DNA of 64,000 bases from Variovorax soli NBRC 106424. Lineage in GTDB: Bacteria > Pseudomonadota > Gammaproteobacteria > Burkholderiales > Burkholderiaceae_C. Positions 1 to 64,000 of the stretch are shown in pieces. The notes beneath the pieces were generated by a model. That model had not been told where the DNA came from, did no database searches, and saw only the letters and a program-made list of their open reading frames with translations. The stretch's first letter is position 1; each line of letters opens with the position of its first letter. The stretch covers positions 1 to 64,000 of the forward strand of contig NZ_BCUU01000012.1 in assembly GCF_001591385.1 (NCBI RefSeq). Direction: 5' to 3'. The position numbers were made by a program, and so were the translations under genes.

Positions 1-198
1 GGCGGCCACGGCGGCCGGGCCGAGGGCGGCGTCGATGGCGTCCTGCATCCAGCCTGCATCGCGCATCGACTGGCGCAAGGCGGTGTTGCTGTGGCCGGCG
101 GCCATCTGCTCGGCCACCCAGCGGCGCAGCTCGGGGCTGATGGGCTGGCTGGCGTGGGCGGAGTGGCTGGAGGAGGATGCTTGCTGCGTGTCTGTCAT
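1..198 (-). CDS. N-terminal fragment of an unidentified protein (cut by window edge)
   Basis: The reading frame starts at the ATG at 198 and runs off the left end after 66 codons. The ATG overlaps the yaaA TGA as ATGA (195-198), the usual signature of translational coupling, so I take it as real. The first ~17 residues are Ser/His-rich and disordered-looking. A short helical module follows (SPELRRWVAEQMAAGHSN and an Ala/Asp-rich helix), resembling the small N-terminal helix pair I associate with 2OG-Fe(II) oxygenases/prolyl 4-hydroxylase-like proteins of Comamonadaceae. That resemblance is from memory and weak. No catalytic residues lie inside the window, so the function stays open. Confidence 0.6.
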   Translation of the reverse strand, partial: MTDTQQASSSSHSAHASQPISPELRRWVAEQMAAGHSNTALRQSMRDAGWMQDAIDAALGPAAVAA

Positions 199-1013
199 GG
201 GCTCTTCCTGCGAAATACCATGCGGTCGGGTCGGGAGGCGGCGGCATCGAAAGCATAGCCTTCGAGGTCGAATCGCTCCAGCGCCTGAGGCGTCGCGGCC
301 TTGTGCAGTACGGCCCAGCGGGCCATGAGGCCGCGCGCACGCTTGGCGAAGAAGCTGATGATCTTGTACTGCCCGCCGCCAGGCTTGCCCGGCGCGGGCT
401 TCCATTCCTCGAACACGCATTCGACCACCCGGGCCTTGAGCGCCTTGAGGTCCACCGAGCGGAAGTACTCCTGCGACGCGAGGTTGATCACCACCGGCGT
501 GGCGTCGGCCGCGGCCCGCGTGTTCAGGTAGTCCGAAATGCGCCGGCCCCAGAAGTCGTACAGGTTGTTGCCGCGCGGATTGGCCAGCTGCGTGCCCATT
601 TCCAGGCGGTAGGGCTGCAGGCGGTCGAGCGGGCGCAGCACGCCGTACAGGCCGCTCAGGATCACGATGTGCTCCTGCGCCCAGTCGAGCTGCGCGCGCG
701 TCAGGCTCCTGGCGTCGAGGCCGCCGTACACGTCGCCGTCGAAGGCCATGGCGGCCTGGCGCGAATTCTCGGGGGTGCTCTTGGCGCGCCAGGCGGCGTA
801 GCGGCCCACGTTGAGCAGCGACAGCTTGTCCGACAGGTCCATCAGCTGCGCAATGTCCTGCGGCGACTTCTGGCGCAGGATGCGGATGAGTTCGGTGGAC
901 GGTCCGCGCGGGCTCTCGAAATGCGGCGTGGTGGCGGGAAGGTCGGCGCCAAGGTGGGAAGGGAGCGGGTTTTCGTAGTCGAGCGACTTGGCGGGAGACA
1001 GCAGGAAGAGCAT
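195..1013 (-). CDS. yaaA: Peroxide stress protein YaaA (DUF328/UPF0246), 272 aa
   Basis: The protein opens with MLFLLSPAKSLDYENPL, the hallmark N-terminus of the YaaA family, and has the family's usual ~260 residue length. The open frame extends upstream to 1085, but the family start is the ATG at 1013. In Escherichia coli, YaaA limits intracellular free iron and oxidative DNA damage during peroxide stress; it is a cytoplasmic DNA-binding protein. Internal motifs such as NLYDFWG and NLASQEYF fit the family. The gene is divergent from valS across 116 bp, and its stop codon overlaps the start of the next leftward gene. A short palindrome GGGATTATCCC (1017-1027) lies immediately upstream of the start. 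Confidence 0.93.
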   Translation of the reverse strand: MLFLLSPAKSLDYENPLPSHLGADLPATTPHFESPRGPSTELIRILRQKSPQDIAQLMDLSDKLSLLNVGRYAAWRAKSTPENSRQAAMAFDGDVYGGLDARSLTRAQLDWAQEHIVILSGLYGVLRPLDRLQPYRLEMGTQLANPRGNNLYDFWGRRISDYLNTRAAADATPVVINLASQEYFRSVDLKALKARVVECVFEEWKPAPGKPGGGQYKIISFFAKRARGLMARWAVLHKAATPQALERFDLEGYAFDAAASRPDRMVFRRKSP

Positions 1014-1129
1014 CGAGGGATTATCCCGTGTCGCCTTAAAATCGACGGCTTCCCCGGCCTTCGGGCCACCTGCGGCAGCCGGCATCCTTCAGGTTTGCTC
1101 CGCTGCCCGCCCCACCAGCCCCATTTGCC

Positions 1130-4000
1130 ATGAGCGACACCCCGAACCAGCCCGGCCTCCAGAGCCTGTCCAAGTCCTTCGAACCCGCAGCGCTGGAAGC
1201 GCACTGGGGCCCGGAGTGGGAGCGCCGCGGCTACGCCCAGGCCGGCTATCGCGGCACCAGGAAGCCCAAGCAGGGGCAGCCGGCCTTCTCCATCCAGCTG
1301 CCGCCGCCCAACGTGACCGGCACGCTGCACATGGGCCATGCCTTCAACCAGACCATCATGGACAGCCTCACCCGCTACCACCGGATGAAGGGCGACAACA
1401 CGCTGTGGGTGCCGGGCTCGGACCATGCCGGCATCGCCACCCAGATCGTGGTGGAGCGCCAACTGCAGGAGCAGGGCCAGAGCCGCCACGACCTGGGCCG
1501 CAAGAACTTCGTCGCCCGCGTGTGGGAATGGAAGGAAAAGTCCGGCAACACCATCACCAGCCAGATGCGCCGCATGGGCGACACGGTGGACTGGAGCCGC
1601 GAGTACTTCACCATGGACGAGCGGCTTTCGAAGATCGTCACGCAGACCTTCGTGATGCTCTACAACGAGGGCCTCATCTACCGCGGCAAGCGCCTGGTCA
1701 ACTGGGACCCGGTGCTCAAGACCGCGGTGAGCGACCTGGAGGTGGAAAGCGAGGAGGAAGAAGGCTTCCTCTGGCACATCAGCTACCCCTTGGCCGACGG
1801 CAGCGGCTCGCTCACCGTGGCCACCACGCGCCCCGAGACCATGCTGGGCGACACCGCCGTCATGGTCCACCCCGAGGACGAGCGCTACAGGCACCTCATC
1901 GGCAAGCAGGTGCGCCTGCCGCTGGTGGACCGCCTGATCCCGATCATTGCCGACGATTACGTCGACAAGGAATTCGGCACCGGCGTGGTCAAGGTGACGC
2001 CCGCGCACGACCACAACGACTATGCCGTGGGCCTGCGCCACCACCTGCCCATCGTCGGCGTGCTCACGCTCGATGCCGCCATCAACGAGAACGCGCCCGA
2101 AAAATACCGCGGGCAGGACCGCTTCGTGGCCCGCAAGTCGGTGCTGGCCGACCTGGAAGCGCTGGGCCTGCTGGTCGAAACCAAGAAGCACAGGCTGATG
2201 GTGCCGCGCTGCGCGCGCACCGGCGCGGTGGTCGAGCCCATGCTCACCGACCAGTGGTTCGTGGCCATGACCAAGCCGGGCGCCGACGGCACCTCCATCG
2301 CGCACAAGGCCATCGAGGCGGTGCGTTCGGGCGAGGTGAAGTTCGTGCCCGAGAACTGGGTCAACACCTACAACCACTGGATGGAGAACATCCAGGACTG
2401 GACGATTTCACGCCAGCTGTGGTGGGGCCACCAGATTCCCGCCTGGTACGACGAGCAAGGCAATGTGTACGTGGCCCATGACGAGGCCGAGGCCCAGGCC
2501 CAGGCGCCGGGCAGGCAGCTGCGCCGCGACGAGGACGTGCTGGACACCTGGTACTCGTCGGCGCTGGTGCCCTTCTCCACGCTTGGCTGGCCCGAGCAGA
2601 CCGAAGACCTGGCGCTGTACCTGCCCTCCAGCGTGCTGGTCACCGGCTACGACATCATCTTCTTCTGGGTCGCCCGGATGATCATGATGACCAAGCACTT
2701 CACCGGCAAGGTGCCGTTCCGCGAGGTCTACATCCACGGCCTGGTGCGCGATTCGCACGGCCACAAGATGAGCAAGTCCGAGGGCAACGTGCTCGACCCG
2801 GTCGACCTCATCGACGGCATCGACCTGCCCACGCTGCTCGAGAAGCGTACCCAGGGCCTGCGCAAGCCGGAAACCGCCCCCACGGTGCGCAAGAACACGC
2901 AGAAGGAATTCCCCGAAGGCATTCCGGCATACGGCGCCGATGCATTGCGCTTCACCTTCGCGGCGCTGGCGTCGCTGGGCCGCAGCATCAACTTCGACAG
3001 CAAGCGCTGCGAGGGCTACCGCAACTTCTGCAACAAGCTCTGGAACGCCACGCGCTTCGTGCTGATGAACTGCGAGGGCTACGACTGCGGCCTGAAGGAG
3101 CACACCAAGGAAGAATGCCAGCCCGGCGGCGAATTCCACGGCTACATGAGCTTCTCGCAGGCCGACCGCTGGATCGCTTCCAAGCTGCAGCGCGTCGAGG
3201 CCGAGGTGGCCCAGGGCTTTGCCGACCTGCGCCTGGACAACGTGGCCAACGCGATCTACCAGTTCGCCTGGGACGAGTTCTGCGACTGGTACCTGGAAAT
3301 CGCCAAGGTGCAGATCCAGACCGGCAGCGAGGCGCAGCAGCGCGCCACGCGCCGCACGCTGATCCGCACGCTGGAGGCGCTGCTGCGCCTGGCGCATCCG
3401 CTCATCCCCTTCATCACCGAGGAGCTGTGGCAGAAGGTGGCGCCGGTCGCCGGCCGGCACGGCGAGTCGATCATGGTCGCGGCCTATCCCGAAAGCCAGG
3501 CCGAGAAGATTGACGAGGCGGCCGAGGCACATGTGGCGCGCCTGAAGGCGCTGGTCGACGCCTGCCGCACCTTGCGCGGCGAGATGAAGGTCTCGCCCGC
3601 CACCCGCCTGCCCCTGTATGCGGTGGCCGACGACGCGGCCAGCGCCGAATTCCTGCGCAGCGCCGCGCCGGTGCTCCAGGCGCTGGGCAAGCTCAGCGAA
3701 GTGAAGGTGTTCGACAACGAGGCCGCCTGGACGGCCGCCGCCGAGGCAGCCCCCGTGGCCGTGGTCGGCCCGGCGCGCCTGTGCCTGCACATGGAAATCG
3801 ACAAGGCCGCCGAGAAGGCCCGCATTGCCAAGGAACTGGCGCGCATCGAAGGCGAGATCGCCAAGGCCAACGGCAAGCTGGGCAACGAGGCCTTCGTGGC
3901 CAAGGCGCCGCCGGCCGTCATCGAGCAGGAAAAACAGCGCGTGGCGGACTTTTCGGCCATGTTGACCCGGCTGAAAGACCAGTTAGTGCGTCTTGGCTGA
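1130..4000 (+). CDS. valS: Valyl-tRNA synthetase (ValRS), 956 aa
   Basis: Class I aminoacyl-tRNA synthetase charging tRNA-Val with valine in the cytoplasm. The ATP-binding signature HIGH appears as HMGH at residues 67-70 within [16 protein letters not shown], and the KMSKS loop is intact at 546-550 ([13 protein letters not shown]). The central CP1 editing domain contains the expected [12 protein letters not shown] segment. An anticodon-binding domain with the DEFCDWYLE motif follows, and the C-terminus is the ValRS-specific charged coiled coil ([22 protein letters not shown]). Length matches bacterial ValRS. The ATG at 1130 gives the standard start. galU follows after 60 bp on the same strand and may be cotranscribed. 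Confidence 0.98.
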
Positions 4001-4060
4001 CGTCGAACGCGGCCAGCGGCGACTACGATAGGACTTTGAGTCATCCCAAGCACCCCCAGC

Positions 4061-4957
4061 ATGCCCAATTCGACAACGACGACGCGTATCCGCAAGGCCG
4101 TTTTCCCCGTGGCGGGATTCGGCACCCGATTTCTTCCGGCCACCAAGGCGCAGCCCAAGGAAATGCTGCCGGTGGTCGACAAGCCGCTCATCCAGTACGC
4201 CGTCGAAGAGGCCTACGCAGCCGGCATCCGCGACATGATCTTCGTCACCGGCCGCAACAAGCGCGCCATCGAAGACCATTACGACACCGCCTACGAACTG
4301 GAGAGCCAGCTCGAAGCCAGCGGCAAGGACGCGCTGCTGAACATCGCCCGCTCGGTCGCGCCGGAGGACATGACCTGCTCCTACGTGCGCCAGCCGCGCA
4401 TGCTGGGCCTGGGCCATGCGGTGCTGTGCGCCGAGCACCTGGTCGGCAATGAACCCTTCGCCGTGCTGCTGGCCGATGACCTGATGGTCGGGCCCACCGG
4501 CGGCGAAGGCGTCCTGGGGCAGATGGTGCGTGCGCACGCGCGCCTGGGCGGCTCCATCCTCGCGGTGCAGGAAGTGCCGCTGGAACACGTCAAGCGCTAC
4601 GGCATCGTGGCCGGCGACGCGGTCGAGGACGGCCTCACCCGCGTGCGCCGCATGGTGGAAAAGCCCAGCCCCGAAGCCGCGCCCTCGCGCCTGGGCGTTG
4701 CCGGCCGCTACATTCTCTCGCCCTCGGTGTTCGCGCAAATCCGCAACCAGCCCAAGGGCGCGGGCGGCGAGATCCAGCTCACCGACGGCATCGCGGCGCT
4801 GCTGGACAAGGAATCGGTCTACGCCTATCCCTATCAGGGCACCCGCTACGACTGCGGCAGCAAGGAAGGCTTCCTGCAGGCCACGGTCGAACTGGCGCTG
4901 CAGCACCCCGAGGTGGGCGGCTCGTTCCGCGACTACCTCAAGAGCCTGAGCCTTTGA
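4061..4957 (+). CDS. galU: UTP-glucose-1-phosphate uridylyltransferase, 298 aa
   Basis: GalU makes UDP-glucose from UTP and glucose-1-phosphate, supplying cell-surface polysaccharide and trehalose or galactose metabolism. The nucleotidyltransferase signature is clear near the N-terminus ([20 protein letters not shown], followed by [19 protein letters not shown]), as is the [16 protein letters not shown] motif towards the end. Length matches the family (~290-300). The gene lies 60 bp downstream of valS. Its 3' end overlaps the 3' end of the convergent SGNH hydrolase gene by 20 bp (4938-4957), so no intrinsic terminator fits between them. Confidence 0.96.
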
Positions 4958-6071
4958 CGCCGCCGTTCGGCGCGACCAGCGGCTGCAGGTAGCGCCACAG
5001 CTCGTCGTCGCCCACAGGCGTCACGGGGAGGTCGAAGGCCTCCCGCAGGCGCCCGACGATCGCCTGCAGCAGCAGCGCATTCGCGACGGTTCCGGCATGG
5101 CCATCCACCAGCATGGCGTTGTGCGGATCGTCGCCGGTGGTATTGGTGACCTTGAAGCCGTCGCCGATCGTGACGGTCTTGTATCGAGGCTGCCCGTTGG
5201 CGTCTCTGTCGCCCCACAGCCCATGGAACCAGGCCTCCTGATCGAGGAACGCCGTTCGGAGCGTTTCGTCGACCAGGCCGCGCATCGATGCGTTGAATCG
5301 CTCCAGCGCGATGCGAAGGTTGCGCATCTGCAGCGCAGAACGGAATTTGTCGGAATTGCCAGGGTCATTCGCTACGTTGCCCATGCCGATGACCAGGAAC
5401 CGCAGGGCCGGTTGCCGCTCGCGCAGCATCGACATCGCTTCGGCGATCCGGCGGGTGCAGCGAGCGATCACGGCATCCAGTTCGGGCGCGGCGGGATTGC
5501 GCACCTGAAGATCCAGCGTGCGCATCCAGTCGTTGACGCCGATGAAGATGACGACCACGCCGTCGCGCCAGCGCTCGGGCTCCTTGTCCATGAGCGCGGC
5601 CAGGCGCGGCGCCTGGCGAAATGGACCCGAGGTCAGGCTGTTGCAGTCGGCGCCGGAATTGGCGAAGTTGTAGAGGTAGTCTTCCTTGATGGGAATGCGC
5701 CCCACCGGCAGCCCCAGGGCGCGGCGCGCCGAGGAAATGCGCCCGGAGCTTCCCCAGACAAGGCGCGGGCCCGGGTCCAGTTCGTGGCCCCGCAGGCGCG
5801 CCAGTCCGTCGACCCAGCCCAGGGTGCGCGCATGAAAATCGCCGCCGCGCGAGCCGTCGCCCGGACGAAACACCAGTCCGTCCTGAAACGAGTGGCTGTT
5901 GGAGTCGCCCAGCACGGCCAGCGGCACGGCACCGATCGGTCGATTCTGCCAAAGGACTTGCGCCGGCGGGCCGACGTCGCCGGCGGCCCGCACAGCCCAG
6001 ACACCCGCTACAGCCGCGAGAAGAATCAGACCAAGGAAAGCGCATGCCAATGCCCTGTTCCTGGGCCGCAC
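4938..6071 (-). CDS. Membrane-anchored SGNH/GDSL-type hydrolase, 377 aa
   Basis: Predicted SGNH-fold esterase or acyltransferase-like hydrolase. One N-terminal hydrophobic segment (residues ~7-28) probably anchors it facing the periplasm. Block I of the fold is GDSNSH (55-60; nucleophile candidate Ser57), block III is [10 protein letters not shown] (Asn oxyanion residue), and a late DGHAG element could supply the catalytic Asp/His. I placed the start at a GTG (6071) preceded by a GGAG ribosome-binding site, 2 bp after the tusA-like stop; a longer in-frame extension to 6263 is only the antisense of upstream genes. Tight spacing makes it the last gene of the cysM-NUDIX-tusA cluster. The substrate is unknown; cell-wall or exopolysaccharide deacylation would be typical. 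Confidence 0.8.
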
Positions 6072-6073
6072 GC

Positions 6074-6301
6074 CTATCTCCGGCGAAGAATGTGGATGTA
6101 GTCGGAGCCCGAGGTCTGCTGCTCGACCAGCTCGTTGCCGGTCTGGCGCGAGAAGGCCTGGAAGTCGCGCACCGAGCCAGGATCGGTGGCCACCACGCGC
6201 AGCAGCTGGCCGCTTTGCATGTCGTTGAGCGACTTCTTCGCCTTCAGGATAGGCAGCGGGCAATTGAGCCCTCGGGTGTCGATTTCGCGGTCAACTTGCA
6301 C
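6074..6301 (-). CDS. TusA-family sulfurtransferase, 75 aa
   Basis: A small sulfur-carrier protein with the family signature DTRGLNCPLPILKAKK; Cys14 in the CPxP motif is the persulfide-carrying residue. TusA relays sulfur from cysteine desulfurase for tRNA thiouridylation and molybdenum cofactor pathways, while related proteins serve other sulfur transfers. Length (75 aa) is typical. The start is a GTG at 6301 preceded by AGGAG about 8 bases upstream. It overlaps the NUDIX gene end by 11 bp, and the SGNH hydrolase begins 2 bp after its stop. Proximity to cysM suggests a link to sulfur metabolism. The exact orthology to E. coli TusA is uncertain. Confidence 0.88.
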   Translation of the reverse strand: MQVDREIDTRGLNCPLPILKAKKSLNDMQSGQLLRVVATDPGSVRDFQAFSRQTGNELVEQQTSGSDYIHILRRR

Positions 6302-6869
6302 GTTGGGGCTCCTCGGGCGGCAGGTTCAGTCCCCTGCGCCGCTCTTCATTTTCTTCTTGGGTGAAAAACACCGGCTCGTGTCCACGCGTGCGCAGCCAGT
6401 CGGCCAGCGCATAGCCGGTGCCCGCGGGCCAGCACTTGAGATCAGGCAGGTCGTACAGCCTGTAGTCCACCAGCTCGGGCGAGAGCCGCACCTCGCCATC
6501 GGCCACCACGTGGTAGGCGATGATGACCTGGTTCATGCGCTGGAAGTCGTAGGCGCCGACGATCTTCGTGAAGCTCACGTCGAGGTTGGTTTCTTCCTTC
6601 ACCTCACGCGCAATGCCCTCTTGCGGCGTCTCGCCAGCCTCCATGAAGCCGGTGATGAGCGCGAACATCTTGCCCGGCCAGGCCGCATTGCGCGCCAGCA
6701 GCACCTTGCCGCGGTATTCGACGATGGCAGCCAGCACCGGCGTGGGATTGTTCCAGTGCGTGTGGCCGCAGGCGGGGCAGCGCAGGCGCTCCTTGGGTCC
6801 GCCGTCTTCCATCATCGCGATCCATTCGAGCGGCGTGGCGCACGCCTGGCAGAACTGGGGATGGGGCAT
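6291..6869 (-). CDS. NUDIX hydrolase with N-terminal zinc ribbon (NudC-like), 192 aa
   Basis: Residues 7-34 hold two CxxC pairs (Cys7/Cys10 and Cys31/Cys34), a zinc ribbon. They are followed by a full NUDIX box starting at Gly74 (GFMEAGETPQEGIAREVKEETNL), which binds Mg2+ and hydrolyses nucleoside diphosphates linked to another moiety. The ribbon-plus-NUDIX order resembles NADH pyrophosphatases (NudC/NPY1), but the protein is shorter than E. coli NudC, so the substrate is not assigned. The ATG at 6869 was chosen because an upstream extension would run through cysM. It starts 8 bp after the cysM stop and overlaps the tusA-like gene by 11 bp, so cotranscription is very likely. Confidence 0.9.
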   Translation of the reverse strand: MPHPQFCQACATPLEWIAMMEDGGPKERLRCPACGHTHWNNPTPVLAAIVEYRGKVLLARNAAWPGKMFALITGFMEAGETPQEGIAREVKEETNLDVSFTKIVGAYDFQRMNQVIIAYHVVADGEVRLSPELVDYRLYDLPDLKCWPAGTGYALADWLRTRGHEPVFFTQEENEERRRGLNLPPEEPQRAS

Positions 6870-6877
6870 CGTCGGTC

Positions 6878-7780
6878 TCAGGCCGGAAACACGCCGGTGG
6901 AAAGGTAGCGGTCGCCGCGGTCGCACACCACGAAGACGATGGTCGCGTTCTCCACGGTCTTGGCCACCTGCAGGGCCACCCACAGCGCGCCGGCCGCCGA
7001 AATGCCGGAGAAGATGCCCTCTTCGCGCGCGAGCCGGCGGCACATGTCCTCGGCATGGTCCTGGCTCACGTTGATGGTTTCGTCGACGCGGCTGGGCTCG
7101 TAGATCTTGGGCAGGTATTCCTGCGGCCACTTTCGAATGCCCGGAATTCGCGAGCCTTCGTCGGGCTGTGCGCCCACGATGCGGATCGCCGGGTTCTTTT
7201 CCTTCAGGAAGTGCGACACGCCGGTGATGGTGCCGGTGGTGCCCATGGCGCTCACGAAGTGGGTGATGCGCCCGCCCGTCTGCTCCCACAGCTCCGGGCC
7301 GGTGGTCTCGTAGTGGATGCGCGGGTTGTCGGGGTTGGCGAACTGGTCGAGCACGCGGCCCTTGCCCTGCGCCACCATCTGCTCTGCCAGGTCGCGCGCG
7401 TATTCCATGCCGCCGCTCTTGGGCGTGAGCACCAGTTCGGCACCGAAGGCCTTCATGGTCTGGGCGCGCTCCACCGAGAGGTCTTCCGGCATGATCAGCA
7501 CCATGCGGTAGCCGCGAATGGCCGCCGCCATGGCCAGCGCGATGCCTGTGTTGCCGGAGGTGGCTTCGATGAGCGTGTCGCCGGGCTTGATCTCGCCGCG
7601 CTCTTCCGCACGCTTGATCATGGACAGGGCGGGACGGTCCTTGACCGAGCCCGCGGGGTTGTTGCCTTCCAGCTTGGCCAGGATGACATTGCCGCGCCGG
7701 GCATTGTCCGCCGCCTCGATTCTTTGCAGCGCCACCAGGGGCGTCTTGCCGATGGCGTCTTCGATCGTCGGGTACTTCAT
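6878..7780 (-). CDS. cysM: Cysteine synthase B (O-acetylserine sulfhydrylase), 300 aa
   Basis: PLP enzyme making cysteine from O-acetylserine and sulfide or thiosulfate. The PLP lysine is Lys47 in EGNNPAGSVKDRP, the substrate loop is EATSGNTGIALA, and the PLP-phosphate loop is SAMGTTGTITG. CysM-type features are the 300 residue length and the EGSRIPGIRKWPQEYLP segment, which differs from CysK. The ATG at 7780 matches the family; the frame continues upstream only through the antisense of tRNA-Leu. It heads a leftward cluster with NUDIX, TusA-like and SGNH genes. It is divergent from tRNA-Leu, with 43 bp between the two. Confidence 0.95.
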   Translation of the reverse strand: MKYPTIEDAIGKTPLVALQRIEAADNARRGNVILAKLEGNNPAGSVKDRPALSMIKRAEERGEIKPGDTLIEATSGNTGIALAMAAAIRGYRMVLIMPEDLSVERAQTMKAFGAELVLTPKSGGMEYARDLAEQMVAQGKGRVLDQFANPDNPRIHYETTGPELWEQTGGRITHFVSAMGTTGTITGVSHFLKEKNPAIRIVGAQPDEGSRIPGIRKWPQEYLPKIYEPSRVDETINVSQDHAEDMCRRLAREEGIFSGISAAGALWVALQVAKTVENATIVFVVCDRGDRYLSTGVFPA

Positions 7781-7823
7781 GCCAAGCACTGTGCCATAAT
7801 TTCCGGCTCTCTTCGCTCTCATA

Positions 7824-7908
7824 GCCCGAGTGGTGAAATTGGTAGACGCAGGGGACTCAAAATCCCCCGCCGCAAGGCGTGCCGGTTCGATTCCGGCCTC
7901 GGGCACCA
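7824..7908 (+). tRNA. tRNA-Leu (anticodon CAA)
   Basis: 85 nt including an encoded CCA end. The acceptor stem GCCCGAG pairs with CTCGGGC. The D arm includes GGTGAAATTGGTAGAC and the T arm is GGTTCGATTCC. The anticodon stem GGGGA/TCCCC closes the loop CTCAAAA, giving anticodon CAA (reads UUG). The long variable arm is typical of a class II tRNA. It is encoded in the gap between cysM (leftward) and the epimerase-like gene (leftward). No integrase or att-like duplication is next to it. Confidence 0.97.
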
Positions 7909-7919
7909 GCGCTGCTGGA

Positions 7920-8849
7920 CTATCCCAGGGCTTGCAGCCCCTGCCTGACAGTGGGATAGCGAAGGCGCAGCCGCAACTCGCGCTTCATGCGTGTGTTGTC
8001 CAGCCGCCGGGATTCCCCCATGAAACTCAGCAACTGCAGCGGCAGTTGGCCTTGCGCCTCGTCGCGCGCCAGCCGTGGTGCACGCGCCATGCCGTACAGG
8101 TCGGCCGCCAGGTCGAAGTAGTCGCCCATCAGCAGTTCGCTGTCGTCGCTCACGTGGTAGATGCGTTGCGGGCGGCCGCGCCACAGGGCCAGGACGCAGG
8201 CGCGGGCCAGGTCGTCGGCCTGAATGTGATTGGTGTAGACGTCGTCCTCGCGCCGCAGCACCGGTGTGCCGCGGGCAAGGCGCTCGCGCGGCGTGCCGCC
8301 CTCGCGGTCGGCCGCATAGATGCCGGGAATGCGCAGCACGTGCGCCTTCACGCCCGATCGGCCCAGCCAGCGCACGGCGCGCTCGGCATCCACGCGCCGA
8401 TGGGCGCGCGGCGTGTCCGGCCGCAGGGCACGCGTTTCGTCGATCCGCGCGCCATCGCAGTTTCCGTACACGCCGCTGGTCGACCCGTAGACCAGCGAGC
8501 GGGGGGCGCTGCGGCGCCGCAGCGTCCGCACAAGCGACATGGTGCGCAGATCGCGCCACCAGGGGCCGGATTCCATCCGTGCCGGCGGCGCCAGGTGAAG
8601 GACCCGGTCGGCCATGCCGGCCAGGCGCCGCAGGGTGGCGGGCCGATCCAGGTCGGCCACGATGGGCGTCAGGCCCGCGGCGCGCAATTGCGGGACGCGC
8701 GCAGGCGAAGAAGTCAGCGCCAGCAGGCGCACCCGCCCGGACAGCATCCGGGCCGCGCGGAGACCGACGTCGCCGCAGCCGACGATGAGCACCCGCTCGC
8801 GGCGGAAGCGCGCGGGCAGCGCGCCGAGGGGACTATGGATTGCAGGCAA
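7920..8849 (-). CDS. NAD(P)-dependent epimerase/dehydratase-like protein (extended SDR), 309 aa
   Basis: The N-terminus holds a Rossmann signature VLIVGCGDVGLRAARML, close to the GxxGxxG pattern of atypical SDRs of the YeeZ type. A YGSTSGVYGNCDG segment resembles the catalytic Ser/Tyr region (YGSTSGVYG is typical of YeeZ-like proteins), and HIQADDLARAC matches the C-terminal half of the extended SDR fold. Family members are cytoplasmic nucleotide-sugar or related oxidoreductases, but the substrate of this subgroup is not established. It is divergent from the ferredoxin reductase gene with 32 bp between. The ATG at 8849 is the only sensible start. Confidence 0.85.
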   Translation of the reverse strand: MPAIHSPLGALPARFRRERVLIVGCGDVGLRAARMLSGRVRLLALTSSPARVPQLRAAGLTPIVADLDRPATLRRLAGMADRVLHLAPPARMESGPWWRDLRTMSLVRTLRRRSAPRSLVYGSTSGVYGNCDGARIDETRALRPDTPRAHRRVDAERAVRWLGRSGVKAHVLRIPGIYAADREGGTPRERLARGTPVLRREDDVYTNHIQADDLARACVLALWRGRPQRIYHVSDDSELLMGDYFDLAADLYGMARAPRLARDEAQGQLPLQLLSFMGESRRLDNTRMKRELRLRLRYPTVRQGLQALG

Positions 8850-8881
8850 AATTCATCCTTTACTGGAGACGAAGAATACCC

Positions 8882-9943
8882 ATGAGTTCAGGGGTGCCCG
8901 AGGCGGGCTTTTCCATTACCGTCGAGCCGAGCGGACGCAATTTCGTCGCGCACGGCGACGAAACCATCCTGGCTGCGGCCATTCGCCAAGGCATCGGCCT
9001 GCCCTACGGTTGCAAGGACGGCGCCTGCGGCTCGTGCAAATGCAGAAAGCTCTCGGGCGACGTCGAGATCGGCCCGCATCAGAGCAAGGCACTGAGCGCC
9101 GAGGAACAGATCAACGGCTATGTGCTGACATGCTGCGCGAGGCCTAAGACCGACGTGGTGCTGGAGTCGCGCCAGGTCACAGAGGCCGGCGCCTTTCCGA
9201 TTCGCAAGATGCCGGTGCGGGTGCAGGCGCTCACCCGGCTGTCGCACGACGTGATGTCGATCCGGCTGCAGATGCCCGCCGGCGAGCCGCTGCAGTTCCA
9301 TGCCGGCCAGTACATCGAGTTCATCCTGCAAGGCGGCGTGCGCCGCAGTTATTCGATGGCCAATGCGCCGCATACGCTGGCGCAGCCCGGCCATGGGGTC
9401 GAACTGCACGTGCGACACATGCCGGGCGGGCGCTTCACCGACCATGTGTTCGGCGCCATGAAGGAAAAGGAAATCCTTCGAATCGAAGGGCCCTACGGCA
9501 GCTTCTTTCTTCGCGAGGACTCCGACAAGCCCATCGTGCTGCTCGCATCGGGCACCGGCTTCGCGCCGATCAAGGCGCTGATCGAGCACATGGAGCACAA
9601 GGGCATCACGCGTCCGGCGGTGCTGTACTGGGGTGGCCGGCGCCCGGAAGACCTGTACATGGACGACTGGCTGCAGGGGCGCGTGGCCCGCATGCCCAAC
9701 CTGCGCTACGTGCCGGTGGTGTCGAACGCGGTGCCCGAGGACAACTGGACGGGACGCACGGGCTTCGTCCACCTGGCCGTCCTCGAGGACATTCCCGACC
9801 TCTCGGGCCACCAGGTGTATGCCTGCGGCGCCCCGATCGTGGTGGATTCGGCGCGCAAGGACTATGTGTCACGCGCTGGCCTGCCCGAGGAAGAGTTCTT
9901 CGCCGACGCCTTCACCACCGAAGCCGACAAGGCCGTGCCCTGA
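8882..9943 (+). CDS. 2Fe-2S ferredoxin/FAD/NAD(P)H reductase (CDP-6-deoxy-delta-3,4-glucoseen reductase-like), 353 aa
   Basis: The N-terminal plant-type [2Fe-2S] domain has Cys44, Cys49, Cys52 and a fourth ligand at Cys84/85 (YGCKDGACGSCKC ... LTCCARP). It is followed by an FAD-binding barrel with RRSYSMANAP and an NAD(P) domain with LLASGTGFAPIKALIEHM. This order matches the family named after CDP-6-deoxy-glucoseen reductase (AscD), widely found in Burkholderiales, where it more likely serves as a generic oxygenase or electron-transfer reductase because no deoxysugar genes are present here. The start is the ATG at 8882 with GGAGA upstream, not an upstream in-frame ATG at 8840. A Bug receptor gene follows after 52 bp. 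Confidence 0.9.
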   Translation: MSSGVPEAGFSITVEPSGRNFVAHGDETILAAAIRQGIGLPYGCKDGACGSCKCRKLSGDVEIGPHQSKALSAEEQINGYVLTCCARPKTDVVLESRQVTEAGAFPIRKMPVRVQALTRLSHDVMSIRLQMPAGEPLQFHAGQYIEFILQGGVRRSYSMANAPHTLAQPGHGVELHVRHMPGGRFTDHVFGAMKEKEILRIEGPYGSFFLREDSDKPIVLLASGTGFAPIKALIEHMEHKGITRPAVLYWGGRRPEDLYMDDWLQGRVARMPNLRYVPVVSNAVPEDNWTGRTGFVHLAVLEDIPDLSGHQVYACGAPIVVDSARKDYVSRAGLPEEEFFADAFTTEADKAVP

Positions 9944-9995
9944 GGGGCGCTTCGCGGGCCAGTTTTCGCAACACGCACAGCAGCCACAAGAGACA

Positions 9996-10970
9996 ATGAA
10001 TTCACGCCGAATCCTCATCGCCACCGCCGCCGCGGCGCTGGCCACCGCCGCCCTGCCCACCTGGGCGCAGCAGGGCAAGCCCATCCATCTGATCGTTCCA
10101 TACGCCGCCGGCGGCCCCATCGACGTGACCGCGCGCGTGCTGGCCGAGGGCGTGAAGGATTCGCTTGGCACCGTGATCATCGACAACAAGCCGGGCGCGG
10201 GCGGGAACATCGGTGCCGACGCGGTGGCCAAGGCCGCCCCCGACGGCCTGACCATCGGCATTGCCGCCACCGCCACGAATGCGGTCAACCCGTGGCTGTT
10301 CGCCAAGATGCCCTTCAACGCCGCCACCGATTTCGCGCCCATCACGCAGATGGTGCGGGTGCCCAATGTGCTGGTGATGAACGCGCAAGCGGCGCAGCGG
10401 CTGAAGATCAACACGCTGGCCGACCTCATCGCCTACGCCAAGGCCAATCCCGGCAAGCTCAACTACGGCAGCGGCGGCAACGGCAGCGCGGGCCACCTGG
10501 CGGGCGAGATGTTCAAGAAGGAAGCGGGCATCTTCGCCACGCACATTCCCTACAACGGCGGCAATCCGGCGCAGCTGGCCCTGCTGTCGCAGCAGGTGGA
10601 CTTCAACTTCGACAACCTGGCCACCGCCGCGCCCAACATCCGCTCGGGCAAGCTCAAGGCCCTGGCCGTGACCACGCTGGCGCGCAGCCCCATGCTGCCC
10701 GAGGCGCCGCCGGTGGCGGACACCCTCAAGGGCTTTTCCATCGACACCTGGTGGGGCCTGGTGGCGCCCGCCGGCACGCCGCAGGACACGCTCGACAAGA
10801 TGAGCAAGGCCTTCGTGGCTGCGCTCTCCGCGCCGGAGACCAAGACCCGGTTCGCCAACCTGATGGCCGAGCCCGTGGGCAACACGCCCGCGCAGTTCGG
10901 CGCCTTCATGAAGAGCGAGCTGGCGAAATACGAGAAGGTGGTGAAGGCCACCGGTGCGCGGGTGGATTGA
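9996..10970 (+). CDS. Bug/TctC-family periplasmic solute receptor (orphan), 324 aa
   Basis: Tripartite tricarboxylate transporter receptor (Bug family). A signal peptide occupies residues 1-24 (Ala-rich, cleavage after TWA). The mature protein begins with the diagnostic KPIHLIVPYAAGGPIDVTAR, followed by VIIDNKPGAGGNIGADAV, YGSGGNGSAGHLAGEMFK and HIPYNGGNPAQLALLSQQVD. Bug proteins bind carboxylates or related small molecules in the periplasm. No tctA/tctB genes adjoin it; the nearest sets are at 41-43 kb and 61-63 kb, so it may use a distant membrane partner or act as a sensor. The ligand cannot be read from sequence. Its transcript ends at the strong hairpin 10992-11018. Confidence 0.9.
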   Translation: MNSRRILIATAAAALATAALPTWAQQGKPIHLIVPYAAGGPIDVTARVLAEGVKDSLGTVIIDNKPGAGGNIGADAVAKAAPDGLTIGIAATATNAVNPWLFAKMPFNAATDFAPITQMVRVPNVLVMNAQAAQRLKINTLADLIAYAKANPGKLNYGSGGNGSAGHLAGEMFKKEAGIFATHIPYNGGNPAQLALLSQQVDFNFDNLATAAPNIRSGKLKALAVTTLARSPMLPEAPPVADTLKGFSIDTWWGLVAPAGTPQDTLDKMSKAFVAALSAPETKTRFANLMAEPVGNTPAQFGAFMKSELAKYEKVVKATGARVD

Positions 10971-10991
10971 CGCTCCTTGCGCGCCCGAATG

Positions 10992-11018
10992 AAAAAGCCG
11001 GCTTTCGCCGGCTTTTTT
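10992..11018. terminator. Bidirectional intrinsic terminator between Bug gene and livF
   Basis: The perfect stem AAAAAGCCGGC/GCCGGCTTTTT closes a TTTC loop. Flanking A and T runs make it usable on both strands: it ends the Bug-receptor transcript rightward and the liv operon leftward. The livF TAA lies directly against the T run. Confidence 0.93.
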
Positions 11019-11019
11019 C

Positions 11020-11739
<720 letters not shown>

Positions 11740-11740
11740 T

Positions 11741-12511
<771 letters not shown>

Positions 12512-12525
12512 GAATGGCTCCTCGC

Positions 12526-13716
12526 TCAGGGATTGATCGACATCGGGCGCGAGGAATCGCCGGGGACTTCGTCCGCCGGGTTGTCCACGCCGGGCGTGAC
12601 GGCTTGCGTGGAACCCGGCACCGGGTCCGGCGCCTTGCGCCGGTTGAGCGACTTGCCATGCTCCGGCGACGGCCACAGGCCGCGCGGACGCACCAGCATG
12701 ATCACGATCATGGCCAGCGCAATGAAGAGCTGGCGCAGGATGGACGCGTCCAGGCGCCCGTCCGTCATGGCCTGCAGCGGACCAGCCACGTAGCGCAGCA
12801 CTTCAGGCAGTGCCGCCAGCAGCACCGCGCCAAGAATGACGCCCGGCAGATGGCCAAGGCCGCCCAGCACCACCATGGCGACGATCATCACCGATTCCAT
12901 CAGGCTGAAGGACTCGGGCGACACGAAGCTCTGGAACGAGGCGAACATGGCGCCGGACACGCCGCCGAAGCTCGCGCCCATGCCGAAGGCCAGCAACTTC
13001 ATGTTGCGGGTGTTGATACCCATGGCCTTGGCTGCAATTTCGTCCTCGCGGATGGCCATCCAGGCGCGGCCCACGCGGGACAGCTGCAGGCGGTGCGAGA
13101 TGATCACGGTGATGATCACCAGCGCCAGGAACAGGTAGTAGTACAGCGTGACCGAAGGAATCGAGAAGCCGTCGAGCTTGAGCGTCTTGCCGAAGTTGAT
13201 GCCGCCGATGTGCACGGGATCGATGGCCAGGATGCCCTTCGGGCCGTTGGTGATGTTGTAGGGGTGGTCCAGCGTGTTGAGGAACACGCGGATGATTTCA
13301 CCGAAACCCAGCGTCACGATGGCCAGGTAGTCGCCCCGAAGCTTCAGCGTTGGCGCGCCGAGGATCACCCCGAAGACCGCTGCCAGCAGGAAGGCCATCG
13401 GTATCACGATGAAGATCGAGATATGCAGGCCGTTCGGGAACATCGCCTTGATGGCCGGAAACGTCTCGGTCAGGTGCGGCGACTCGAGCAGCGCGAACAG
13501 GTAGGCGCCGATGGCGAAGAAAGCCACGTAGCCCAGGTCGAGCAGGCCGGCGTAGCCCACCACGATGTTCAGGCCCAGTGCCAGCATGACGTACAGCAGG
13601 GCGATGTCGACGATGCGCACCCAGGCATTGCCCTGGGTCTGCAGCACCAGCGGCAGTGCCACGAGCAGCACGGCCGAGACGAGGAAGACCGCGATCTTCT
13701 TGAAGGAATCGTTCAT
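12526..13716 (-). CDS. livM: Branched-chain amino acid-type ABC transporter permease LivM, 396 aa
   Basis: Integral inner-membrane permease with many hydrophobic segments and the LivM core motif GYAGLLDLGYVAFFAIGAYLFA near residue 50; the EDEIAAKAMGINTRNMKLLAFG loop contacts the ATPase. The C-terminal ~45 residues form a polar Pro-rich tail longer than in E. coli LivM. I chose the ATG at 13716 because a textbook AGGAGG site sits 9 bases upstream; the frame also allows a TTG at 13734 with no support. The gene begins 14 bp after the livH stop, the ribosome-binding site touching that stop. Confidence 0.95.
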   Translation of the reverse strand: MNDSFKKIAVFLVSAVLLVALPLVLQTQGNAWVRIVDIALLYVMLALGLNIVVGYAGLLDLGYVAFFAIGAYLFALLESPHLTETFPAIKAMFPNGLHISIFIVIPMAFLLAAVFGVILGAPTLKLRGDYLAIVTLGFGEIIRVFLNTLDHPYNITNGPKGILAIDPVHIGGINFGKTLKLDGFSIPSVTLYYYLFLALVIITVIISHRLQLSRVGRAWMAIREDEIAAKAMGINTRNMKLLAFGMGASFGGVSGAMFASFQSFVSPESFSLMESVMIVAMVVLGGLGHLPGVILGAVLLAALPEVLRYVAGPLQAMTDGRLDASILRQLFIALAMIVIMLVRPRGLWPSPEHGKSLNRRKAPDPVPGSTQAVTPGVDNPADEVPGDSSRPMSINP

Positions 13717-13730
13717 GTTTATGACCCTCC

Positions 13731-14660
13731 TCAAGCGCGATCGGCCACACGCTCACCCAGCAGGCCCGAGGGGCGCACGGTGAGCGTCAGGATCAGGATG
13801 ATGAACGCGAAGATGTCGCTGTGCTGGCTGCCCAGCACGCCCCCGGTGATGGTGCCGAGGTAGCCCGCGCCCACCGCTTCGATCACACCCAGCAGGATGC
13901 CGCCGACCACCGCGCCGGCCAGGTTGCCGATGCCGCCGAACACGGCTGCGGTGAAGGCCTTGAGGCCGGGGATGAAGCCCATCGCATGCTGCGCAATGCC
14001 GTAGTTGGACGCATACATCACGCCGGCAATGGCGGCGAGCACCGCGCCGATGATGAAGGTGGCGGAAATCACCATGTCGGGGCGGATGCCCATCAGTGCG
14101 GCAACGCGCGGGTTCTCGGCCGTGGCGCGCATGGCCCGGCCGAGCTTGGTGAAGTTGACGATCCACATCAGCACGGCCAGGGAGACGGCCGTCAATCCCA
14201 GGATCATGATCTGCGTGGGCGAAATCGACGCGCCTGCGATATGGATCGACTCGGACGGCAGCAGCGTGGGATACGCCTTGTTGGTGGGCCGCCAGATGAT
14301 CATGGCGATGGTCTGCAGCAGGATCGACATGCCGATGGCGGTGATCAGGGGCGCCAGCTTGGGACTGTTGCGCAGCGGCCGGTAGGCCACTTTTTCGATC
14401 ACGAAGTTGAGTACCGCCGCGACGACGCAGGCGATGATGAGCGCCAGGATGAGGATGAGCCACCCGGGCGAGTTGGGCATGGCTTCACGCATCCAGCCGA
14501 TGATGGTCCAACTGGTCAGTGCCCCGACCATGAGGACCTCGCCGTGGGCAAAGTTGATGAGATTGATAATGCCGTACACCATCGTATAGCCTAGGGCTAT
14601 GAGGGCGTACATGCTGCCGAGGACCAGACCGTTGATGATCTGTTGCAGCAAGATGTCCAT
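13731..14660 (-). CDS. livH: Branched-chain amino acid-type ABC transporter permease LivH, 309 aa
   Basis: First gene of the leftward liv operon and partner permease of LivM. The protein begins MDILLQQIINGLVLGSMYALIALGY and continues with the LivH hallmark MVYGIINLINFAHGEVLMVGA, then some eight hydrophobic segments. The ATG at 14660 with GGGAA upstream is preferred over an in-frame extension to 14705. The promoter should lie between 14661 and the hairpin at 14747-14770. No livJ/livK binding-protein gene lies beside the operon. Confidence 0.95.
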   Translation of the reverse strand: MDILLQQIINGLVLGSMYALIALGYTMVYGIINLINFAHGEVLMVGALTSWTIIGWMREAMPNSPGWLILILALIIACVVAAVLNFVIEKVAYRPLRNSPKLAPLITAIGMSILLQTIAMIIWRPTNKAYPTLLPSESIHIAGASISPTQIMILGLTAVSLAVLMWIVNFTKLGRAMRATAENPRVAALMGIRPDMVISATFIIGAVLAAIAGVMYASNYGIAQHAMGFIPGLKAFTAAVFGGIGNLAGAVVGGILLGVIEAVGAGYLGTITGGVLGSQHSDIFAFIILILTLTVRPSGLLGERVADRA

Positions 14661-14746
14661 AACAGGGTTCCCTTTTTTCGTTGCAGCCTTGGGAGCTGCT
14701 TCCATTGACCATTGACGCCCGGTCGGCGCAGAGGCCTTTTACTTAG

Positions 14747-14770
14747 CAAAAAACCCGCCAGCGACGGGTT
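14747..14770 (-). terminator. Intrinsic terminator of the ftsK-lolA-rarA transcript
   Basis: Read on the minus strand, AACCCG pairs with CGGGTT around a 7-base loop, followed by a run of six T. It lies downstream of rarA and upstream of livH, so it separates the two leftward transcription units. Confidence 0.8.
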
Positions 14771-14886
14771 GGCTGCGGGTTAGTGGGCGGGATTGTAGTC
14801 AAACGAAAGGGCCAAATCGGGCCAATCTGGGCGGGGTTTTCCCGCTACACGAAGTGCCTCGGAACGGGGTCTTCCCGTCCCGTATT

Positions 14887-16185
14887 TCAGACACTTTCGT
14901 TTCGCTTTCGCAACTCGCGCAGCTTCTCGGCGATGCGGATTTCCAGCCCCCGTTCCACCGGCCGGTAGAAGCCCGGCGGCTCCATGCCCTCGGGCAGGTA
15001 GTTCTCGCCGGCGGCGAAACCGCCCTCCTCGTCGTGCGCGTAGCGGTAGCCCTTGCCGTAGTCCAGTTGCTTCATGAGCTTGGTGGGCGCGTTGCGAAGA
15101 TGCATGGGCACGGGCCGGGTGCCGTCCTTCTGGACGAAGGCGCGGGCCTCGTTGTACGCCTTGTAGACGGCGTTGGACTTGGGCGCCACCGCCAGGTAGA
15201 CCACGCATTCGGCCAGCGCCAACTCGCCTTCGGGCGAGCCCAGGCGCTCGTAGACCTCGGAGGCGTCCAGCGCCAGGCGCAGCGCGCGCGGGTCGGCCAG
15301 GCCGATGTCCTCGCTGGCCATGCGCACCAGGCGGCGCGCCATGTAGCGCGGGTCGGCGCCGCCGTCGAGCATGCGCACGAACCAGTACAGCGCCGCGTCC
15401 GGGTCGCTGCCGCGCACCGACTTGTGCAGGGCGGAGATGGTGTCGTAGAACTGCTCCCCGCCCTTGTCGTAGCGGCGCATGCGCTCGCCCAGCACGCGCA
15501 GCAGCCAGGCATCGGCGATCTCGTCCAGCTTCTCGGTGCGGGCCGCCACGGCCAGGGTCTCGAGCGTGTTGAGCAGGCGCCGGGCATCGCCGTCGGCGTA
15601 GGCAATCAGGCGATCGAGCGCCGCCGGCTCGATGGGCGGCAAGGCGCCCAGGTCCTGCGCCTTGGCGACGATCTGCTTGAGGTCGGCCTCGGCCAGCGGC
15701 TGCAGCACATAAACGGCCGCCCTGGACAGCAGCGCGGAATTGACCTCGAAGGACGGGTTCTCGGTGGTCGCGCCAATGAAGGTGAACAAGCCGCTTTCCA
15801 CATGCGGCAGGAAGGCATCCTGCTGGCTCTTGTTGAAGCGGTGCACTTCGTCCACGAAGACGATGGTGCGCTGCTGCGTGAGGCCATCGCGCGCCAGCTG
15901 TGCACGCTCGACGGCATCGCGGATGTCCTTCACGCCGCCGAGCACCGCACTGATGGCGATGAACTGCGCATCGAAGGCATCCGCCATCAGCCGCGCGATG
16001 GTGGTCTTGCCGGTGCCCGGCGGGCCCCAGAGGATGAAGGAATGCGGTTGCCCCGATTCGAAGGCGATGCGCAGCGGCATGCCAGGCCCGAGCAGGTGCT
16101 GCTGCCCGATCACCTCGTCCAGCTTGCGCGGACGAAGGCGTTCGGCAAGCGGCTGATGCGCGCCGCTGGAAGCTGTGGAGGCCAA
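14887..16185 (-). CDS. rarA: Replication-associated recombination protein A (AAA+ ATPase), 432 aa
   Basis: RarA/MgsA is an AAA+ clamp-loader-like ATPase that acts at stalled replication forks. It begins PLAERLRPRKLDEVIGQQHLLGPG, then Walker A (WGPPGTGKTTIARL), Walker B (IVFVDEVHRFNKSQQDAFLP), sensor 1 (GATTENPSFEVN), and the C-terminal region DPDAALYWFVRMLDGGADPRYMARRLVRMASEDIG typical of RarA tetramers. The likely start is a TTG at 16185, 9 bp after the lolA stop; no ATG or GTG fits better. It is third in the leftward order ftsK-lolA-rarA, common in betaproteobacteria. Confidence 0.93.
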   Translation of the reverse strand: MASTASSGAHQPLAERLRPRKLDEVIGQQHLLGPGMPLRIAFESGQPHSFILWGPPGTGKTTIARLMADAFDAQFIAISAVLGGVKDIRDAVERAQLARDGLTQQRTIVFVDEVHRFNKSQQDAFLPHVESGLFTFIGATTENPSFEVNSALLSRAAVYVLQPLAEADLKQIVAKAQDLGALPPIEPAALDRLIAYADGDARRLLNTLETLAVAARTEKLDEIADAWLLRVLGERMRRYDKGGEQFYDTISALHKSVRGSDPDAALYWFVRMLDGGADPRYMARRLVRMASEDIGLADPRALRLALDASEVYERLGSPEGELALAECVVYLAVAPKSNAVYKAYNEARAFVQKDGTRPVPMHLRNAPTKLMKQLDYGKGYRYAHDEEGGFAAGENYLPEGMEPPGFYRPVERGLEIRIAEKLRELRKRNESV

Positions 16186-16194
16186 GCGAAACGC

Positions 16195-16830
16195 CTACTG
16201 CCGGATCAGGTCGGCGCCCGCCGGCGCCTTGAAGGCAAAGGTGCTGGCCGGCAAGGCGGGGTTGACTTCGACCTTGTCGAACCTGAGCACCGAGCGCTGG
16301 CCGAAGCTGTCCAGGATCTCGAGCGCCGCCAGCGATTCGCCGGCAAACCCTACCAGCACATGCTGCAGTTGCCCGTCCTTGGCCTTGGGGCTGGCCTTGA
16401 CCCATTGCAGGCCGTCCTTGTCGGGCGCGGCCTCGAGTTGGAAATCAGCCTGCAGGGCGCGCAGGTCGGAAGCCGAGGCGATCAGCGCTGCGGGAGTCGA
16501 ACCCAGGGCCTGGGCCTGCTTGCGCTGCGTCACCTGGTTGAGGTCGGCGTCGTAGAGCCACAGCGATTCGCCGTCGGCCACGATCTGCTGGGCAAAAGGC
16601 TTCTTGTAGTCGAACCTGAACTTGCCCGGCCGCTGGAATTCGAAGCTGCCCGTGGAGACGCGGTTGCGCGCCGGCTCGCCTTCCTTGGCCGGGGGCGTGA
16701 CGGTCTGCGTGAACTGCGCACGGCCCGAGCGCACGTTCTTCACGAAGCTCTCCAGGCTTTCCATGCCGCCGGCCCAGGCCTGCCCGGCCACCAGCAGGAG
16801 CGTCATCCCTGACAACAACAAACGCTTCAT
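16195..16830 (-). CDS. lolA: Outer-membrane lipoprotein carrier protein LolA, 211 aa
   Basis: Periplasmic chaperone carrying lipoproteins from the LolCDE complex to LolB. A signal peptide covers residues 1-20 (MKRLLLSGMTLLLVAGQAWA). The mature protein shows family motifs: LESFVKNVRSGRAQFTQTV, GSFEFQRPGKFRFDYKKPFAQQIVADGESLWLYDADLNQVTQRK. Length 211 is typical. It lies between ftsK (36 bp upstream) and rarA (9 bp downstream), all leftward, forming a probable operon. Confidence 0.95.
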   Translation of the reverse strand: MKRLLLSGMTLLLVAGQAWAGGMESLESFVKNVRSGRAQFTQTVTPPAKEGEPARNRVSTGSFEFQRPGKFRFDYKKPFAQQIVADGESLWLYDADLNQVTQRKQAQALGSTPAALIASASDLRALQADFQLEAAPDKDGLQWVKASPKAKDGQLQHVLVGFAGESLAALEILDSFGQRSVLRFDKVEVNPALPASTFAFKAPAGADLIRQ

Positions 16831-16845
16831 CGATTCGATCGTCCT

Positions 16846-16867
16846 TATCCGTGGCCTATCCGTGGCC
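16846..16867. repeat. 11-bp tandem duplication at the ftsK end
   Basis: The sequence TATCCGTGGCC occurs twice head to tail at 16846-16856 and 16857-16867, spanning the ftsK/lolA gap and touching the ftsK stop codon. It looks like a recent slippage duplication; no function is evident. Confidence 0.7.
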
Positions 16868-19260
16868 TACTCGGCGCGCGACGGCACGAGGATCTCGCGC
16901 TGCCCGCTGCCGCTCATGGCGCTGACCAGGCCGGCATTTTCCATGTCCTCGACCAGCCGCGCCGCGCGGTTGTAGCCGATCTTCAGGTGGCGCTGTACCA
17001 GCGAGATGCTGGCCTTGCGGTGCTTGAGCACCACTTCCACGGCCTGGTCGTACATCGGGTCCTTCTCGCCGCCTTCGCCGCCGCCTTCACCCAGTAGATC
17101 GCCTTCGCCGTCCACGGTTCCGCCCTCGAGCACGCCCTCGATGTAGTCCGGCTCCCCTTGCGACTTGAGGTAGGCGACGACGCGGTGTACTTCATCGTCC
17201 GACACGAAGGCGCCGTGCACCCGCACCGGCAGGCCGGTGCCGCTGGCCATGTAGAGCATGTCGCCCATGCCCAGCAGCGCCTCGGCGCCCATCTGGTCGA
17301 GGATGGTGCGGCTGTCGATCTTGCTGGAGACCTGGAAGGCGATGCGCGTGGGAATGTTGGCCTTGATCAGGCCGGTGATCACGTCCACGCTGGGCCGCTG
17401 CGTCGCCAGGATCAGGTGGATGCCGGCGGCGCGGGCCTTCTGCGCCAGGCGGGCGATGAGCTCTTCGATCTTCTTGCCCACCACCATCATCAGGTCGGCC
17501 AGCTCGTCGATGATGACCACGATATGCGGCTCGCGCTTGAGCGGCTCCGGGTCGTCCGGCGTGAGGCTGAACGGGTTGTAGATGAACTCGCCCCGGGCCT
17601 TGGCCTCGTCGATCTTCGCGTTGTAACCGGCCAGGTTGCGCACGCCCACCTTGCTCATGATCTTGTAGCGGCGCTCCATCTCGGCCACGCACCAGTTCAG
17701 GCCGTGGGCCGCCTGCTTCATGTCGGTGACCACCGGCGCCAGCAGATGCGGAATGCCTTCGTAGACCGACATTTCGAGCATCTTCGGGTCGATCATGAGC
17801 AGGCGCACATCGTTCGCCTCGGCCTTGTACAAGAGGCTCAGGATCATGGCGTTGATGCCCACCGACTTGCCCGAGCCGGTGGTACCGGCCACCAGCACGT
17901 GCGGCATCTTGGCCAGGTCGGCCACCACCGGGTTGCCGACGATGTCCTTGCCCAGGCCCATGGTGAGCATGGACTTGGCTTCGTTGTAGACCTGCGAGCC
18001 CAGGATTTCGCTCAGCTTGATCGACTGCCGCTTGGCATTGGGCAGTTCCAGCGCCATGTAGTTCTTGCCCGGAATCGTCTCGATCACGCGGATGGAGACC
18101 AGCGACAGCGAGCGCGCCAGGTCCTTGGCCAGGTTGACGATCTGCGAGCCCTTGACGCCCGTGGCCGGCTCGATCTCGTAGCGGGTGATGACGGGACCGG
18201 GCGAGGCCAGCACCACGCGCACTTCCACGCCGAAGTCCTTGAGCTTCTTCTCGATCAGCCGGCTGGTCATCTCCAGCGTGTCGGCGGACACGGTTTCCTG
18301 GCGCGCCTGCGCAGCGTCGAGCAGGTCGACCTGCGGCAGCTTGCTGTCGGGCAGTTCCTTGAACAGGGGCTTCTGCCGCTCCTTGACCACCCGCTCGCTC
18401 TTGGGCACTTCGGCCAGCGCGGGTTCGATCTGCACGGGCGGCGCGGCGGGTCGGCGCTTGGGACGGGGCTCGATCCGCAATTCCTCATCCGGCCCTTCGA
18501 GTTCCTCCATGTCGCGCTCGCCGCCCAGCACGCTGTCTTCGCGCTCGCGTTCGCGCACCGCGCGCTTGCCCATGGCGATGTCCTGCGCGATCTCGCGCTT
18601 TTCACGGCGCCATTCGAACAGCTGGTACAGCCGTGCGCCGATGCGTTCGGCAATCTGCGTCCAGGAAAAGCGGAACACCAGGGCGGAGCCGATCACGCCG
18701 GCAGCGATGGCCACCAGCGCCGAGCCGGTGAAGCCCAGCCACTTCACGCTCGGCGGCCCGACCAGGTACCCCAGCACACCGCCGCCGTGGCCAGGCAGGC
18801 GGAATTCCAGCCGATACAGCCGCGACCATTCGAGGACGGCGCTCGCGCACAGCAGGAGGACGAGGCCACCCCAGAACGCCAGGCGGCTGCGGTTGAAGCG
18901 CCCGCGCGGCGGCTGCTCGACCTGGCCTTCGGCCCCGCGCAGCCAGCCGGCCAAGGAAGACATCCAGGCCCGCCAGCTGGCGGCCACGCCCCACCAGACC
19001 GAATAGCCGGCCAGGTAGTAGCTGCCATCGGCCAGCCAGGCGCCGATGCGCCCGCCCCAGTTCTTGACCTCGCCGCCGGTGCCGGAAGTGGACCAGGCCG
19101 CGTCCGATGGCGTGTAGCTCAGCATGGCCAGCAGCCAGAACAGGAGCAGGACGAAACCGGCAATGAGCGAGATCTCGTGCGCGAAGCGCAATGCGCGCGC
19201 ACGCGCCGGCTGCGCCGCGGTGCCGCCGGTCGATTGGAGCGTGTTGAGCGAATAGGTCAT
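16867..19260 (-). CDS. ftsK: DNA translocase FtsK (short form), 797 aa
   Basis: Septal ATPase that pumps chromosome ends through the closing division septum. Four or so hydrophobic segments lie in the first ~200 residues, then a short charged linker, then the FtsK alpha/beta motor with Walker [15 protein letters not shown] (Lys465) and Walker [13 protein letters not shown]. The C-terminal gamma winged helix ends [21 protein letters not shown] and reads KOPS sequences. At ~800 residues it lacks the very long linker of E. coli FtsK, like most SpoIIIE-sized homologues. The ATG at 19260 (MTYSLNTLQ) is chosen over an in-frame extension. A Crp/Fnr gene lies 118 bp upstream on the same strand. Confidence 0.95.
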
Positions 19261-19378
19261 GGCAAAAGCAGCGGCCTGCCCGCGCGAATGCGCGAGGGCG
19301 CCCTTGCAGTCAAATGTTTGGCAGGGCACCCGGCAGGTGCCCCATTGTCACAAAAGGACGGGTCGCGATGCAGCGACT

Positions 19379-20053
19379 TCAGGCGAGCGATGAGAGCCGG
19401 TCCTTGACGAGCATGGAGCCGTCGGGCTGCGTGTCCACGAAGCCGCGCTCCTCCAGGTCCTTCATCACGCGGCTCACCATTTCGCGCGAGGCGCCGACCA
19501 TCTTGGCGAGGTCCTGGCGGGAAATCTTCTCGCGGATCTTCTTGTTGCCCTGGCCGTCGTCCACCGCGAATTCAAGCAGCGAGCGCGCCACGCGGCCATA
19601 GACGTCCATCAGCGCCAGCGACTCGATCTTGCGATCGGCATGGCGCAGGCGCGCCACCAGGCCGCGCAGGATATTGAAGGACATGGAATTGTTCTCGGGC
19701 AGCACGCGCGAGAAGGCCTCGCGCCCGAGCATGAGCACGTCGGTCTGCACCTCGGTGCGCACGGTGGCCGAATGCGGCTCGTCGTCGATGAGGCTCATCT
19801 CGCCGATGTAGTCGCCCGGCTGCAGCGTCGCCAGGATGACTTCCCGGCCCCGGTTGTCGGTGCTCATCACGCGGGCGCGGCCCGTCAGGATGATGTAGAG
19901 CGCATCGGACTTCTTGCCCTGCTCCACCACCACCTCGGCTCGCTTGAAGCGCTTCTTGACGATGGCGTCGGCGATGCTCGCCGACTGCGCCGCAGTCAAT
20001 GCCGAAAAGAGCGGCACACGCCGAAGGAGTTCGAGGTTGGAAAGCATCGACAT
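19379..20053 (-). CDS. Crp/Fnr-family transcriptional regulator, 224 aa
   Basis: An N-terminal cyclic-nucleotide-binding-like beta barrel (residues ~10-120) includes LQPGDYIGEMSLIDDEPHSATVRTE, close to the cAMP-pocket consensus GE-x-(S/A)-L-x-x-x-x-x-R-x-A. A dimer helix follows, then a winged helix-turn-helix with ISRQDLAKMVGASREMVSRVMKDLEERGF. The recognition helix carries both the CRP-type Arg-Glu and a Ser-Arg pair. There are no cysteines, so this is not an iron-sulfur FNR. It sits divergent from trxB across a palindrome-rich 173-bp gap and upstream of ftsK. Target genes are unknown; global Vfr/Crp-like function is possible. Confidence 0.9.
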   Translation of the reverse strand: MSMLSNLELLRRVPLFSALTAAQSASIADAIVKKRFKRAEVVVEQGKKSDALYIILTGRARVMSTDNRGREVILATLQPGDYIGEMSLIDDEPHSATVRTEVQTDVLMLGREAFSRVLPENNSMSFNILRGLVARLRHADRKIESLALMDVYGRVARSLLEFAVDDGQGNKKIREKISRQDLAKMVGASREMVSRVMKDLEERGFVDTQPDGSMLVKDRLSSLA

Positions 20054-20127
20054 TCTTCAGGATCCCTCTCTAAAGGCGCGCGGCTTTTCATGGATTCATA
20101 CAATCGCGCGCATTGAAAACATCGTGA

Positions 20128-21177
<1,050 letters not shown>

Positions 21178-21198
21178 GCGCCATCCGCCGGGTCAGGC

Positions 21199-21361
21199 TA
21201 TAATCCATGGCTTTGCCAAATTTGGCGCGCACGATTTGCAATGAATCGGCGCACAGGCAAAGCCGGGTTACCGCCACCCGTTTACTGGCGAGGTCAAGCT
21301 GAAACCCACCGAATCGGGGCCACCCCCGTCAGGTGCCAGCTGTTCATGAAAGAGTGTCCTC
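21199..21361 (+). promoter_or_regulatory. Candidate -10 box and structured leader of rpmB-rpmG
   Basis: A perfect TATAAT (21199-21204) is the best promoter core in the gap after trxB; no good -35 is 16-18 bp upstream. A ~150-nt leader follows, with the 12-bp palindrome GCCAAATTTGGC (21215-21226) and the stem CGCCA/TGGCG (21272-21276 with 21286-21290). Whether it regulates translation of L28 is unknown. Confidence 0.5.
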
Positions 21362-21595
21362 ATGGCACGCGTATGTGAAGTCACGGGCAAGGGCCCGATG
21401 GTCGGGAACAACGTTTCCCACGCCAACAACAAAACCAAGCGCCGGTTCATGCCGAACCTGCAATACCGTCGTTTCTGGGTCGAAAGCGAAAACCGCTGGG
21501 TCCGTCTGCGCGTTTCCAGCGCAGCCCTGCGCCTGATCGACAAGAACGGCATCGACGCCGTGCTCGCAGACCTGCGTGCACGTGGCCAAGCCTAA
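21362..21595 (+). CDS. rpmB: 50S ribosomal protein L28, 77 aa
   Basis: Ribosomal large-subunit protein. The N-terminus [34 protein letters not shown] is the L28 signature; it retains only one cysteine, so no zinc-binding (C+) form. Length is standard. rpmG begins 11 bp downstream, the conserved rpmB-rpmG order. Confidence 0.98.
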
Positions 21596-21606
21596 GGAGC
21601 ACGATC

Positions 21607-21780
21607 ATGGCAACGAGCAAAGGCGGACGCGAAAAGATCAAGCTGGAATCCACCGCGGGTACCGGCCACTTCTACACGACCAGCAAGAACAAGAAGACGA
21701 TGCCTGAAAAGATGTCGATCATGAAGTTCGACCCCAAGGCGCGCAAGCACGTCGAATACAAGGAAATCAAGCTGAAGTAA
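21607..21780 (+). CDS. rpmG: 50S ribosomal protein L33, 57 aa
   Basis: Short ribosomal protein beginning [20 protein letters not shown] and ending [11 protein letters not shown], which matches bacterial L33. It is the cysteine-free (zinc-independent) form, seen from the absence of CxxC pairs. The ATG at 21607 follows AAGGAGC after the rpmB stop. Cotranscribed with rpmB and ended by the hairpin at 21802-21830. Confidence 0.97.
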
Positions 21781-21801
21781 TTCGGCTTTCTTCCCCGCAA
21801 G

Positions 21802-21830
21802 AAACCCGCTGCGATCCAGCGGGTTTTTTG
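21802..21830 (+). terminator. Intrinsic terminator of rpmB-rpmG
   Basis: Stem AAACCCGCTG/CAGCGGGTTT closes a five-base loop (CGATC) and runs into six T, 21 bp after the rpmG stop. Confidence 0.93.
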
Positions 21831-21913
21831 TTGCCCGCTTCTTCTGGGCGGAGAGGCGCGCCGGCCAGCAGGCCCCACCCTCCCCAGGGCGCCTGCCACC
21901 CTCGGCTCAGGCA

Positions 21914-21945
21914 TAAAAAAACCGACCCTTTCGGGTCGGTTTTTC
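21914..21945. terminator. Bidirectional terminator between rpmG and the desaturase gene
   Basis: AAAAAACCGACCC-TTTC-GGGTCGGTTTTT is a perfect stem with A and T runs on both sides. It backs up the rpmG terminator and ends the leftward desaturase transcript. The ~80 bp between the two hairpins holds no gene that I can see. Confidence 0.93.
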
Positions 21946-21962
21946 TTGGAGGGATGGCCCGA

Positions 21963-23177
21963 TCAGGCCCGGGCAGCGCGCAGGCGCACCGAGAAGTCCC
22001 TCAGCGCCGCAATGCCGCTGGCTTCCGCGCGATGGCACCAGGCGGCCAGGTCGGCGGTGAGTTGCTCTCGCGACTGCGAGGTATTGAGCCACATCTGGCG
22101 CAGTTCTTCGCGCATGGTGACCATCTTGTCCAGCACCGGGTGGGCGGCGCGCGCCTGGGCCAGGTTCTGGCGGGCGGAGGCCGGCACCTTGTCGTCGTCA
22201 CGGTGCAGCCAGCGCTTGGCGCCCTTGAGCACCGACAGGTCGGCGCCCTTGGCCTGGAGCGCCTCAATCTCGGCCTTGCAGGCACGGCGCATCTCGCGGG
22301 CGTAGCGGGCCATGACTTCGTAGCGGTTGGCGATGACGGCCTCGAGCGTCTTCTCGTCTGCCACGGCCTGGACGGTCCCCATTTGCAGCTTCGGCGGAAC
22401 CTTCTTGACCTTGGCCCAGCCCACGGCCTGCATCATGCGGATGTAGACCCAGCCGATGTCGAACTCGTACTTCTTGACCGAGAACTTGGCCGACGTCGGG
22501 TAGGTGTGGTGGTTGTTGTGCAGTTCCTCGCCGCCGATGATGATGCCCCACGGCGAGATGTTGGTGCTGGCGTCGGGCGCCTCGAAGTTGCGATAGCCCC
22601 AGTAGTGGCCGATGCCGTTGATGATGCCGGCGGCCGTGATGGGGATCCAGAGCATCTGCACCGCCCACACGGTCGCGCCGATGGCGCCGAACAGGGCCAG
22701 GTTCAGGATCAGCATGAGGCCCACGCCCTGCCAGCTGTAGCGGCTGTACAGGTTGCGCTCGATCCAGTCGTCAGGCACGCCATGGCTGAACTTGGCGATG
22801 GTCTCGGCGTTCTTGGCTTCCGCACGGTAGAGCTCGGCGCCACGCCACAACACGGTTTCGATGCCGCGCGTCTGCGGGCTGTGCGGATCGTCTTCGGTTT
22901 CGCACTTGGCGTGGTGCTTGCGGTGGATGGCGACCCACTCGCGGGTGACCATGCCGGTGCCGATCCACAGCCAGAAACGGAAGAAATGCGATGGAATGGG
23001 GCCCAGGTCCATGGCGCGGTGCGCCTGGGTGCGGTGCAGGAAGATCGTGACGGCCGCGATGGTGATGTGCGTGGTCGCCAGCGTGTACAGCACGATCTGC
23101 CACCAGCTGAGATCCCACAAGCCGTTGGCGAGCCAGTCGATGGCAGAGCTCACAACAGCAGAATCAGTAAAAAACAA
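21963..23177 (-). CDS. Acyl-CoA/acyl-lipid desaturase (membrane fatty acid desaturase), ~404 aa
   Basis: Delta-9-type membrane desaturase introducing a cis double bond into acyl chains. Three histidine boxes that bind the di-iron centre are visible: HRTQAHR, HRKHHAK and HNNHH (GGEELHNNHHTYP), set among four hydrophobic segments. A C-terminal ~140 residue helical extension (ANRYEVMARYAREMRRACKAEIEAL onwards) is typical of the betaproteobacterial group. The start is uncertain. A TTG at 23177 has GGAG 8 bases upstream; a GTG at 23153 (MSSAIDWLANG) gives the most family-like N-terminus but no ribosome site; a GTG at 23207 is the longest option. A 13-codon mini-ORF overlaps this region (see findings). 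Confidence 0.9.
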   Translation of the reverse strand: MFFTDSAVVSSAIDWLANGLWDLSWWQIVLYTLATTHITIAAVTIFLHRTQAHRAMDLGPIPSHFFRFWLWIGTGMVTREWVAIHRKHHAKCETEDDPHSPQTRGIETVLWRGAELYRAEAKNAETIAKFSHGVPDDWIERNLYSRYSWQGVGLMLILNLALFGAIGATVWAVQMLWIPITAAGIINGIGHYWGYRNFEAPDASTNISPWGIIIGGEELHNNHHTYPTSAKFSVKKYEFDIGWVYIRMMQAVGWAKVKKVPPKLQMGTVQAVADEKTLEAVIANRYEVMARYAREMRRACKAEIEALQAKGADLSVLKGAKRWLHRDDDKVPASARQNLAQARAAHPVLDKMVTMREELRQMWLNTSQSREQLTADLAAWCHRAEASGIAALRDFSVRLRAARA

Positions 23178-23316
23178 CTTTGGTTCTCCATGGCCGCGCG
23201 AAGGCACGGCTCTCAGTTGAAGCCGTCATTTTACCGGAGGGCCCCAAAAAAGACCTTTGATTTCCCTCAAGAAATGACGCGAATTCAAAGATCGGGGCGT
23301 TTCGCGGGATTTCCAG

Positions 23317-24588
23317 CTACTTGCGCTTCCAGACGGCGGCAAAGAAGCCGTCGGTGTCCTGCCGGTGCGGCCAGAGGCGCAAATAGCGCATGCCGTTCTC
23401 CCCGCCGGCGCACAGCCCGGCTGCGTCCTGGACCTTGAGCCCCTCCAGAAGCGTCCCGGCGTCCTGCGGCTCGAAATCGGGGTTGGCGGCGCCGAACGCC
23501 TCGGCGATGGCCTCATTCTCCTCCGGCAGCACGCTGCAGGTGGCGTAAACCAGCCGCCCGCCCGACTTCACCAGCCGCGCGGCGCTTTGGAGGATGGCGG
23601 CCTGCTTGACCGTCAGCTCTGCCACGGATTGGGGCGACTGACGCCATTTCAGGTCGGGGTTGCGGCGCAGCGTGCCCAGGCCCGAACACGGGGCGTCGAC
23701 CAGCACCCGGTCGATCTTCCCGGCCAGCCGCTTCACCCGGTCGTCGCGCTCGTGCGCAATGGCTGCCGGGTGCACGTTCGACAGCTTGCTGCGGGCCAGC
23801 CGCGGCTTGAGGGCATCCAGCCGATGTGCCGAGACATCGAATGCGTACAGGCGCCCGGTGCTGCGCATGGAGGCGCCGATGGCCAGGGTCTTGCCGCCGG
23901 CGCCGGCGCAGAAGTCGACCACCATCTCGCCGCGCTTGGCATCGAGCAGCAAGGCCAGCAATTGGGAGCCCTCGTCCTGCACTTCGATGGCGCCGCGGGC
24001 AAAGGCGTCCAGCCGGGTCAGCGCCGGCTTGCCTTCGATGCGCAGCCCCCAGGGCGAATACGCCGTCGGCGCGGCCTGGATGCCGGCCAGCTTGAGTTCC
24101 TTCTGCACGTCCACCCGCTTGTCGCTCAGGGCGTTGACCCGCAGATCCAGCGGTGCCGGGCGCAGCAGCGACTCGGCCAGCGGCCAGAACGCGTCGCCCA
24201 GCTGCGCCTTGAGCGGCGCCACCAGCCATTCGGGCAGGTTGTGGCGATGCCGCTCCAGCAGGTCCGCGGGCTTGACGGCGTCGCAGGCCTTCAGCCAGGC
24301 CGATTCCGTGTCGTTCAGGGCGCTGTGCAGGAAGTCGCGCGGCCCGTGGAAGCCCAGGATGGCCATGCGCCGCTCCTTGGGCCCGCTGCCCGAGGGCGCG
24401 AAGTGGTCGTAGCGCAGCTTGTTGCGCAGGACGTTGTAGACGGTCTCCGCCAGGGTCGCGCGCTCGCGCGGCCCGAGTTCGCGGTGCTCGCGGAAGTAGC
24501 GCGAAACGACGGCGTCCGCCGGGTGATCGAATTTCAGGACGAGGCCCACCAGTTCGGCGGTGGCGTCCAACAAGGCTTTGGGATGCAT
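23317..24588 (-). CDS. RsmB/NOP-family SAM-dependent RNA (cytosine-5) methyltransferase, 423 aa
   Basis: Methyltransferase that modifies cytosine C5 in rRNA or tRNA. SAM-binding motif I is VVDFCAGAGGKTLAIG, motif IV with a catalytic cysteine is DAPCSGLGTLRRNPDLKWR, and motif VI is YATCSVLPEENE. The N-terminal ~150 residues are helical as in RsmB and its relatives, but I cannot be sure that it is the 16S C967 enzyme. The ATG at 24588 (MHPKALLDATAELVG) is used; the longer frame into the neighbouring gene region is not supported. M48 peptidase gene lies 58 bp upstream on the same strand. Confidence 0.92.
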   Translation of the reverse strand: MHPKALLDATAELVGLVLKFDHPADAVVSRYFREHRELGPRERATLAETVYNVLRNKLRYDHFAPSGSGPKERRMAILGFHGPRDFLHSALNDTESAWLKACDAVKPADLLERHRHNLPEWLVAPLKAQLGDAFWPLAESLLRPAPLDLRVNALSDKRVDVQKELKLAGIQAAPTAYSPWGLRIEGKPALTRLDAFARGAIEVQDEGSQLLALLLDAKRGEMVVDFCAGAGGKTLAIGASMRSTGRLYAFDVSAHRLDALKPRLARSKLSNVHPAAIAHERDDRVKRLAGKIDRVLVDAPCSGLGTLRRNPDLKWRQSPQSVAELTVKQAAILQSAARLVKSGGRLVYATCSVLPEENEAIAEAFGAANPDFEPQDAGTLLEGLKVQDAAGLCAGGENGMRYLRLWPHRQDTDGFFAAVWKRK

Positions 24589-24646
24589 AGCGGTCGATTG
24601 TCCCCGGTCTACATCGACCGCGGCGGAATGACGGCCCGGGAGGCTG

Positions 24647-26503
24647 TTACGTCCTGGTCCAGATCGGCCCGCGCGCCTCGCGCTGGATATCGTGCAGCGT
24701 CGGCGAATGGCCGGCCCACAGCACCAGGGTGGCACCGGGCAGGCTCAGCGTCTGCTCCAGATGGCGGCAGAGCTGGTAGCGTTCCTCGTCTGCCAAGCCG
24801 GGCAACTCCACGAACAGGATGTACGCACGCCGCCACGGAAATTCGCGCAGGTTCTTGCGCACCAGCCAGGCCCGCGCGATCGGATGGCAGCGCACCAGGT
24901 CGGCCTGCAGTTCCCCCATCTCGAAGTCGCTCAGGTCGTGCATCGTGATCTGGCTGAAATAAGGCGTGCCGGCAATTTCCTCCCAGGCCCGGTGCTCGGC
25001 CTCTTCCGCTTCCTTCAGGCGGGCGCGCCATTGCTTGAGGGCGGCTTCGTCGTGCGCGCCGGCGTCCGGGTTCTCCAGCAGGGCGACGGCGGTCTTGGCC
25101 GCCCACCAGCGGCTGGCCGTTCCCGACAGGTACAGGCGCGCCAGGACCGGCAGCCGCGCCTCGCGGTCCAGGGCCGGCAGCATCTGCACATAGCCGCGCA
25201 GGGCGCCGGCATGCTCGGGCGTGAGTTCCAGCGCGCGCTCGTAGCGGCTGCGCACATCGGCGTGGATGTCCAGGCGGCGTTCGAGATCGGCCCACTCGAC
25301 CATTTCATCGGCGTTGTTGCGGCCGGCGCTGGCCGCCAGCGCATCGACACGCTCCCGCACTCGCTTGAGGTAGCCGTGGTGCTGCTTCCAGTCGTTGACA
25401 TGCTCGCGGCACCATTCGCGATCGAAGTGCTCGACCCACTTCTCGCCCCGGTCCGCCAGCATGTCCAGCGCCGGCTTGGCCGACCATTCCGGAAGCACCG
25501 CCTTTTCCTCGAAGGCCTCCAGCCGGTCGCGCAGCACCGGATGCGTGTCGTCGACATCGCTCACCCGGCGCATGGCGCCACGCAGCGCCTCGCGGGCAAA
25601 CGCGGTTTCGGGTGCGGCCCGCAACTGCGTGCGCAGCGCGGTGAACGGGCCGACCGGCACGGCTTCGCTCGCGGCGCGCGCCCAATGCGCGGGCCAGAAG
25701 CTCTGGGCATACCAGGCGCCCTTCACGGCAATCTCTGTCAACGCGGCAGCCGCCACGGAGGTGCCCAGCAGCCTGGCCGAGATGCGGTCGGCCTCGTATT
25801 CGTCCTGGCGGGCCAGTGCGAATGTCTTGGCAGCAAAGCGGGGGAAGTACCAACGGAAAAAGGCCTGCGACACCGCGGCCATCAGCCCCTCGTTGCGCTG
25901 CAGGCTCTCGTCCAGCTTGAGCCAGGACAGGCGGGTGCGGTAGATCCAGGCACTCAGCCGGCCGTGGTTGCCGCGTAGGTGCCCGTATTCATGCGCCAGC
26001 ACCGACAGCAGCCGGCGGCGGTCCAGCGCCATCAGGAGCGGCAGGCCCACGCTCAGGTAATTGACGGCGCCGCCCAGCAGGCCGAAACGCGGCAGCTGGC
26101 GGATGCTGGCGTTGAAGTCGCTGTCCAGGTAGACATGGTGGACGGGCGGACCGTCGATGCGGTCGCGGATGCGGTCCAGCGCGTCGAACAGGCGCGGCGC
26201 GTCCTCGCGCTCCAGGCGGACGCCCTCCGGCCGGTCGAAGCTCACCCACAGGGCGCGCAGGGTCGCCCACAGCAGGCCCAGCGCAAACAGCCCCACCCAG
26301 ACACGGCCGAAGTGGCCCGTGCCCTGGCGGCCGAAGGAGCCGGCCACCCAGACCAGCAGCCCGACAGCCAGCAGCAGGCAGGCCAGCACCCAGGCGTAGC
26401 CCAGCGCCGCGAAAAGGGCGACGCTGCGCCGATAGCGCGCACTGTCATCGGCACTGTCGTGCTCGCTCAACCGCACCAGGTGGACGAAGTCGGCCCGATC
26501 CAA
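24647..26503 (-). CDS. M48-family membrane zinc metallopeptidase, 618 aa
   Basis: Two N-terminal hydrophobic segments (residues ~29-52 and ~66-88) precede a zincin core with HEYGH at 171-175 and a third-ligand candidate Glu237 in EYEAD. A second half of ~300 residues contains TPR-like helices (RYERALELTPEHAGALRGY). This layout resembles M48 peptidases of the HtpX/YfgC broad group, but I do not recognise a named orthologue; a quality-control role at the inner membrane is an inference. The best start is a TTG at 26503 with AAGGGA just upstream. An imperfect palindrome GTTTAA/TTAAAC (26519-26537) lies in its promoter region. Confidence 0.85.
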   Translation of the reverse strand: MDRADFVHLVRLSEHDSADDSARYRRSVALFAALGYAWVLACLLLAVGLLVWVAGSFGRQGTGHFGRVWVGLFALGLLWATLRALWVSFDRPEGVRLEREDAPRLFDALDRIRDRIDGPPVHHVYLDSDFNASIRQLPRFGLLGGAVNYLSVGLPLLMALDRRRLLSVLAHEYGHLRGNHGRLSAWIYRTRLSWLKLDESLQRNEGLMAAVSQAFFRWYFPRFAAKTFALARQDEYEADRISARLLGTSVAAAALTEIAVKGAWYAQSFWPAHWARAASEAVPVGPFTALRTQLRAAPETAFAREALRGAMRRVSDVDDTHPVLRDRLEAFEEKAVLPEWSAKPALDMLADRGEKWVEHFDREWCREHVNDWKQHHGYLKRVRERVDALAASAGRNNADEMVEWADLERRLDIHADVRSRYERALELTPEHAGALRGYVQMLPALDREARLPVLARLYLSGTASRWWAAKTAVALLENPDAGAHDEAALKQWRARLKEAEEAEHRAWEEIAGTPYFSQITMHDLSDFEMGELQADLVRCHPIARAWLVRKNLREFPWRRAYILFVELPGLADEERYQLCRHLEQTLSLPGATLVLWAGHSPTLHDIQREARGPIWTRT

Positions 26504-26611
26504 ATCAATCCCTTAGATGTTTAAGGGAATGTTAAACGTCAAGTTTGGCGGCCAAGCCGCCGGGGCAACAGGCGAGCCGCTTCCGTGAATTAAGCCCGTG
26601 GCGAAATTGCT

Positions 26612-27205
26612 TCAGTCGGCCTTTCGGCCCGCCAGGAAGGTCTCGATGGCCTGCGGATAAATCACGTGCTCCTGCGCCAGCACGCGGGCGGCCAGGCTTT
26701 GAGCGGTGTCGCCCGGCAGTAAGGGAACCTCGGCGCGGGCCAGGATCGGCCCGTGGTCCAGTTCGGCCGTGACCTCGTGCACCGTGGCGCCCGCCACCGA
26801 ATGGCCCGCATCGATGGCGCGTTGATGCGTGTTGAGCCCTGGGAAGTGCGGCAGCAGCGAAGGATGGATGTTCAGCAGTCGCCCCGCATAGTGCGCCACG
26901 AAGCCGGGGGTGAGGATGCGCATGAATCCGGCCAGCACCACCAGCGCCGGCCGATGGCTGTCGATGGCTGCGGCCAGCGCCGCATCGAAGTCTTCGCGCG
27001 AGGCGAAGTCGCGGTGCTTCACCACGGCCGTGGCAATGCCGCGCTCGCGCGCGAAGGCCAGCCCCTGCGCCTCCTCCTTGTTGCTGATGACGGCCGCCAC
27101 CCGCGCGCCGAACCTTTGTGCCCAGTCATTCGATGCCGCCGCATTCACGATGGCAGCCATGTTGGAGCCGCCTCCCGATATCAAGATCACGATGTTCTTC
27201 GTCAT
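26612..27205 (-). CDS. purN: Phosphoribosylglycinamide formyltransferase (GART), 197 aa
   Basis: Third step of de novo purine synthesis, using 10-formyl-tetrahydrofolate. Family motifs are VILISGGGSNMAAIV, the catalytic NIHPSLLPHFPG and GATVHEVTAELDHGPI. The ATG at 27205 (MTKNIVILISGG) is the family start. It is divergent from the acyl-CoA dehydrogenase operon (86 bp). The 108 bp towards the M48 gene contain a short hairpin GGCGGC-CAA-GCCGCC (26547-26561) without a T run. Confidence 0.96.
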   Translation of the reverse strand: MTKNIVILISGGGSNMAAIVNAAASNDWAQRFGARVAAVISNKEEAQGLAFARERGIATAVVKHRDFASREDFDAALAAAIDSHRPALVVLAGFMRILTPGFVAHYAGRLLNIHPSLLPHFPGLNTHQRAIDAGHSVAGATVHEVTAELDHGPILARAEVPLLPGDTAQSLAARVLAQEHVIYPQAIETFLAGRKAD

Positions 27206-27291
27206 GCCGGCACGGATTATCCTAGTGTCGCGTTTCGGACTGGGCGGCACGAACGAGCGTGCTAAAAACTTGGATTCTCTGGAGACATCCC

Positions 27292-28473
27292 ATGGATTTG
27301 GCCTTTACCCCCGAGGAACTGAAGTTCCGCGAAGACATCCGTGCCTGGGTTGCAGAAAACCTGCCCAAGGACCTCTCGCACAAAGTGCACAACGCCCTTG
27401 AGCTCTCGCGCGACGATATGCAGCGCTGGGCCAAGATCCTGGGCAAGAAGGGCTGGCTCGGCTATGGCTGGCCCAAGGAATTCGGCGGCCCCGGCTGGAC
27501 CGCCGTGCAAAAGCACCTGTTCGAGGAAGAAACCGCACTGGCCGGCGCGCCGCGCATCATCCCCTTCGGCCCCGTGATGGTGGCCCCGGTGATCATGGCC
27601 TTCGGCACGCCCGAGCAGCACAAGCGCTTCCTGCCCGGCATTGCCAGCGGCGAAGTCTGGTGGAGCCAGGGCTACAGCGAGCCGGGTTCGGGCTCCGACC
27701 TGGCGTCCGTGCGCACCCGTGCAGAGCGCAAGGGCGACAAGTACATCATCAACGGCCAGAAGACCTGGACCACGCTCGGCCAGCACGGCGACTGGATGTT
27801 CAACCTGGTTCGCACCAGCAACGAGGGCAAGCCGCAGACCGGCATCAGCTTCATCGTGCTGGACATGAAGTCGCCCGGCGTCACCGTGCGCCCCATCAAG
27901 CTGATGGACGGCGGCTTCGAGGTCAACGACGTGTTCTTCGACAACGTCGAGGTGCCGGCCGAGAACCTCATCGGCGAAGAGAACAAGGGCTGGACCTACG
28001 CCAAGCACCTGCTCAGCCACGAGCGCACCAACATCGCCGACGTGAACCGCGCCAAGCGCGAGCTGGAGCGCCTCAAGCGCATCGCCAGGAAGGAAGGCGT
28101 GTGGGACGACCCGCGCTTCCGCGACGAGATCGCCAAGCTCGAGGTCGACGTGGTCGCCCTCGAGATGCTGGTGCTGCGTGTGCTCTCGGCCGAGAAGTCG
28201 GGCAAGAACTCGCTGGACATCGCGGGCCTGCTCAAGATCCGCGGCAGCGAGATCCAGCAGCGCTACAGCGAGCTGATGATGCTGGCCGGCGGCCCCTACG
28301 CGCTGCCGCTCATCCGCGAAGCGATGGAAGCCGGCTGGCAGGGCAACTTCCCCGGCGGCCACCCCGAACTGGCCCCGCTGGCCAGCACCTACTTCAACAT
28401 GCGCAAGACCACCATCTACGGCGGTTCCAACGAAGTGCAGCGAAACATCGTGGCGCAAACCCTGCTGGGCTGA
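27292..28473 (+). CDS. Acyl-CoA dehydrogenase family protein, subunit-like 1, 393 aa
   Basis: Flavoprotein of the acyl-CoA dehydrogenase fold: an N-terminal helical domain, a beta domain with the FAD-contact segment WWSQGYSEPGSGSDLASVRT and GQKTWTTLGQHGDW, and a C-terminal helical domain ending with YGGSNEVQRNIVAQ. At the position of the usual catalytic Glu of short/medium-chain enzymes (in IYEG) it has IYGG, as in FadE26/28-type subunits that work with a partner. The ATG at 27292 follows GGAGA. A second, divergent acyl-CoA dehydrogenase gene starts 12 bp downstream, suggesting a heteromeric enzyme. The substrate is not predictable; no other beta-oxidation gene is adjacent. Confidence 0.92.
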   Translation: MDLAFTPEELKFREDIRAWVAENLPKDLSHKVHNALELSRDDMQRWAKILGKKGWLGYGWPKEFGGPGWTAVQKHLFEEETALAGAPRIIPFGPVMVAPVIMAFGTPEQHKRFLPGIASGEVWWSQGYSEPGSGSDLASVRTRAERKGDKYIINGQKTWTTLGQHGDWMFNLVRTSNEGKPQTGISFIVLDMKSPGVTVRPIKLMDGGFEVNDVFFDNVEVPAENLIGEENKGWTYAKHLLSHERTNIADVNRAKRELERLKRIARKEGVWDDPRFRDEIAKLEVDVVALEMLVLRVLSAEKSGKNSLDIAGLLKIRGSEIQQRYSELMMLAGGPYALPLIREAMEAGWQGNFPGGHPELAPLASTYFNMRKTTIYGGSNEVQRNIVAQTLLG

Positions 28474-28485
28474 GGAGACATCGAC

Positions 28486-29601
28486 ATGGACTTCAATTTT
28501 TCCGACGACCAGCAGCAGCTGCGCGACGCCGTCGCCAAGTGGGTTGAAAAGGGCTACGGCTTCGAGCGCCGCCGTGAAATCGAAAAGGCCGGCGGCTTCT
28601 CGCGCGAGGCCTGGGACGAACTGGCCGAGCTGGGCCTGGGCGGCCTCTACATTCCCGAAGACGAAGGCGGCCTGGGCATGGGTGCCGTCGAAGGCATGGT
28701 GGTGATGGAAGAGCTGGGCCGCGGCATCGTGCTCGAGCCGCTGGCACAAGCCTTCATTGCCGGCGCCGTGCTGGCCGGCCATGCCGACCAGGACACCAAG
28801 GACAACTGGCTGCCGCGCATCGCCGGCGGCCAGGCGCTGGTGGTGCTGGCCTACCAGGAGCGCAAGGCGCGCTACAAGCTCGACGTGTGCGAGGCCAAGG
28901 CGGCGCAAGCCGGTGGTGGCTGGACCGTGACGGGCACCAAGAGCGTGGTGCCCGCGGGCGACGAGGCCGACGCCTTCCTGGTGCCGGCACAGGCCGGCGG
29001 CAAGATCGCACTCTTCCTGGTCGAGCGCGCGGCCAGCGGCGTCGAGACCAAGGGCTACGGCACGCAGGATGGCAGCCGCGCCGCCGAGGTGGTGTTCAGC
29101 AACGCCGCCGCCACCCTGATCGCGGCCGATGGCCTGCCGGTGCTCGAGCACGCGGTGGACATCGGCATTGCCGCACTGTGCGCCGAGGCGGTGGGCGTGA
29201 TGGACAAGACCCTGGCCATCACCGTCGAGTACCTCAACACGCGCAAGCAGTTCGGCGTGCTCATCGGCAGCTTCCAGGCCCTGCGCCACCGCGCGGCCGA
29301 CATGAAGATGCAGTTGGAACTGGCCCGCTCCATGAGCTACTACGCCAGCCTCAAGCTCAATGCCCCGGCCGCCGAGCGCCGCCAGGCCATCGCACGTGCC
29401 AAGTACCAGCTGGGCCAGTCCATGCGCTACATCAGCCAGCAGGCAGTGCAGTTGCACGGCGGCATCGGCGTGACCGACGAGTACATCGTGAGCCACTACT
29501 TCCGCAAGCTCACGCAGCTGGAAATGACCTTCGGCGACAGCCTGCACCACCTGTGCGAAGTGTCGGCGCGCATGCAGGACACGGCCGGCGTCTTTGCTTG
29601 A
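28486..29601 (+). CDS. Acyl-CoA dehydrogenase family protein, subunit-like 2, 371 aa
   Basis: Shorter and more divergent acyl-CoA dehydrogenase paralogue. It keeps the N-terminal DFNFSDDQQQLRDAV, the C-terminal QAVQLHGGIGVTDEYIVSHYFRKL (flavin/CoA region) and EYLNTRKQFGVLIGSFQALRHRAADM, but the central beta domain lacks a clear GSDL-type FAD loop. It is cotranscribed with the preceding gene (12 bp gap, GGAG site). Adjacent large/small pairs of this kind form alpha2beta2 enzymes in actinobacterial side-chain degradation; by analogy these two probably form one complex. A hairpin at 29719-29761 ends the unit. Confidence 0.9.
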   Translation: MDFNFSDDQQQLRDAVAKWVEKGYGFERRREIEKAGGFSREAWDELAELGLGGLYIPEDEGGLGMGAVEGMVVMEELGRGIVLEPLAQAFIAGAVLAGHADQDTKDNWLPRIAGGQALVVLAYQERKARYKLDVCEAKAAQAGGGWTVTGTKSVVPAGDEADAFLVPAQAGGKIALFLVERAASGVETKGYGTQDGSRAAEVVFSNAAATLIAADGLPVLEHAVDIGIAALCAEAVGVMDKTLAITVEYLNTRKQFGVLIGSFQALRHRAADMKMQLELARSMSYYASLKLNAPAAERRQAIARAKYQLGQSMRYISQQAVQLHGGIGVTDEYIVSHYFRKLTQLEMTFGDSLHHLCEVSARMQDTAGVFA

Positions 29602-29718
29602 CCTGAAGCCTCCCGGCTTTTCACTCCGCTTCGCTGCGTGTAATTCGCCACCTCCCGGGGAGGGGGCCTCACCAGCGGCCCGGCAAAGCCGGTTCCGCGG
29701 TGTGGGGCTGGCCTCCAA
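29602..29718. other. Non-coding spacer, possible intergenic repeat remnant
   Basis: 117 bp with GC-rich palindromic pieces (CCTCCCGGGGAGGGGG; GCCCGGCAAAGCCGG) and no ribosome-site-preceded ORF. Its look recalls short dispersed intergenic repeats seen in Comamonadaceae, but I cannot search for other copies and see no second one in this window. Confidence 0.3.
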
Positions 29719-29761
29719 AATTGAAACGCCCGCCGACTCGCGCCGACGGGCGTTTTCAATT
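29719..29761. terminator. Bidirectional hairpin between acyl-CoA dehydrogenase operon and HNH gene
   Basis: Left arm AATTGAAACGCCCG pairs with CGGGCGTTTTCAATT (one bulged T) around a ~14-base interior. The long stem with A/T-rich base is placed exactly between two convergent genes. Confidence 0.75.
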
Positions 29762-29775
29762 GGAGCTTCTGGCCG

Positions 29776-30336
29776 CTACCCGTGCAGCCGCGAGTCGCGC
29801 GGCAGGTGAGCCATCAGGAACTCCATCTGGTCGGCCAGGATGCGGCGGTTGCGCAGGATGAAGTCTTCCCACAGGCTCGGCACGTACGGGGTGTACAGCA
29901 GCGACATGCCCGCCTGCTCCGGCGTGCGGCTGCTCTTGCGGTGGTTGCAGGCGCGGCAGGCCGTGACCACGTTCATCCAGGTGTCCTGCCCGTTCTGGGC
30001 AAAGGGCCGGATGTGCTCCCGCGTCAGGTCCTCGTCATGGAAGTGGCCGCCGCAGTAGGCGCAGATGTTGCGGTCGCGCGCGAAGAGCTTGCTGTTGGTC
30101 AGGCCCGGGCGCTGCGTGAAGGGGTTGATCTTGGGCACGCCCTTGGTGCCGATGATGCTGTTGACGGCAATCTGCGACTGCTGGCCCGTGATGGCGTTGG
30201 TGCCGCCGCGAAACAGCGCCACCTGGGCACCGACTTCCCAGCGCACTTCATCCGCCGCGTAGTGGGTGACCGCCTGCTCCAGCGATATCCACGATTGCGG
30301 CAGCCCTTGGGCCGACAGCTTCAAGACCTTCACCAC
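29776..30336 (-). CDS. HNH endonuclease family protein, 186 aa
   Basis: The C-terminal half contains a beta-beta-alpha-metal HNH nuclease core: CAYCGGHFHDEDLTREHIRPFAQNG, then NVVTACRACNHRK. There are two CxxC zinc pairs and the HNH-type His/Asn residues. An N-terminal ~80 residue region precedes it. Such free-standing HNH proteins are chromosomal, common in proteobacteria and of unproven function; no intein or restriction partner is here. The start is one of two consecutive GTG codons (30336/30333) behind AGGAGG. It is divergent from ribF, and the gap carries a perfect FNR-type palindrome. Confidence 0.88.
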   Translation of the reverse strand: MVKVLKLSAQGLPQSWISLEQAVTHYAADEVRWEVGAQVALFRGGTNAITGQQSQIAVNSIIGTKGVPKINPFTQRPGLTNSKLFARDRNICAYCGGHFHDEDLTREHIRPFAQNGQDTWMNVVTACRACNHRKSSRTPEQAGMSLLYTPYVPSLWEDFILRNRRILADQMEFLMAHLPRDSRLHG

Positions 30337-30370
30337 CTACGCCTCCTCGTTTCAAAACAGGAACGGGCAA

Positions 30371-30400
30371 TTGATTCCGATCAACGCGTCACAATATATA
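30371..30400 (+). promoter_or_regulatory. ribF promoter with embedded perfect FNR-type palindrome
   Basis: TTGATT (30371-30376) and TATATA (30395-30400) are spaced by 18 bp, a good sigma70 promoter. TTGAT-TCCG-ATCAA (30371-30384) is an exact FNR consensus overlapping the -35 box, a position that would favour repression of ribF. It could also serve the divergent HNH gene. Confidence 0.6.
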
Positions 30401-30473
30401 CCGCTTTCATGACAAATAGCCTGCTGGGGGCCATTGGCCGGGCGCAGCGTGCTATCAAAAAGATACTCGACTC

Positions 30474-31499
30474 ATGCAGATCTTCCGTGGTTTCCGTCAT
30501 CCCGGCGTGGCGCGGGCCTGTGCCCTGACCATCGGCAATTTCGACGGGGTGCACCGGGGCCACCAGGCGATGCTGGCCCTGCTGACCACCGAAGCCCGGC
30601 ACCGCGGCGTGCCCAGCTGCGTCCTGACCTTCGAGCCGCATCCGCGCGACTATTTCGCGCAGGTGGCGCGCAAGCCCGAGCTGGCCCCCGCGCGCATCGG
30701 CACCCTGCGCGACAAGCTCAGCGAGCTGGCCGCCTGCGGCGTCGACCAGACAGTGGTGCTGCCCTTCGACGCCCGGCTGGCCAGCCGGACGCCCGACGAG
30801 TTCATCGAGCAGGTGCTGATCGAGGGCCTGGGCGCCCGCTACGTCCTGGTGGGCGACGACTTCCGCTTTGGCGCCAAGCGGGCCGGCGACTACGCCATGC
30901 TCGACGCCGCCGGGGCTGCACGCGGCTTCGACGTGGCGCGCATGATGAGCTACGAGGTGCACGGCCAGCGCGTGTCCAGCTCCGCCGTGCGGGAGGCGCT
31001 GGCCGCCGGCGACATGGCCCACGCCCAGAACCTGCTGGGCCGGCCCTACGCCATCTCGGGCCATGTGGTGCACGGGCGCAAGCTGGGCCGCGGACTGGGC
31101 GCCTCCGAGCCCGGGCGCGACGACGGTTTTCGCACGCTCAACCTGCGCTTCAAGCACTGGAAGCCGGCCGCCAGCGGCATCTTCGCGGTGCTGGTGCATG
31201 GGCTGCACGAAACGCCCTTGCCGGGCGTGGCCAACCTGGGCGTGCGCCCGTCCCTGGACGCCAATGACGTCAACGGCGGGCGCGTGCTGCTGGAAACGCA
31301 TTGCCTCGAATGGCCGTCCCACCTGGGCGCCGAAGGGGCCTACGGTAAAATCGTGCGCGTGGAACTCCTGCACAAACTGCACGACGAGCTGCGCTACAAC
31401 AGCCTCGAGGCCCTGACGGCGGGTATCGCCAAGGACCGGGACGACGCACGTGCGTTCTTCGGTTCCACCCATCGGCAGACCACGCGCGACCGAATTTGA
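30474..31499 (+). CDS. ribF: Bifunctional riboflavin kinase/FAD synthetase, 341 aa
   Basis: Makes FMN from riboflavin, then FAD. The N-terminal adenylyltransferase domain has GNFDGVHRGHQAML and the later SSSAVREAL motif. The C-terminal riboflavin-kinase domain starts about residue 190 (GRPYAISGHVVHGRKLGRGLG) and includes ANLGVRPSL. Length slightly exceeds the usual ~310 residues. The ATG at 30474 is in the family position. It is followed by ileS and lspA in the conserved order ribF-ileS-lspA, after a 199-bp gap that contains a GCGGAAG/CTTCCGC hairpin (31503-31527) and no gene. Confidence 0.96.
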   Translation: MQIFRGFRHPGVARACALTIGNFDGVHRGHQAMLALLTTEARHRGVPSCVLTFEPHPRDYFAQVARKPELAPARIGTLRDKLSELAACGVDQTVVLPFDARLASRTPDEFIEQVLIEGLGARYVLVGDDFRFGAKRAGDYAMLDAAGAARGFDVARMMSYEVHGQRVSSSAVREALAAGDMAHAQNLLGRPYAISGHVVHGRKLGRGLGASEPGRDDGFRTLNLRFKHWKPAASGIFAVLVHGLHETPLPGVANLGVRPSLDANDVNGGRVLLETHCLEWPSHLGAEGAYGKIVRVELLHKLHDELRYNSLEALTAGIAKDRDDARAFFGSTHRQTTRDRI

Positions 31500-31698
31500 G
31501 CGGCGGAAGGTCTTACTTCGCTTCCGCAGGGCCTGAATTTCAACGCCCAAGCTGCTGCCAAGAATCTTTCCGCCTGTCCCGCCCAGACGACGAGGACGCC
31601 CGCCGGCATCGGCCGCGTCCTTCATCAAGAACCATTGAATGAAGACGCCGCAGGGCGGCGCCTTCCCCCGGACACCTCGGAATTCCTACGGACACACC

Positions 31699-34575
31699 AT
31701 GGCTGACACCCCCACCGACAGCGCTGCCGCCACCGACTACCGCGCCACGCTGAACCTGCCCGACACGCCCTTCCCCATGCGTGGCGACCTGCCCAAGCGC
31801 GAGCCGGGCTGGGTCAAGGAATGGAACCACGAAGGTCGCTACCAGCGCCTGCGCGACGCCCGCCACGGCGCGCCGAAGTTCATCCTGCACGACGGCCCGC
31901 CCTACGCCAACGGCCAGATCCACATGGGCCACGCGGTGAACAAGATCCTGAAGGACATGATCACCAAGGCGCGCCAGCTCGAAGGCTACGACGCGCTGTA
32001 CGTGCCCGGCTGGGACTGCCACGGCCTGCCGATCGAGAACGCCATCGAGAAGAAGCACGGCCGCAACCTCAGCCGCGACGAGATGCAGGCCAAGAGCCGC
32101 GCCTACGCCACCGAGCAGATCGCACAGCAGATGACCGACTTCCAGCGCCTGGGCGTGCTGGGCGAGTGGACGCATCCGTACAAGACCATGGACTACGCCA
32201 ACGAGGCCGGCGAGATCCGCGCCTTCAAGCGGGTGATCGAGCGCGGCTTCGTGTACCGCGGCCTCAAGCCGGTGTACTGGTGCTTCGACTGCGGCTCCTC
32301 GCTGGCCGAGTTCGAGATCGAATACCAGGACAAGAAGAGCCAGACGCTCGACGTCGCGTTCAAGGCGCACGACCCGGCCAGGCTCGCCGCCGCCTTCGGC
32401 CTGCCCAAGCTCGAGAAAGACGCCTTCATCGTCATCTGGACCACCACCGCCTGGACCATCCCGGCCAACCAGGCGCTCAACCTGAACCCGGAGCTGGATT
32501 ACTCGCTGGTCGACACCGAGCGGGGCCTGCTGGTGCTGGCCGCCTCGCTGGTCGAGATGTGCATGAACCGCTACGCGCTGGACGGCAAGGTGCTGGCCAC
32601 GGTCAAGGGTGAGAAGCTCGGCGGCCTGGAGTTCGAGCATCCGCTGTACGACGTGAAGAGCGAGGACGGCACCCACGGCTACCGGCGCCTGTCCCCGGTG
32701 TACCTGGCCGACTACGCCACCGCCACCGACGGCACCGGTATCGTGCACTCGTCGCCGGCCTACGGCGTGGACGACTTCAACTCCTGCATCTCGCACGGCG
32801 TGAAGTACGAGGACATCCTGAACCCGGTCCAGGGCAACGGCAGCTACGCGCCCGACTTTCCGCTCTTCGGCGGCCAGAACATCTGGAAGGCCGTGCCGGT
32901 CATCATCGGCGCGCTGCGCGATGCCAACCGCCTGCTGACGACCGAAGTCATCACGCACAGCTACCCGCACTGCTGGCGCCACAAGTCGCCGGTGATCTAC
33001 CGCGCGGCTGCGCAGTGGTTCATCCGCATGGACGAGGGCGAAGGCGTGTTCACCAAGGACAAGGCCGGCAAGACGCTGCGCCAGATGGCGCTGGACGCCA
33101 TCGAGCAGACCAGCTTCTACCCCGAGAACGGCAAGGCCCGGCTGCACGACATGATCGCCAACCGGCCCGACTGGTGCATCTCGCGCCAGCGCAGCTGGGG
33201 CGTGCCGATCCCCTTCTTCCTGCACAAGGATTCGGGCGAGCTGCACCCGCGCACCATGGAGATCCTCGACCAGGCGGCAGACATCGTCGAAAAGGGCGGC
33301 ATCGAGGCCTGGAGCCGCGTCACGACCGAGGAGATTCTCGGCGCGCAAGACGCGCCGAGCTACACCAAGAGCACCGACATCCTGGAGGTGTGGTTCGACT
33401 CCGGCTCCACCTTCCAGCACGTGCTGCGCGGCACGCATGCGCCCCAATTCCATGAAAGCGGCCCCGAGGCCGACCTGTACCTGGAAGGCCACGACCAGCA
33501 CCGCGGCTGGTTCCACTCGTCGCTGCTGCTGGCCTGCGCGCTGTACGGCCGTGCGCCGTACAAGGGTCTGCTGACGCACGGCTTCACCGTCGACAGCCAG
33601 GGCCGCAAGATGAGCAAGTCGCTGGGCAATGGCATCGACCCGCAAGAGGTCAGCAAGAAGCTGGGCGCCGAGATCATCCGCCTGTGGGTGGCGGCCAGCG
33701 ACTACTCCGGCGACATCGCCGGTGACGACAAGATCCTGGCCCGCGTGGTGGATGCGTACCGCCGCATCCGCAACACGCTGCGCTTCCTGATGGCCAACAC
33801 CAGCGACTTCGACATCGAGAAGGACCTGGTGCCGCTGGACGAGATGCTGGAGATCGACCGCTTCGCGCTCAGCCGCGCGGCCCAGTTCCAGGCCGAGATC
33901 CTGGCGCACTACAAGGTCTACGAGTTCCACCCCGTGGTGGCCAAGCTGCAGGTCTACTGCAGCGAAGACCTCGGCGCCTTCTACCTCGACGTGCTCAAGG
34001 ACCGCCTCTACACCACGGCCGCCAACTCCAAGGCGCGGCGCAGCGCGCAGACGGCCCTGTGGCACATCACCCAGGCCATGCTGCGCTGGATGGCTCCCTT
34101 CCTCAGCTTCACCGCGGAAGAGGCCTGGGCCATCGTGGCTGCCGATGCCGACAAGGGCCAGTCGATCTTCACGCAGACCTACCTCGACCTGGGCGAGCCG
34201 GACGAGGCGCTGCTGACCAAGTGGTCGCGCATCCGCGAAGTGCGCGACGCGGTCAACAAGGAGATCGAGAACGTTCGCACCGAAGGCAAGGTCGGCTCAT
34301 CGCTGCAGGCCAACGTGCGGCTGGCGGCCAACGAGCAGGACCACGCCCTGCTCGCCAGCCTCGGCGACGACCTGAAGTTCGTGCTGATCACCTCGGCGGT
34401 CGAACTGCTGGCAGGCGCCGAGCTGGCCGTGCAGGTGGTGCCGAGCACGGCCCTGAAGTGCGAGCGCTGCTGGCACTGGCGCGCCGACGTGGGCCACGAC
34501 GTGGACCACCCCACCCTGTGCGGCCGCTGCACCAGCAACCTGTGGGGCGCGGGCGAACAGCGCCAAGTCGCATGA
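31699..34575 (+). CDS. ileS: Isoleucyl-tRNA synthetase (IleRS), 958 aa
   Basis: Class I synthetase charging tRNA-Ile. HIGH is HMGH at 75-78 ([18 protein letters not shown]). KMSKS lies at 637-641 ([14 protein letters not shown]). The CP1 editing domain contains [14 protein letters not shown], and the C-terminal zinc finger has Cys921/Cys924 and Cys941/Cys944. The presence of this zinc finger and the size indicate the bacterial (IleS1) type. The ATG at 31699 (MADTPTDS) is preferred over an upstream in-frame ATG at 31639. Its TGA overlaps the lspA ATG. Confidence 0.98.
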
Positions 34576-35084
34576 TGTCGAGCGCTCCTCCCGTGGCCGG
34601 CGGCACCCGGCCCGCCATCTGGCCCTGGCTGCTGGCCGCGCTGCTCATCGTGGTGGCCGACCAGTTCACCAAGGCGGTGATCCTGGCGAACTACCGCTAC
34701 GCCGACCAGACGGTGGTCACCAGCTTCTTCAACATCGTGCGGGCGCACAACACCGGCGCTGCCTTTTCCTTCCTGGCCGACGCGGACGGCTGGCAGCGCT
34801 GGGCGTTCACCGGCATCGGCGTGGCGGCCGCAGTGTTCATCACCTGGATGCTCAAGTCCCACGCCGGCCAGACGCTGTTCTCGCTGTCCATGACGCTGAT
34901 CCTGGGCGGCGCCATCGGCAACGTGATCGACCGGATGATGCACGGCTACGTGGTCGACTTCCTGGACTTCCACTGGGCCGGCCGGCACTTCCCCGCATTC
35001 AACCTGGCCGACAGCGCCATCACGCTGGGCGCGGTCCTGCTCGTGCTGGACGAGCTGCGCCGCATGCGCAAGCCGCAACCGTAG
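34572..35084 (+). CDS. lspA: Lipoprotein signal peptidase (SPase II), 170 aa
   Basis: Inner-membrane aspartyl protease that removes prolipoprotein signal peptides. Four hydrophobic segments are visible. The catalytic aspartates are Asp120 in GNVIDRM and Asp147 in [15 protein letters not shown] is the usual N-terminal motif. The start ATG overlaps the ileS stop as ATGA (34572-34575), with a second ATG directly after it. Translational coupling to ileS is the usual arrangement. Confidence 0.96.
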
Positions 35085-35135
35085 CCGGCGCGCCACGCGC
35101 GGGGCCGGGGCCCGCGCGTATAGTTGCCCGGATCC

Positions 35136-36794
35136 ATGAAACATCTCTTGAACTTGCTGGCAGCGATCGCGCTGCTGGTATGGGGGACCCATCTCGTCAG
35201 AACCGGCGTCATGGGGGTGTTCGGTGCAGACCTGCGCGAGTTCCTTGCCCGCAGCATGCGCAATCGCTTCGCGGCGGCGCTGTCGGGCATCGGGGTCACG
35301 GCGCTGGTGCAGTCGAGTACCGCCACCTCGCTCATGACCTCGTCCTTCGTCGGCCAGGGCCTGGTGGCGCTGCCGGCCGCGCTGGCCGTGATGCGGGGCG
35401 CGGACATCGGCACCGCGCTGATGTCGGTGCTGTTCTCCGTCGACCTGTCCTGGCTGTCGCCGCTGTTCATCTTCATCGGCGTGGTGCTGTACATCTCGCG
35501 CCAGGCGACGCCCGCCGGGCGCTTCGGGCGCATCCTCATCGGGCTGGGCCTGATGCTGCTGGCGCTGCAGATGGTGGTCGAGGCCACGGGTCCGCTGTTC
35601 GAAGCGCCACCGGTGCGCGCACTGCTGGCATCGCTGACCAGCGACGTGCTGCTGGAGATCACGCTGGGCGCGGCACTGGCCGTACTGGCCTACTCCAGCC
35701 TGGCCGTGGTGCTGCTGGTGGCCGCCATGGCCAGCTCGAACGTGGTGCCGCTCGATGTGGCGCTGGGCCTGGTCCTCGGCGCCAATTTGGGCAGCGGGCT
35801 GCTGGCGGTGCTCACCACGGCGAAGTCGGCGGCGGCGGTGCGCCAGGTCACGATGGGCAATCTGGTGTTCAAGGTGCTGGGCGTCGCCATGGCGGCGCCT
35901 TTTGTCGGCCTCTGGCTGCAGTACATGCGCCCGCACCTGGTTGCGCCGCAGCTGGTGGTCATGTTCCACCTGGCGCTCAATGTGGCGATGAGTCTGCTGT
36001 TCATCGGGCTGACCGACTGGGTGGCCAAGGCCATGACCCGGCTGCTGCCCGAGCCGCCGCTGCCGCCCTCGAGCCGCCGCCCGCAGCATCTGGACCCCTC
36101 CGCCCTTTCCACGCCGAGCCTGGCAATTTCCAACGCCGCGCGCGAAGCCATGCACCAGGCCGACCTGGTGGAGAGCATGCTGATCGGCATGCTGGACGTG
36201 ATCCGGCGCAACGACCTGCGCCTGGCGGCCGAGTTGCGAAAGATGGACGACGACGTCGACCGCCTCTACTCGGACATCAAGTACTACCTGACCAAGATCT
36301 CGCGCGAGGCCTTGGGCGAGTCGGAAAGCCGGCGCTGGACCGACATCATCAGCTTCACCATCAACATGGAGCAGATCGGCGACATCATCGAGCGCGTGAT
36401 CATCGACATCGAGGACAAGAAGATCCGCCTACACCGCAATTTCTCCGAAGCGGGCATGAACGAGATTGTCGAGCTGCACGAGCGGCTGGTGGCCAACCTG
36501 CGGCTGGGCATGAGCGTGTTCCTCAACGGCAACCTGCACGACGCGCAGCGTCTGCTGGAAGAGAAGGTGCGCTTTCGCGAACTGGAGCACCACTACGCGA
36601 GCACGCACCTGGTGCGGCTGTCGGAGCAGACCGCCTCGAGCATCGAGACCAGTTCTCTGCACATCGACCTGATCAGCGACCTCAAGCGGATCAACTCGCA
36701 CATCTGCTCGATCGCCTACCCCATCCTGGATTCGGCCGGCGCGCTGGCACCCAGCCGCCTGCGCGCCTCGCGGCTGGGCGAACTGGGTTCGTAG
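35136..36794 (+). CDS. Na/Pi-cotransporter family protein with C-terminal PhoU-like domain, 552 aa
   Basis: An N-terminal membrane domain (~residues 1-310) with the PNaS-family repeat: GIGVTALVQSSTATSLM near 51-67 and a second degenerate copy LGLVLGANLGSGLLAVLTT. It is followed by a cytoplasmic helical PhoU-like domain (~340-552: REAMHQADLVESMLIGMLDVI). This is the YjbB-type layout, which in E. coli exports phosphate. The ATG at 35136 is used; a TTG four codons upstream is possible. It follows lspA by 51 bp but is probably separate. The short GC-rich inverted stretch 35085-35118 may form a hairpin. Confidence 0.9.
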   Translation: MKHLLNLLAAIALLVWGTHLVRTGVMGVFGADLREFLARSMRNRFAAALSGIGVTALVQSSTATSLMTSSFVGQGLVALPAALAVMRGADIGTALMSVLFSVDLSWLSPLFIFIGVVLYISRQATPAGRFGRILIGLGLMLLALQMVVEATGPLFEAPPVRALLASLTSDVLLEITLGAALAVLAYSSLAVVLLVAAMASSNVVPLDVALGLVLGANLGSGLLAVLTTAKSAAAVRQVTMGNLVFKVLGVAMAAPFVGLWLQYMRPHLVAPQLVVMFHLALNVAMSLLFIGLTDWVAKAMTRLLPEPPLPPSSRRPQHLDPSALSTPSLAISNAAREAMHQADLVESMLIGMLDVIRRNDLRLAAELRKMDDDVDRLYSDIKYYLTKISREALGESESRRWTDIISFTINMEQIGDIIERVIIDIEDKKIRLHRNFSEAGMNEIVELHERLVANLRLGMSVFLNGNLHDAQRLLEEKVRFRELEHHYASTHLVRLSEQTASSIETSSLHIDLISDLKRINSHICSIAYPILDSAGALAPSRLRASRLGELGS

Positions 36795-36806
36795 GTCGGG
36801 CGGGTT

Positions 36807-37082
36807 TCAGGCGCCGTGCATGCGGCGCTGGAGCAGCAGCTCGTGGTACAGGCACAGCGGCATGGCGATGAAGCCCATGCCGATGCAGTAGATGAGAAGG
36901 CTGGCGAGCGGGAAGTCCGCGCGCGAAAGCGCAGGTACCGAAACGACAACCGCAACCAGCGCAATGAGCGCGATCACGGCCTTCAGCGCCCGTCCGCAAA
37001 ACGCGGCACGCGCATCCAGGGAATTGTCACGCCCCTCTTTTTTGGCGCGCATCGTGGCGCGCTCGTCTCCGTTGTTGTGCAT
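36807..37082 (-). CDS. Small two-helix membrane protein, unknown function, 91 aa
   Basis: A polar, charged N-terminus (~30 residues) is followed by two hydrophobic segments, ALKAVIALIALVAVVVSV and LLIYCIGMGFIAMPLCLY, and a short basic tail. The ATG at 37082 has GGAGAGG just upstream; a second Met at codon 11 is an alternative. I do not recognise a family. It is convergent with the Na/Pi cotransporter gene (12 bp apart), and the 111 bp upstream hold no gene. Confidence 0.7.
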   Translation of the reverse strand: MHNNGDERATMRAKKEGRDNSLDARAAFCGRALKAVIALIALVAVVVSVPALSRADFPLASLLIYCIGMGFIAMPLCLYHELLLQRRMHGA

Positions 37083-37193
37083 GGCCTCTCCGCAGTCATG
37101 GCTAGGCTCCCTGACCGCTTCTTACCATGCGCCTTCGGGAAGCGGCAACCTAGCAGCTTCCCTACGGAGAGTTTTCAGCTCGTGTGGCGATCC

Positions 37194-37433
37194 TCAGTTC
37201 AGGCCGATGGTCGAGGCGCGCCGGCGCAACAGCGTCGCCCGCCCAGGGTCACGCTCGTCCAGTGCATTGGCCGCCACCAGCAGCTTGCCCATCTGCTCCA
37301 CCTCCGTCAGCACCTTGCCCGGCTGCAGCAGCGCATCCAGCAGCGCGGATGCCTCGCGGGCCAGGACGCTCATCGCGGCCTGAAGGCGGCTGGGCAGGGT
37401 AGGGGTGGAAAGGGTCCTTTCGGCGGTCGACAT
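37194..37433 (-). CDS. Conserved small helical protein, unknown function, paralogue A, 79 aa
   Basis: Closely related to the 78-residue product at 38535-38771. Shared core: LL(Q/N)PGK(V/I)L-EVEQM-LLVAANA, then DP-RA-LR-RAS-IGLN to the very C-terminus. It is soluble and mostly alpha-helical, with no signal peptide and no cysteine. The gene is divergent from a LysR gene, with a 27-bp palindrome in between, so it is a candidate target of that regulator. No function is known to me; the exact conservation of the IGLN tail suggests a binding surface. Confidence 0.8.
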   Translation of the reverse strand: MSTAERTLSTPTLPSRLQAAMSVLAREASALLDALLQPGKVLTEVEQMGKLLVAANALDERDPGRATLLRRRASTIGLN

Positions 37434-37505
37434 GACTGACTCCTTGGTGGGTGTGCATCGATCCTAGGGTCCGCACCGATATAAGTACAACGAGTTTTAT
37501 TGCCA

Positions 37506-37532
37506 GATCAATGCAATATTTCTGCATTGATC
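37506..37532. promoter_or_regulatory. 27-bp perfect inverted repeat, probable LysR operator
   Basis: Arms GATCAATGCA and TGCATTGATC (10 bp, no mismatch) flank a 7-bp spacer. The centre lies 28 bp before the LysR ATG and 86 bp before the divergent small gene. Size and placement fit a LysR-type autoregulatory site. Confidence 0.7.
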
Positions 37533-37546
37533 TTGGAGACAAGCCC

Positions 37547-38434
37547 ATGGACATCGGCCTTGCGCGCACCTTTCTCGCCATTGCCGAGACCCGCAGCTTC
37601 CAGCGCGCGGCGGAGCGGCTGCACGTCACGCAGACCGCCATCAGCGCACGCGTGCGGGCACTGGAGGACCAGTTGGGGCGCCCCTTGTTCGTGCGCAACA
37701 AGGCCGGGGCCGTGCTCACCTCTGCCGGCGAACAGTTCATGCCGCATGCGCGCACCCTGGTCCAGGTCTGGGAGCGGGCGCGGCAGCAGGTGGCCGTGCC
37801 AGAAGGCCGGCGGGCGGTGCTGGCACTGGGCTGCGAAACCAGCCTGTGGCATCCGCTGCTGCCGCGCTGGCTGGTGCGCATGCGCGAGCGGGCGCCCGAC
37901 CTGGCACTGCGCTGCACCGTGGGCCCTGCGCGCGAGTTGCTCGACCAGGTGGCCGGCGGCGTGCTGGATGCGGCCATTGCCTATGCGCCGCAACAGCGCC
38001 CGGGCCTGCGCGTCGAACTGCTGATCGAAGAACGGCTGGTCATGGTCAGCACCGATCCGGAAACCCGCGTGCCGCGGGCGGCCGACTACGTGAACGTGGA
38101 TTGGGGCCCGGAGTTCGAGATGCAGCACGGCCTCGCCTTTCCGCAGCTGTCCAATGCGCCGGTACAGACGGGCCTCGGGCCGCTCGGGCTGGAATACGTG
38201 CTGGCGGCCGGCGGCACCGGCTACTTCCGGCTGGAGGTCGCTCGGTCCCACATTGAAGCCGGCCGGCTGCACCGGGTGCCGGATACCCCGGAGTTCCTGT
38301 ATCCGGCCTATGTGGTCTATGCGGCGGGCGCGGAGCCGCCGGCGTTGCACGAAGCCCTCGAGGGCTTGCGCGAGATGGCGGGCAACCTGCCACCGCCGGG
38401 CAGCCTCTCAGCCGGGTATCCGGAAAAAGCCTAG
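37547..38434 (+). CDS. LysR-family transcriptional regulator, 295 aa
   Basis: The N-terminal winged helix-turn-helix (RTFLAIAETRSFQRAAERLHVTQTAISARVRALEDQLGRPLFVR) is canonical. The effector-binding domain follows, with a less usual C-terminal half (DYVNVDWGPEFEMQH) seen in a subgroup of LysR proteins. The ATG at 37547 has GGAGA upstream; the longer frame crosses the palindrome. It is flanked by two paralogous small genes, both transcribed leftward, which makes them its likely targets. Effector unknown. Confidence 0.92.
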   Translation: MDIGLARTFLAIAETRSFQRAAERLHVTQTAISARVRALEDQLGRPLFVRNKAGAVLTSAGEQFMPHARTLVQVWERARQQVAVPEGRRAVLALGCETSLWHPLLPRWLVRMRERAPDLALRCTVGPARELLDQVAGGVLDAAIAYAPQQRPGLRVELLIEERLVMVSTDPETRVPRAADYVNVDWGPEFEMQHGLAFPQLSNAPVQTGLGPLGLEYVLAAGGTGYFRLEVARSHIEAGRLHRVPDTPEFLYPAYVVYAAGAEPPALHEALEGLREMAGNLPPPGSLSAGYPEKA

Positions 38435-38452
38435 GGTGCGCGCGCCGGAAAC

Positions 38453-38466
38453 TTGACGCGGGTCAA
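38453..38466 (+). promoter_or_regulatory. FNR-type palindrome TTGAC-N4-GTCAA downstream of LysR gene
   Basis: TTGACGCGGGTCAA is a perfect TTGAC half-site palindrome. A CAGAAT hexamer starts 37 bp after the start of the box (38490-38495), the same geometry as at oxc. If active it would drive a rightward transcript antisense to the small gene at 38535-38771 and towards the deacetylase gene. Confidence 0.45.
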
Positions 38467-38534
38467 GCGCGACGCGGCGACCCGGCACACAGAATCCGCC
38501 AAGAAAGCGGACTCGTGTGAACAAGAGACAAGCC

Positions 38535-38771
38535 TTAGTTCAGGCCGATGCGCGAAGCGCGCGTGCGCAGCGCTGCGGCGCGCGCCGGATCGGTGGCCTG
38601 CACCGCATTGGCGGCCACCAGCAGGGCACGCATTTGCTCCACTTCGCCCAGGATCTTGCCGGGGTTGAGCAGCGCCCCGATGAGGACGGAGGCTTCGTCG
38701 ACGAAAGTCTTCAGCGCGCCGGTGAAGCCACCGGAAACAGCGGTTGCGGAGGACGGGGTCAGCGTGGACAT
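38535..38771 (-). CDS. Conserved small helical protein, unknown function, paralogue B, 78 aa
   Basis: Paralogue of the 79-residue product at 37194-37433, sharing the PGKILGEVEQMRALLVAANA core and the C-terminal RASRIGLN. The N-terminal 15 residues (Ser/Thr-rich) differ. Conservation of the protein in two copies separated by a LysR gene shows that this frame is the coding one, although a 143-codon open frame runs opposite. It is divergent from the deacetylase gene by 173 bp. Function unknown. Confidence 0.8.
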   Translation of the reverse strand: MSTLTPSSATAVSGGFTGALKTFVDEASVLIGALLNPGKILGEVEQMRALLVAANAVQATDPARAAALRTRASRIGLN

Positions 38772-38944
38772 GGAACGGAACTCCTCGGATGTGGAATCTA
38801 CGGATTGACTCCATTTTATAGGGTTTTCCCGCATTTCAGGGAAAACCCTCGAATTCCGAACTGCTTTCAGCGGGAACCGGCGGTTTCGCACGCCTTCACC
38901 TCCACAGACGGCCAAGCCGACAAACACTTCAACAGGCCGCACGC

Positions 38945-39877
38945 ATGACGACCCTGATCTACACCCACGAAGACTGCCTGGAGCACCGTCCCGGACCGCA
39001 CCACCCCGAGTCGCCCGAGCGGCTGCGCGCCGTGCTGGCCGCGCTCGAGGCGCCGGAGTTCGCCAAGGCGCGCTGGCGCGAGGCGCCGCTGGGCACCCGC
39101 GAGCAGGTGCTGCTGGTGCACACCGCCGACTACGTGGCCAGCGTCGAAGCCATGGCACCGATGGAGGGCTACCAGCTGCTCGATGCAGGCGACACGATCA
39201 TGTCGCCCGGCACACTGCAGGCCGTGATGCGATGCGTCGGCGCTGCGTGCGCGGCCGTGGACGCCGTGGTCGCCAAGGAAGCGCGCAACGCCTTCTGCGC
39301 CACGCGGCCGTGCGGCCACCATGCCGAGGCCGACCGCGCCATGGGCTTCTGCGTCTACAACCAGGCGGCGATTGCCGCGCTGCATGCACGGCATGCACAC
39401 GGCATCAGGCGCATCGCGGTGGTGGACTTCGACGTGCACCATGGCAACGGCACCCAGCACGCCTTCTGGTCGGACCCGGAGCTCTTCTACGGCTCCTCGC
39501 ACCAATCGCCCTTCTATCCGGGCACGGGCGCGCGGCAGGAAAGCGGCGTGGCGCACAACATCGTGAACGTACCGCTGTCGATGGCCTGCGACTCCCCGAC
39601 CTTCCGCGCACGCATCAACCAGGACCTGCTGCCGGCGCTGCGCCGTTTCGAGCCCGAGCTGCTGATCATCTCGGCCGGCATCGACGCGCATTTCAAGGAC
39701 CCGCTGGGCGGCCTGAGCCTCACCGACGACGACTTCCACTGGATCACCACCGAACTGGTGAAGGTGGCGGACGCCACCGCGCAGGGGCGCATCGTCTCCG
39801 TCCTCGAAGGCGGCTACAGCCTGCAGGCATTGGCGAGCGGCACGGCCGCACATGTGCGTGCGCTGATGCACGCATGA
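38945..39877 (+). CDS. Histone deacetylase-fold amidohydrolase (acetylpolyamine/AcuC-like), 310 aa
   Basis: Zinc-dependent deacetylase of the arginase/HDAC fold. Family motifs in order: HHPESPERLRAV, TRPCGHHAEADRAMGFC (tandem active-site histidines), VVDFDVHHGNGTQ (zinc Asp/His), LLIISAGIDAHFKDPLGG (second zinc Asp) and LEGGYSLQAL (Tyr). The usual RPPGHHA appears as RPCGHHA. Class II bacterial homologues act on acetylpolyamines or other N-acetyl compounds; the substrate is not predictable. It stands alone between the small-protein cluster and the tctCBA operon. No paralogue is present in the window. Confidence 0.93.
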   Translation: MTTLIYTHEDCLEHRPGPHHPESPERLRAVLAALEAPEFAKARWREAPLGTREQVLLVHTADYVASVEAMAPMEGYQLLDAGDTIMSPGTLQAVMRCVGAACAAVDAVVAKEARNAFCATRPCGHHAEADRAMGFCVYNQAAIAALHARHAHGIRRIAVVDFDVHHGNGTQHAFWSDPELFYGSSHQSPFYPGTGARQESGVAHNIVNVPLSMACDSPTFRARINQDLLPALRRFEPELLIISAGIDAHFKDPLGGLSLTDDDFHWITTELVKVADATAQGRIVSVLEGGYSLQALASGTAAHVRALMHA

Positions 39878-39936
39878 AGCGGCGCAAAGGCGCCGGCTCG
39901 GGCGCGGGTTGACCCGCATAGGGATTGCTCGAAAAG

Positions 39937-39950
39937 TTGACCACGGTCAA
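39937..39950 (+). promoter_or_regulatory. FNR-type palindrome upstream of tctC
   Basis: TTGACCACGGTCAA (TTGAC-N4-GTCAA) is a perfect palindrome 118 bp before the tctC ATG. A weak -10-like CAGCAT lies 36 bp after the box start. The same motif class precedes oxc, which suggests joint control by the Crp/Fnr-type protein encoded at 43336-43944. Confidence 0.65.
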
Positions 39951-40068
39951 TCCGCGAATGTCTCGCGGCGCGCAGCATCTGCCTTCGTTGGGCTTTCGTT
40001 CGTGCCGTGCGTGCGAACGAAAGCTCAAGCATCGAGAAGAAGAGCTGCACCAACTTTTAGGAGACAAC

Positions 40069-41091
40069 ATGATCAAGAGCCTCGCGTCCCGTGTTCGGTC
40101 CTGTCGTACGAAAGTCTGCGCCGCTGCCGTGCTGGCCCTCGCCGCCGCAGTGCCCGCCCATGCATGGGAGCCCACCAAGCCTGTCGAATTCGTGGTGCCC
40201 GCCGGCACCGGTGGCGGCGCCGACCAGATGGCGCGCCTGATCCAGGGCATCGTCGTCAAGCACAAGCTGATGAAGGAGCCGCTGATCGTCGTCAACAAGT
40301 CGGGCGGCGCGGGTGCCGAGGGCTTTCTCGCGATCAAGGAAGCCAAGGGCGATCCGCACAAGATCGTGGTGACCCTCTCGAACCTCTTCACCACCCCCAT
40401 GGCCACCGGCGTGCCCTTCAACTGGAAGGACATGACGCCCGTGGCGATGATGGCGCTCGACCAGTTCGTGCTGTGGACCAATGCGGACGAGCCCTACAAG
40501 ACGGCCAACGAATACATCGCGGCCGTGAAGGCTGCAGGCCCGAGCAAGATGAAGATGGGCGGCACCGGCTCCAAGCAGGAAGACCAGATCATCACGGTGG
40601 CGCTGGAAAAGGCGACCGGCACCAAGTTCATCTACGTGCCCTTCAAGGGCGGCGGCGAAGTGGCGGTGCAACTGGTGGGCGGCCACATCAACTCCACCGT
40701 GAACAACCCCATCGAGGCCGTCGCCCAGTGGCGCGCTGGCAAGCTGCGCGCGCAGTGCGTGTTCGACGACCATCGCATGCCCTACAAGGCCAAGGTGACC
40801 GAGACCCAGTCCTGGAACGACATTCCCACCTGCAAGGAATCAGGCGTGCCCACGGCCTACACGATGCTGCGCGGCATCTTCATGCCCCCCGGCGTGAAGC
40901 CCGAAGAGCTGGCCTTCTACGTGGACCTGCTGGCCAAGGTGAAGGCCACGCCGGACTGGGCCGAGTACATGGAAAAGGGTGCCTTCAACCAGACCTACAT
41001 GACGGGCGAACCCTTCAAGAAGTGGCTGACCGACGCCGAAGCCACCCACAAGACGCTGATGACCGAAGCCGGCTTCATTGCGGCCAAGTAA
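40069..41091 (+). CDS. tctC: TctC/Bug-family periplasmic receptor, oxalate-locus, 340 aa
   Basis: Solute receptor of a tripartite tricarboxylate transporter. A long twin-part N-terminus (basic, then hydrophobic VLALAAAVPAHA) gives a signal peptide cleaved near residue 32. Mature motifs are KPVEFVVPAGTGGGADQMAR and LIVVNKSGGAGAEGFLAIKE, a divergent version of the Bug VPxxAGG and NKPGAGG signatures. The ATG at 40069 has AGGAGA upstream. It heads tctC-tctB-tctA, beside the oxalate-degradation genes and under the same type of palindrome. I infer a small dicarboxylate ligand, oxalate being the best guess; the sequence cannot prove it. Confidence 0.9.
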   Translation: MIKSLASRVRSCRTKVCAAAVLALAAAVPAHAWEPTKPVEFVVPAGTGGGADQMARLIQGIVVKHKLMKEPLIVVNKSGGAGAEGFLAIKEAKGDPHKIVVTLSNLFTTPMATGVPFNWKDMTPVAMMALDQFVLWTNADEPYKTANEYIAAVKAAGPSKMKMGGTGSKQEDQIITVALEKATGTKFIYVPFKGGGEVAVQLVGGHINSTVNNPIEAVAQWRAGKLRAQCVFDDHRMPYKAKVTETQSWNDIPTCKESGVPTAYTMLRGIFMPPGVKPEELAFYVDLLAKVKATPDWAEYMEKGAFNQTYMTGEPFKKWLTDAEATHKTLMTEAGFIAAK

Positions 41092-41217
41092 GCGCACAAG
41101 CAACCCTCCACCGCCCCGACGTGCCGGCTCGGCCGGACGCCTCCACCTCCGCTCGCGGGGCAGTGGGCGGGGCGGTGCTGCCTGTTTTGTTCTTGAGACC
41201 TACGATGGGGAAGATCC

Positions 41218-41727
41218 ATGGAGCATGAGGAGTCAGCCCGAACGGGCATCGCCACCTGGGTGGTGGAAGCGGCGGTCGCAGCGGTACTGCTGGTGGTCGG
41301 CATCGTGGTGATATTCGAGAGCCGGCGCCTGGGTGCCGGCTGGACCAGCGACGGACCGGGGTCGGGCTACTTCCCGTTCTACATCGGGCTGATCATCACC
41401 ATCTCGGCGCTCGGCACCCTGTACCAGACCGTGCTGGGCAAGGAGCGCAACACCGAGGTGTTCGTCGACCGCGAGCAACTGGGCCGCGTGCTCAGCGTGC
41501 TGCTGCCGGCGGCGGTGTATGTCGGCGCCATTGCGCTGGCGGGCATCTATGTGGCGTCGGCCATCTACATCGCCCTGTTCATGATCGTGCTGGGCAAGTA
41601 CTCGTGGATCAAGAGCGTGGTTGCCGCGCTGGCGATCAACGTCGTGCTGTTCTGCATGTTCGAAGTGTGGTTCAAGGTGCCCCTGTACAAGGGCTCGCTC
41701 GACCCGCTCGCCTTCCTCGGCTACTAA
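41218..41727 (+). CDS. tctB: TctB-family small membrane subunit, 169 aa
   Basis: Small integral subunit of the tripartite tricarboxylate transporter. Four hydrophobic segments are apparent (e.g. VVEAAVAAVLLVVGIVVIF near the N-terminus), with the family motif GPGSGYFPFYIGLII. It starts 126 bp after tctC and 21 bp before tctA. The 126-bp gap is GC-rich and has no ORF. TctB is poorly conserved but the context is unambiguous. Confidence 0.92.
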   Translation: MEHEESARTGIATWVVEAAVAAVLLVVGIVVIFESRRLGAGWTSDGPGSGYFPFYIGLIITISALGTLYQTVLGKERNTEVFVDREQLGRVLSVLLPAAVYVGAIALAGIYVASAIYIALFMIVLGKYSWIKSVVAALAINVVLFCMFEVWFKVPLYKGSLDPLAFLGY

Positions 41728-41748
41728 GCACAAGCGGAGCGACAAGAA

Positions 41749-43278
41749 ATGGACGAGATCAATGCCCTGATGTCGGGCTTTGCGGTGGTCATCACTCCCA
41801 TGAACGTCCTGCTGATGTTCGTGGGCATCATCCTGGGCGTACTCATCGGCGTGCTGCCGGGCCTGGGCGGCGCCAACGGCGTGGCCATCCTGCTGCCGCT
41901 GACCTTCACCATGTCGCCGACCTCGGCGATCATCATGCTGTCGTGCATCTACTGGGGCGCCCTCTTCGGCGGCGCCATCACCTCGGTGCTCTTCAACATC
42001 CCGGGCGAGCCGTGGTCGGTGGCCACCACCTTCGACGGCTATCCCATGGCGCAGCAAGGACGCGCGGGCGAGGCGCTCACCAGTGCCTTCACCTCGTCGT
42101 TCATCGGCGCGCTGGTGGCGGTGGTCATGATCACCTTCCTCGCGCCGCTGGTGGCGAAGTTCGCGCTCAAGTTCGGCTCGCCCGAGTTCTTCTCGGTCTA
42201 CCTGCTCACCTTCTGCAGCTTCGTGGGCATGGGCAAGGGCTCGCCCTTCAAGATCCTCGCATCGATGGCGCTGGGCTTCGCCCTGGCGGCCGTCGGCATG
42301 GACACCGTCACCGGCCAGCTGCGCCTGACCTTCGGCCAGCCCGAACTCATGCGCGGCTTCGACTTCCTGATCGCGGTGATCGGCCTGTTCGGCATCGGCG
42401 AAATCCTGCAGTCGATGGAGGAAGGCCTGAGCTTCCAGGGCAAGACGGCCAAGATCGACCCGAAGGTGGTGCTCAAGACCTGGGCCCAGCTGCCCAGGTA
42501 CTGGGTCACCTCGGTGCGCAGCTCGCTGATCGGCATCTGGATGGGCATCACCCCCGGCGGTGCCACGCCGGCGTCGTTCATGAGCTACGGCCTGGCCAAG
42601 AAGATGTCGCGCAACGGCAAGAACTTCGGCCAGGGCGAGATGGAAGGCGTGGTGGCCCCCGAGACCGCCGCGCACGCCGCCGGCACCAGCGCCCTGCTGC
42701 CCATGCTGGCGCTGGGCATTCCAGGCTCGCCCACCGCGGCCGTGCTGCTGGGCGGCCTGCTGATCTGGGGCCTGCAGCCTGGGCCGCTGCTGTTCGTCGA
42801 GCAGAAGGACTTCGTGTGGGGCCTGATCGCCTCCATGTACCTGGGCAACATCGTGGGCCTGATCGTGGTGCTCAGCACGGTGCCGCTGTTCGCATCGATC
42901 CTGCGCATTCCGTTCTCGATCATCGCGCCGGTGATCATCGTGATCTGCGCCATCGGGGCCTACACGGTGCACAACGCGATGCTCGACATCTGGTTCATGC
43001 TGGGCTTCGGCGTGGTCGGCTACCTGTTCAAGAAGCTCGACTATCCGCTCGCGCCGCTGGTGCTGGCCCTGGTGCTGGGCGACAAGGCCGAGGACTCGTT
43101 CCGCCAGGCCATGCTGGTGTCGCAGGGCGACGTGATGATCATGTTCTCCAACCCGCTGGTGGGCAGCATCACGACGCTGGCGCTGCTGATGCTGGTGTGG
43201 CCGCTGCTGGGAAAGCTGCTGGCCCTGGTCAAGGCGCCGAAGGCGGACGAGTTCCATAAGGAGCGGCCGGTGGACTGA
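41749..43278 (+). CDS. tctA: TctA-family large membrane subunit, 509 aa
   Basis: Large permease subunit, about 11-12 hydrophobic segments. Two TctA signature loops are present: LIGVLPGLGGANGVAILLPLTF near residue 30-50 and IGIWMGITPGGATPASFMSYGLAKK in the middle; HAAGTSALLPMLALGIPGSPTAAVLLGG is also conserved. Length is standard (~500). Cotranscribed with tctC/tctB and stopped by the hairpin at 43293-43316. Together the three proteins form a secondary importer driven by an ion gradient. Confidence 0.95.
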   Translation: MDEINALMSGFAVVITPMNVLLMFVGIILGVLIGVLPGLGGANGVAILLPLTFTMSPTSAIIMLSCIYWGALFGGAITSVLFNIPGEPWSVATTFDGYPMAQQGRAGEALTSAFTSSFIGALVAVVMITFLAPLVAKFALKFGSPEFFSVYLLTFCSFVGMGKGSPFKILASMALGFALAAVGMDTVTGQLRLTFGQPELMRGFDFLIAVIGLFGIGEILQSMEEGLSFQGKTAKIDPKVVLKTWAQLPRYWVTSVRSSLIGIWMGITPGGATPASFMSYGLAKKMSRNGKNFGQGEMEGVVAPETAAHAAGTSALLPMLALGIPGSPTAAVLLGGLLIWGLQPGPLLFVEQKDFVWGLIASMYLGNIVGLIVVLSTVPLFASILRIPFSIIAPVIIVICAIGAYTVHNAMLDIWFMLGFGVVGYLFKKLDYPLAPLVLALVLGDKAEDSFRQAMLVSQGDVMIMFSNPLVGSITTLALLMLVWPLLGKLLALVKAPKADEFHKERPVD

Positions 43279-43292
43279 GTCCGGCCGGCCGC

Positions 43293-43316
43293 AAAAAAAG
43301 GCGCCTTCGGGCGCCT
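43293..43316. terminator. Bidirectional terminator between tctA and the Crp/Fnr gene
   Basis: AGGCGCC-TTCG-GGCGCCT, a stable UUCG-type hairpin, is preceded by seven A (a T run leftward) and followed by CTTGCTTTTT. It is stronger for the leftward regulator transcript. Confidence 0.9.
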
Positions 43317-43335
43317 CTTGCTTTTTGGAAAGACC

Positions 43336-43944
43336 TCAGATCTTTCCCTTGGCTCGCAAGCGGCTCAAGGTTTCCGCGGAGAGGTTCAGGTACGACGCGA
43401 GTTCCTTGCGCGGAATGCGGTCGATCAGCTCCGGATGCTTGCGCATGAAGCGATGCACGCGCCCCGGCGCATCCAGCAGGTGCAGCGTGATGGTGTGGGC
43501 CATGATCTCGCTCATGCCCTTCATCACCGCGTACTCGAAATGCTCCTTGGCTTCGGGGTGCCGGTTGAGAAACGCGATCCACTCCTTCAGCGGCAGCGTG
43601 GCCACCCGCGCCTTGGTCACGCACACGATGCCGTAGGGTGTGGGCGTGCCCAAGCGCAGCGCCGCGTAGCTCGTCTCCATCTCGTGCTCGTCTGCAAAGC
43701 GCAGGATCATCTCCTTGCCCTCCGCATTGCTCACCACGCGCTTGAGGATGCCCTCGAGGATGAAGTACTGGGCCATCTCGCGCACGCCCTGGTGCAGCAG
43801 AAAGTCGCCCTTGTTGCCGTCCACCACCACGAGGTGGCTTTCCAGTTCGGTTCGTTCGCTGTCGCTCAGGTCCTTGAGCACCACGTTCTCCCGGAGCTGG
43901 AGACGAATGATGTTTTTCTCCGGGTGGTTTTCCAACAAGGTCAT
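43336..43944 (-). CDS. Crp/Fnr-family regulator of the oxalate locus (predicted), 202 aa
   Basis: An N-terminal beta-barrel effector domain (residues ~20-120; GDFLLHQGVREMAQYFILEGILKR) is followed by a C-terminal helix-turn-helix (IPRKELASYLNLSAETLSRLRAKGKI). The recognition helix has Glu191, Ser194 and Arg195, the same Glu/Ser/Arg trio that FNR uses to read TTGA half-sites. The FNR N-terminal cysteine cluster is absent, so it does not carry a [4Fe-4S] oxygen sensor; its ligand is unknown. The ATG at 43944 is used. It is divergent from oxc, with a TTGAT-N4-GTCAA palindrome centred between them, which suggests autoregulation and control of oxc and tctCBA. Confidence 0.88.
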   Translation of the reverse strand: MTLLENHPEKNIIRLQLRENVVLKDLSDSERTELESHLVVVDGNKGDFLLHQGVREMAQYFILEGILKRVVSNAEGKEMILRFADEHEMETSYAALRLGTPTPYGIVCVTKARVATLPLKEWIAFLNRHPEAKEHFEYAVMKGMSEIMAHTITLHLLDAPGRVHRFMRKHPELIDRIPRKELASYLNLSAETLSRLRAKGKI

Positions 43945-44007
43945 GGGGTGTTTTCTTCGCTTCGCCTGTCGCCGCAACGCTGCTTGCCGGCGTCCTTTTT
44001 TGGAAAG

Positions 44008-44050
44008 TTGATCTTGGTCAACGCGCCCGAGGCATGGCGCGAATCATAGT
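44008..44050 (+). promoter_or_regulatory. FNR-type palindrome and -10 box of the oxc promoter
   Basis: TTGATCTTGGTCAA (44008-44021) lies midway in the regulator/oxc gap. A CATAGT -10 candidate is at 44045-44050; with a start about 7 bp later the box is centred near -42, the class II activator position of CRP/FNR. The box is also about 70 bp from the regulator's own ATG. Confidence 0.65.
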
Positions 44051-44083
44051 CTGACCGTTCAAGCAATACGCAGAAGGAGAGAC

Positions 44084-45868
44084 ATGTCTTCAGTCACCAC
44101 CGACAAGCAGGCAGCGGCGCTGGATCCAGCGATTGCGCGTGCCATCAAGAGCATCGCCGACGAGACGCCGGAGCAAGAAACCACCGACGGTTTCCACCTG
44201 GTGATCGATGCACTCAAGCTCAACGGCATCGACACCATCTTCGGCCTGCCGGGCATTCCGATCACCGACCTGACCCGCATGGCCCAGGCCGAGGGCATGC
44301 GCGTGATCTCCTTCCGCCACGAGCAGCACGCGGGCAACGCCGCCGCCGCGGCCGGCTTCCTGACGCAAAAGCCCGGCATCTGCCTGACGGTGTCGGCACC
44401 CGGCTTCCTCAACGGCCTGACGGCGCTGGCCAATGCCACCACCAACTGCTTCCCGATGATCCTGATCAGCGGCTCTTCGGAGCGCGAGATCGTCGACCTG
44501 CAGCAAGGCGACTACGAGGAGATGGACCAGCTGGCCATCGCCAAGCCGCTGTGCAAGGCCGCCTTCCGCGTGCTGCATGCGCAGGACATCGGCGTGGGCA
44601 TCGCACGCGCCATCCGCGCCGCGCTGTCGGGCCGCCCCGGCGGCGTGTACCTGGACCTGCCGGCCAAGCTGTTCTCGCAGACCATGGAAGCGAAGGCCGG
44701 CAAGGCATCGCTGATCAAGGTGGTCGATCCGGCACCGCGCCAGATCCCCTCGGCCGAATCGGTCAAGCGCGCACTGGACCTGCTCAAGGGCGCCAAGCGT
44801 CCCCTGATCCTGCTGGGCAAGGGCGCTGCATACGCGCAGGCCGACGCCGACATCCGCGCCCTGGTCGAGAAGACCGGCATCCCCTACCTGCCCATGTCGA
44901 TGGCCAAGGGCCTGCTGCCCGACACGCATGAGCAGTCGGCGGCCGCCGCACGCTCGTACGTGCTGCAGGAAGCCGACGTGGTGCTGCTGGTGGGCGCGCG
45001 CCTGAACTGGCTGCTCTCGCACGGCAAGGGCAAGACCTGGGGCGCCGAGAAGGGTCCGAAGAAGTTCATCCAGATCGACATCGCCCCCACCGAGATCGAC
45101 AGCAACGTGGCCATCGAGGCCCCGGTGATCGGCGACATCGGCTCCTGCGTCTCGGCCCTCGTGGCGGGCCTGGGCAGCAACTGGGCCAAGCCGCCGGCCG
45201 AATGGACCGGCGCCATCGCCGAGCGCAAGGACAAGAACCTGTCGAAGATGGCCCAGACGCTGGCTGCGCGTCCGTCGCCGATGAACTTCCACAGCGCGCT
45301 GTCGGTGATCCGCGAGCAGGTGCGCCAGCGCCCGGACGCGATCTTCGTCAACGAAGGCGCCAACACGCTGGACTTCGCCCGCTCCATCGTCGACATGTAC
45401 GAGCCGCGCAAGCGCCTGGACGTGGGCACCTGGGGGATCATGGGCATCGGCATGGGCTTCTCCGTGGCCGCCGCAGTGATCACGGGCAAGCCGGTGATCG
45501 CGGTCGAGGGCGACAGCGCGTTCGGCTTCTCGGGCATGGAGGTGGAAACCATCTGCCGCTACAACCTGCCGGTGTGCGTGATCGTGTTCAACAACAACGG
45601 CGTGTACCGCGGCACCGACGTGAACCCCAGCGGCACGCCTGACGTGGCGCCCACCGTGTTCGTGAAGAACGCACGCTACGACAAGCTGATGGAAGCCTTC
45701 GGCGGCGTGGGCGTGCATGCCACCACCGCCGACGAACTGCAGAAGGCGCTGGCCGAAGCCGTCGCCTCCGGCCGCCCCACCCTCATCAACGCAGTCATCG
45801 ACGAGACCGCCGGCACCGAAAGCGGTCGCATCACCAGTCTCAACCCGGCCACGGCCAAGAAGAAGTAA
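44084..45868 (+). CDS. oxc: Oxalyl-CoA decarboxylase, 594 aa
   Basis: Thiamine-diphosphate enzyme converting oxalyl-CoA to formyl-CoA and CO2. The three ThDP-fold domains are present: [33 protein letters not shown] at the start (catalytic Glu in [13 protein letters not shown]), the central domain, and the ThDP/Mg motif [22 protein letters not shown]...NNNG with Asp477. The segment [20 protein letters not shown] is diagnostic for oxalyl-CoA decarboxylase versus acetolactate synthase. About 30 extra N-terminal residues precede the fold compared with Oxalobacter Oxc. An AGAAGGAGA site precedes the ATG. Followed by frc after 27 bp. Confidence 0.97.
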
Positions 45869-45895
45869 CCCAGGCAAAGTTCAAGGAGAACGAAC

Positions 45896-47167
45896 ATGAG
45901 CAACAAACCTCTCGACGGCATCAAGATCATCGACTTCACGCACGTGCAGGCCGGCCCGGCCTGTACCCAGATGCTGGCCTGGTTCGGCGCCGACGTGATC
46001 AAGGTCGAGCGCCCCGGCGCCGGCGACGTCACGCGCTCGCAGCTGCGCGACATTCCCAACGTGGACGCGCTGTACTTCACCATGCTCAACAGCAACAAGC
46101 GCTCCATCACGCTGGACACCAAGACGGCCGAAGGCAAGGCCGTGCTGGAGAAGCTGGTGAAGGAATCGGACGTGCTGGTGGAGAACTTCGGCCCCGGCGC
46201 ACTCGACCGCATGGGCTTCTCGTGGGCCCGCATCCAGGAGCTGAACCCGCGCCTGATCCACGCATCGGTCAAGGGCTTCTCCGAAGGCCACCACTACGAA
46301 GACCTGAAGGTCTACGAGAACGTGGCGCAGTGTGCCGGCGGCGCAGCCTCGACCACCGGCTGGTGGAAGGGCGAGAACTCCGAGCCCACCATCTCGGCTG
46401 CAGCCCTCGGCGACTCCAACACCGGCATGCACCTGGCCATCGGCATCCTGACGGCCATCATCGGCCGCGAGAAGACCGGCAAGGGCCAGAAGGTGGCCTG
46501 CTCCATGCAGGACGCCGTGCTGAACCTGTGCCGCGTGAAGATGCGCGACCAGCAGCGCCTGGAGCGCGTGGGCTACCTCGAGGAGTACCCCCAGTACCCG
46601 CACGAGATGGAAGCCTTCGCCAGCAAGGTCACGCCGCGCGGCGGCAATGCCGGCGGCGGCGGCCAGCCGGGCTGGATCCTGAAGTGCAAGGGCTGGGAGA
46701 CCGACCCCAACGCCTACATCTACTTCACGGTGCAAGGCCACGCCTGGGAACCCATCTGCGACGCGCTGGGCAAGCCCGAGTGGAAGACCGACCCGGACTA
46801 CACCACGGCCAAGGCACGCCAGCCGCACATCGAGCAGATCTTCGCCACCATCGAGGATTTCATCAAGGACAAGACCAAGTTCGAGGCGGTGGACATCTTC
46901 CGCAAGTACGACATTCCCTGCGCCCCGGTGCTGTCGATGGCCGAGCTGCTGCGCGACGAGTCGCTGCGCAAGAGCGGCTCGATCGTCGAAGTGCAGCACA
47001 AGGAGCGCGGCAGCTACTTCACGATCGGCAGCCCGATCAAGTTCTCGGATCTCAAGCCCGAGATCACCGCTTCGCCCCTGCTGGGCGAGCACACCGACGA
47101 AGTGCTGGCCGAACTGGGCTACAGCAAGGACCAGATCGCCAAGATGCACGAGAGCAAGGTCGTCTGA
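45896..47167 (+). CDS. frc: Formyl-CoA:oxalate CoA-transferase, 423 aa
   Basis: Class III CoA-transferase moving CoA from formyl-CoA to oxalate, which regenerates the Oxc substrate. It begins [37 protein letters not shown]. The nucleophilic aspartate is Asp173 in [15 protein letters not shown], equivalent to Asp169 of the Oxalobacter enzyme, and the glycine loop [12 protein letters not shown] is present. Length is typical (~428). The GGAG site precedes the ATG. It is the direct partner of oxc. A GC-rich inverted repeat and a PAS gene follow. Confidence 0.96.
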
Positions 47168-47171
47168 CCTG

Positions 47172-47217
47172 AACCCGCCGGGCCCCCGGCGGCCCGGCAG
47201 GGCCGGCCGCGCGGGTT
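47172..47217 (+). other. GC-rich inverted repeat between frc and the PAS gene
   Basis: AACCCGC (47172-47178) pairs with GCGGGTT (47211-47217) around a very GC-rich interior (CCGGGCCCCCGG, GGGCCGGCC); the palindrome GGGTTAACCC overlaps the right arm. It has no T run. It may attenuate or process the oxc-frc transcript ahead of the second gene pair. Confidence 0.5.
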
Positions 47218-47312
47218 AACCCGAGAGGGACTTGCGGTGAAATGTGGCCGGTGGCGCGAGGGCGGCGAGCTTTCGTGCGCACCGGCCTTTCTTTTGCCCC
47301 ACGGAGACAGAC

Positions 47313-47789
47313 ATGAGCGACACGAACGACAACAACAAGACGAATGCCCCGGCCATCGACCTCGGGCAACTGGTGGAGGGTGCAGGCGACGGGATCTGCG
47401 TGTGCGATGCGCGCGGCAACATCATCCTGTGGAACGCGGCCTGCGAACGCATCTTTGGTTTCTCGCGCGAAGAGGCCATGGGCCGCTCGCTCGATCTCAT
47501 CATTCCCGAGCGGCAGCGCCAGCGCCACTGGGACGGATATGAAAAGACGATGGAAACGGGCATCACCCGCTACGGCACCACCTTGCTGAAGGTACCGTCG
47601 TTGCACAAGGACGGGCACACCATTTCCATCGCATTCACCGTGTCGCTGCTCAAGGGCAGCGACGGCAAGGTCAACGCCATCGTCGCCATGGTTCGCGACG
47701 AAACCGAGCGCTTCCAGGAGGAGCGCAAGCTGCGGGCCCGGCTCGCAGAGGCTGAACGGATGATCAATTCCACAGGAGATGCTCGATGA
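47313..47789 (+). CDS. Stand-alone PAS-domain protein in oxalate operon, 158 aa
   Basis: One PAS fold fills the protein: [64 protein letters not shown], then the PAC-like strand region ([37 protein letters not shown]) and a ~25 residue charged coiled coil. No kinase, cyclase or DNA-binding output is present. The ATG at 47313 follows ACGGAGAC. Its TGA overlaps the ATG of the second CoA-transferase (ATGA, 47786-47789), so the two are made together. It may sense redox state or a ligand and act through protein contact, for example on the transferase; this is inference. Confidence 0.9.
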
Positions 47790-49033
47790 GCAAGGCTTTG
47801 GAGGGTGTTCGCATCCTCGATTTCACGCACGTCCAGTCCGGACCGACCTGCACGCAACTGCTGGCCTGGTTCGGCGCCGATGTGATCAAGGTGGAACGCG
47901 CCGGTGAGGGCGACGCCACCCGCAGCCAACTGCGGGACATACCCGGCGTGGACAGCCTCTACTTCACCATGCTCAACCACAACAAGCGGTCCATCACGCT
48001 GGACACCAAGAAGCCCGAAGGGCGCAAGGTGCTGGACCGCCTGATCAAGACCTGCGACGTGCTGGTCGAGAATTTCGCGCCCGGCGCGCTCGACCGCATG
48101 GGCATCACGTGGGAACACATCCACGAGCTCAACCCGCGCATGATCGTGGCCTCGGTCAAGGGCTTCGGCCCGGGCAAGTACGAGGACTGCAAGGTCTACG
48201 AGAACGTGGCGCAGTGCGCCGGCGGCGCGGCGTCGACCACCGGCATGGAAGACGGCATTCCGATGGTGACCGGCGCGCAGATCGGCGACAGCGGCACCGG
48301 CCTGCACCTGGCGCTGGGCATCGTCGCGGCGCTGTACCAGCGCACCATGACCAACCGCGGCCAGAAGGTGCTCGCGCCCATGCAGGACGCGGTGCTCAAC
48401 CTGTGCCGCGTGAAGCTGCGCGACCAGCAGCGCCTGGACCGCACCGGCACCATGCACGAGTACCCGCAATATCCCGACGGCAAGTTCGGCGACGCGGTAC
48501 CGCGCGCCGGCAATGCATCGGGCGGCGGCCAGCCGGGCTCCATCCTCAAGTGCAAGGGCTGGGAGACCGACCCCAACGCCTACATCTACTTCATCACCCA
48601 GGGGGCCGCCTGGCCCGCCATCTGCCGAGTGATCGGCGAGGAAGGCTGGATCGAGGACGAGGCCTACGCCACGCCGCAGGCCCGCCTGCTGCACCTCAAG
48701 CCCATCTTCAAGCGCATCGAGCAGTGGACCATGACCAAGACCAAGTTCGAGGCCATGGACATCCTCAACCAATACGACATTCCCTGCGGGCCGATCCTGT
48801 CGATGAAGGAGATTGCCGAAGACGAATCGCTGCGCGCCACCGGCACGCTGGTGGAGGTGGACCACCCCACCCGCGGCAAGTACCTGACGGTGGGCAATCC
48901 GATCAAGCTGAGCGACAGCCCGACCGAGGTGACCCGCTCGCCCCTGCTGGGCGAGCACACCGACGAGGTGCTGGGCCAGCTGGGCTACAGCGCCGACGAA
49001 GTCGCGGCGCTGCGCGAACTCAAAGTGGTCTGA
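47786..49033 (+). CDS. Second class III CoA-transferase, formyl-CoA:oxalate type, 415 aa
   Basis: A clear paralogue of the preceding frc product: [46 protein letters not shown], nucleophile Asp168 in [15 protein letters not shown], and the glycine loop [24 protein letters not shown]. It could be a second Frc isoenzyme or use another CoA donor/acceptor pair (such as succinyl-CoA or acetyl-CoA with oxalate, as in E. coli-type YfdW/YfdE diversification). Translationally coupled to the PAS gene by a 4-bp overlap. A two-tier hairpin follows its stop. Confidence 0.92.
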
Positions 49034-49043
49034 ACGCCGCCGC

Positions 49044-49096
49044 GCGAGCGGCTGCAATCCCAAGGCCGCCGTGCGCGGCCCAGGAGAGCCGCTCGC
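49044..49096 (+). terminator. Two-tier hairpin at the end of the oxalate operon
   Basis: The outer stem GCGAGCGGCT (49044-49053)/AGCCGCTCGC (49087-49096) is a perfect 10 bp. It encloses a second perfect stem GGCCGC/GCGGCC (49064-49080). There is no T run after it, so it may be a factor-assisted terminator or a 3'-end stabiliser. Confidence 0.55.
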
Positions 49097-49100
49097 CGAA

Positions 49101-49160
49101 ATGCATAACTGATCATTGATGATCTGAATTAAATACTTTGACTGTTATTTATTGATCGAG
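49101..49160. promoter_or_regulatory. AT-rich regulatory-looking stretch upstream of the 109-aa gene
   Basis: A marked AT-rich island within GC-rich DNA, with the palindrome GATCAT-TG-ATGATC (49111-49124) and TTGACT (49138-49143) as a -35 candidate. No convincing -10 lies at the right spacing. It is the likely promoter region of the three-gene operon that follows. Confidence 0.45.
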
Positions 49161-49237
49161 CCGCCCAAGATTCACCCAGTGCCGCCGCTTTCCGCCTTTC
49201 ATCCTCAACCCGCGGCACAAGTACAAGGAATCTGGTC

Positions 49238-49567
49238 ATGGTCAACGATCTGCCCACCCAATACCTCGACGAAGAACTCGATCGCAATGCCTTCAACGCC
49301 GCATTCAATGAACTGGGCCTTCGCTGGTACTGGGACTGCGATACCTACGTCGCGCTGCTGCGCGAACGTGCCGATGCACCGGCACGCGTGCGCTACTACC
49401 TCGAGTCGCAGCAGCCGCATCTGCTGCGCGCCTACGACGTCGACTTCCTGGGCGGCGTCATCCTGGAAAAGACGGCCGAGCACAAGCGCCGCATGGCGCA
49501 GTCCGGCCCCCTGGCCACCGCGCCATTCAACTGGGCCGAAACGCTGGGACGCGAACTCGGCATCTGA
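49238..49567 (+). CDS. Uncharacterised protein, 109 aa
   Basis: A small, acidic and aromatic-rich soluble protein with no signal peptide or membrane segment. Features include YLDEELDRNAFNAAFNELGLRWYWD near the N-terminus and a C-terminal GRELGI. The helical pattern suggests a compact all-alpha fold. I do not recognise a family. It is the first gene of a likely operon with the FAH-family gene (27 bp on) and the PanE-like gene, so it may be an accessory to that pathway. The ATG at 49238 is preceded by AAGGAATC. Confidence 0.75.
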   Translation: MVNDLPTQYLDEELDRNAFNAAFNELGLRWYWDCDTYVALLRERADAPARVRYYLESQQPHLLRAYDVDFLGGVILEKTAEHKRRMAQSGPLATAPFNWAETLGRELGI

Positions 49568-49594
49568 GCAACCCGCAGCCTGAAGGGACACACC

Positions 49595-50449
49595 GTGCGA
49601 ATCGACAACAACACCAGCCCCGGCCCCGCGCCGGCCCGCGCCTACCAACCGGTGGACGCGCCTCCCGCGCCGCAGCGCCGCTGGCTGCGCTTTCGCCACG
49701 CGGGCAAGACCGGCTTCGGCGTTCTGCACGGCAACACGGTGCACGAGTGGCACGGCGACATGTTCGGCGAATGCTCGCCCACCGGGTCCATCTTCACGGT
49801 GGCCGAGATCGAACTGCTCACGCCCACGCAGCCGACCAAGGTGATCGCGCTGTGGAACAACTTCAAGGCGCTGGGCGAGAAGCTGCAGCTGGCGGTGCCG
49901 GCCGAGCCGCTGTATCTGGTGAAGACACCCAACTCCTACCTCGCGCCCGGCCTCGCCATCCGCCCGCCGATCAGCGGCGGCAAGGTGGTGTTCGAGGGCG
50001 AACTGGGCATCGTCATCGGCAAGACCGCCACCGCGGTGAGCGAAGCGGACGCGCTGGACCATGTGTTCGGCTACACCTGCGCCAACGACGTCACGGTGGC
50101 CGACATCCTCAACCGCGACGCATCCTTCGCCCAGTGGGTGAGGGCCAAGGGCTTCGACACTTTCTGCCCGATGGGCCCGGTGGTCGCCACCGGCCTCGAT
50201 CCGGCCACGCTCACGGTCACGACGCTGCTGGACGGCCAGGTCCGCCAGAACTATCCCGTGAGCGACATGCGATTTTCGGTGGCGCAGCTGGTGAGCCTCA
50301 TCTCCATGGACATGACGCTCTACCCCGGCGACGTGATCCTGTGCGGCACATCCATCGGCGTGGGCTCGATGAAGCCGGGCAGTCATGTGGAGGTGGACAT
50401 TGCCGGCATCGGCCGCCTGTCCAACCCGTACGGCAGCGCACCGACCTGA
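49595..50449 (+). CDS. Fumarylacetoacetate hydrolase-family protein, 284 aa
   Basis: FAH-fold enzyme: the metal/catalytic region appears as FEGELGIVIGKTA, then YTCANDVTVADI (metal Asp), KGFDTFCPMGPVVATG and the C-terminal GDVILCGTSIGVGSMKPG. Members hydrate or hydrolyse C-C bonds of acylpyruvates or decarboxylate oxaloacetate-like acids. The extended Pro-rich N-terminus (~25 residues) is unusual. The start is a GTG at 49595 after GAAGGGA. The gene lies between the 109-residue protein and the PanE-like reductase, with 25-27 bp gaps. The substrate is unassigned. Confidence 0.9.
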   Translation: MRIDNNTSPGPAPARAYQPVDAPPAPQRRWLRFRHAGKTGFGVLHGNTVHEWHGDMFGECSPTGSIFTVAEIELLTPTQPTKVIALWNNFKALGEKLQLAVPAEPLYLVKTPNSYLAPGLAIRPPISGGKVVFEGELGIVIGKTATAVSEADALDHVFGYTCANDVTVADILNRDASFAQWVRAKGFDTFCPMGPVVATGLDPATLTVTTLLDGQVRQNYPVSDMRFSVAQLVSLISMDMTLYPGDVILCGTSIGVGSMKPGSHVEVDIAGIGRLSNPYGSAPT

Positions 50450-50474
50450 TTTCAAAACTCCCGGGAAGACTCTC

Positions 50475-51485
50475 ATGAAGATTGCAGTGATCGGCGCCGG
50501 CGCCATCGGCGGCCTGGTGGGCGCAAAGCTCGCCCTGGCTGGCGAGGACGTCACTTTCATCGTCCGCGGCAAGAACCTGGAAACCATACGCGCCAACGGC
50601 TTCAAGCTGATCAGCGCCGAAGGCCAGGAAGAAGTCGCGCGGCAGGTCAAGGCCACCGACCGCTATGAAGAAGCGGGTCCGCAGGACGTGGTGATCCTGG
50701 CCATGAAGGCCCACCAGCTGGAGGCGGTGCTCAAGGACCTGCCCCGGCTCTTCGGCCCCGATACGGTGGTGGTCACCATGCAGAACGGCATTCCCTTCTG
50801 GTACTTCCAGAAGCATGGCGGCACGCTGGAAGGCCACACGGTGCGCAGCGTCGACCCCGACGGCGCCGTGGCGGCGGGCATCCCGGCCTCGCGCATCCTC
50901 GGCTGCGTGGTCTACCCCGCGTCCGAACTGGTGGCGCCGGGCGTGGTGCAGCACATCGAGGGCGAGCGCTTCCCGCTGGGCGAACTCGACGGCAGCACGA
51001 CCGAGCGCGTCCAGCGCGTGGCCGATGCGCTGACCCGCGCCGGCTTCAAGTCGCCGGTGCTGGACAACATCCGCGCCGAGATCTGGCTCAAGCTGTGGGG
51101 CAACCTGACCTTCAACCCGATCAGCGCGCTGTCGCATGCCACGCTGGTGGACATCTGCCAGTACCCGCTGTCGCGCGAACTGGCCGCCAACATGATGCGC
51201 GAGGCGCAGACGGCCGCCAACAAGCTGGGCATCGAGTTCCGCGTGCCGCTGGAAAAACGCATTGCCGGCGCCGAGAAGGTGGGCAAGCACAAGACATCGA
51301 TGCTTCAGGACGTCGAAGCCGGCCGCGCCCCCGAGATCGATGCGCTGGTGGGTTCGGTGGCCGAGCTGGCACGGCTGACCGAAACGCCCACGCCGCACAT
51401 CGACACGGTGTATGCACTCGTGAAGCTGCTGGCACGCGGCATGGAAGAAGCCGGCGCCGGTGTGCGCATGCAGTCTGCGGGCTGA
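50475..51485 (+). CDS. 2-dehydropantoate 2-reductase-family (ApbA/PanE) oxidoreductase, 336 aa
   Basis: NADPH-dependent ketoacid reductase fold. The N-terminal Rossmann motif is MKIAVIGAGAIGGLVGAKLALAGEDVTFIVRG, followed by VILAMKAHQLEAVL, QNGIPFWYF and the C-terminal helical domain with KLWGNLTFNPISAL (catalytic Lys/Asn region). True PanE makes pantoate; many paralogues in catabolic operons reduce other 2-oxo acids. Position behind an FAH-family gene favours a catabolic role. It is the last gene of the operon and is stopped by the hairpin at 51542-51569. Confidence 0.9.
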   Translation: MKIAVIGAGAIGGLVGAKLALAGEDVTFIVRGKNLETIRANGFKLISAEGQEEVARQVKATDRYEEAGPQDVVILAMKAHQLEAVLKDLPRLFGPDTVVVTMQNGIPFWYFQKHGGTLEGHTVRSVDPDGAVAAGIPASRILGCVVYPASELVAPGVVQHIEGERFPLGELDGSTTERVQRVADALTRAGFKSPVLDNIRAEIWLKLWGNLTFNPISALSHATLVDICQYPLSRELAANMMREAQTAANKLGIEFRVPLEKRIAGAEKVGKHKTSMLQDVEAGRAPEIDALVGSVAELARLTETPTPHIDTVYALVKLLARGMEEAGAGVRMQSAG

Positions 51486-51541
51486 AGCCCCCGAAACGCC
51501 CCCTCGAACCTGGGGCCGCGCGCCCCTGAAGGGCAGAAAAC

Positions 51542-51569
51542 AAAAAAGCCACCCGAAGGTGGCTTTTTT
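51542..51569. terminator. Intrinsic terminator after the PanE-like gene
   Basis: AAAAAAGCCACC-CGAA-GGTGGCTTTTTT, a perfect stem with A and T runs, 56 bp after the stop and before tRNA-Gly on the opposite strand. It can act in both directions. Confidence 0.93.
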
Positions 51570-51597
51570 GCTTCTTGCTTGCAATGAAAGAAGAACT

Positions 51598-51673
<76 letters not shown>

Positions 51674-51731
51674 GAAGACATCGATTATATGACAAAAAAA
51701 AGGGCTCTCCGGACGGAGCCCTTCGAATTTG

Positions 51732-52661
51732 TCAGCGCACCGGCCCGAGCGGCACGATCTTCTGGATCAACGCTTCGCCATCGGACAGCAGGAAGTCCTT
51801 GAAGGCCTGCGCCACCGGCGGCAGCCGCTTGGTGCGCCGGTGCACCACGTACCAGTTGCGCATGAGCGGAAAGCCCTGCACATCCAGCACCGCCAGCGTG
51901 CCCGTGCGCAGTTCCAGGCTGAGCGTGTGTGCCGACAAAAAGCCCAGGCCCATGCCGGCGATCACCGCCTGCTTGATGGTCTCGGTGCTGCGGATCTCCA
52001 TGGCCATGCGCAGCTGCGGCAAGTGCTCGCCGAAAGCGTCTTCCAGCGCATGCTGCGTGTCGGAGCCTTTTTCACGCAGCACGAAGGGCTCCTTCATGAT
52101 GCGCGCCATCGGAATCTTCTTGCGCCCCACCAGCGGGTGCTGCGGCGCGGCCACGATCACATACGGGTGGGGTGCGAAGGCCTGCGCCACGGTGTCCATG
52201 TCGGTGGGCGGACGCACCATCACCGCCAGGTCGGTCTGGTTTTCGCTGATGCACGCGAGAAGCTCGGCCCGGTTGTGCACCGTGAAGTTGAGCGTCACGC
52301 CCTTGTTGCGGCCGGCGAACTCGACCAGCAGGCGCGGCAGGAAGTAGTCGCCCGCGCTGATCACGCCCACGTTCAGGCGCCCGCCCGTCACGCCCCGAAA
52401 CTGCGTCATCGCGGCTTCGGCCGCTTCGAACTGCCCGATGATGCTGCGGCTGATGGTGAGGAGCTCCGCACCCGCGGCCGTCAGGTAGACCTTCTTGCCG
52501 AACTGCTCGAACAGCGCGTTGCCCGCATGCTCCTCGAGCTTGCTCACCTGCGTGGAAACGGCCGGCTGCGTGAGGTGCAACTCTTCGGCCGCCCGCGAGA
52601 AGCTCAGGTGGCGCGCCACCGCCTCGAACACCTTCAGCTGGCGCAGGGTGGCGTTCTTCAC
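51732..52661 (-). CDS. LysR-family regulator (CbbR-like group), 309 aa
   Basis: The N-terminal helix-turn-helix (TLRQLKVFEAVARHLSFSRAAEELHLTQPAVSTQVSKLEEHAG) and effector domain (GRLNVGVISAGDYFLPRLLVEF) resemble the CbbR/RbcR group of carbon-fixation regulators, though no Calvin-cycle genes are here. The likely start is a GTG at 52661. It lies 34 bp downstream of the quinone oxidoreductase gene on the same strand, so the two may be cotranscribed. Effector unknown. Confidence 0.9.
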   Translation of the reverse strand: MKNATLRQLKVFEAVARHLSFSRAAEELHLTQPAVSTQVSKLEEHAGNALFEQFGKKVYLTAAGAELLTISRSIIGQFEAAEAAMTQFRGVTGGRLNVGVISAGDYFLPRLLVEFAGRNKGVTLNFTVHNRAELLACISENQTDLAVMVRPPTDMDTVAQAFAPHPYVIVAAPQHPLVGRKKIPMARIMKEPFVLREKGSDTQHALEDAFGEHLPQLRMAMEIRSTETIKQAVIAGMGLGFLSAHTLSLELRTGTLAVLDVQGFPLMRNWYVVHRRTKRLPPVAQAFKDFLLSDGEALIQKIVPLGPVR

Positions 52662-52695
52662 CGGGGGCCCACCCCCCTGCGCGGGCAGCGCGGTC

Positions 52696-53685
52696 TCATT
52701 GCAGAGTCAGGATGGTGCAGCCTGTGGTCTTGCGCGCCTCCAGGTCACGGTGCGCCTGCTGCACGTCGGCCAGGGCGTAGCGCTGGTCGATCGGGATCTT
52801 CACCGCGCCGTTTTGCACCACCGCGAACAGGTCGTCGGCCATGGCCTGCGTGCTTTCGCGCGTGGCCATGTGGGTGAACAGCGTGGGCCGCGTCATGTAC
52901 AGCGACCCCTTGGACGCCAGCAGCCCCATGTTCACCGGCGGCACCGGCCCCGAGCCGTTGCCAAACACCGCCAGCAGGCCGAAGGGGCGCAGGCAGTCTA
53001 GCGAGCCTTCCCAGGTGTCCTTGCCCACCGAGTCGTAGGCCACCTTCACGCCCTTGCCGCCGGTGATCTCCTTCACGCGCTGCGCAAAGTTGTCCTTGGT
53101 GTAGTTGATGCAGTGGGCCGCGCCATGGTCCAGCGCCAGCTGGCACTTGGCATCGGTGCCGGCCGTGCCGATCAGCTTCAGGCCCAGCGCCTTGGCCCAC
53201 TGGCAGGCGATGAGGCCCACGCCGCCCGCGGCCGCGTGGAACAGGATGTGGTCGCCCGGCTGCAGGCCCTCGGCCGGCAGCGTTTTCTTCAGCAGGTACT
53301 GCGCCGTGAGGCCCTTGAGCATCATGGCCGCGCCCGTCTCGAAGGAGATGGCATCAGGCAGCTTGCACACGTTCCTGGCCGGCATCACGCGCAGATCGCA
53401 GTAGGCACCGGGCGGCTGGCTGGCATAAGCAGCGCGATCGCCCGCCTTCAGGTGCGTCACGCCCTCGCCCACCGCCTCGACCACGCCGGCGGCTTCCATG
53501 CCCAGTTGCAGGGGCATGGCAAAGGGGTAGAGCCCGCTGCGCTGGTAAGTGTCGATGAAGTTCAGCCCCACCGCATGGTGGCGGATGCGGATCTCGCCCG
53601 GGCCGGGCTCGCCCACCTCGACCTCGACCAGCTTCAGTTCTTCAGGACCGCCATTGCGGTCGATGCGGATGGCTCTGCTCTTCAT
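52696..53685 (-). CDS. Quinone oxidoreductase-like zinc-free alcohol dehydrogenase (MDR), 329 aa
   Basis: NADPH:quinone reductase (QOR/zeta-crystallin) family. Family elements are LVEVEVGEPGPGEIRIRHHAVGLNFIDTYQRSGLYP, the nucleotide motif HAAAGGVGLIACQWAKALG, and GGKGVKVAYDSVGKDTW. The zinc-binding residues of alcohol dehydrogenases are absent. Two ATGs in a row (53688, 53685) follow GAGGA; the second has better spacing. It reduces quinones or reactive alkenals in the cytoplasm. It is divergent from a lipoprotein gene across 247 bp that contain no gene. Confidence 0.92.
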   Translation of the reverse strand: MKSRAIRIDRNGGPEELKLVEVEVGEPGPGEIRIRHHAVGLNFIDTYQRSGLYPFAMPLQLGMEAAGVVEAVGEGVTHLKAGDRAAYASQPPGAYCDLRVMPARNVCKLPDAISFETGAAMMLKGLTAQYLLKKTLPAEGLQPGDHILFHAAAGGVGLIACQWAKALGLKLIGTAGTDAKCQLALDHGAAHCINYTKDNFAQRVKEITGGKGVKVAYDSVGKDTWEGSLDCLRPFGLLAVFGNGSGPVPPVNMGLLASKGSLYMTRPTLFTHMATRESTQAMADDLFAVVQNGAVKIPIDQRYALADVQQAHRDLEARKTTGCTILTLQ

Positions 53686-53932
53686 CATCGATCCTCGGAA
53701 AGTGCTTGCAAACCGCCGGATGTTGCCACGAAGGCCGAGCACGCGCAGGCGGCGGGCCACAAGCAGCCGGAACCTGCGATGTCACATAGGCGATACCGGA
53801 TCCGGGAAAGCCCAGCCCGGGGCCGCGGCCTGCGACCTCTACGCTCGGCCCCGCGGATGCGGCGCTCGCAGGAGCTCCCGATCTGCCTTTGCGCTTTCTT
53901 CAAGAACACAACAACGCCCGGAGACTCAACTG

Positions 53933-55438
53933 ATGCAAATGACCCGCCACGCCTGGATGGCCGCTGCCCTGCTCTCGCTCGCCGCGTGCGGAGGAGGTAG
54001 TTCCCCGCCGCCTGCTCCCGCTCCCGCGCCGGCACCTGCGCCAGCCCCGGCGCCCGCCCCGGCCCCTGAAGAAAAGCGCGCACAAGACGACCGCAGCTTT
54101 GCGCCGTCGCCCCAGGACGCCCAGGCCACCACCTTCGACGCTATGGCTTCCGCCCCGTCCGACACGGTGGACATGAGCACCACCAGCCGCTGGGCCGGCA
54201 TGCTCGACGGCGCGGCCTATCACGTGGAAGTGCCGCAGAACTGGAACGGCAAGCTGGTGATGTACGCACACGGCTACGCCGGCCAGGGCAGCACGCTGGG
54301 CATTTCCGATCCTTCCATCCGCCGGCACCTGATCCAGAAGGGCTATGCCTGGGCGGCTTCGAGCTACAGCAAGAACTACTACGACGTGCGCGCCGGCGTC
54401 GAGGACACCAATGCCCTGGCGCTGGCCTTCGGCGATATCGCCAAGAAGAACGGCCGCACGCTGGCCGCGCCGACCAAGACCTTCATCATCGGTCACTCGA
54501 TGGGCGGCCACATCGCCGGCGCAGCGGTGGAAAAGGAGACGCTGGCCACCGCCAACCACAAGGTGAGCTATGCGGGCGCCGTGCCCATGTGCGGTGTGAT
54601 GGGCGACACCCAGCTGTTCGACTACTTCGCGGGCGCGCAACTTGCCGCTCAGGCGCTGACGGGCTATGCCGGCTCCGCCATGACGGAGTGGAAGAACATC
54701 CAGGCGAATGTCGTTCCGCAGCTGATGACGGTCGGCCAGGATGGCTCGATCACACCTGTCGGCCAGCTCGGCCTGGCCTATGCCGGCGTGATCATGAACC
54801 TCACCGGCGGCCCGCGGCCCTTGTTCGACGTCGGATTCGGCAAGGGGCAGTCCTTCCTGGCGCCCATGCAACTGGCCTTCGGCGGCGACGGCACGGTGGA
54901 CGGCATCCTCAACAAGAACGTGCTGGACACCAGCAGCATCGTCTACAACACCGGCGATGCGCCCTCTTCGGCGCAGCTCAATGCCATCGTGCAGAAGCTC
55001 ACGGCCGCGCCGGACGCCAACCGCCTGCGCACCGATGGCCTGCGCTGGATTCCGCAGGTCAACGGCGAGTTCAGCGTACCGGTGGTGACGCTGCACACCC
55101 TGGGCGACCTGTTCGTGCCCTTCGGCATGGAGCAGATCTACCGCAAGCGCGCGCAAGCCAAGGGCAGCGACGGCATGCTGGTGCAGCGGGCCATCCGCGG
55201 CATCACGCACTGCGACTTCACCATCGCCGAGCAGGTCCGGGCCTTCGACGACATGATCAACTGGGCGGAGAACAACGTGAAGCCCGCCGGCGACGACGTG
55301 CTGACGCCCGCGACAGTGGCCGCCGACGGCTACGGCTGCACCTTCTCCGAGGTGGCTCCCGCCAGCCCGGACGATACCGACCAGATCAAGGGCGTGCGCG
55401 CCCTGCTGGCCTCGGTCAAGGCGTGCCCTGCCCCGTAA
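53933..55438 (+). CDS. Alpha/beta-hydrolase lipoprotein with Pro-Ala-rich linker, 501 aa
   Basis: A lipoprotein signal peptide ends at the lipobox LAAC (Cys19). It is followed by Ser/Gly and a pure (Pro-Ala) linker to residue 45, a likely cell-envelope spacer. The catalytic domain has PQNWNGKLVMYAHGYAG and the nucleophile elbow GHSMGGH, plus late Asp/His candidates (LGDLFVPF; RGITHCDFT). This resembles the tannase/feruloyl or 3-hydroxybutyrate-oligomer hydrolase-like esterases, but the substrate is not clear. The ATG at 53933 has GGAG 9 bases upstream. The gene ends at a strong terminator. Confidence 0.85.
   Translation: MQMTRHAWMAAALLSLAACGGGSSPPPAPAPAPAPAPAPAPAPAPEEKRAQDDRSFAPSPQDAQATTFDAMASAPSDTVDMSTTSRWAGMLDGAAYHVEVPQNWNGKLVMYAHGYAGQGSTLGISDPSIRRHLIQKGYAWAASSYSKNYYDVRAGVEDTNALALAFGDIAKKNGRTLAAPTKTFIIGHSMGGHIAGAAVEKETLATANHKVSYAGAVPMCGVMGDTQLFDYFAGAQLAAQALTGYAGSAMTEWKNIQANVVPQLMTVGQDGSITPVGQLGLAYAGVIMNLTGGPRPLFDVGFGKGQSFLAPMQLAFGGDGTVDGILNKNVLDTSSIVYNTGDAPSSAQLNAIVQKLTAAPDANRLRTDGLRWIPQVNGEFSVPVVTLHTLGDLFVPFGMEQIYRKRAQAKGSDGMLVQRAIRGITHCDFTIAEQVRAFDDMINWAENNVKPAGDDVLTPATVAADGYGCTFSEVAPASPDDTDQIKGVRALLASVKACPAP
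54005..54067 (+). repeat. Pro-Ala dipeptide repeat tract in the lipoprotein gene
   Basis: 21 codons encoding PP(PA)9P (residues 25-45). Codons vary (CCT/CCC/CCG/CCA, GCT/GCC/GCG/GCA), so the peptide pattern is selected rather than being a simple DNA microsatellite. Confidence 0.85.
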
Positions 55439-55455
55439 CGCACCCGCGGAAAACG

Positions 55456-55485
55456 AAAGGGCCGGTTCCAGGACCGGCCCTTTTT
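55456..55485. terminator. Intrinsic terminator after the lipoprotein gene
   Basis: AAAGGGCCGGT pairs with ACCGGCCCTTT around a short loop (TCCAGG), then more T. It separates the lipoprotein gene from the convergent SDR operon and can serve both. Confidence 0.93.
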
Positions 55486-55505
55486 CCTTGAAGACTGGAA
55501 TCGAA

Positions 55506-56294
55506 TCAGTACGTCCCAGGGTACGCCCCGCCGTCCGGCAGGATGTTCTGGCCCGTCAGGTAACCCGCCTGCACGCTGCACAGGAAGGCGCAGATGGCGC
55601 CGAATTCCTCGGCCGTTCCGTAGCGGCCCGCCGGAATCTGCGCCTGCTGCACGCGCCGCACCTCGTCGACCGACTTGCCGCTCTTCTTGGCCGCGGCGCT
55701 GATGGTGCCGCCCAGGCGGTCGGTGTCGAACTTGCCGGGCAGCAGGTTGTTGATGGTGACGCCCTTGGCCGCAATACTGCTGCGCGCCACGCCCGCGACA
55801 AAGCCGGTGAGGCCGCTGCGCGCACCGTTGGACAGGCCCAGGATGTCGATGGGCGACTTCACCGAGCTGGAGGTGATGTTGACGATGCGCCCGAAGCCGC
55901 GCTGGGCCATGCCGTCCACCGTGGCCTTGATCAGCTCGATGGGCGTGAGCATGTTGGCGTCCACTGCCTTGATCCAGGCCTCGCGGTCCCAGTCGCGGAA
56001 GTCGCCGGGCGGCGGGCCGCCCGCGTTGGTGACCACGATGTCGAAGTCGCGCTGCAGCGCGAACACCTGGGCACGGCCGGCTTCGGTGGTGATGTCGGTG
56101 GCCAGCGCGCGCACCGTGGCACCGCCGGTGGCCGCCGTGCGCAGCTGCGCGGCAGCGCTGTCCAGCGCCTCCTGGCCGCGCGCGACGATCAGCACGTTGA
56201 CGCCCTCGCGCACCAGCGCCAGCGCGCAGCCATAGCCCAACCCCTTGCTCGCACCGCACACCAGTGCGGTGCGGCCTGCAATGCCCAGATCCAT
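55506..56294 (-). CDS. SDR-family protein with atypical active site, 262 aa
   Basis: Short-chain dehydrogenase/reductase fold with the NAD(P) motif LVCGASKGLGYGCA and the NAGG structural motif (VTNAGGPPPGDF). The catalytic Ser region is NITSSSVKSP, but the YxxxK motif reads LSNGAR: neither the Tyr nor the Lys is at its usual place. Similar SDRs with an NGAR segment are known as a divergent subgroup annotated as 3-oxoacyl-ACP reductase-like. A C-terminal PDGGAYPGTY is conserved. It is the last gene of the leftward operon Bug-GGT-EamA-SDR. The activity is uncertain. Confidence 0.9.
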   Translation of the reverse strand: MDLGIAGRTALVCGASKGLGYGCALALVREGVNVLIVARGQEALDSAAAQLRTAATGGATVRALATDITTEAGRAQVFALQRDFDIVVTNAGGPPPGDFRDWDREAWIKAVDANMLTPIELIKATVDGMAQRGFGRIVNITSSSVKSPIDILGLSNGARSGLTGFVAGVARSSIAAKGVTINNLLPGKFDTDRLGGTISAAAKKSGKSVDEVRRVQQAQIPAGRYGTAEEFGAICAFLCSVQAGYLTGQNILPDGGAYPGTY

Positions 56295-56355
56295 GTGGAA
56301 AGCTCCGAAGAAGAAGAAAGAAAGCGAATTCTGAAGCGCCGGAACAAGCCGCGCT

Positions 56356-57327
56356 TCAGCGGCCTGCGCGCGTGAAGACGAATATTCCGGCGATGACCAG
56401 GAGCGTACCCGCTGCGATCCATGCGGTGAACGGCTCGCCCAGAATGACCACGCCCATGAGAATGGTGGACATGGGGCCGACCATCCCGGTTTGCGCCGCC
56501 ATGGCAGGGCCGATGCGCTCGATGGCCATCATCACCATCAGCACGGGCACGGCGGTGCACAGGGTGGCATTGAGCACCGACAGCCAGATCACCTGCGGCG
56601 CCACGTTGAGCGCCACGTCCAGCGGGCGCAGCAGCAGGAACTGCGCAATGCACAGCAGGCAGGCCACGCTCGTGGCCAGGCCCACCAGGCGCAGCGAGCC
56701 CAGCCGCTTGACGAATTCACCGCTGGCCACCAGGTAGATGGCGTAGCTCACCGCGCTGAGGAACACCAGCAGCGCGCCCCAGGCGGCTTGCCAGCTCGCG
56801 CCAATGGCGGCCTCATGGCCGAACACCAGCAGCACGCCGGCATAGCTGATCGCCATGCCCAGCAACTGGCCGCGCGTGATGCGGCGGCGATAGGCGACCC
56901 AGCCGAAGAACAGCACCAGCGTGGGGTTGAGATACAGGATGAGCCGCTCCAGGCTCGCCGTGATGTAGGCCAGCCCCGCAAAGTCGAGGAAGCTCGCCAG
57001 GTAGTAGCCCGACACGCCCAGGCCCAGCACGCCCAGCCAGTCGCGCCGCGTGAGCGGCGGCTTGCCGCGCCCCGCCCACCAGGCCATGACCGCGAACAGC
57101 GGCAGCGCGAACAGCATGCGCAGCATGATCAGCGTTACCGCATCGACCTGGTAGCGGTAGGCCAGCTTGACGATGATGGCCTTGCCGCTGAAGGCGATGG
57201 CCCCCAGCGTCGCCAGAACAAGACCCGTGCCCAGCCCCTGCTGCTGCCCTTGAGAGCCGTGCGAGGACGGCGGGACAGATGCGGTCGTGGCGGTAGTGGT
57301 GATGGGTCGGGCAGCTTGTTCTGACAT
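56356..57327 (-). CDS. EamA/DMT-superfamily transporter, 323 aa
   Basis: Ten hydrophobic segments in two EamA repeats (first: LGTGLVLATLGAIAFSGKAIIVKLAYRY; second: WGALLVFLSAVSYAIYLVASGEF), ending VILGEPFTAWIAAGTLLVIAGIFVF, the hallmark of these metabolite exporters. The N-terminal ~30 residues are Thr/Ser/Gln-rich and polar. It starts 6 bp after the gamma-glutamyltransferase-like stop, so it belongs to that operon. Likely exports an amino acid-like product; the substrate is unknown. Confidence 0.93.
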   Translation of the reverse strand: MSEQAARPITTTATTASVPPSSHGSQGQQQGLGTGLVLATLGAIAFSGKAIIVKLAYRYQVDAVTLIMLRMLFALPLFAVMAWWAGRGKPPLTRRDWLGVLGLGVSGYYLASFLDFAGLAYITASLERLILYLNPTLVLFFGWVAYRRRITRGQLLGMAISYAGVLLVFGHEAAIGASWQAAWGALLVFLSAVSYAIYLVASGEFVKRLGSLRLVGLATSVACLLCIAQFLLLRPLDVALNVAPQVIWLSVLNATLCTAVPVLMVMMAIERIGPAMAAQTGMVGPMSTILMGVVILGEPFTAWIAAGTLLVIAGIFVFTRAGR

Positions 57328-57333
57328 GGAGGT

Positions 57334-58947
57334 TCAATAGCCTGCGGCCTGGCCGTCGCGGCGCGCATCGCTGGCGGCCACATAGCCCTCCACCGACGGA
57401 TCGCCCGCACGCCAGATGAACTGGCCGGCACCGAAGTCCTGGTACGAATCGTTGATGACCTCGACCTGGTGGCCCAGCGCCTTCAGGCCGGCCACCGTGT
57501 CGCCCTTCATGGCGGCCTCGACGTTGATCTCGAGCCCGGCGTTGAAGCGCCAGCGCGGCGCATCGCAGGCGGCCTGCGGGTTCTGGCCGTAGTCGAGCAT
57601 GCGAACCAGGGTCTGCATGTGGCCCTGCGGCTGCATGTTGCCGCCCATCACGCCGAAGCTCATCACCGGCTGGCCGTCCTTGGTGAGGAAGGCGGGGATG
57701 ATGGTGTGGAAAGGCCGCTTGCCCGGCGCCACCTGGTTGGGGCTGCCATCCTTGAGGCTGAAGCCGTGGCCGCGGTTCTGCAGGCTGATGCCGAACGTCG
57801 GCTCCACGCAACCCGAGCCGAAGCCCATGTAGTTGCTCTGGATGAAGCTGACCATCATGCCGCTCTCGTCGGCGGCCGTGAGGTAGATGGTGCCGCCCTT
57901 GACCGGATTGCCTGCCTTGAAGTCCTGCGCCTTGTTCACGTCGATGAGTTTGGCACGCGAAGCCAGGTACGCGTCATCGAGCATTTGCGCGGGGGTCACC
58001 TCCATCGACGATGGGTCGGCCACGTAGCGGTACACATCGGCAAAGGCCAGCTTCATGGCCTCGATCTGCAGGTGCTGCGAGGCCACCGAGTCCACCGGCA
58101 GCGAGCCGACGTCGAATTTGTCGAGAATGCCCAGCGCGATCAGCGCCGCGATGCCCTGGCCGTTGGGCGGGATCTCGTGCAGCGTGTGGCCGCGGTAGTT
58201 GCGCGCAATGGGCTCTACCCACTCCGGCTTCCAGGCGGCCATGTCGCTGGCCTTGAGGCTGCCGCCGTGCTCGGCCGAGAACTTCTCCAGCGCCTGGGCG
58301 ATCTCGCCGCGGTAGAAGGCCTCGCCGCGGGTCAGCGCAATGGCCTTGAGCGCGCGCGCCGCCGACGGGAACTTGAACAGCTCGCCCACCTTGGGCGCAC
58401 GGCCCCAGGGCAGGAAGCTCTGCGCAAAGCCGGGCTGCGACTGCAGCAGCGGCGTGGCGGCGGCCCATTTTTCCTGCACCACCACCGGCATCAGGTAGCC
58501 GCGCTCGGCCACCTCGATGGCCGGCGCCATCAGGTCGGCAAAGGGCAGCTTGCCGAAGCGCTCCGACAGCGCCATCCAGGAACCCACGGCGCCCGGCACG
58601 GTGACGGAGTCGATGCCGCGCTGCGGCGGGGTCGCGGCATCGGCGCCGTACTTCTTCCTGAAGTAGTCCGGCGTCCATGCCTGCGGCGAGCAGCCCGAGG
58701 CATTCAGGCCGTGCAGCTTCTTGCCGTCCCACAGGATGCAGAAGGCGTCGCTGCCCAGCCCGTTGCTGACCGGCTCCACCAGCGTCATGACGGCCGCCGT
58801 GGCCACGGCGGCGTCCACCGCATTGCCGCCCTGCTGCAGGATGCGCAGGCCCGCCTGCGCGGCCAGCGGATGCGAGGTGGACACCACGTTGCGGGCGAAC
58901 ACCGGGAGACGGGTGCTGAGGTAGGGGTTGTTGAAGTCGAAGTTCAT
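57334..58947 (-). CDS. Gamma-glutamyltransferase-family (Ntn) hydrolase, 537 aa
   Basis: N-terminal-nucleophile hydrolase: a proenzyme cleaving itself before a Thr, here Thr353 in VKGGTIYLTAADESG. The N-terminal region has VVSTSHPLAAQAGLRILQQGGNAVDAAVATAAVMTLVEPVSNGLG. The C-terminal small subunit has PTFGISLQNRGHGF and MGGNMQPQGHMQ. No signal peptide is present (MNFDFNNPYLSTRL), unlike periplasmic E. coli Ggt, so it likely acts in the cytoplasm on an imported gamma-glutamyl compound or acts as an acylase/amidase-like relative. Flanked by a Bug receptor (50 bp) and an EamA exporter (6 bp). Confidence 0.93.
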   Translation of the reverse strand: MNFDFNNPYLSTRLPVFARNVVSTSHPLAAQAGLRILQQGGNAVDAAVATAAVMTLVEPVSNGLGSDAFCILWDGKKLHGLNASGCSPQAWTPDYFRKKYGADAATPPQRGIDSVTVPGAVGSWMALSERFGKLPFADLMAPAIEVAERGYLMPVVVQEKWAAATPLLQSQPGFAQSFLPWGRAPKVGELFKFPSAARALKAIALTRGEAFYRGEIAQALEKFSAEHGGSLKASDMAAWKPEWVEPIARNYRGHTLHEIPPNGQGIAALIALGILDKFDVGSLPVDSVASQHLQIEAMKLAFADVYRYVADPSSMEVTPAQMLDDAYLASRAKLIDVNKAQDFKAGNPVKGGTIYLTAADESGMMVSFIQSNYMGFGSGCVEPTFGISLQNRGHGFSLKDGSPNQVAPGKRPFHTIIPAFLTKDGQPVMSFGVMGGNMQPQGHMQTLVRMLDYGQNPQAACDAPRWRFNAGLEINVEAAMKGDTVAGLKALGHQVEVINDSYQDFGAGQFIWRAGDPSVEGYVAASDARRDGQAAGY

Positions 58948-58997
58948 TTCAGAAGTCCAGTTGTCTCAAGATGCGCGCCCGAACGAGCGCACGGCAG

Positions 58998-59969
58998 TCA
59001 TTCGTTGACGATCTTGCGCTCGATGATGATCTGCTTCCATTTGGCCGTGTCTTGCGCCGCCAGCTTGGCCAGTTGTTCCGGCGTGCTCTGCGTGGGCTCG
59101 ATGCCCAGGCTGGACAGCTTTTCGCGCAGCTGCGCATCGGCCAGCGCTTCGTTGGCCGCCTTGTTCACATGCGCCACCACGTCCGCCGGCAGGCCCTTGG
59201 GGCCGTACAAGCCGAACCAGGTGTTGGATTCGAAGCCCGGCAGCGTCTCCGCCACCGCGGGCAGGTCGGGTGCCAGCGGGCTGCGCTTGAGAGAAGTGAC
59301 GCCCAGCGCACGCAGCCGCCCGTCGCGCACGAAGGGCATGCCGGTGGGCAGCGAGTCGAACAGCACGTCGACCTTGCCGCTCATCAGGTCGGGCATGGCC
59401 AGCGCCGTGCCCTTGTACGGAATGTGGGTAACGAACACGCCCGCCTGCGACTTGAACAGCTCCGCCGTGAGCTGCACGATGGTGCCGTTGCCGCTGGAGG
59501 CGTAGTTGAGCTTGCCGGGGTTCTTCCTGGCGTACTCGACCCACTCGCGCACCGTCTTGGCCGGCGAGCTGTTGGGCACCAGCATGATGCTGGGCGCATC
59601 GCCCACGTGCGCGATCGGCGTGAAGTCGCGCGCCGTGTCGTAGGGCACCTTGCTGATCACCGGGCCGATGGCATGCGTGCTGGTGGTGCCCAGCAGGAGC
59701 GTGTAGCCGTCGGGCGCGGACTTGGCGGCCAGGTCGGAGCCGATGGCGCCGCCGGCGCCCGGCTTGTTGTCCACCACCAGGGTGGCGCCCAGCTTCTCGC
59801 CCATCTTCTGGCTGAGCGTGCGGGCAAACAGATCGGTGGCGCCACCCGCCGGGAAGGGAACGATCAGCCGGATCGGCTTGGCCGGATAGCCCTGCGCCAG
59901 GGCGGCGCCGGAAGCGGCAAGGCACATCGCCGCCGCGGCAAGGGCCTTCAGAAACAGGTGGCGTTGCAT
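58998..59969 (-). CDS. Bug/TctC-family periplasmic receptor (gamma-glutamyl operon), 323 aa
   Basis: A signal peptide of 25 residues (cleavage after ALA, before QGYPAKPI). Mature motifs are KPIRLIVPFPAGGATDLFAR, LVVDNKPGAGGAIGSDLAAK, YASSGNGTIVQLTAELFK and HIPYKGTALAMPDLMSGKVD. It heads the leftward operon with the gamma-glutamyltransferase-like gene and is divergent from a LysR gene. tctA and tctB lie just beyond that LysR gene, so together they could form one transporter split by the regulator. The ligand may be a gamma-glutamyl or related acid; inference from context only. Confidence 0.93.
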   Translation of the reverse strand: MQRHLFLKALAAAAMCLAASGAALAQGYPAKPIRLIVPFPAGGATDLFARTLSQKMGEKLGATLVVDNKPGAGGAIGSDLAAKSAPDGYTLLLGTTSTHAIGPVISKVPYDTARDFTPIAHVGDAPSIMLVPNSSPAKTVREWVEYARKNPGKLNYASSGNGTIVQLTAELFKSQAGVFVTHIPYKGTALAMPDLMSGKVDVLFDSLPTGMPFVRDGRLRALGVTSLKRSPLAPDLPAVAETLPGFESNTWFGLYGPKGLPADVVAHVNKAANEALADAQLREKLSSLGIEPTQSTPEQLAKLAAQDTAKWKQIIIERKIVNE

Positions 59970-60029
59970 GGTGTGTGGAGCGTGGTTGGCAAACCTTCGA
60001 TGCTAAGCAGCCATCCCCCATCAAGCCAG

Positions 60030-60043
60030 ATAATCCAGGTTAT
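60030..60043. promoter_or_regulatory. Candidate LysR-binding palindrome in the Bug/LysR gap
   Basis: ATAA-TCCAGG-TTAT (60030-60043), followed by a related TATTCCAGTATTA, lies 20-33 bp before the LysR start in a 93-bp divergent gap. Position and AT-rich arms fit a LysR-type box that controls both directions. Confidence 0.45.
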
Positions 60044-60062
60044 TCCAGTATTAGCCTGATTT

Positions 60063-60992
60063 ATGCCAAGAGGAACCGCCACCGATGAGATCTCGCTGCA
60101 GCAGCTTCGCGCGCTGGCAGCGGTGTTTGAAACTGGAAGCTTCACCCTGGCGGCCGAAAGCCTGCAGCTCACCCAGCCCGCCATCAGCCACCTCATCAAG
60201 CGCATGGAAGACGAACTCGGCCAGCCGCTGGTGGTGCGCGGGCGGCGCCTGCAGCTCACCGATGCCGGCCAGATGATGGTGGATACCGCCGTGCGCGCGC
60301 TGCGGCTGGTGGACGAGTCGGTCAACGCCTGCCGCTCGCAGGCGCAGCTGCGCGAGGGCCGCGTGGTGGTGGCCGTGGGGCACCTCACCGCCGGCGCGCT
60401 GATGCCGCCTTTGCTCGGCCGCTTCGCCAAGGCGCATCCGCGGCTGGCAACCTCCCTGCTGGACAGCACGGCCGAACAGATGATTTCGCGCGTGGTCTCG
60501 AAGGAAGCCGACCTGGGCTTCGGCTCGGACATCGGCCCCTCGCACTCCGAGCTCGCCACCGAGCCCCTGTTCACCGAACGCATGGCGCTGTTCGTGCGCG
60601 AAGACCATCCCCTGGCCTCGCGCAGCGCCGTCGAGGCGCGCCTGCTCGAGGCCCTGCCCTTCATCCACGTGAACCCCGACGCCAACATCTGGCGCTCGGT
60701 GGGCCGTCAGCTGGCCGGCATCGCGAACCTGGAGCCGCAGGTGCTGCACCACGTGTCGATGCTCTCCACAGCCTTCGGGTTGATCCAGGCCGGTGCCGGG
60801 GTGTCGCTGCTGCCCCGCTACGTTGACGTGCTGATGCCGCCCAATCTGCGCGCCGTTTCCGTGACACGGCCCACGCTCGAATACCCGGTGATGGCGCTGC
60901 GGCTGGCCAAGCACCCGCTCAGTCCGGCGGCCATGGCCTTTCTCGACATCGCCCGCCAGCACCTCAAGCCGCCGCGTGCAGGCCGGAGCTGA
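60063..60992 (+). CDS. LysR-family transcriptional regulator, 309 aa
   Basis: A standard LysR helix-turn-helix (ISLQQLRALAAVFETGSFTLAAESLQLTQPAISHLIKRMEDELG) and effector domain (GRVVVAVGHLTAGALMPPLLGRF; AGAGVSLLPRY). The ATG at 60063 is preceded by TTAGCCTGATTT without a strong ribosome site. Divergent from the Bug-GGT-EamA-SDR operon and convergent with tctBA; it most likely controls the divergent operon and possibly tctBA. Effector unknown. Confidence 0.93.
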   Translation: MPRGTATDEISLQQLRALAAVFETGSFTLAAESLQLTQPAISHLIKRMEDELGQPLVVRGRRLQLTDAGQMMVDTAVRALRLVDESVNACRSQAQLREGRVVVAVGHLTAGALMPPLLGRFAKAHPRLATSLLDSTAEQMISRVVSKEADLGFGSDIGPSHSELATEPLFTERMALFVREDHPLASRSAVEARLLEALPFIHVNPDANIWRSVGRQLAGIANLEPQVLHHVSMLSTAFGLIQAGAGVSLLPRYVDVLMPPNLRAVSVTRPTLEYPVMALRLAKHPLSPAAMAFLDIARQHLKPPRAGRS

Positions 60993-61001
60993 AGCGCGGC
61001 G

Positions 61002-61032
61002 AAAAAAAACGGCGCCCGAGGGCGCCGTTTTT
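61002..61032. terminator. Bidirectional terminator between LysR gene and tctA
   Basis: AACGGCGCC-CGAG-GGCGCCGTT, with a run of eight A before and five T after, stands between two convergent genes. Confidence 0.93.
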
Positions 61033-61055
61033 CCTGGAAGGACTTGCCTCGCCGA

Positions 61056-62567
61056 TCACTCTTCGACGAAGGCCTCTTCCCGTTTGGATTTCACCGCAGG
61101 CAGCAGCACGATCACCAGCAGCAGCACGGCGGCCGCCAGCAGGCCCATCGAGATGGGGCGGGTGACGAACACGCTCCAGTCGCCGCGCGAGAGCAGCAGC
61201 GCACGCCGCAGGTTCTCTTCCATCATCGGGCCCAGGATGAAGCCCAGCAGCAGCGGTGCGGGTTCGCAGCCGAGCTTGTAGAAGAGATAGCCGACGAAGC
61301 CGAAGGCACCCACCATCCAGATGTCCCAGGTGTTGTTGTTCGTGGAGTACACGCCAATGGCGCAGAACAGCACGATCGAGGGGAACAGGAAGCGGTAAGG
61401 CACCGACAGCAGCTTGATCCACATGCCGATGAGCGGCAGGTTCAGAATGACCAGCATCGCATTGCCCAGCCACATCGAGGCGATCAGGCCCCAGAACAGC
61501 TCGGGGTTGCTGGTCATCACCTGCGGGCCCGGCTGGATGTTGTGGATGGTCATGGCACCCACCATCAGCGCCATCACGGCATTGGGCGGAATGCCCAGTG
61601 TGAGCAGCGGGATGAAGGAGGTCTGCGCGCCGGCGTTGTTGGCCGACTCAGGCGCAGCCACGCCGCGGATGTTGCCCTTGCCGAAAGGCACTTCGCCGGC
61701 CTTGAGCTTGGTCTTCTTCTCGATGGTGTAGGCCGCGAAGGCCGCCAGCAGCGCGCCGCCACCGGGCAGGATGCCCAGCGACGAACCCAGTGCCGTGCCG
61801 CGCAGCACCGCGGGCACCATGTTCTTGAAGTCTTCCTTGGTGGGGAACAGGCCCGTCACCTTGGCGGTGAACACTTCGCGGTCTTCCTCGGGCTGCGCCA
61901 GGTTGGCAATGATTTCTCCATAGCCGAACACGCCCATGGCGATGGCCACGAAGCCGATGCCGTCAGTGAGCTCAGGCACGTCGAACGAGAAGCGCGCCAC
62001 GCCGGAGTTCACGTCGGTTCCCACCAGGCCGAGCAACAGGCCCAGCACGATCATGGCCACGGCCTTGAGCAGCGAACCCGACGCCAGCACGACGGCGCCG
62101 ATCAGGCCCAGGATCATCAGCGAGAAGTACTCGGCCGGACCGAACTTGAAGGCCAGTTCGGTCAGCGGCGGCGCGAAGCCGGCCAGGATCAGCGTGCCGA
62201 CGCAGCCGGCGAAGAACGAACCCAGGCCGGCAGCCGCCAGCGCGGGGCCCGCGCGTCCGCGCTTGGCCATCTGGTGCCCATCGATCACGGTCACCACCGA
62301 TGAGGACTCGCCCGGCAAGTTGACAAGAATGGCGGTGGTGGAGCCGCCGTACTGTGCGCCGTAGTAGATACCGGCCAGCATGATGAGCGCCGACACGGGC
62401 GGCAGCGCGTACGTTGCCGGCAGCAGCATGGCGATGGTGGCCACCGGCCCGATGCCGGGGAGCACGCCGATTAGCGTGCCCAGGATACAGCCGACGAGGC
62501 AGTACAGCAGGTTGGTGGCGGTAAAGGCAACGCCAAAGCCCACCGAAAGGTTGTTGATCAGTTCCAT
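61056..62567 (-). CDS. tctA: TctA-family large membrane subunit, 503 aa
   Basis: Large permease of a second tripartite tricarboxylate transporter, about 12 hydrophobic segments. TctA signatures are LIGVLPGIGPVATIAMLLPATYAL, GAQYGGSTTAILVNLPGE, SSLGILPGGGALLAAFAAY and AGAQTSFIPLLTLGIPPNAVMALM. It differs clearly from the 41.7-kb TctA and keeps the more classical PGIGP motif. It starts 4 bp after tctB. No tctC adjoins; the nearest matching receptor is at 58998-59969 beyond a LysR gene. Confidence 0.95.
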   Translation of the reverse strand: MELINNLSVGFGVAFTATNLLYCLVGCILGTLIGVLPGIGPVATIAMLLPATYALPPVSALIMLAGIYYGAQYGGSTTAILVNLPGESSSVVTVIDGHQMAKRGRAGPALAAAGLGSFFAGCVGTLILAGFAPPLTELAFKFGPAEYFSLMILGLIGAVVLASGSLLKAVAMIVLGLLLGLVGTDVNSGVARFSFDVPELTDGIGFVAIAMGVFGYGEIIANLAQPEEDREVFTAKVTGLFPTKEDFKNMVPAVLRGTALGSSLGILPGGGALLAAFAAYTIEKKTKLKAGEVPFGKGNIRGVAAPESANNAGAQTSFIPLLTLGIPPNAVMALMVGAMTIHNIQPGPQVMTSNPELFWGLIASMWLGNAMLVILNLPLIGMWIKLLSVPYRFLFPSIVLFCAIGVYSTNNNTWDIWMVGAFGFVGYLFYKLGCEPAPLLLGFILGPMMEENLRRALLLSRGDWSVFVTRPISMGLLAAAVLLLVIVLLPAVKSKREEAFVEE

Positions 62568-62571
62568 GTTC

Positions 62572-63060
62572 TTAGCCGGTGATGAAGGTGGGCCAGACCT
62601 GGATCTGCAGTTTCAGCGCCCAGATGAAAGCGATGTAGCTGCCCACCGCAAGCACGGTAGCCAGCGCCAGCACGGATGGCAGTGCATGCTTGCTGCCCGC
62701 CTGCGCTGCAATGAGCACGAGTGCGTAGATGGCGATGATCAGGCCCATGGCCGGAATGCCGAAGCTCGGCAGGCCGCCGAGCAGCACGCCGAAAGCCAGG
62801 TTGGCGCCCAGGATGAAGAACACCTGCTTCCAGGCCCACTTGCCAATCGGATCGCCGGTGGCGGTTTCGACCGTCAGGCCGGTGAACATGATGACGAGGC
62901 CGATGACGGCCATCACGATGCCCAGCATGAGCGGGAAGTAGCCCGGACCCATGCGCGCGCCGGTGCCCACGTTGTAGGTGGTTGCGCCCCATGCGAAGGC
63001 AACCCCGACCACAGTGAACATGACGCCCGCGAAGAAGTCCTTCTGACTCTTGATTTTCAC
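62572..63060 (-). CDS. tctB: TctB-family small membrane subunit, 162 aa
   Basis: Four hydrophobic segments and the TctB features KSQKDFFAGVMFTVVGVAFAWGATTYNVGTGARMGPGYFPLMLG. First gene of the leftward tctB-tctA pair. The ATG at 63060 has GAGGAGACTGTTC upstream. The 134-bp region before it (63061-63194) contains short repeats (TTCG-GAATT-CGAA at 63076-63088; CTAGC/GCTAG at 63137-63151) that could be regulatory, but no gene. Confidence 0.93.
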   Translation of the reverse strand: MKIKSQKDFFAGVMFTVVGVAFAWGATTYNVGTGARMGPGYFPLMLGIVMAVIGLVIMFTGLTVETATGDPIGKWAWKQVFFILGANLAFGVLLGGLPSFGIPAMGLIIAIYALVLIAAQAGSKHALPSVLALATVLAVGSYIAFIWALKLQIQVWPTFITG

Positions 63061-63194
63061 GAACAGTCTCCTCGATTCGGAATTCGAACCCGGGGATTCT
63101 GCGGGCTCACCACGCGCTTCTCGATGTGGATTCCACCTAGCGAAGAGCTAGGGTAATCCCTGCGTCACAGTGGTGCGCTACAGGCGCGCGGCGG

Positions 63195-64000
<806 letters not shown>

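Follow-up and report, generated by a model that had tools for sequence, protein, structure and literature searches.

A single-domain PAS protein linked to an FRC1-type formyl-CoA transferase in oxalate operons, with a putative heme-type pocket

The window analysed here, a stretch of 64,000 nucleotides from Variovorax soli NBRC 106424, contains a gene for a stand-alone PAS domain protein whose stop codon overlaps the start of a CoA-transferase gene. This arrangement raises the question of what a sensor-type domain without an output domain does in a metabolic operon and to which of its neighbours it is linked. In an earlier note made from the DNA letters, strict coupling to the overlapped transferase was taken to suggest equal amounts of the two proteins and possibly a complex, in which a redox change or a ligand might gate the enzyme.

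The PAS gene in its oxalate operon

The features of the locus are as follows.

41749..43278, plus strand: TctA-type transporter subunit, upstream of the cluster (PF01970, 510.1 bits)
43336..43977, minus strand: CRP/FNR-type regulator, divergent from oxc (PF00027, 36.8 bits)
44084..45868, plus strand: oxc, oxalyl-CoA decarboxylase (TIGR03254, 1000.2 bits against a cut-off of 739.4)
45896..47167, plus strand: FRC1-type formyl-CoA:oxalate CoA-transferase, the conserved PAS neighbour (TIGR03253, 717.6 bits against a cut-off of 504.2)
47313..47789, plus strand: single-domain PAS protein of 158 residues (open frame and PAS models), with His72 at the heme-ligand position of FixL and DosP and a C-terminal helix
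47786..47789, plus strand: ATGA in which the stop codon of PAS and the start codon of frc2 overlap (sequence and spacing table), seen in part of the genus of the window
47786..49033, plus strand: FRC2-type formyl-CoA transferase, optional in PAS loci (TIGR03253, 714.9 bits against a cut-off of 504.2)
50472..51485, plus strand: ketopantoate-reductase-like protein (PF02558 and PF08546; NF005089, 470.7 bits against a cut-off of 223)

The gene order in this region is TctA transporter, divergent CRP-type regulator, oxc, frc1, PAS, frc2, a small unmatched ORF, a FAH-family enzyme and the ketopantoate-reductase-like gene. Both transferases, which are 64% identical to each other, lie above the curated TIGR03253 cut-off and are predicted to be formyl-CoA:oxalate CoA-transferases, and the ketopantoate-reductase-like protein is possibly an oxalyl-CoA reductase. 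The frc1 gene ends 145 nt upstream of the PAS gene; the intervening segment (47168-47312) is G+C-rich and gives a folding energy of -81 kcal/mol over its 145 nt, a raw value without a shuffled baseline.

The PAS reading frame proves to be a real gene, as had been supposed. The frame is open, and the product scores 56.4 bits with PF00989 against a cut-off of 22.6 and 78.6 bits with TIGR00229 against a cut-off of 22.9, the latter being the sole NCBIfam model above its cut-off; the Pfam matches to the 158-residue protein are PAS families only. A chance ORF is further argued against by conservation of the protein in 109 distinct rows of the family alignment, 76 of which are adjacent to a formyl-CoA transferase (FRC) gene and 33 of which are not. 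The AlphaFold model (mean pLDDT 90.2) consists of a PAS core and a single long C-terminal helix spanning residues 131-155, after which the ORF stops, and a covalent output domain is thus absent.

Which transferase accompanies the PAS gene

The ATGA common to the PAS stop and the frc2 start is present in the window, and its persistence can be read from the spacing of the two genes in related genomes. Among the 22 PAS-bearing genomes of the same genus, the gap is -4 nt in eight and -1 nt in six, and in the remaining eight it ranges from +2 to +34 nt (+2 or +3, +10, +15 or +16, and +34, in two genomes each). Rows outside the genus in which frc2 lies next downstream of PAS show gaps of 56 to 182 nt, and no row known to lie outside the genus carries the overlap; two metagenome assemblies of unstated genus (L033 and L034), with PAS proteins 99% and 96% identical to that of the window, have a 4-nt overlap with frc2. 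The strict coupling proposed previously is therefore found in 14 of the 22 genomes of the genus but not as a general feature, and translational coupling with FRC2 as a conserved property is ruled out by the spacing table. Given this difference in spacing within and outside the genus, the overlap looks like a late, local tightening. If anything, it suggests balanced amounts of PAS and FRC2 within the genus, which a contact with FRC1 would not explain.

The co-occurrence of PAS with the oxalate genes is pronounced in the same genus. Of its 37 sampled genomes, the window genome included, PAS (E <= 1e-50) is present in all 22 with oxc (E <= 1e-150) and in none of the 15 without it, two of the latter being only 62% and 73% complete. 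Among the 24 genomes of other genera in the sample, oxc occurs in six and PAS in two, namely G038, which has both, and G043, in which PAS is accompanied by no oxc at E <= 1e-150. Five of these 24 genomes (G041, G044, G046, G048 and G058) carry oxc without PAS, and the transferases of G041, G046, G048 and G058 share only 46-56% identity with the window pair.

A survey of 398 genomes of the phylum reveals which transferase the PAS gene follows. A PAS match is present at E <= 1e-25 in 26 genomes and at E <= 1e-49 in 17, and a TIGR03253 transferase (counted at E <= 1e-150, with the best four candidates per genome scored) is present in 32. All 17 genomes with a close PAS match fall among these 32 and none among the other 366, and in each of the 17 an FRC1-type gene lies no more than 160 nt from PAS; in the nine genomes whose PAS match is weaker (loci L108-L117), no frc is found within 1.5 kb of PAS. 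When the transferases are typed by their better score to the FRC1 or the FRC2 of the window, an FRC1-type gene is present in 19 of the 32 genomes, with PAS adjacent, no more than 155 nt away, in 17, and none of the 13 FRC2-only genomes has a PAS match beside FRC2. Fisher's exact p for this comparison is 3e-7, which is a rough guide only because the genomes are related and kinship inflates co-occurrence. FRC1-type genes without an adjacent PAS gene are found in G209, which has frc1-frc2 only, and in G151; additionally, the E. coli frc product is 68% identical to FRC1 and has no PAS gene beside it.

In the family alignment, an FRC1-type gene directly adjoins PAS, at no more than 219 nt, in 76 of the 76 FRC-adjacent distinct rows, and the adjacency persists in both possible orders. 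FRC1 precedes PAS in Hyphomicrobium and in the rows from betaproteobacteria and follows it in Azospirillum, Methylobacterium and Methylopila, and records with the pair include those of Cupriavidus, Azospirillum and Methylobacterium; an FRC2 gene downstream of PAS is optional. The conserved partner of PAS is FRC1 and not the overlapped FRC2 that the earlier note had singled out. The broader part of that proposal, the association of an output-less PAS domain with a class III CoA-transferase, withstands the comparison, since the link is kept in both alpha- and betaproteobacteria.

OXC was considered as the main link to PAS and rejected. Of 14 Azospirillum loci, some of which end at contig ends, only L037 has an oxc homolog of at least 60% identity, and G043 keeps FRC1-PAS-FRC2 without oxc at the limit used. 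In the G043 locus, an acetolactate-synthase-like TPP enzyme (L136:5103-6869) stands in the place of oxc, between the CRP-type gene and frc1, and is 26% identical to OXC, with 229 bits against the oxc cut-off of 739. No PAS-FRC fusion is seen among the loci compared; the long frames that at first suggested a Rosetta-stone fusion are mere open frames in G+C-rich DNA. In members of the order without PAS, a methionyl-tRNA-formyltransferase-like gene follows frc (L129:8450-9382 and L173-L176; two were scanned and the others judged by eye), and its product may use formyl-CoA or formyl-tetrahydrofolate.

Fold and pocket of the PAS protein

The nearest solved proteins, by single sequence and by profile, are the heme PAS proteins DosP and FixL, with DosP as the best PDB profile match (E 1.7e-19). 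A Foldseek search with the model places heme PAS structures (FixL, DosP and FG214) at ranks 1 to 28, and the first 13 rows of a VIA structural alignment are likewise heme PAS chains (Z 15.9-16.8), FixL aligning over 117 residues with an rmsd of 2.0 and a Z of 16.8. However, two PAS chains not titled heme proteins (5iu1, Z 15.9, and 3lyx, Z 15.6) tie within one to two Z units, so VIA cannot tell heme PAS from some other PAS folds.

His72, which lies in helix 66-82 of the model, aligns with the heme histidine of both proteins (His200 in FixL and His77 in DosP) and is at the same distance from a conserved proline. All 109 distinct family rows have it, including the relatives outside oxalate loci, although they were collected with a query that itself carries the histidine, which biases them toward its conservation. 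In the genome of the window itself, 17 PAS places were found; where the others can be aligned here, histidine occurs only in L156, with Asp, Gly, Pro or a gap elsewhere. Two PAS matches of this genome at 27% identity, left out of the alignment, have Asp at this position.

The distal side of the pocket differs from that of FixL and DosP. The column of the distal arginine (R220 in FixL, R97 in DosP), a residue that stabilises bound O2, is occupied by Leu92 in 76 of 76 FRC-linked rows and in 26 of 33 others, and Tyr87 nearby is found in 76 of 76 and 27 of 33, respectively. A plain FixL-like O2 sensor was rejected on this basis. The alignment suggests that a heme pocket here would not be FixL-like in its choice of ligand, and NO, CO or redox sensing would suit Leu92 and Tyr87 better than O2 sensing in the manner of FixL. 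The FRC-linked rows also differ from the others at position 107 (Ala in 97% versus Glu in 73%), at position 110 (Val versus mostly Ile) and at position 130 (Glu versus mostly Val), which may reflect a specialised pocket or surface. No conserved cysteine is present among the invariant or near-invariant columns of a 35-row alignment (A1).

Relatives, possible roles and known systems

Outside the oxalate loci, relatives of the PAS protein are often found among nitric-oxide, nitrate or iron-protein genes. On a Pelobacter plasmid (L087:5995-6432), the relative is flanked by the genes for hydroxylamine reductase (hcp) and for Ric, an iron-sulfur repair protein, with flavorubredoxin following. A hemerythrin-domain gene is next downstream at L126:5501-5989 and L127:4466-5017, with a 4-nt overlap in L127, and nitrate reductase and NapC-type genes are near the Anaeromyxobacter relative. 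In Filomicrobium, the relative accompanies an Rrf2 regulator and a formyl-tetrahydrofolate cyclo-ligase, the same pair being annotated in Alloyangia. Polynucleobacter and a related assembly (L068, L070 and L071, approximately 7460-8800) carry a second relative before a CbiX-type chelatase gene; a Pfam scan of L068 also finds cyanase, a tetrapyrrole methylase and an NMT1-like protein, and L070 and L071 were judged by eye. Truncated hemoglobins suspected by eye beside PAS in L078 and L079 were discarded, as no Pfam or NCBIfam model matched. Less fitting contexts are metB in L079 and in Skermanella and three loci of genus g127 without a clear theme. Another such context is a Nevskiaceae locus (L059:7446-8420), in which a relative 63% identical to the window protein follows a cytidylyltransferase-like gene (CoaD-like by eye), with no frc in 16 kb.

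A further group of relatives is fused to an enzyme. The PAS domain stands behind the reductase half of the NO-inducible flavohemoprotein model, with the globin absent, which accounts for a score of 242.6 bits against the whole-protein cut-off of 432. This fusion is present in 9 of 80 genomes and 5 of 47 genera in the family of G151; its loci include L123:4147-5430 (plus strand) and L178-L183. His72, Tyr87 and Leu92 are kept in each of the six fusion loci examined, and NnrS, a globin, an Rrf2 regulator and an ANTAR regulator are neighbours in one of four loci each. The fusion is possibly a PAS-based NO enzyme or sensor, and the joining of PAS to a reductase of a heme-reducing type is the best indirect support for heme.

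Taken with the linkage to FRC1, these data lead us to favour, tentatively, a free-standing heme-type sensor that modulates FRC1 by contact. His72 on helix F would most likely hold the heme, and the protein would probably dimerise through its C-terminal helix. NO, CO or a redox change may act as the signal and shift this helix, and PAS would then modulate FRC1 by direct contact, with control presumably running in that direction, and oxalate breakdown could thereby be adjusted, at its first step, to the cell's respiratory or nitrosative state. Contact with FRC1 is favoured because FRC1 is the constant neighbour while the regulator changes and oxc can be missing. Against this reading stand the FRC1-type enzymes without PAS (in E. 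coli, G209 and G151) and the 33 of 109 rows that are not FRC-adjacent.

The linkage to FRC1 is strong whatever the cofactor, and a PAS protein that is tied to FRC1 but free of heme, sensing a ligand such as oxalate or an acyl-CoA or acting as an apo scaffold or chaperone, is possible although rather unlikely. The loss of the distal arginine, the differences at positions 107, 110 and 130, and the near-ties in the VIA ranking would all fit such a protein, but the invariance of His72, the scarcity of histidine at this column elsewhere in the same genome, and the NO-related contexts and reductase fusion of the relatives speak for heme. PAS domains usually feed signalling proteins, and it is conceivable, if unlikely, that this one is a trans-acting input for a CRP/FNR-type regulator, a chemoreceptor or an orphan kinase and controls transcription or taxis on oxalate instead of the enzyme. 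In the tblastn map of the loci, 21 have an oxc homolog of at least 60% identity, and 18 of these also carry a CRP/FNR-type homolog; a chemoreceptor gene adjoins PAS in Azospirillum argentinense and Geomonas. However, the regulator differs between lineages, being CRP-type in many betaproteobacteria and GntR-like, below the model cut-offs, in Hyphomicrobium and G389; the Azospirillum loci have no CRP-type match, one of them having soxR and iclR genes further on. Such variation contrasts with the presence of FRC1 in every FRC-adjacent row.

It is improbable that the PAS gene rides along in the oxalate operon while its product serves in general stress, its adjacency inherited and not functional. 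The frc genes of G209 and E. coli manage without it, and in three genomes of genus g127 (G258, G275 and G344) the relatives lie on a different contig from frc or at a distance from it; nevertheless, the adjacency to FRC1 outlasts both gene orders and different surroundings. On the PAS tree the FRC label changes twice, compared with 28.7 times in shuffles, a comparison limited by the few columns of the tree and by near copies clustering regardless. The least probable of the readings considered makes PAS a heme sensor or scavenger of CO (or NO) that guards the formyl-CoA step. FRC chemistry proceeds via a formyl-enzyme anhydride. A loss of CO from formyl-CoA has been proposed for HypX, a proposal for which the authors state that direct experimental results are not yet available (PMC6802093). 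Together these make a CO leak from formyl-CoA conceivable, and leaked CO might signal formyl-CoA overload to FRC1 or be trapped before it harms respiratory oxidases. A CO source downstream of oxc is argued against by G043, which keeps PAS although it has no oxc at E <= 1e-150. If such a guard exists, it would form a gas-feedback loop on a CoA-transferase, with a heme PAS acting without a classical output domain.

Under the preferred reading of a heme-type sensor in contact with FRC1, oxalate operons would have, in the PAS protein, an accessory protein dedicated to one of their two types of formyl-CoA transferase. The linkage of the PAS protein to FRC1 suggests an undescribed tuning of oxalate breakdown in which its sensor role is putative. 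The relatives also point to a larger family of heme-type PAS proteins without an output domain that would extend into NO and nitrate operons and include a natural fusion of PAS to a flavohemoprotein-type reductase half without the globin. Term searches of open-access papers gave no description of a PAS partner of a formyl-CoA transferase among the papers listed, subscription journals lying mostly outside the search.

A comparison with known systems places the PAS protein close to FixL, the rhizobial O2 sensor kinase, with which it shares the PAS fold and the spacing from proline to the heme histidine and which ranks first or nearly so in the sequence and fold comparisons. FixL has a kinase and, in Bradyrhizobium, the distal arginine R220, whereas the PAS protein has Leu at this position and is linked to a metabolic enzyme. 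DosP, a heme-PAS c-di-GMP phosphodiesterase of E. coli and the best profile match, likewise has a histidine at the heme-ligand position but differs in its phosphodiesterase part and in Arg97, which is Leu in the window protein. The short LOV proteins PpSB1-LOV and W619_1, which are among the Foldseek and VIA matches, are also small, PAS-class, equipped with terminal helices and without an output domain. Such proteins are flavin photoreceptors with a conserved, photoactive cysteine, which the 35 rows of the window family lack. RcoM is likened to the PAS protein by function and not by sequence, as a model of a CO-sensing PAS heme; it differs as a CO-responsive heme-PAS transcription factor with a LytTR DNA-binding domain and a His/Met-ligated heme (PMC9670170). 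The two transferases of the window, which exceed the TIGR03253 cut-off, compare with E. coli YfdW, the closest solved relative of both, and Oxalobacter FRC; in the E. coli cluster, frc lies beside oxc and near yfdE and is not adjoined by a PAS gene. What is already known from these systems is the PAS fold and the probable cofactor class, and what is new is the output-less, enzyme-linked form.
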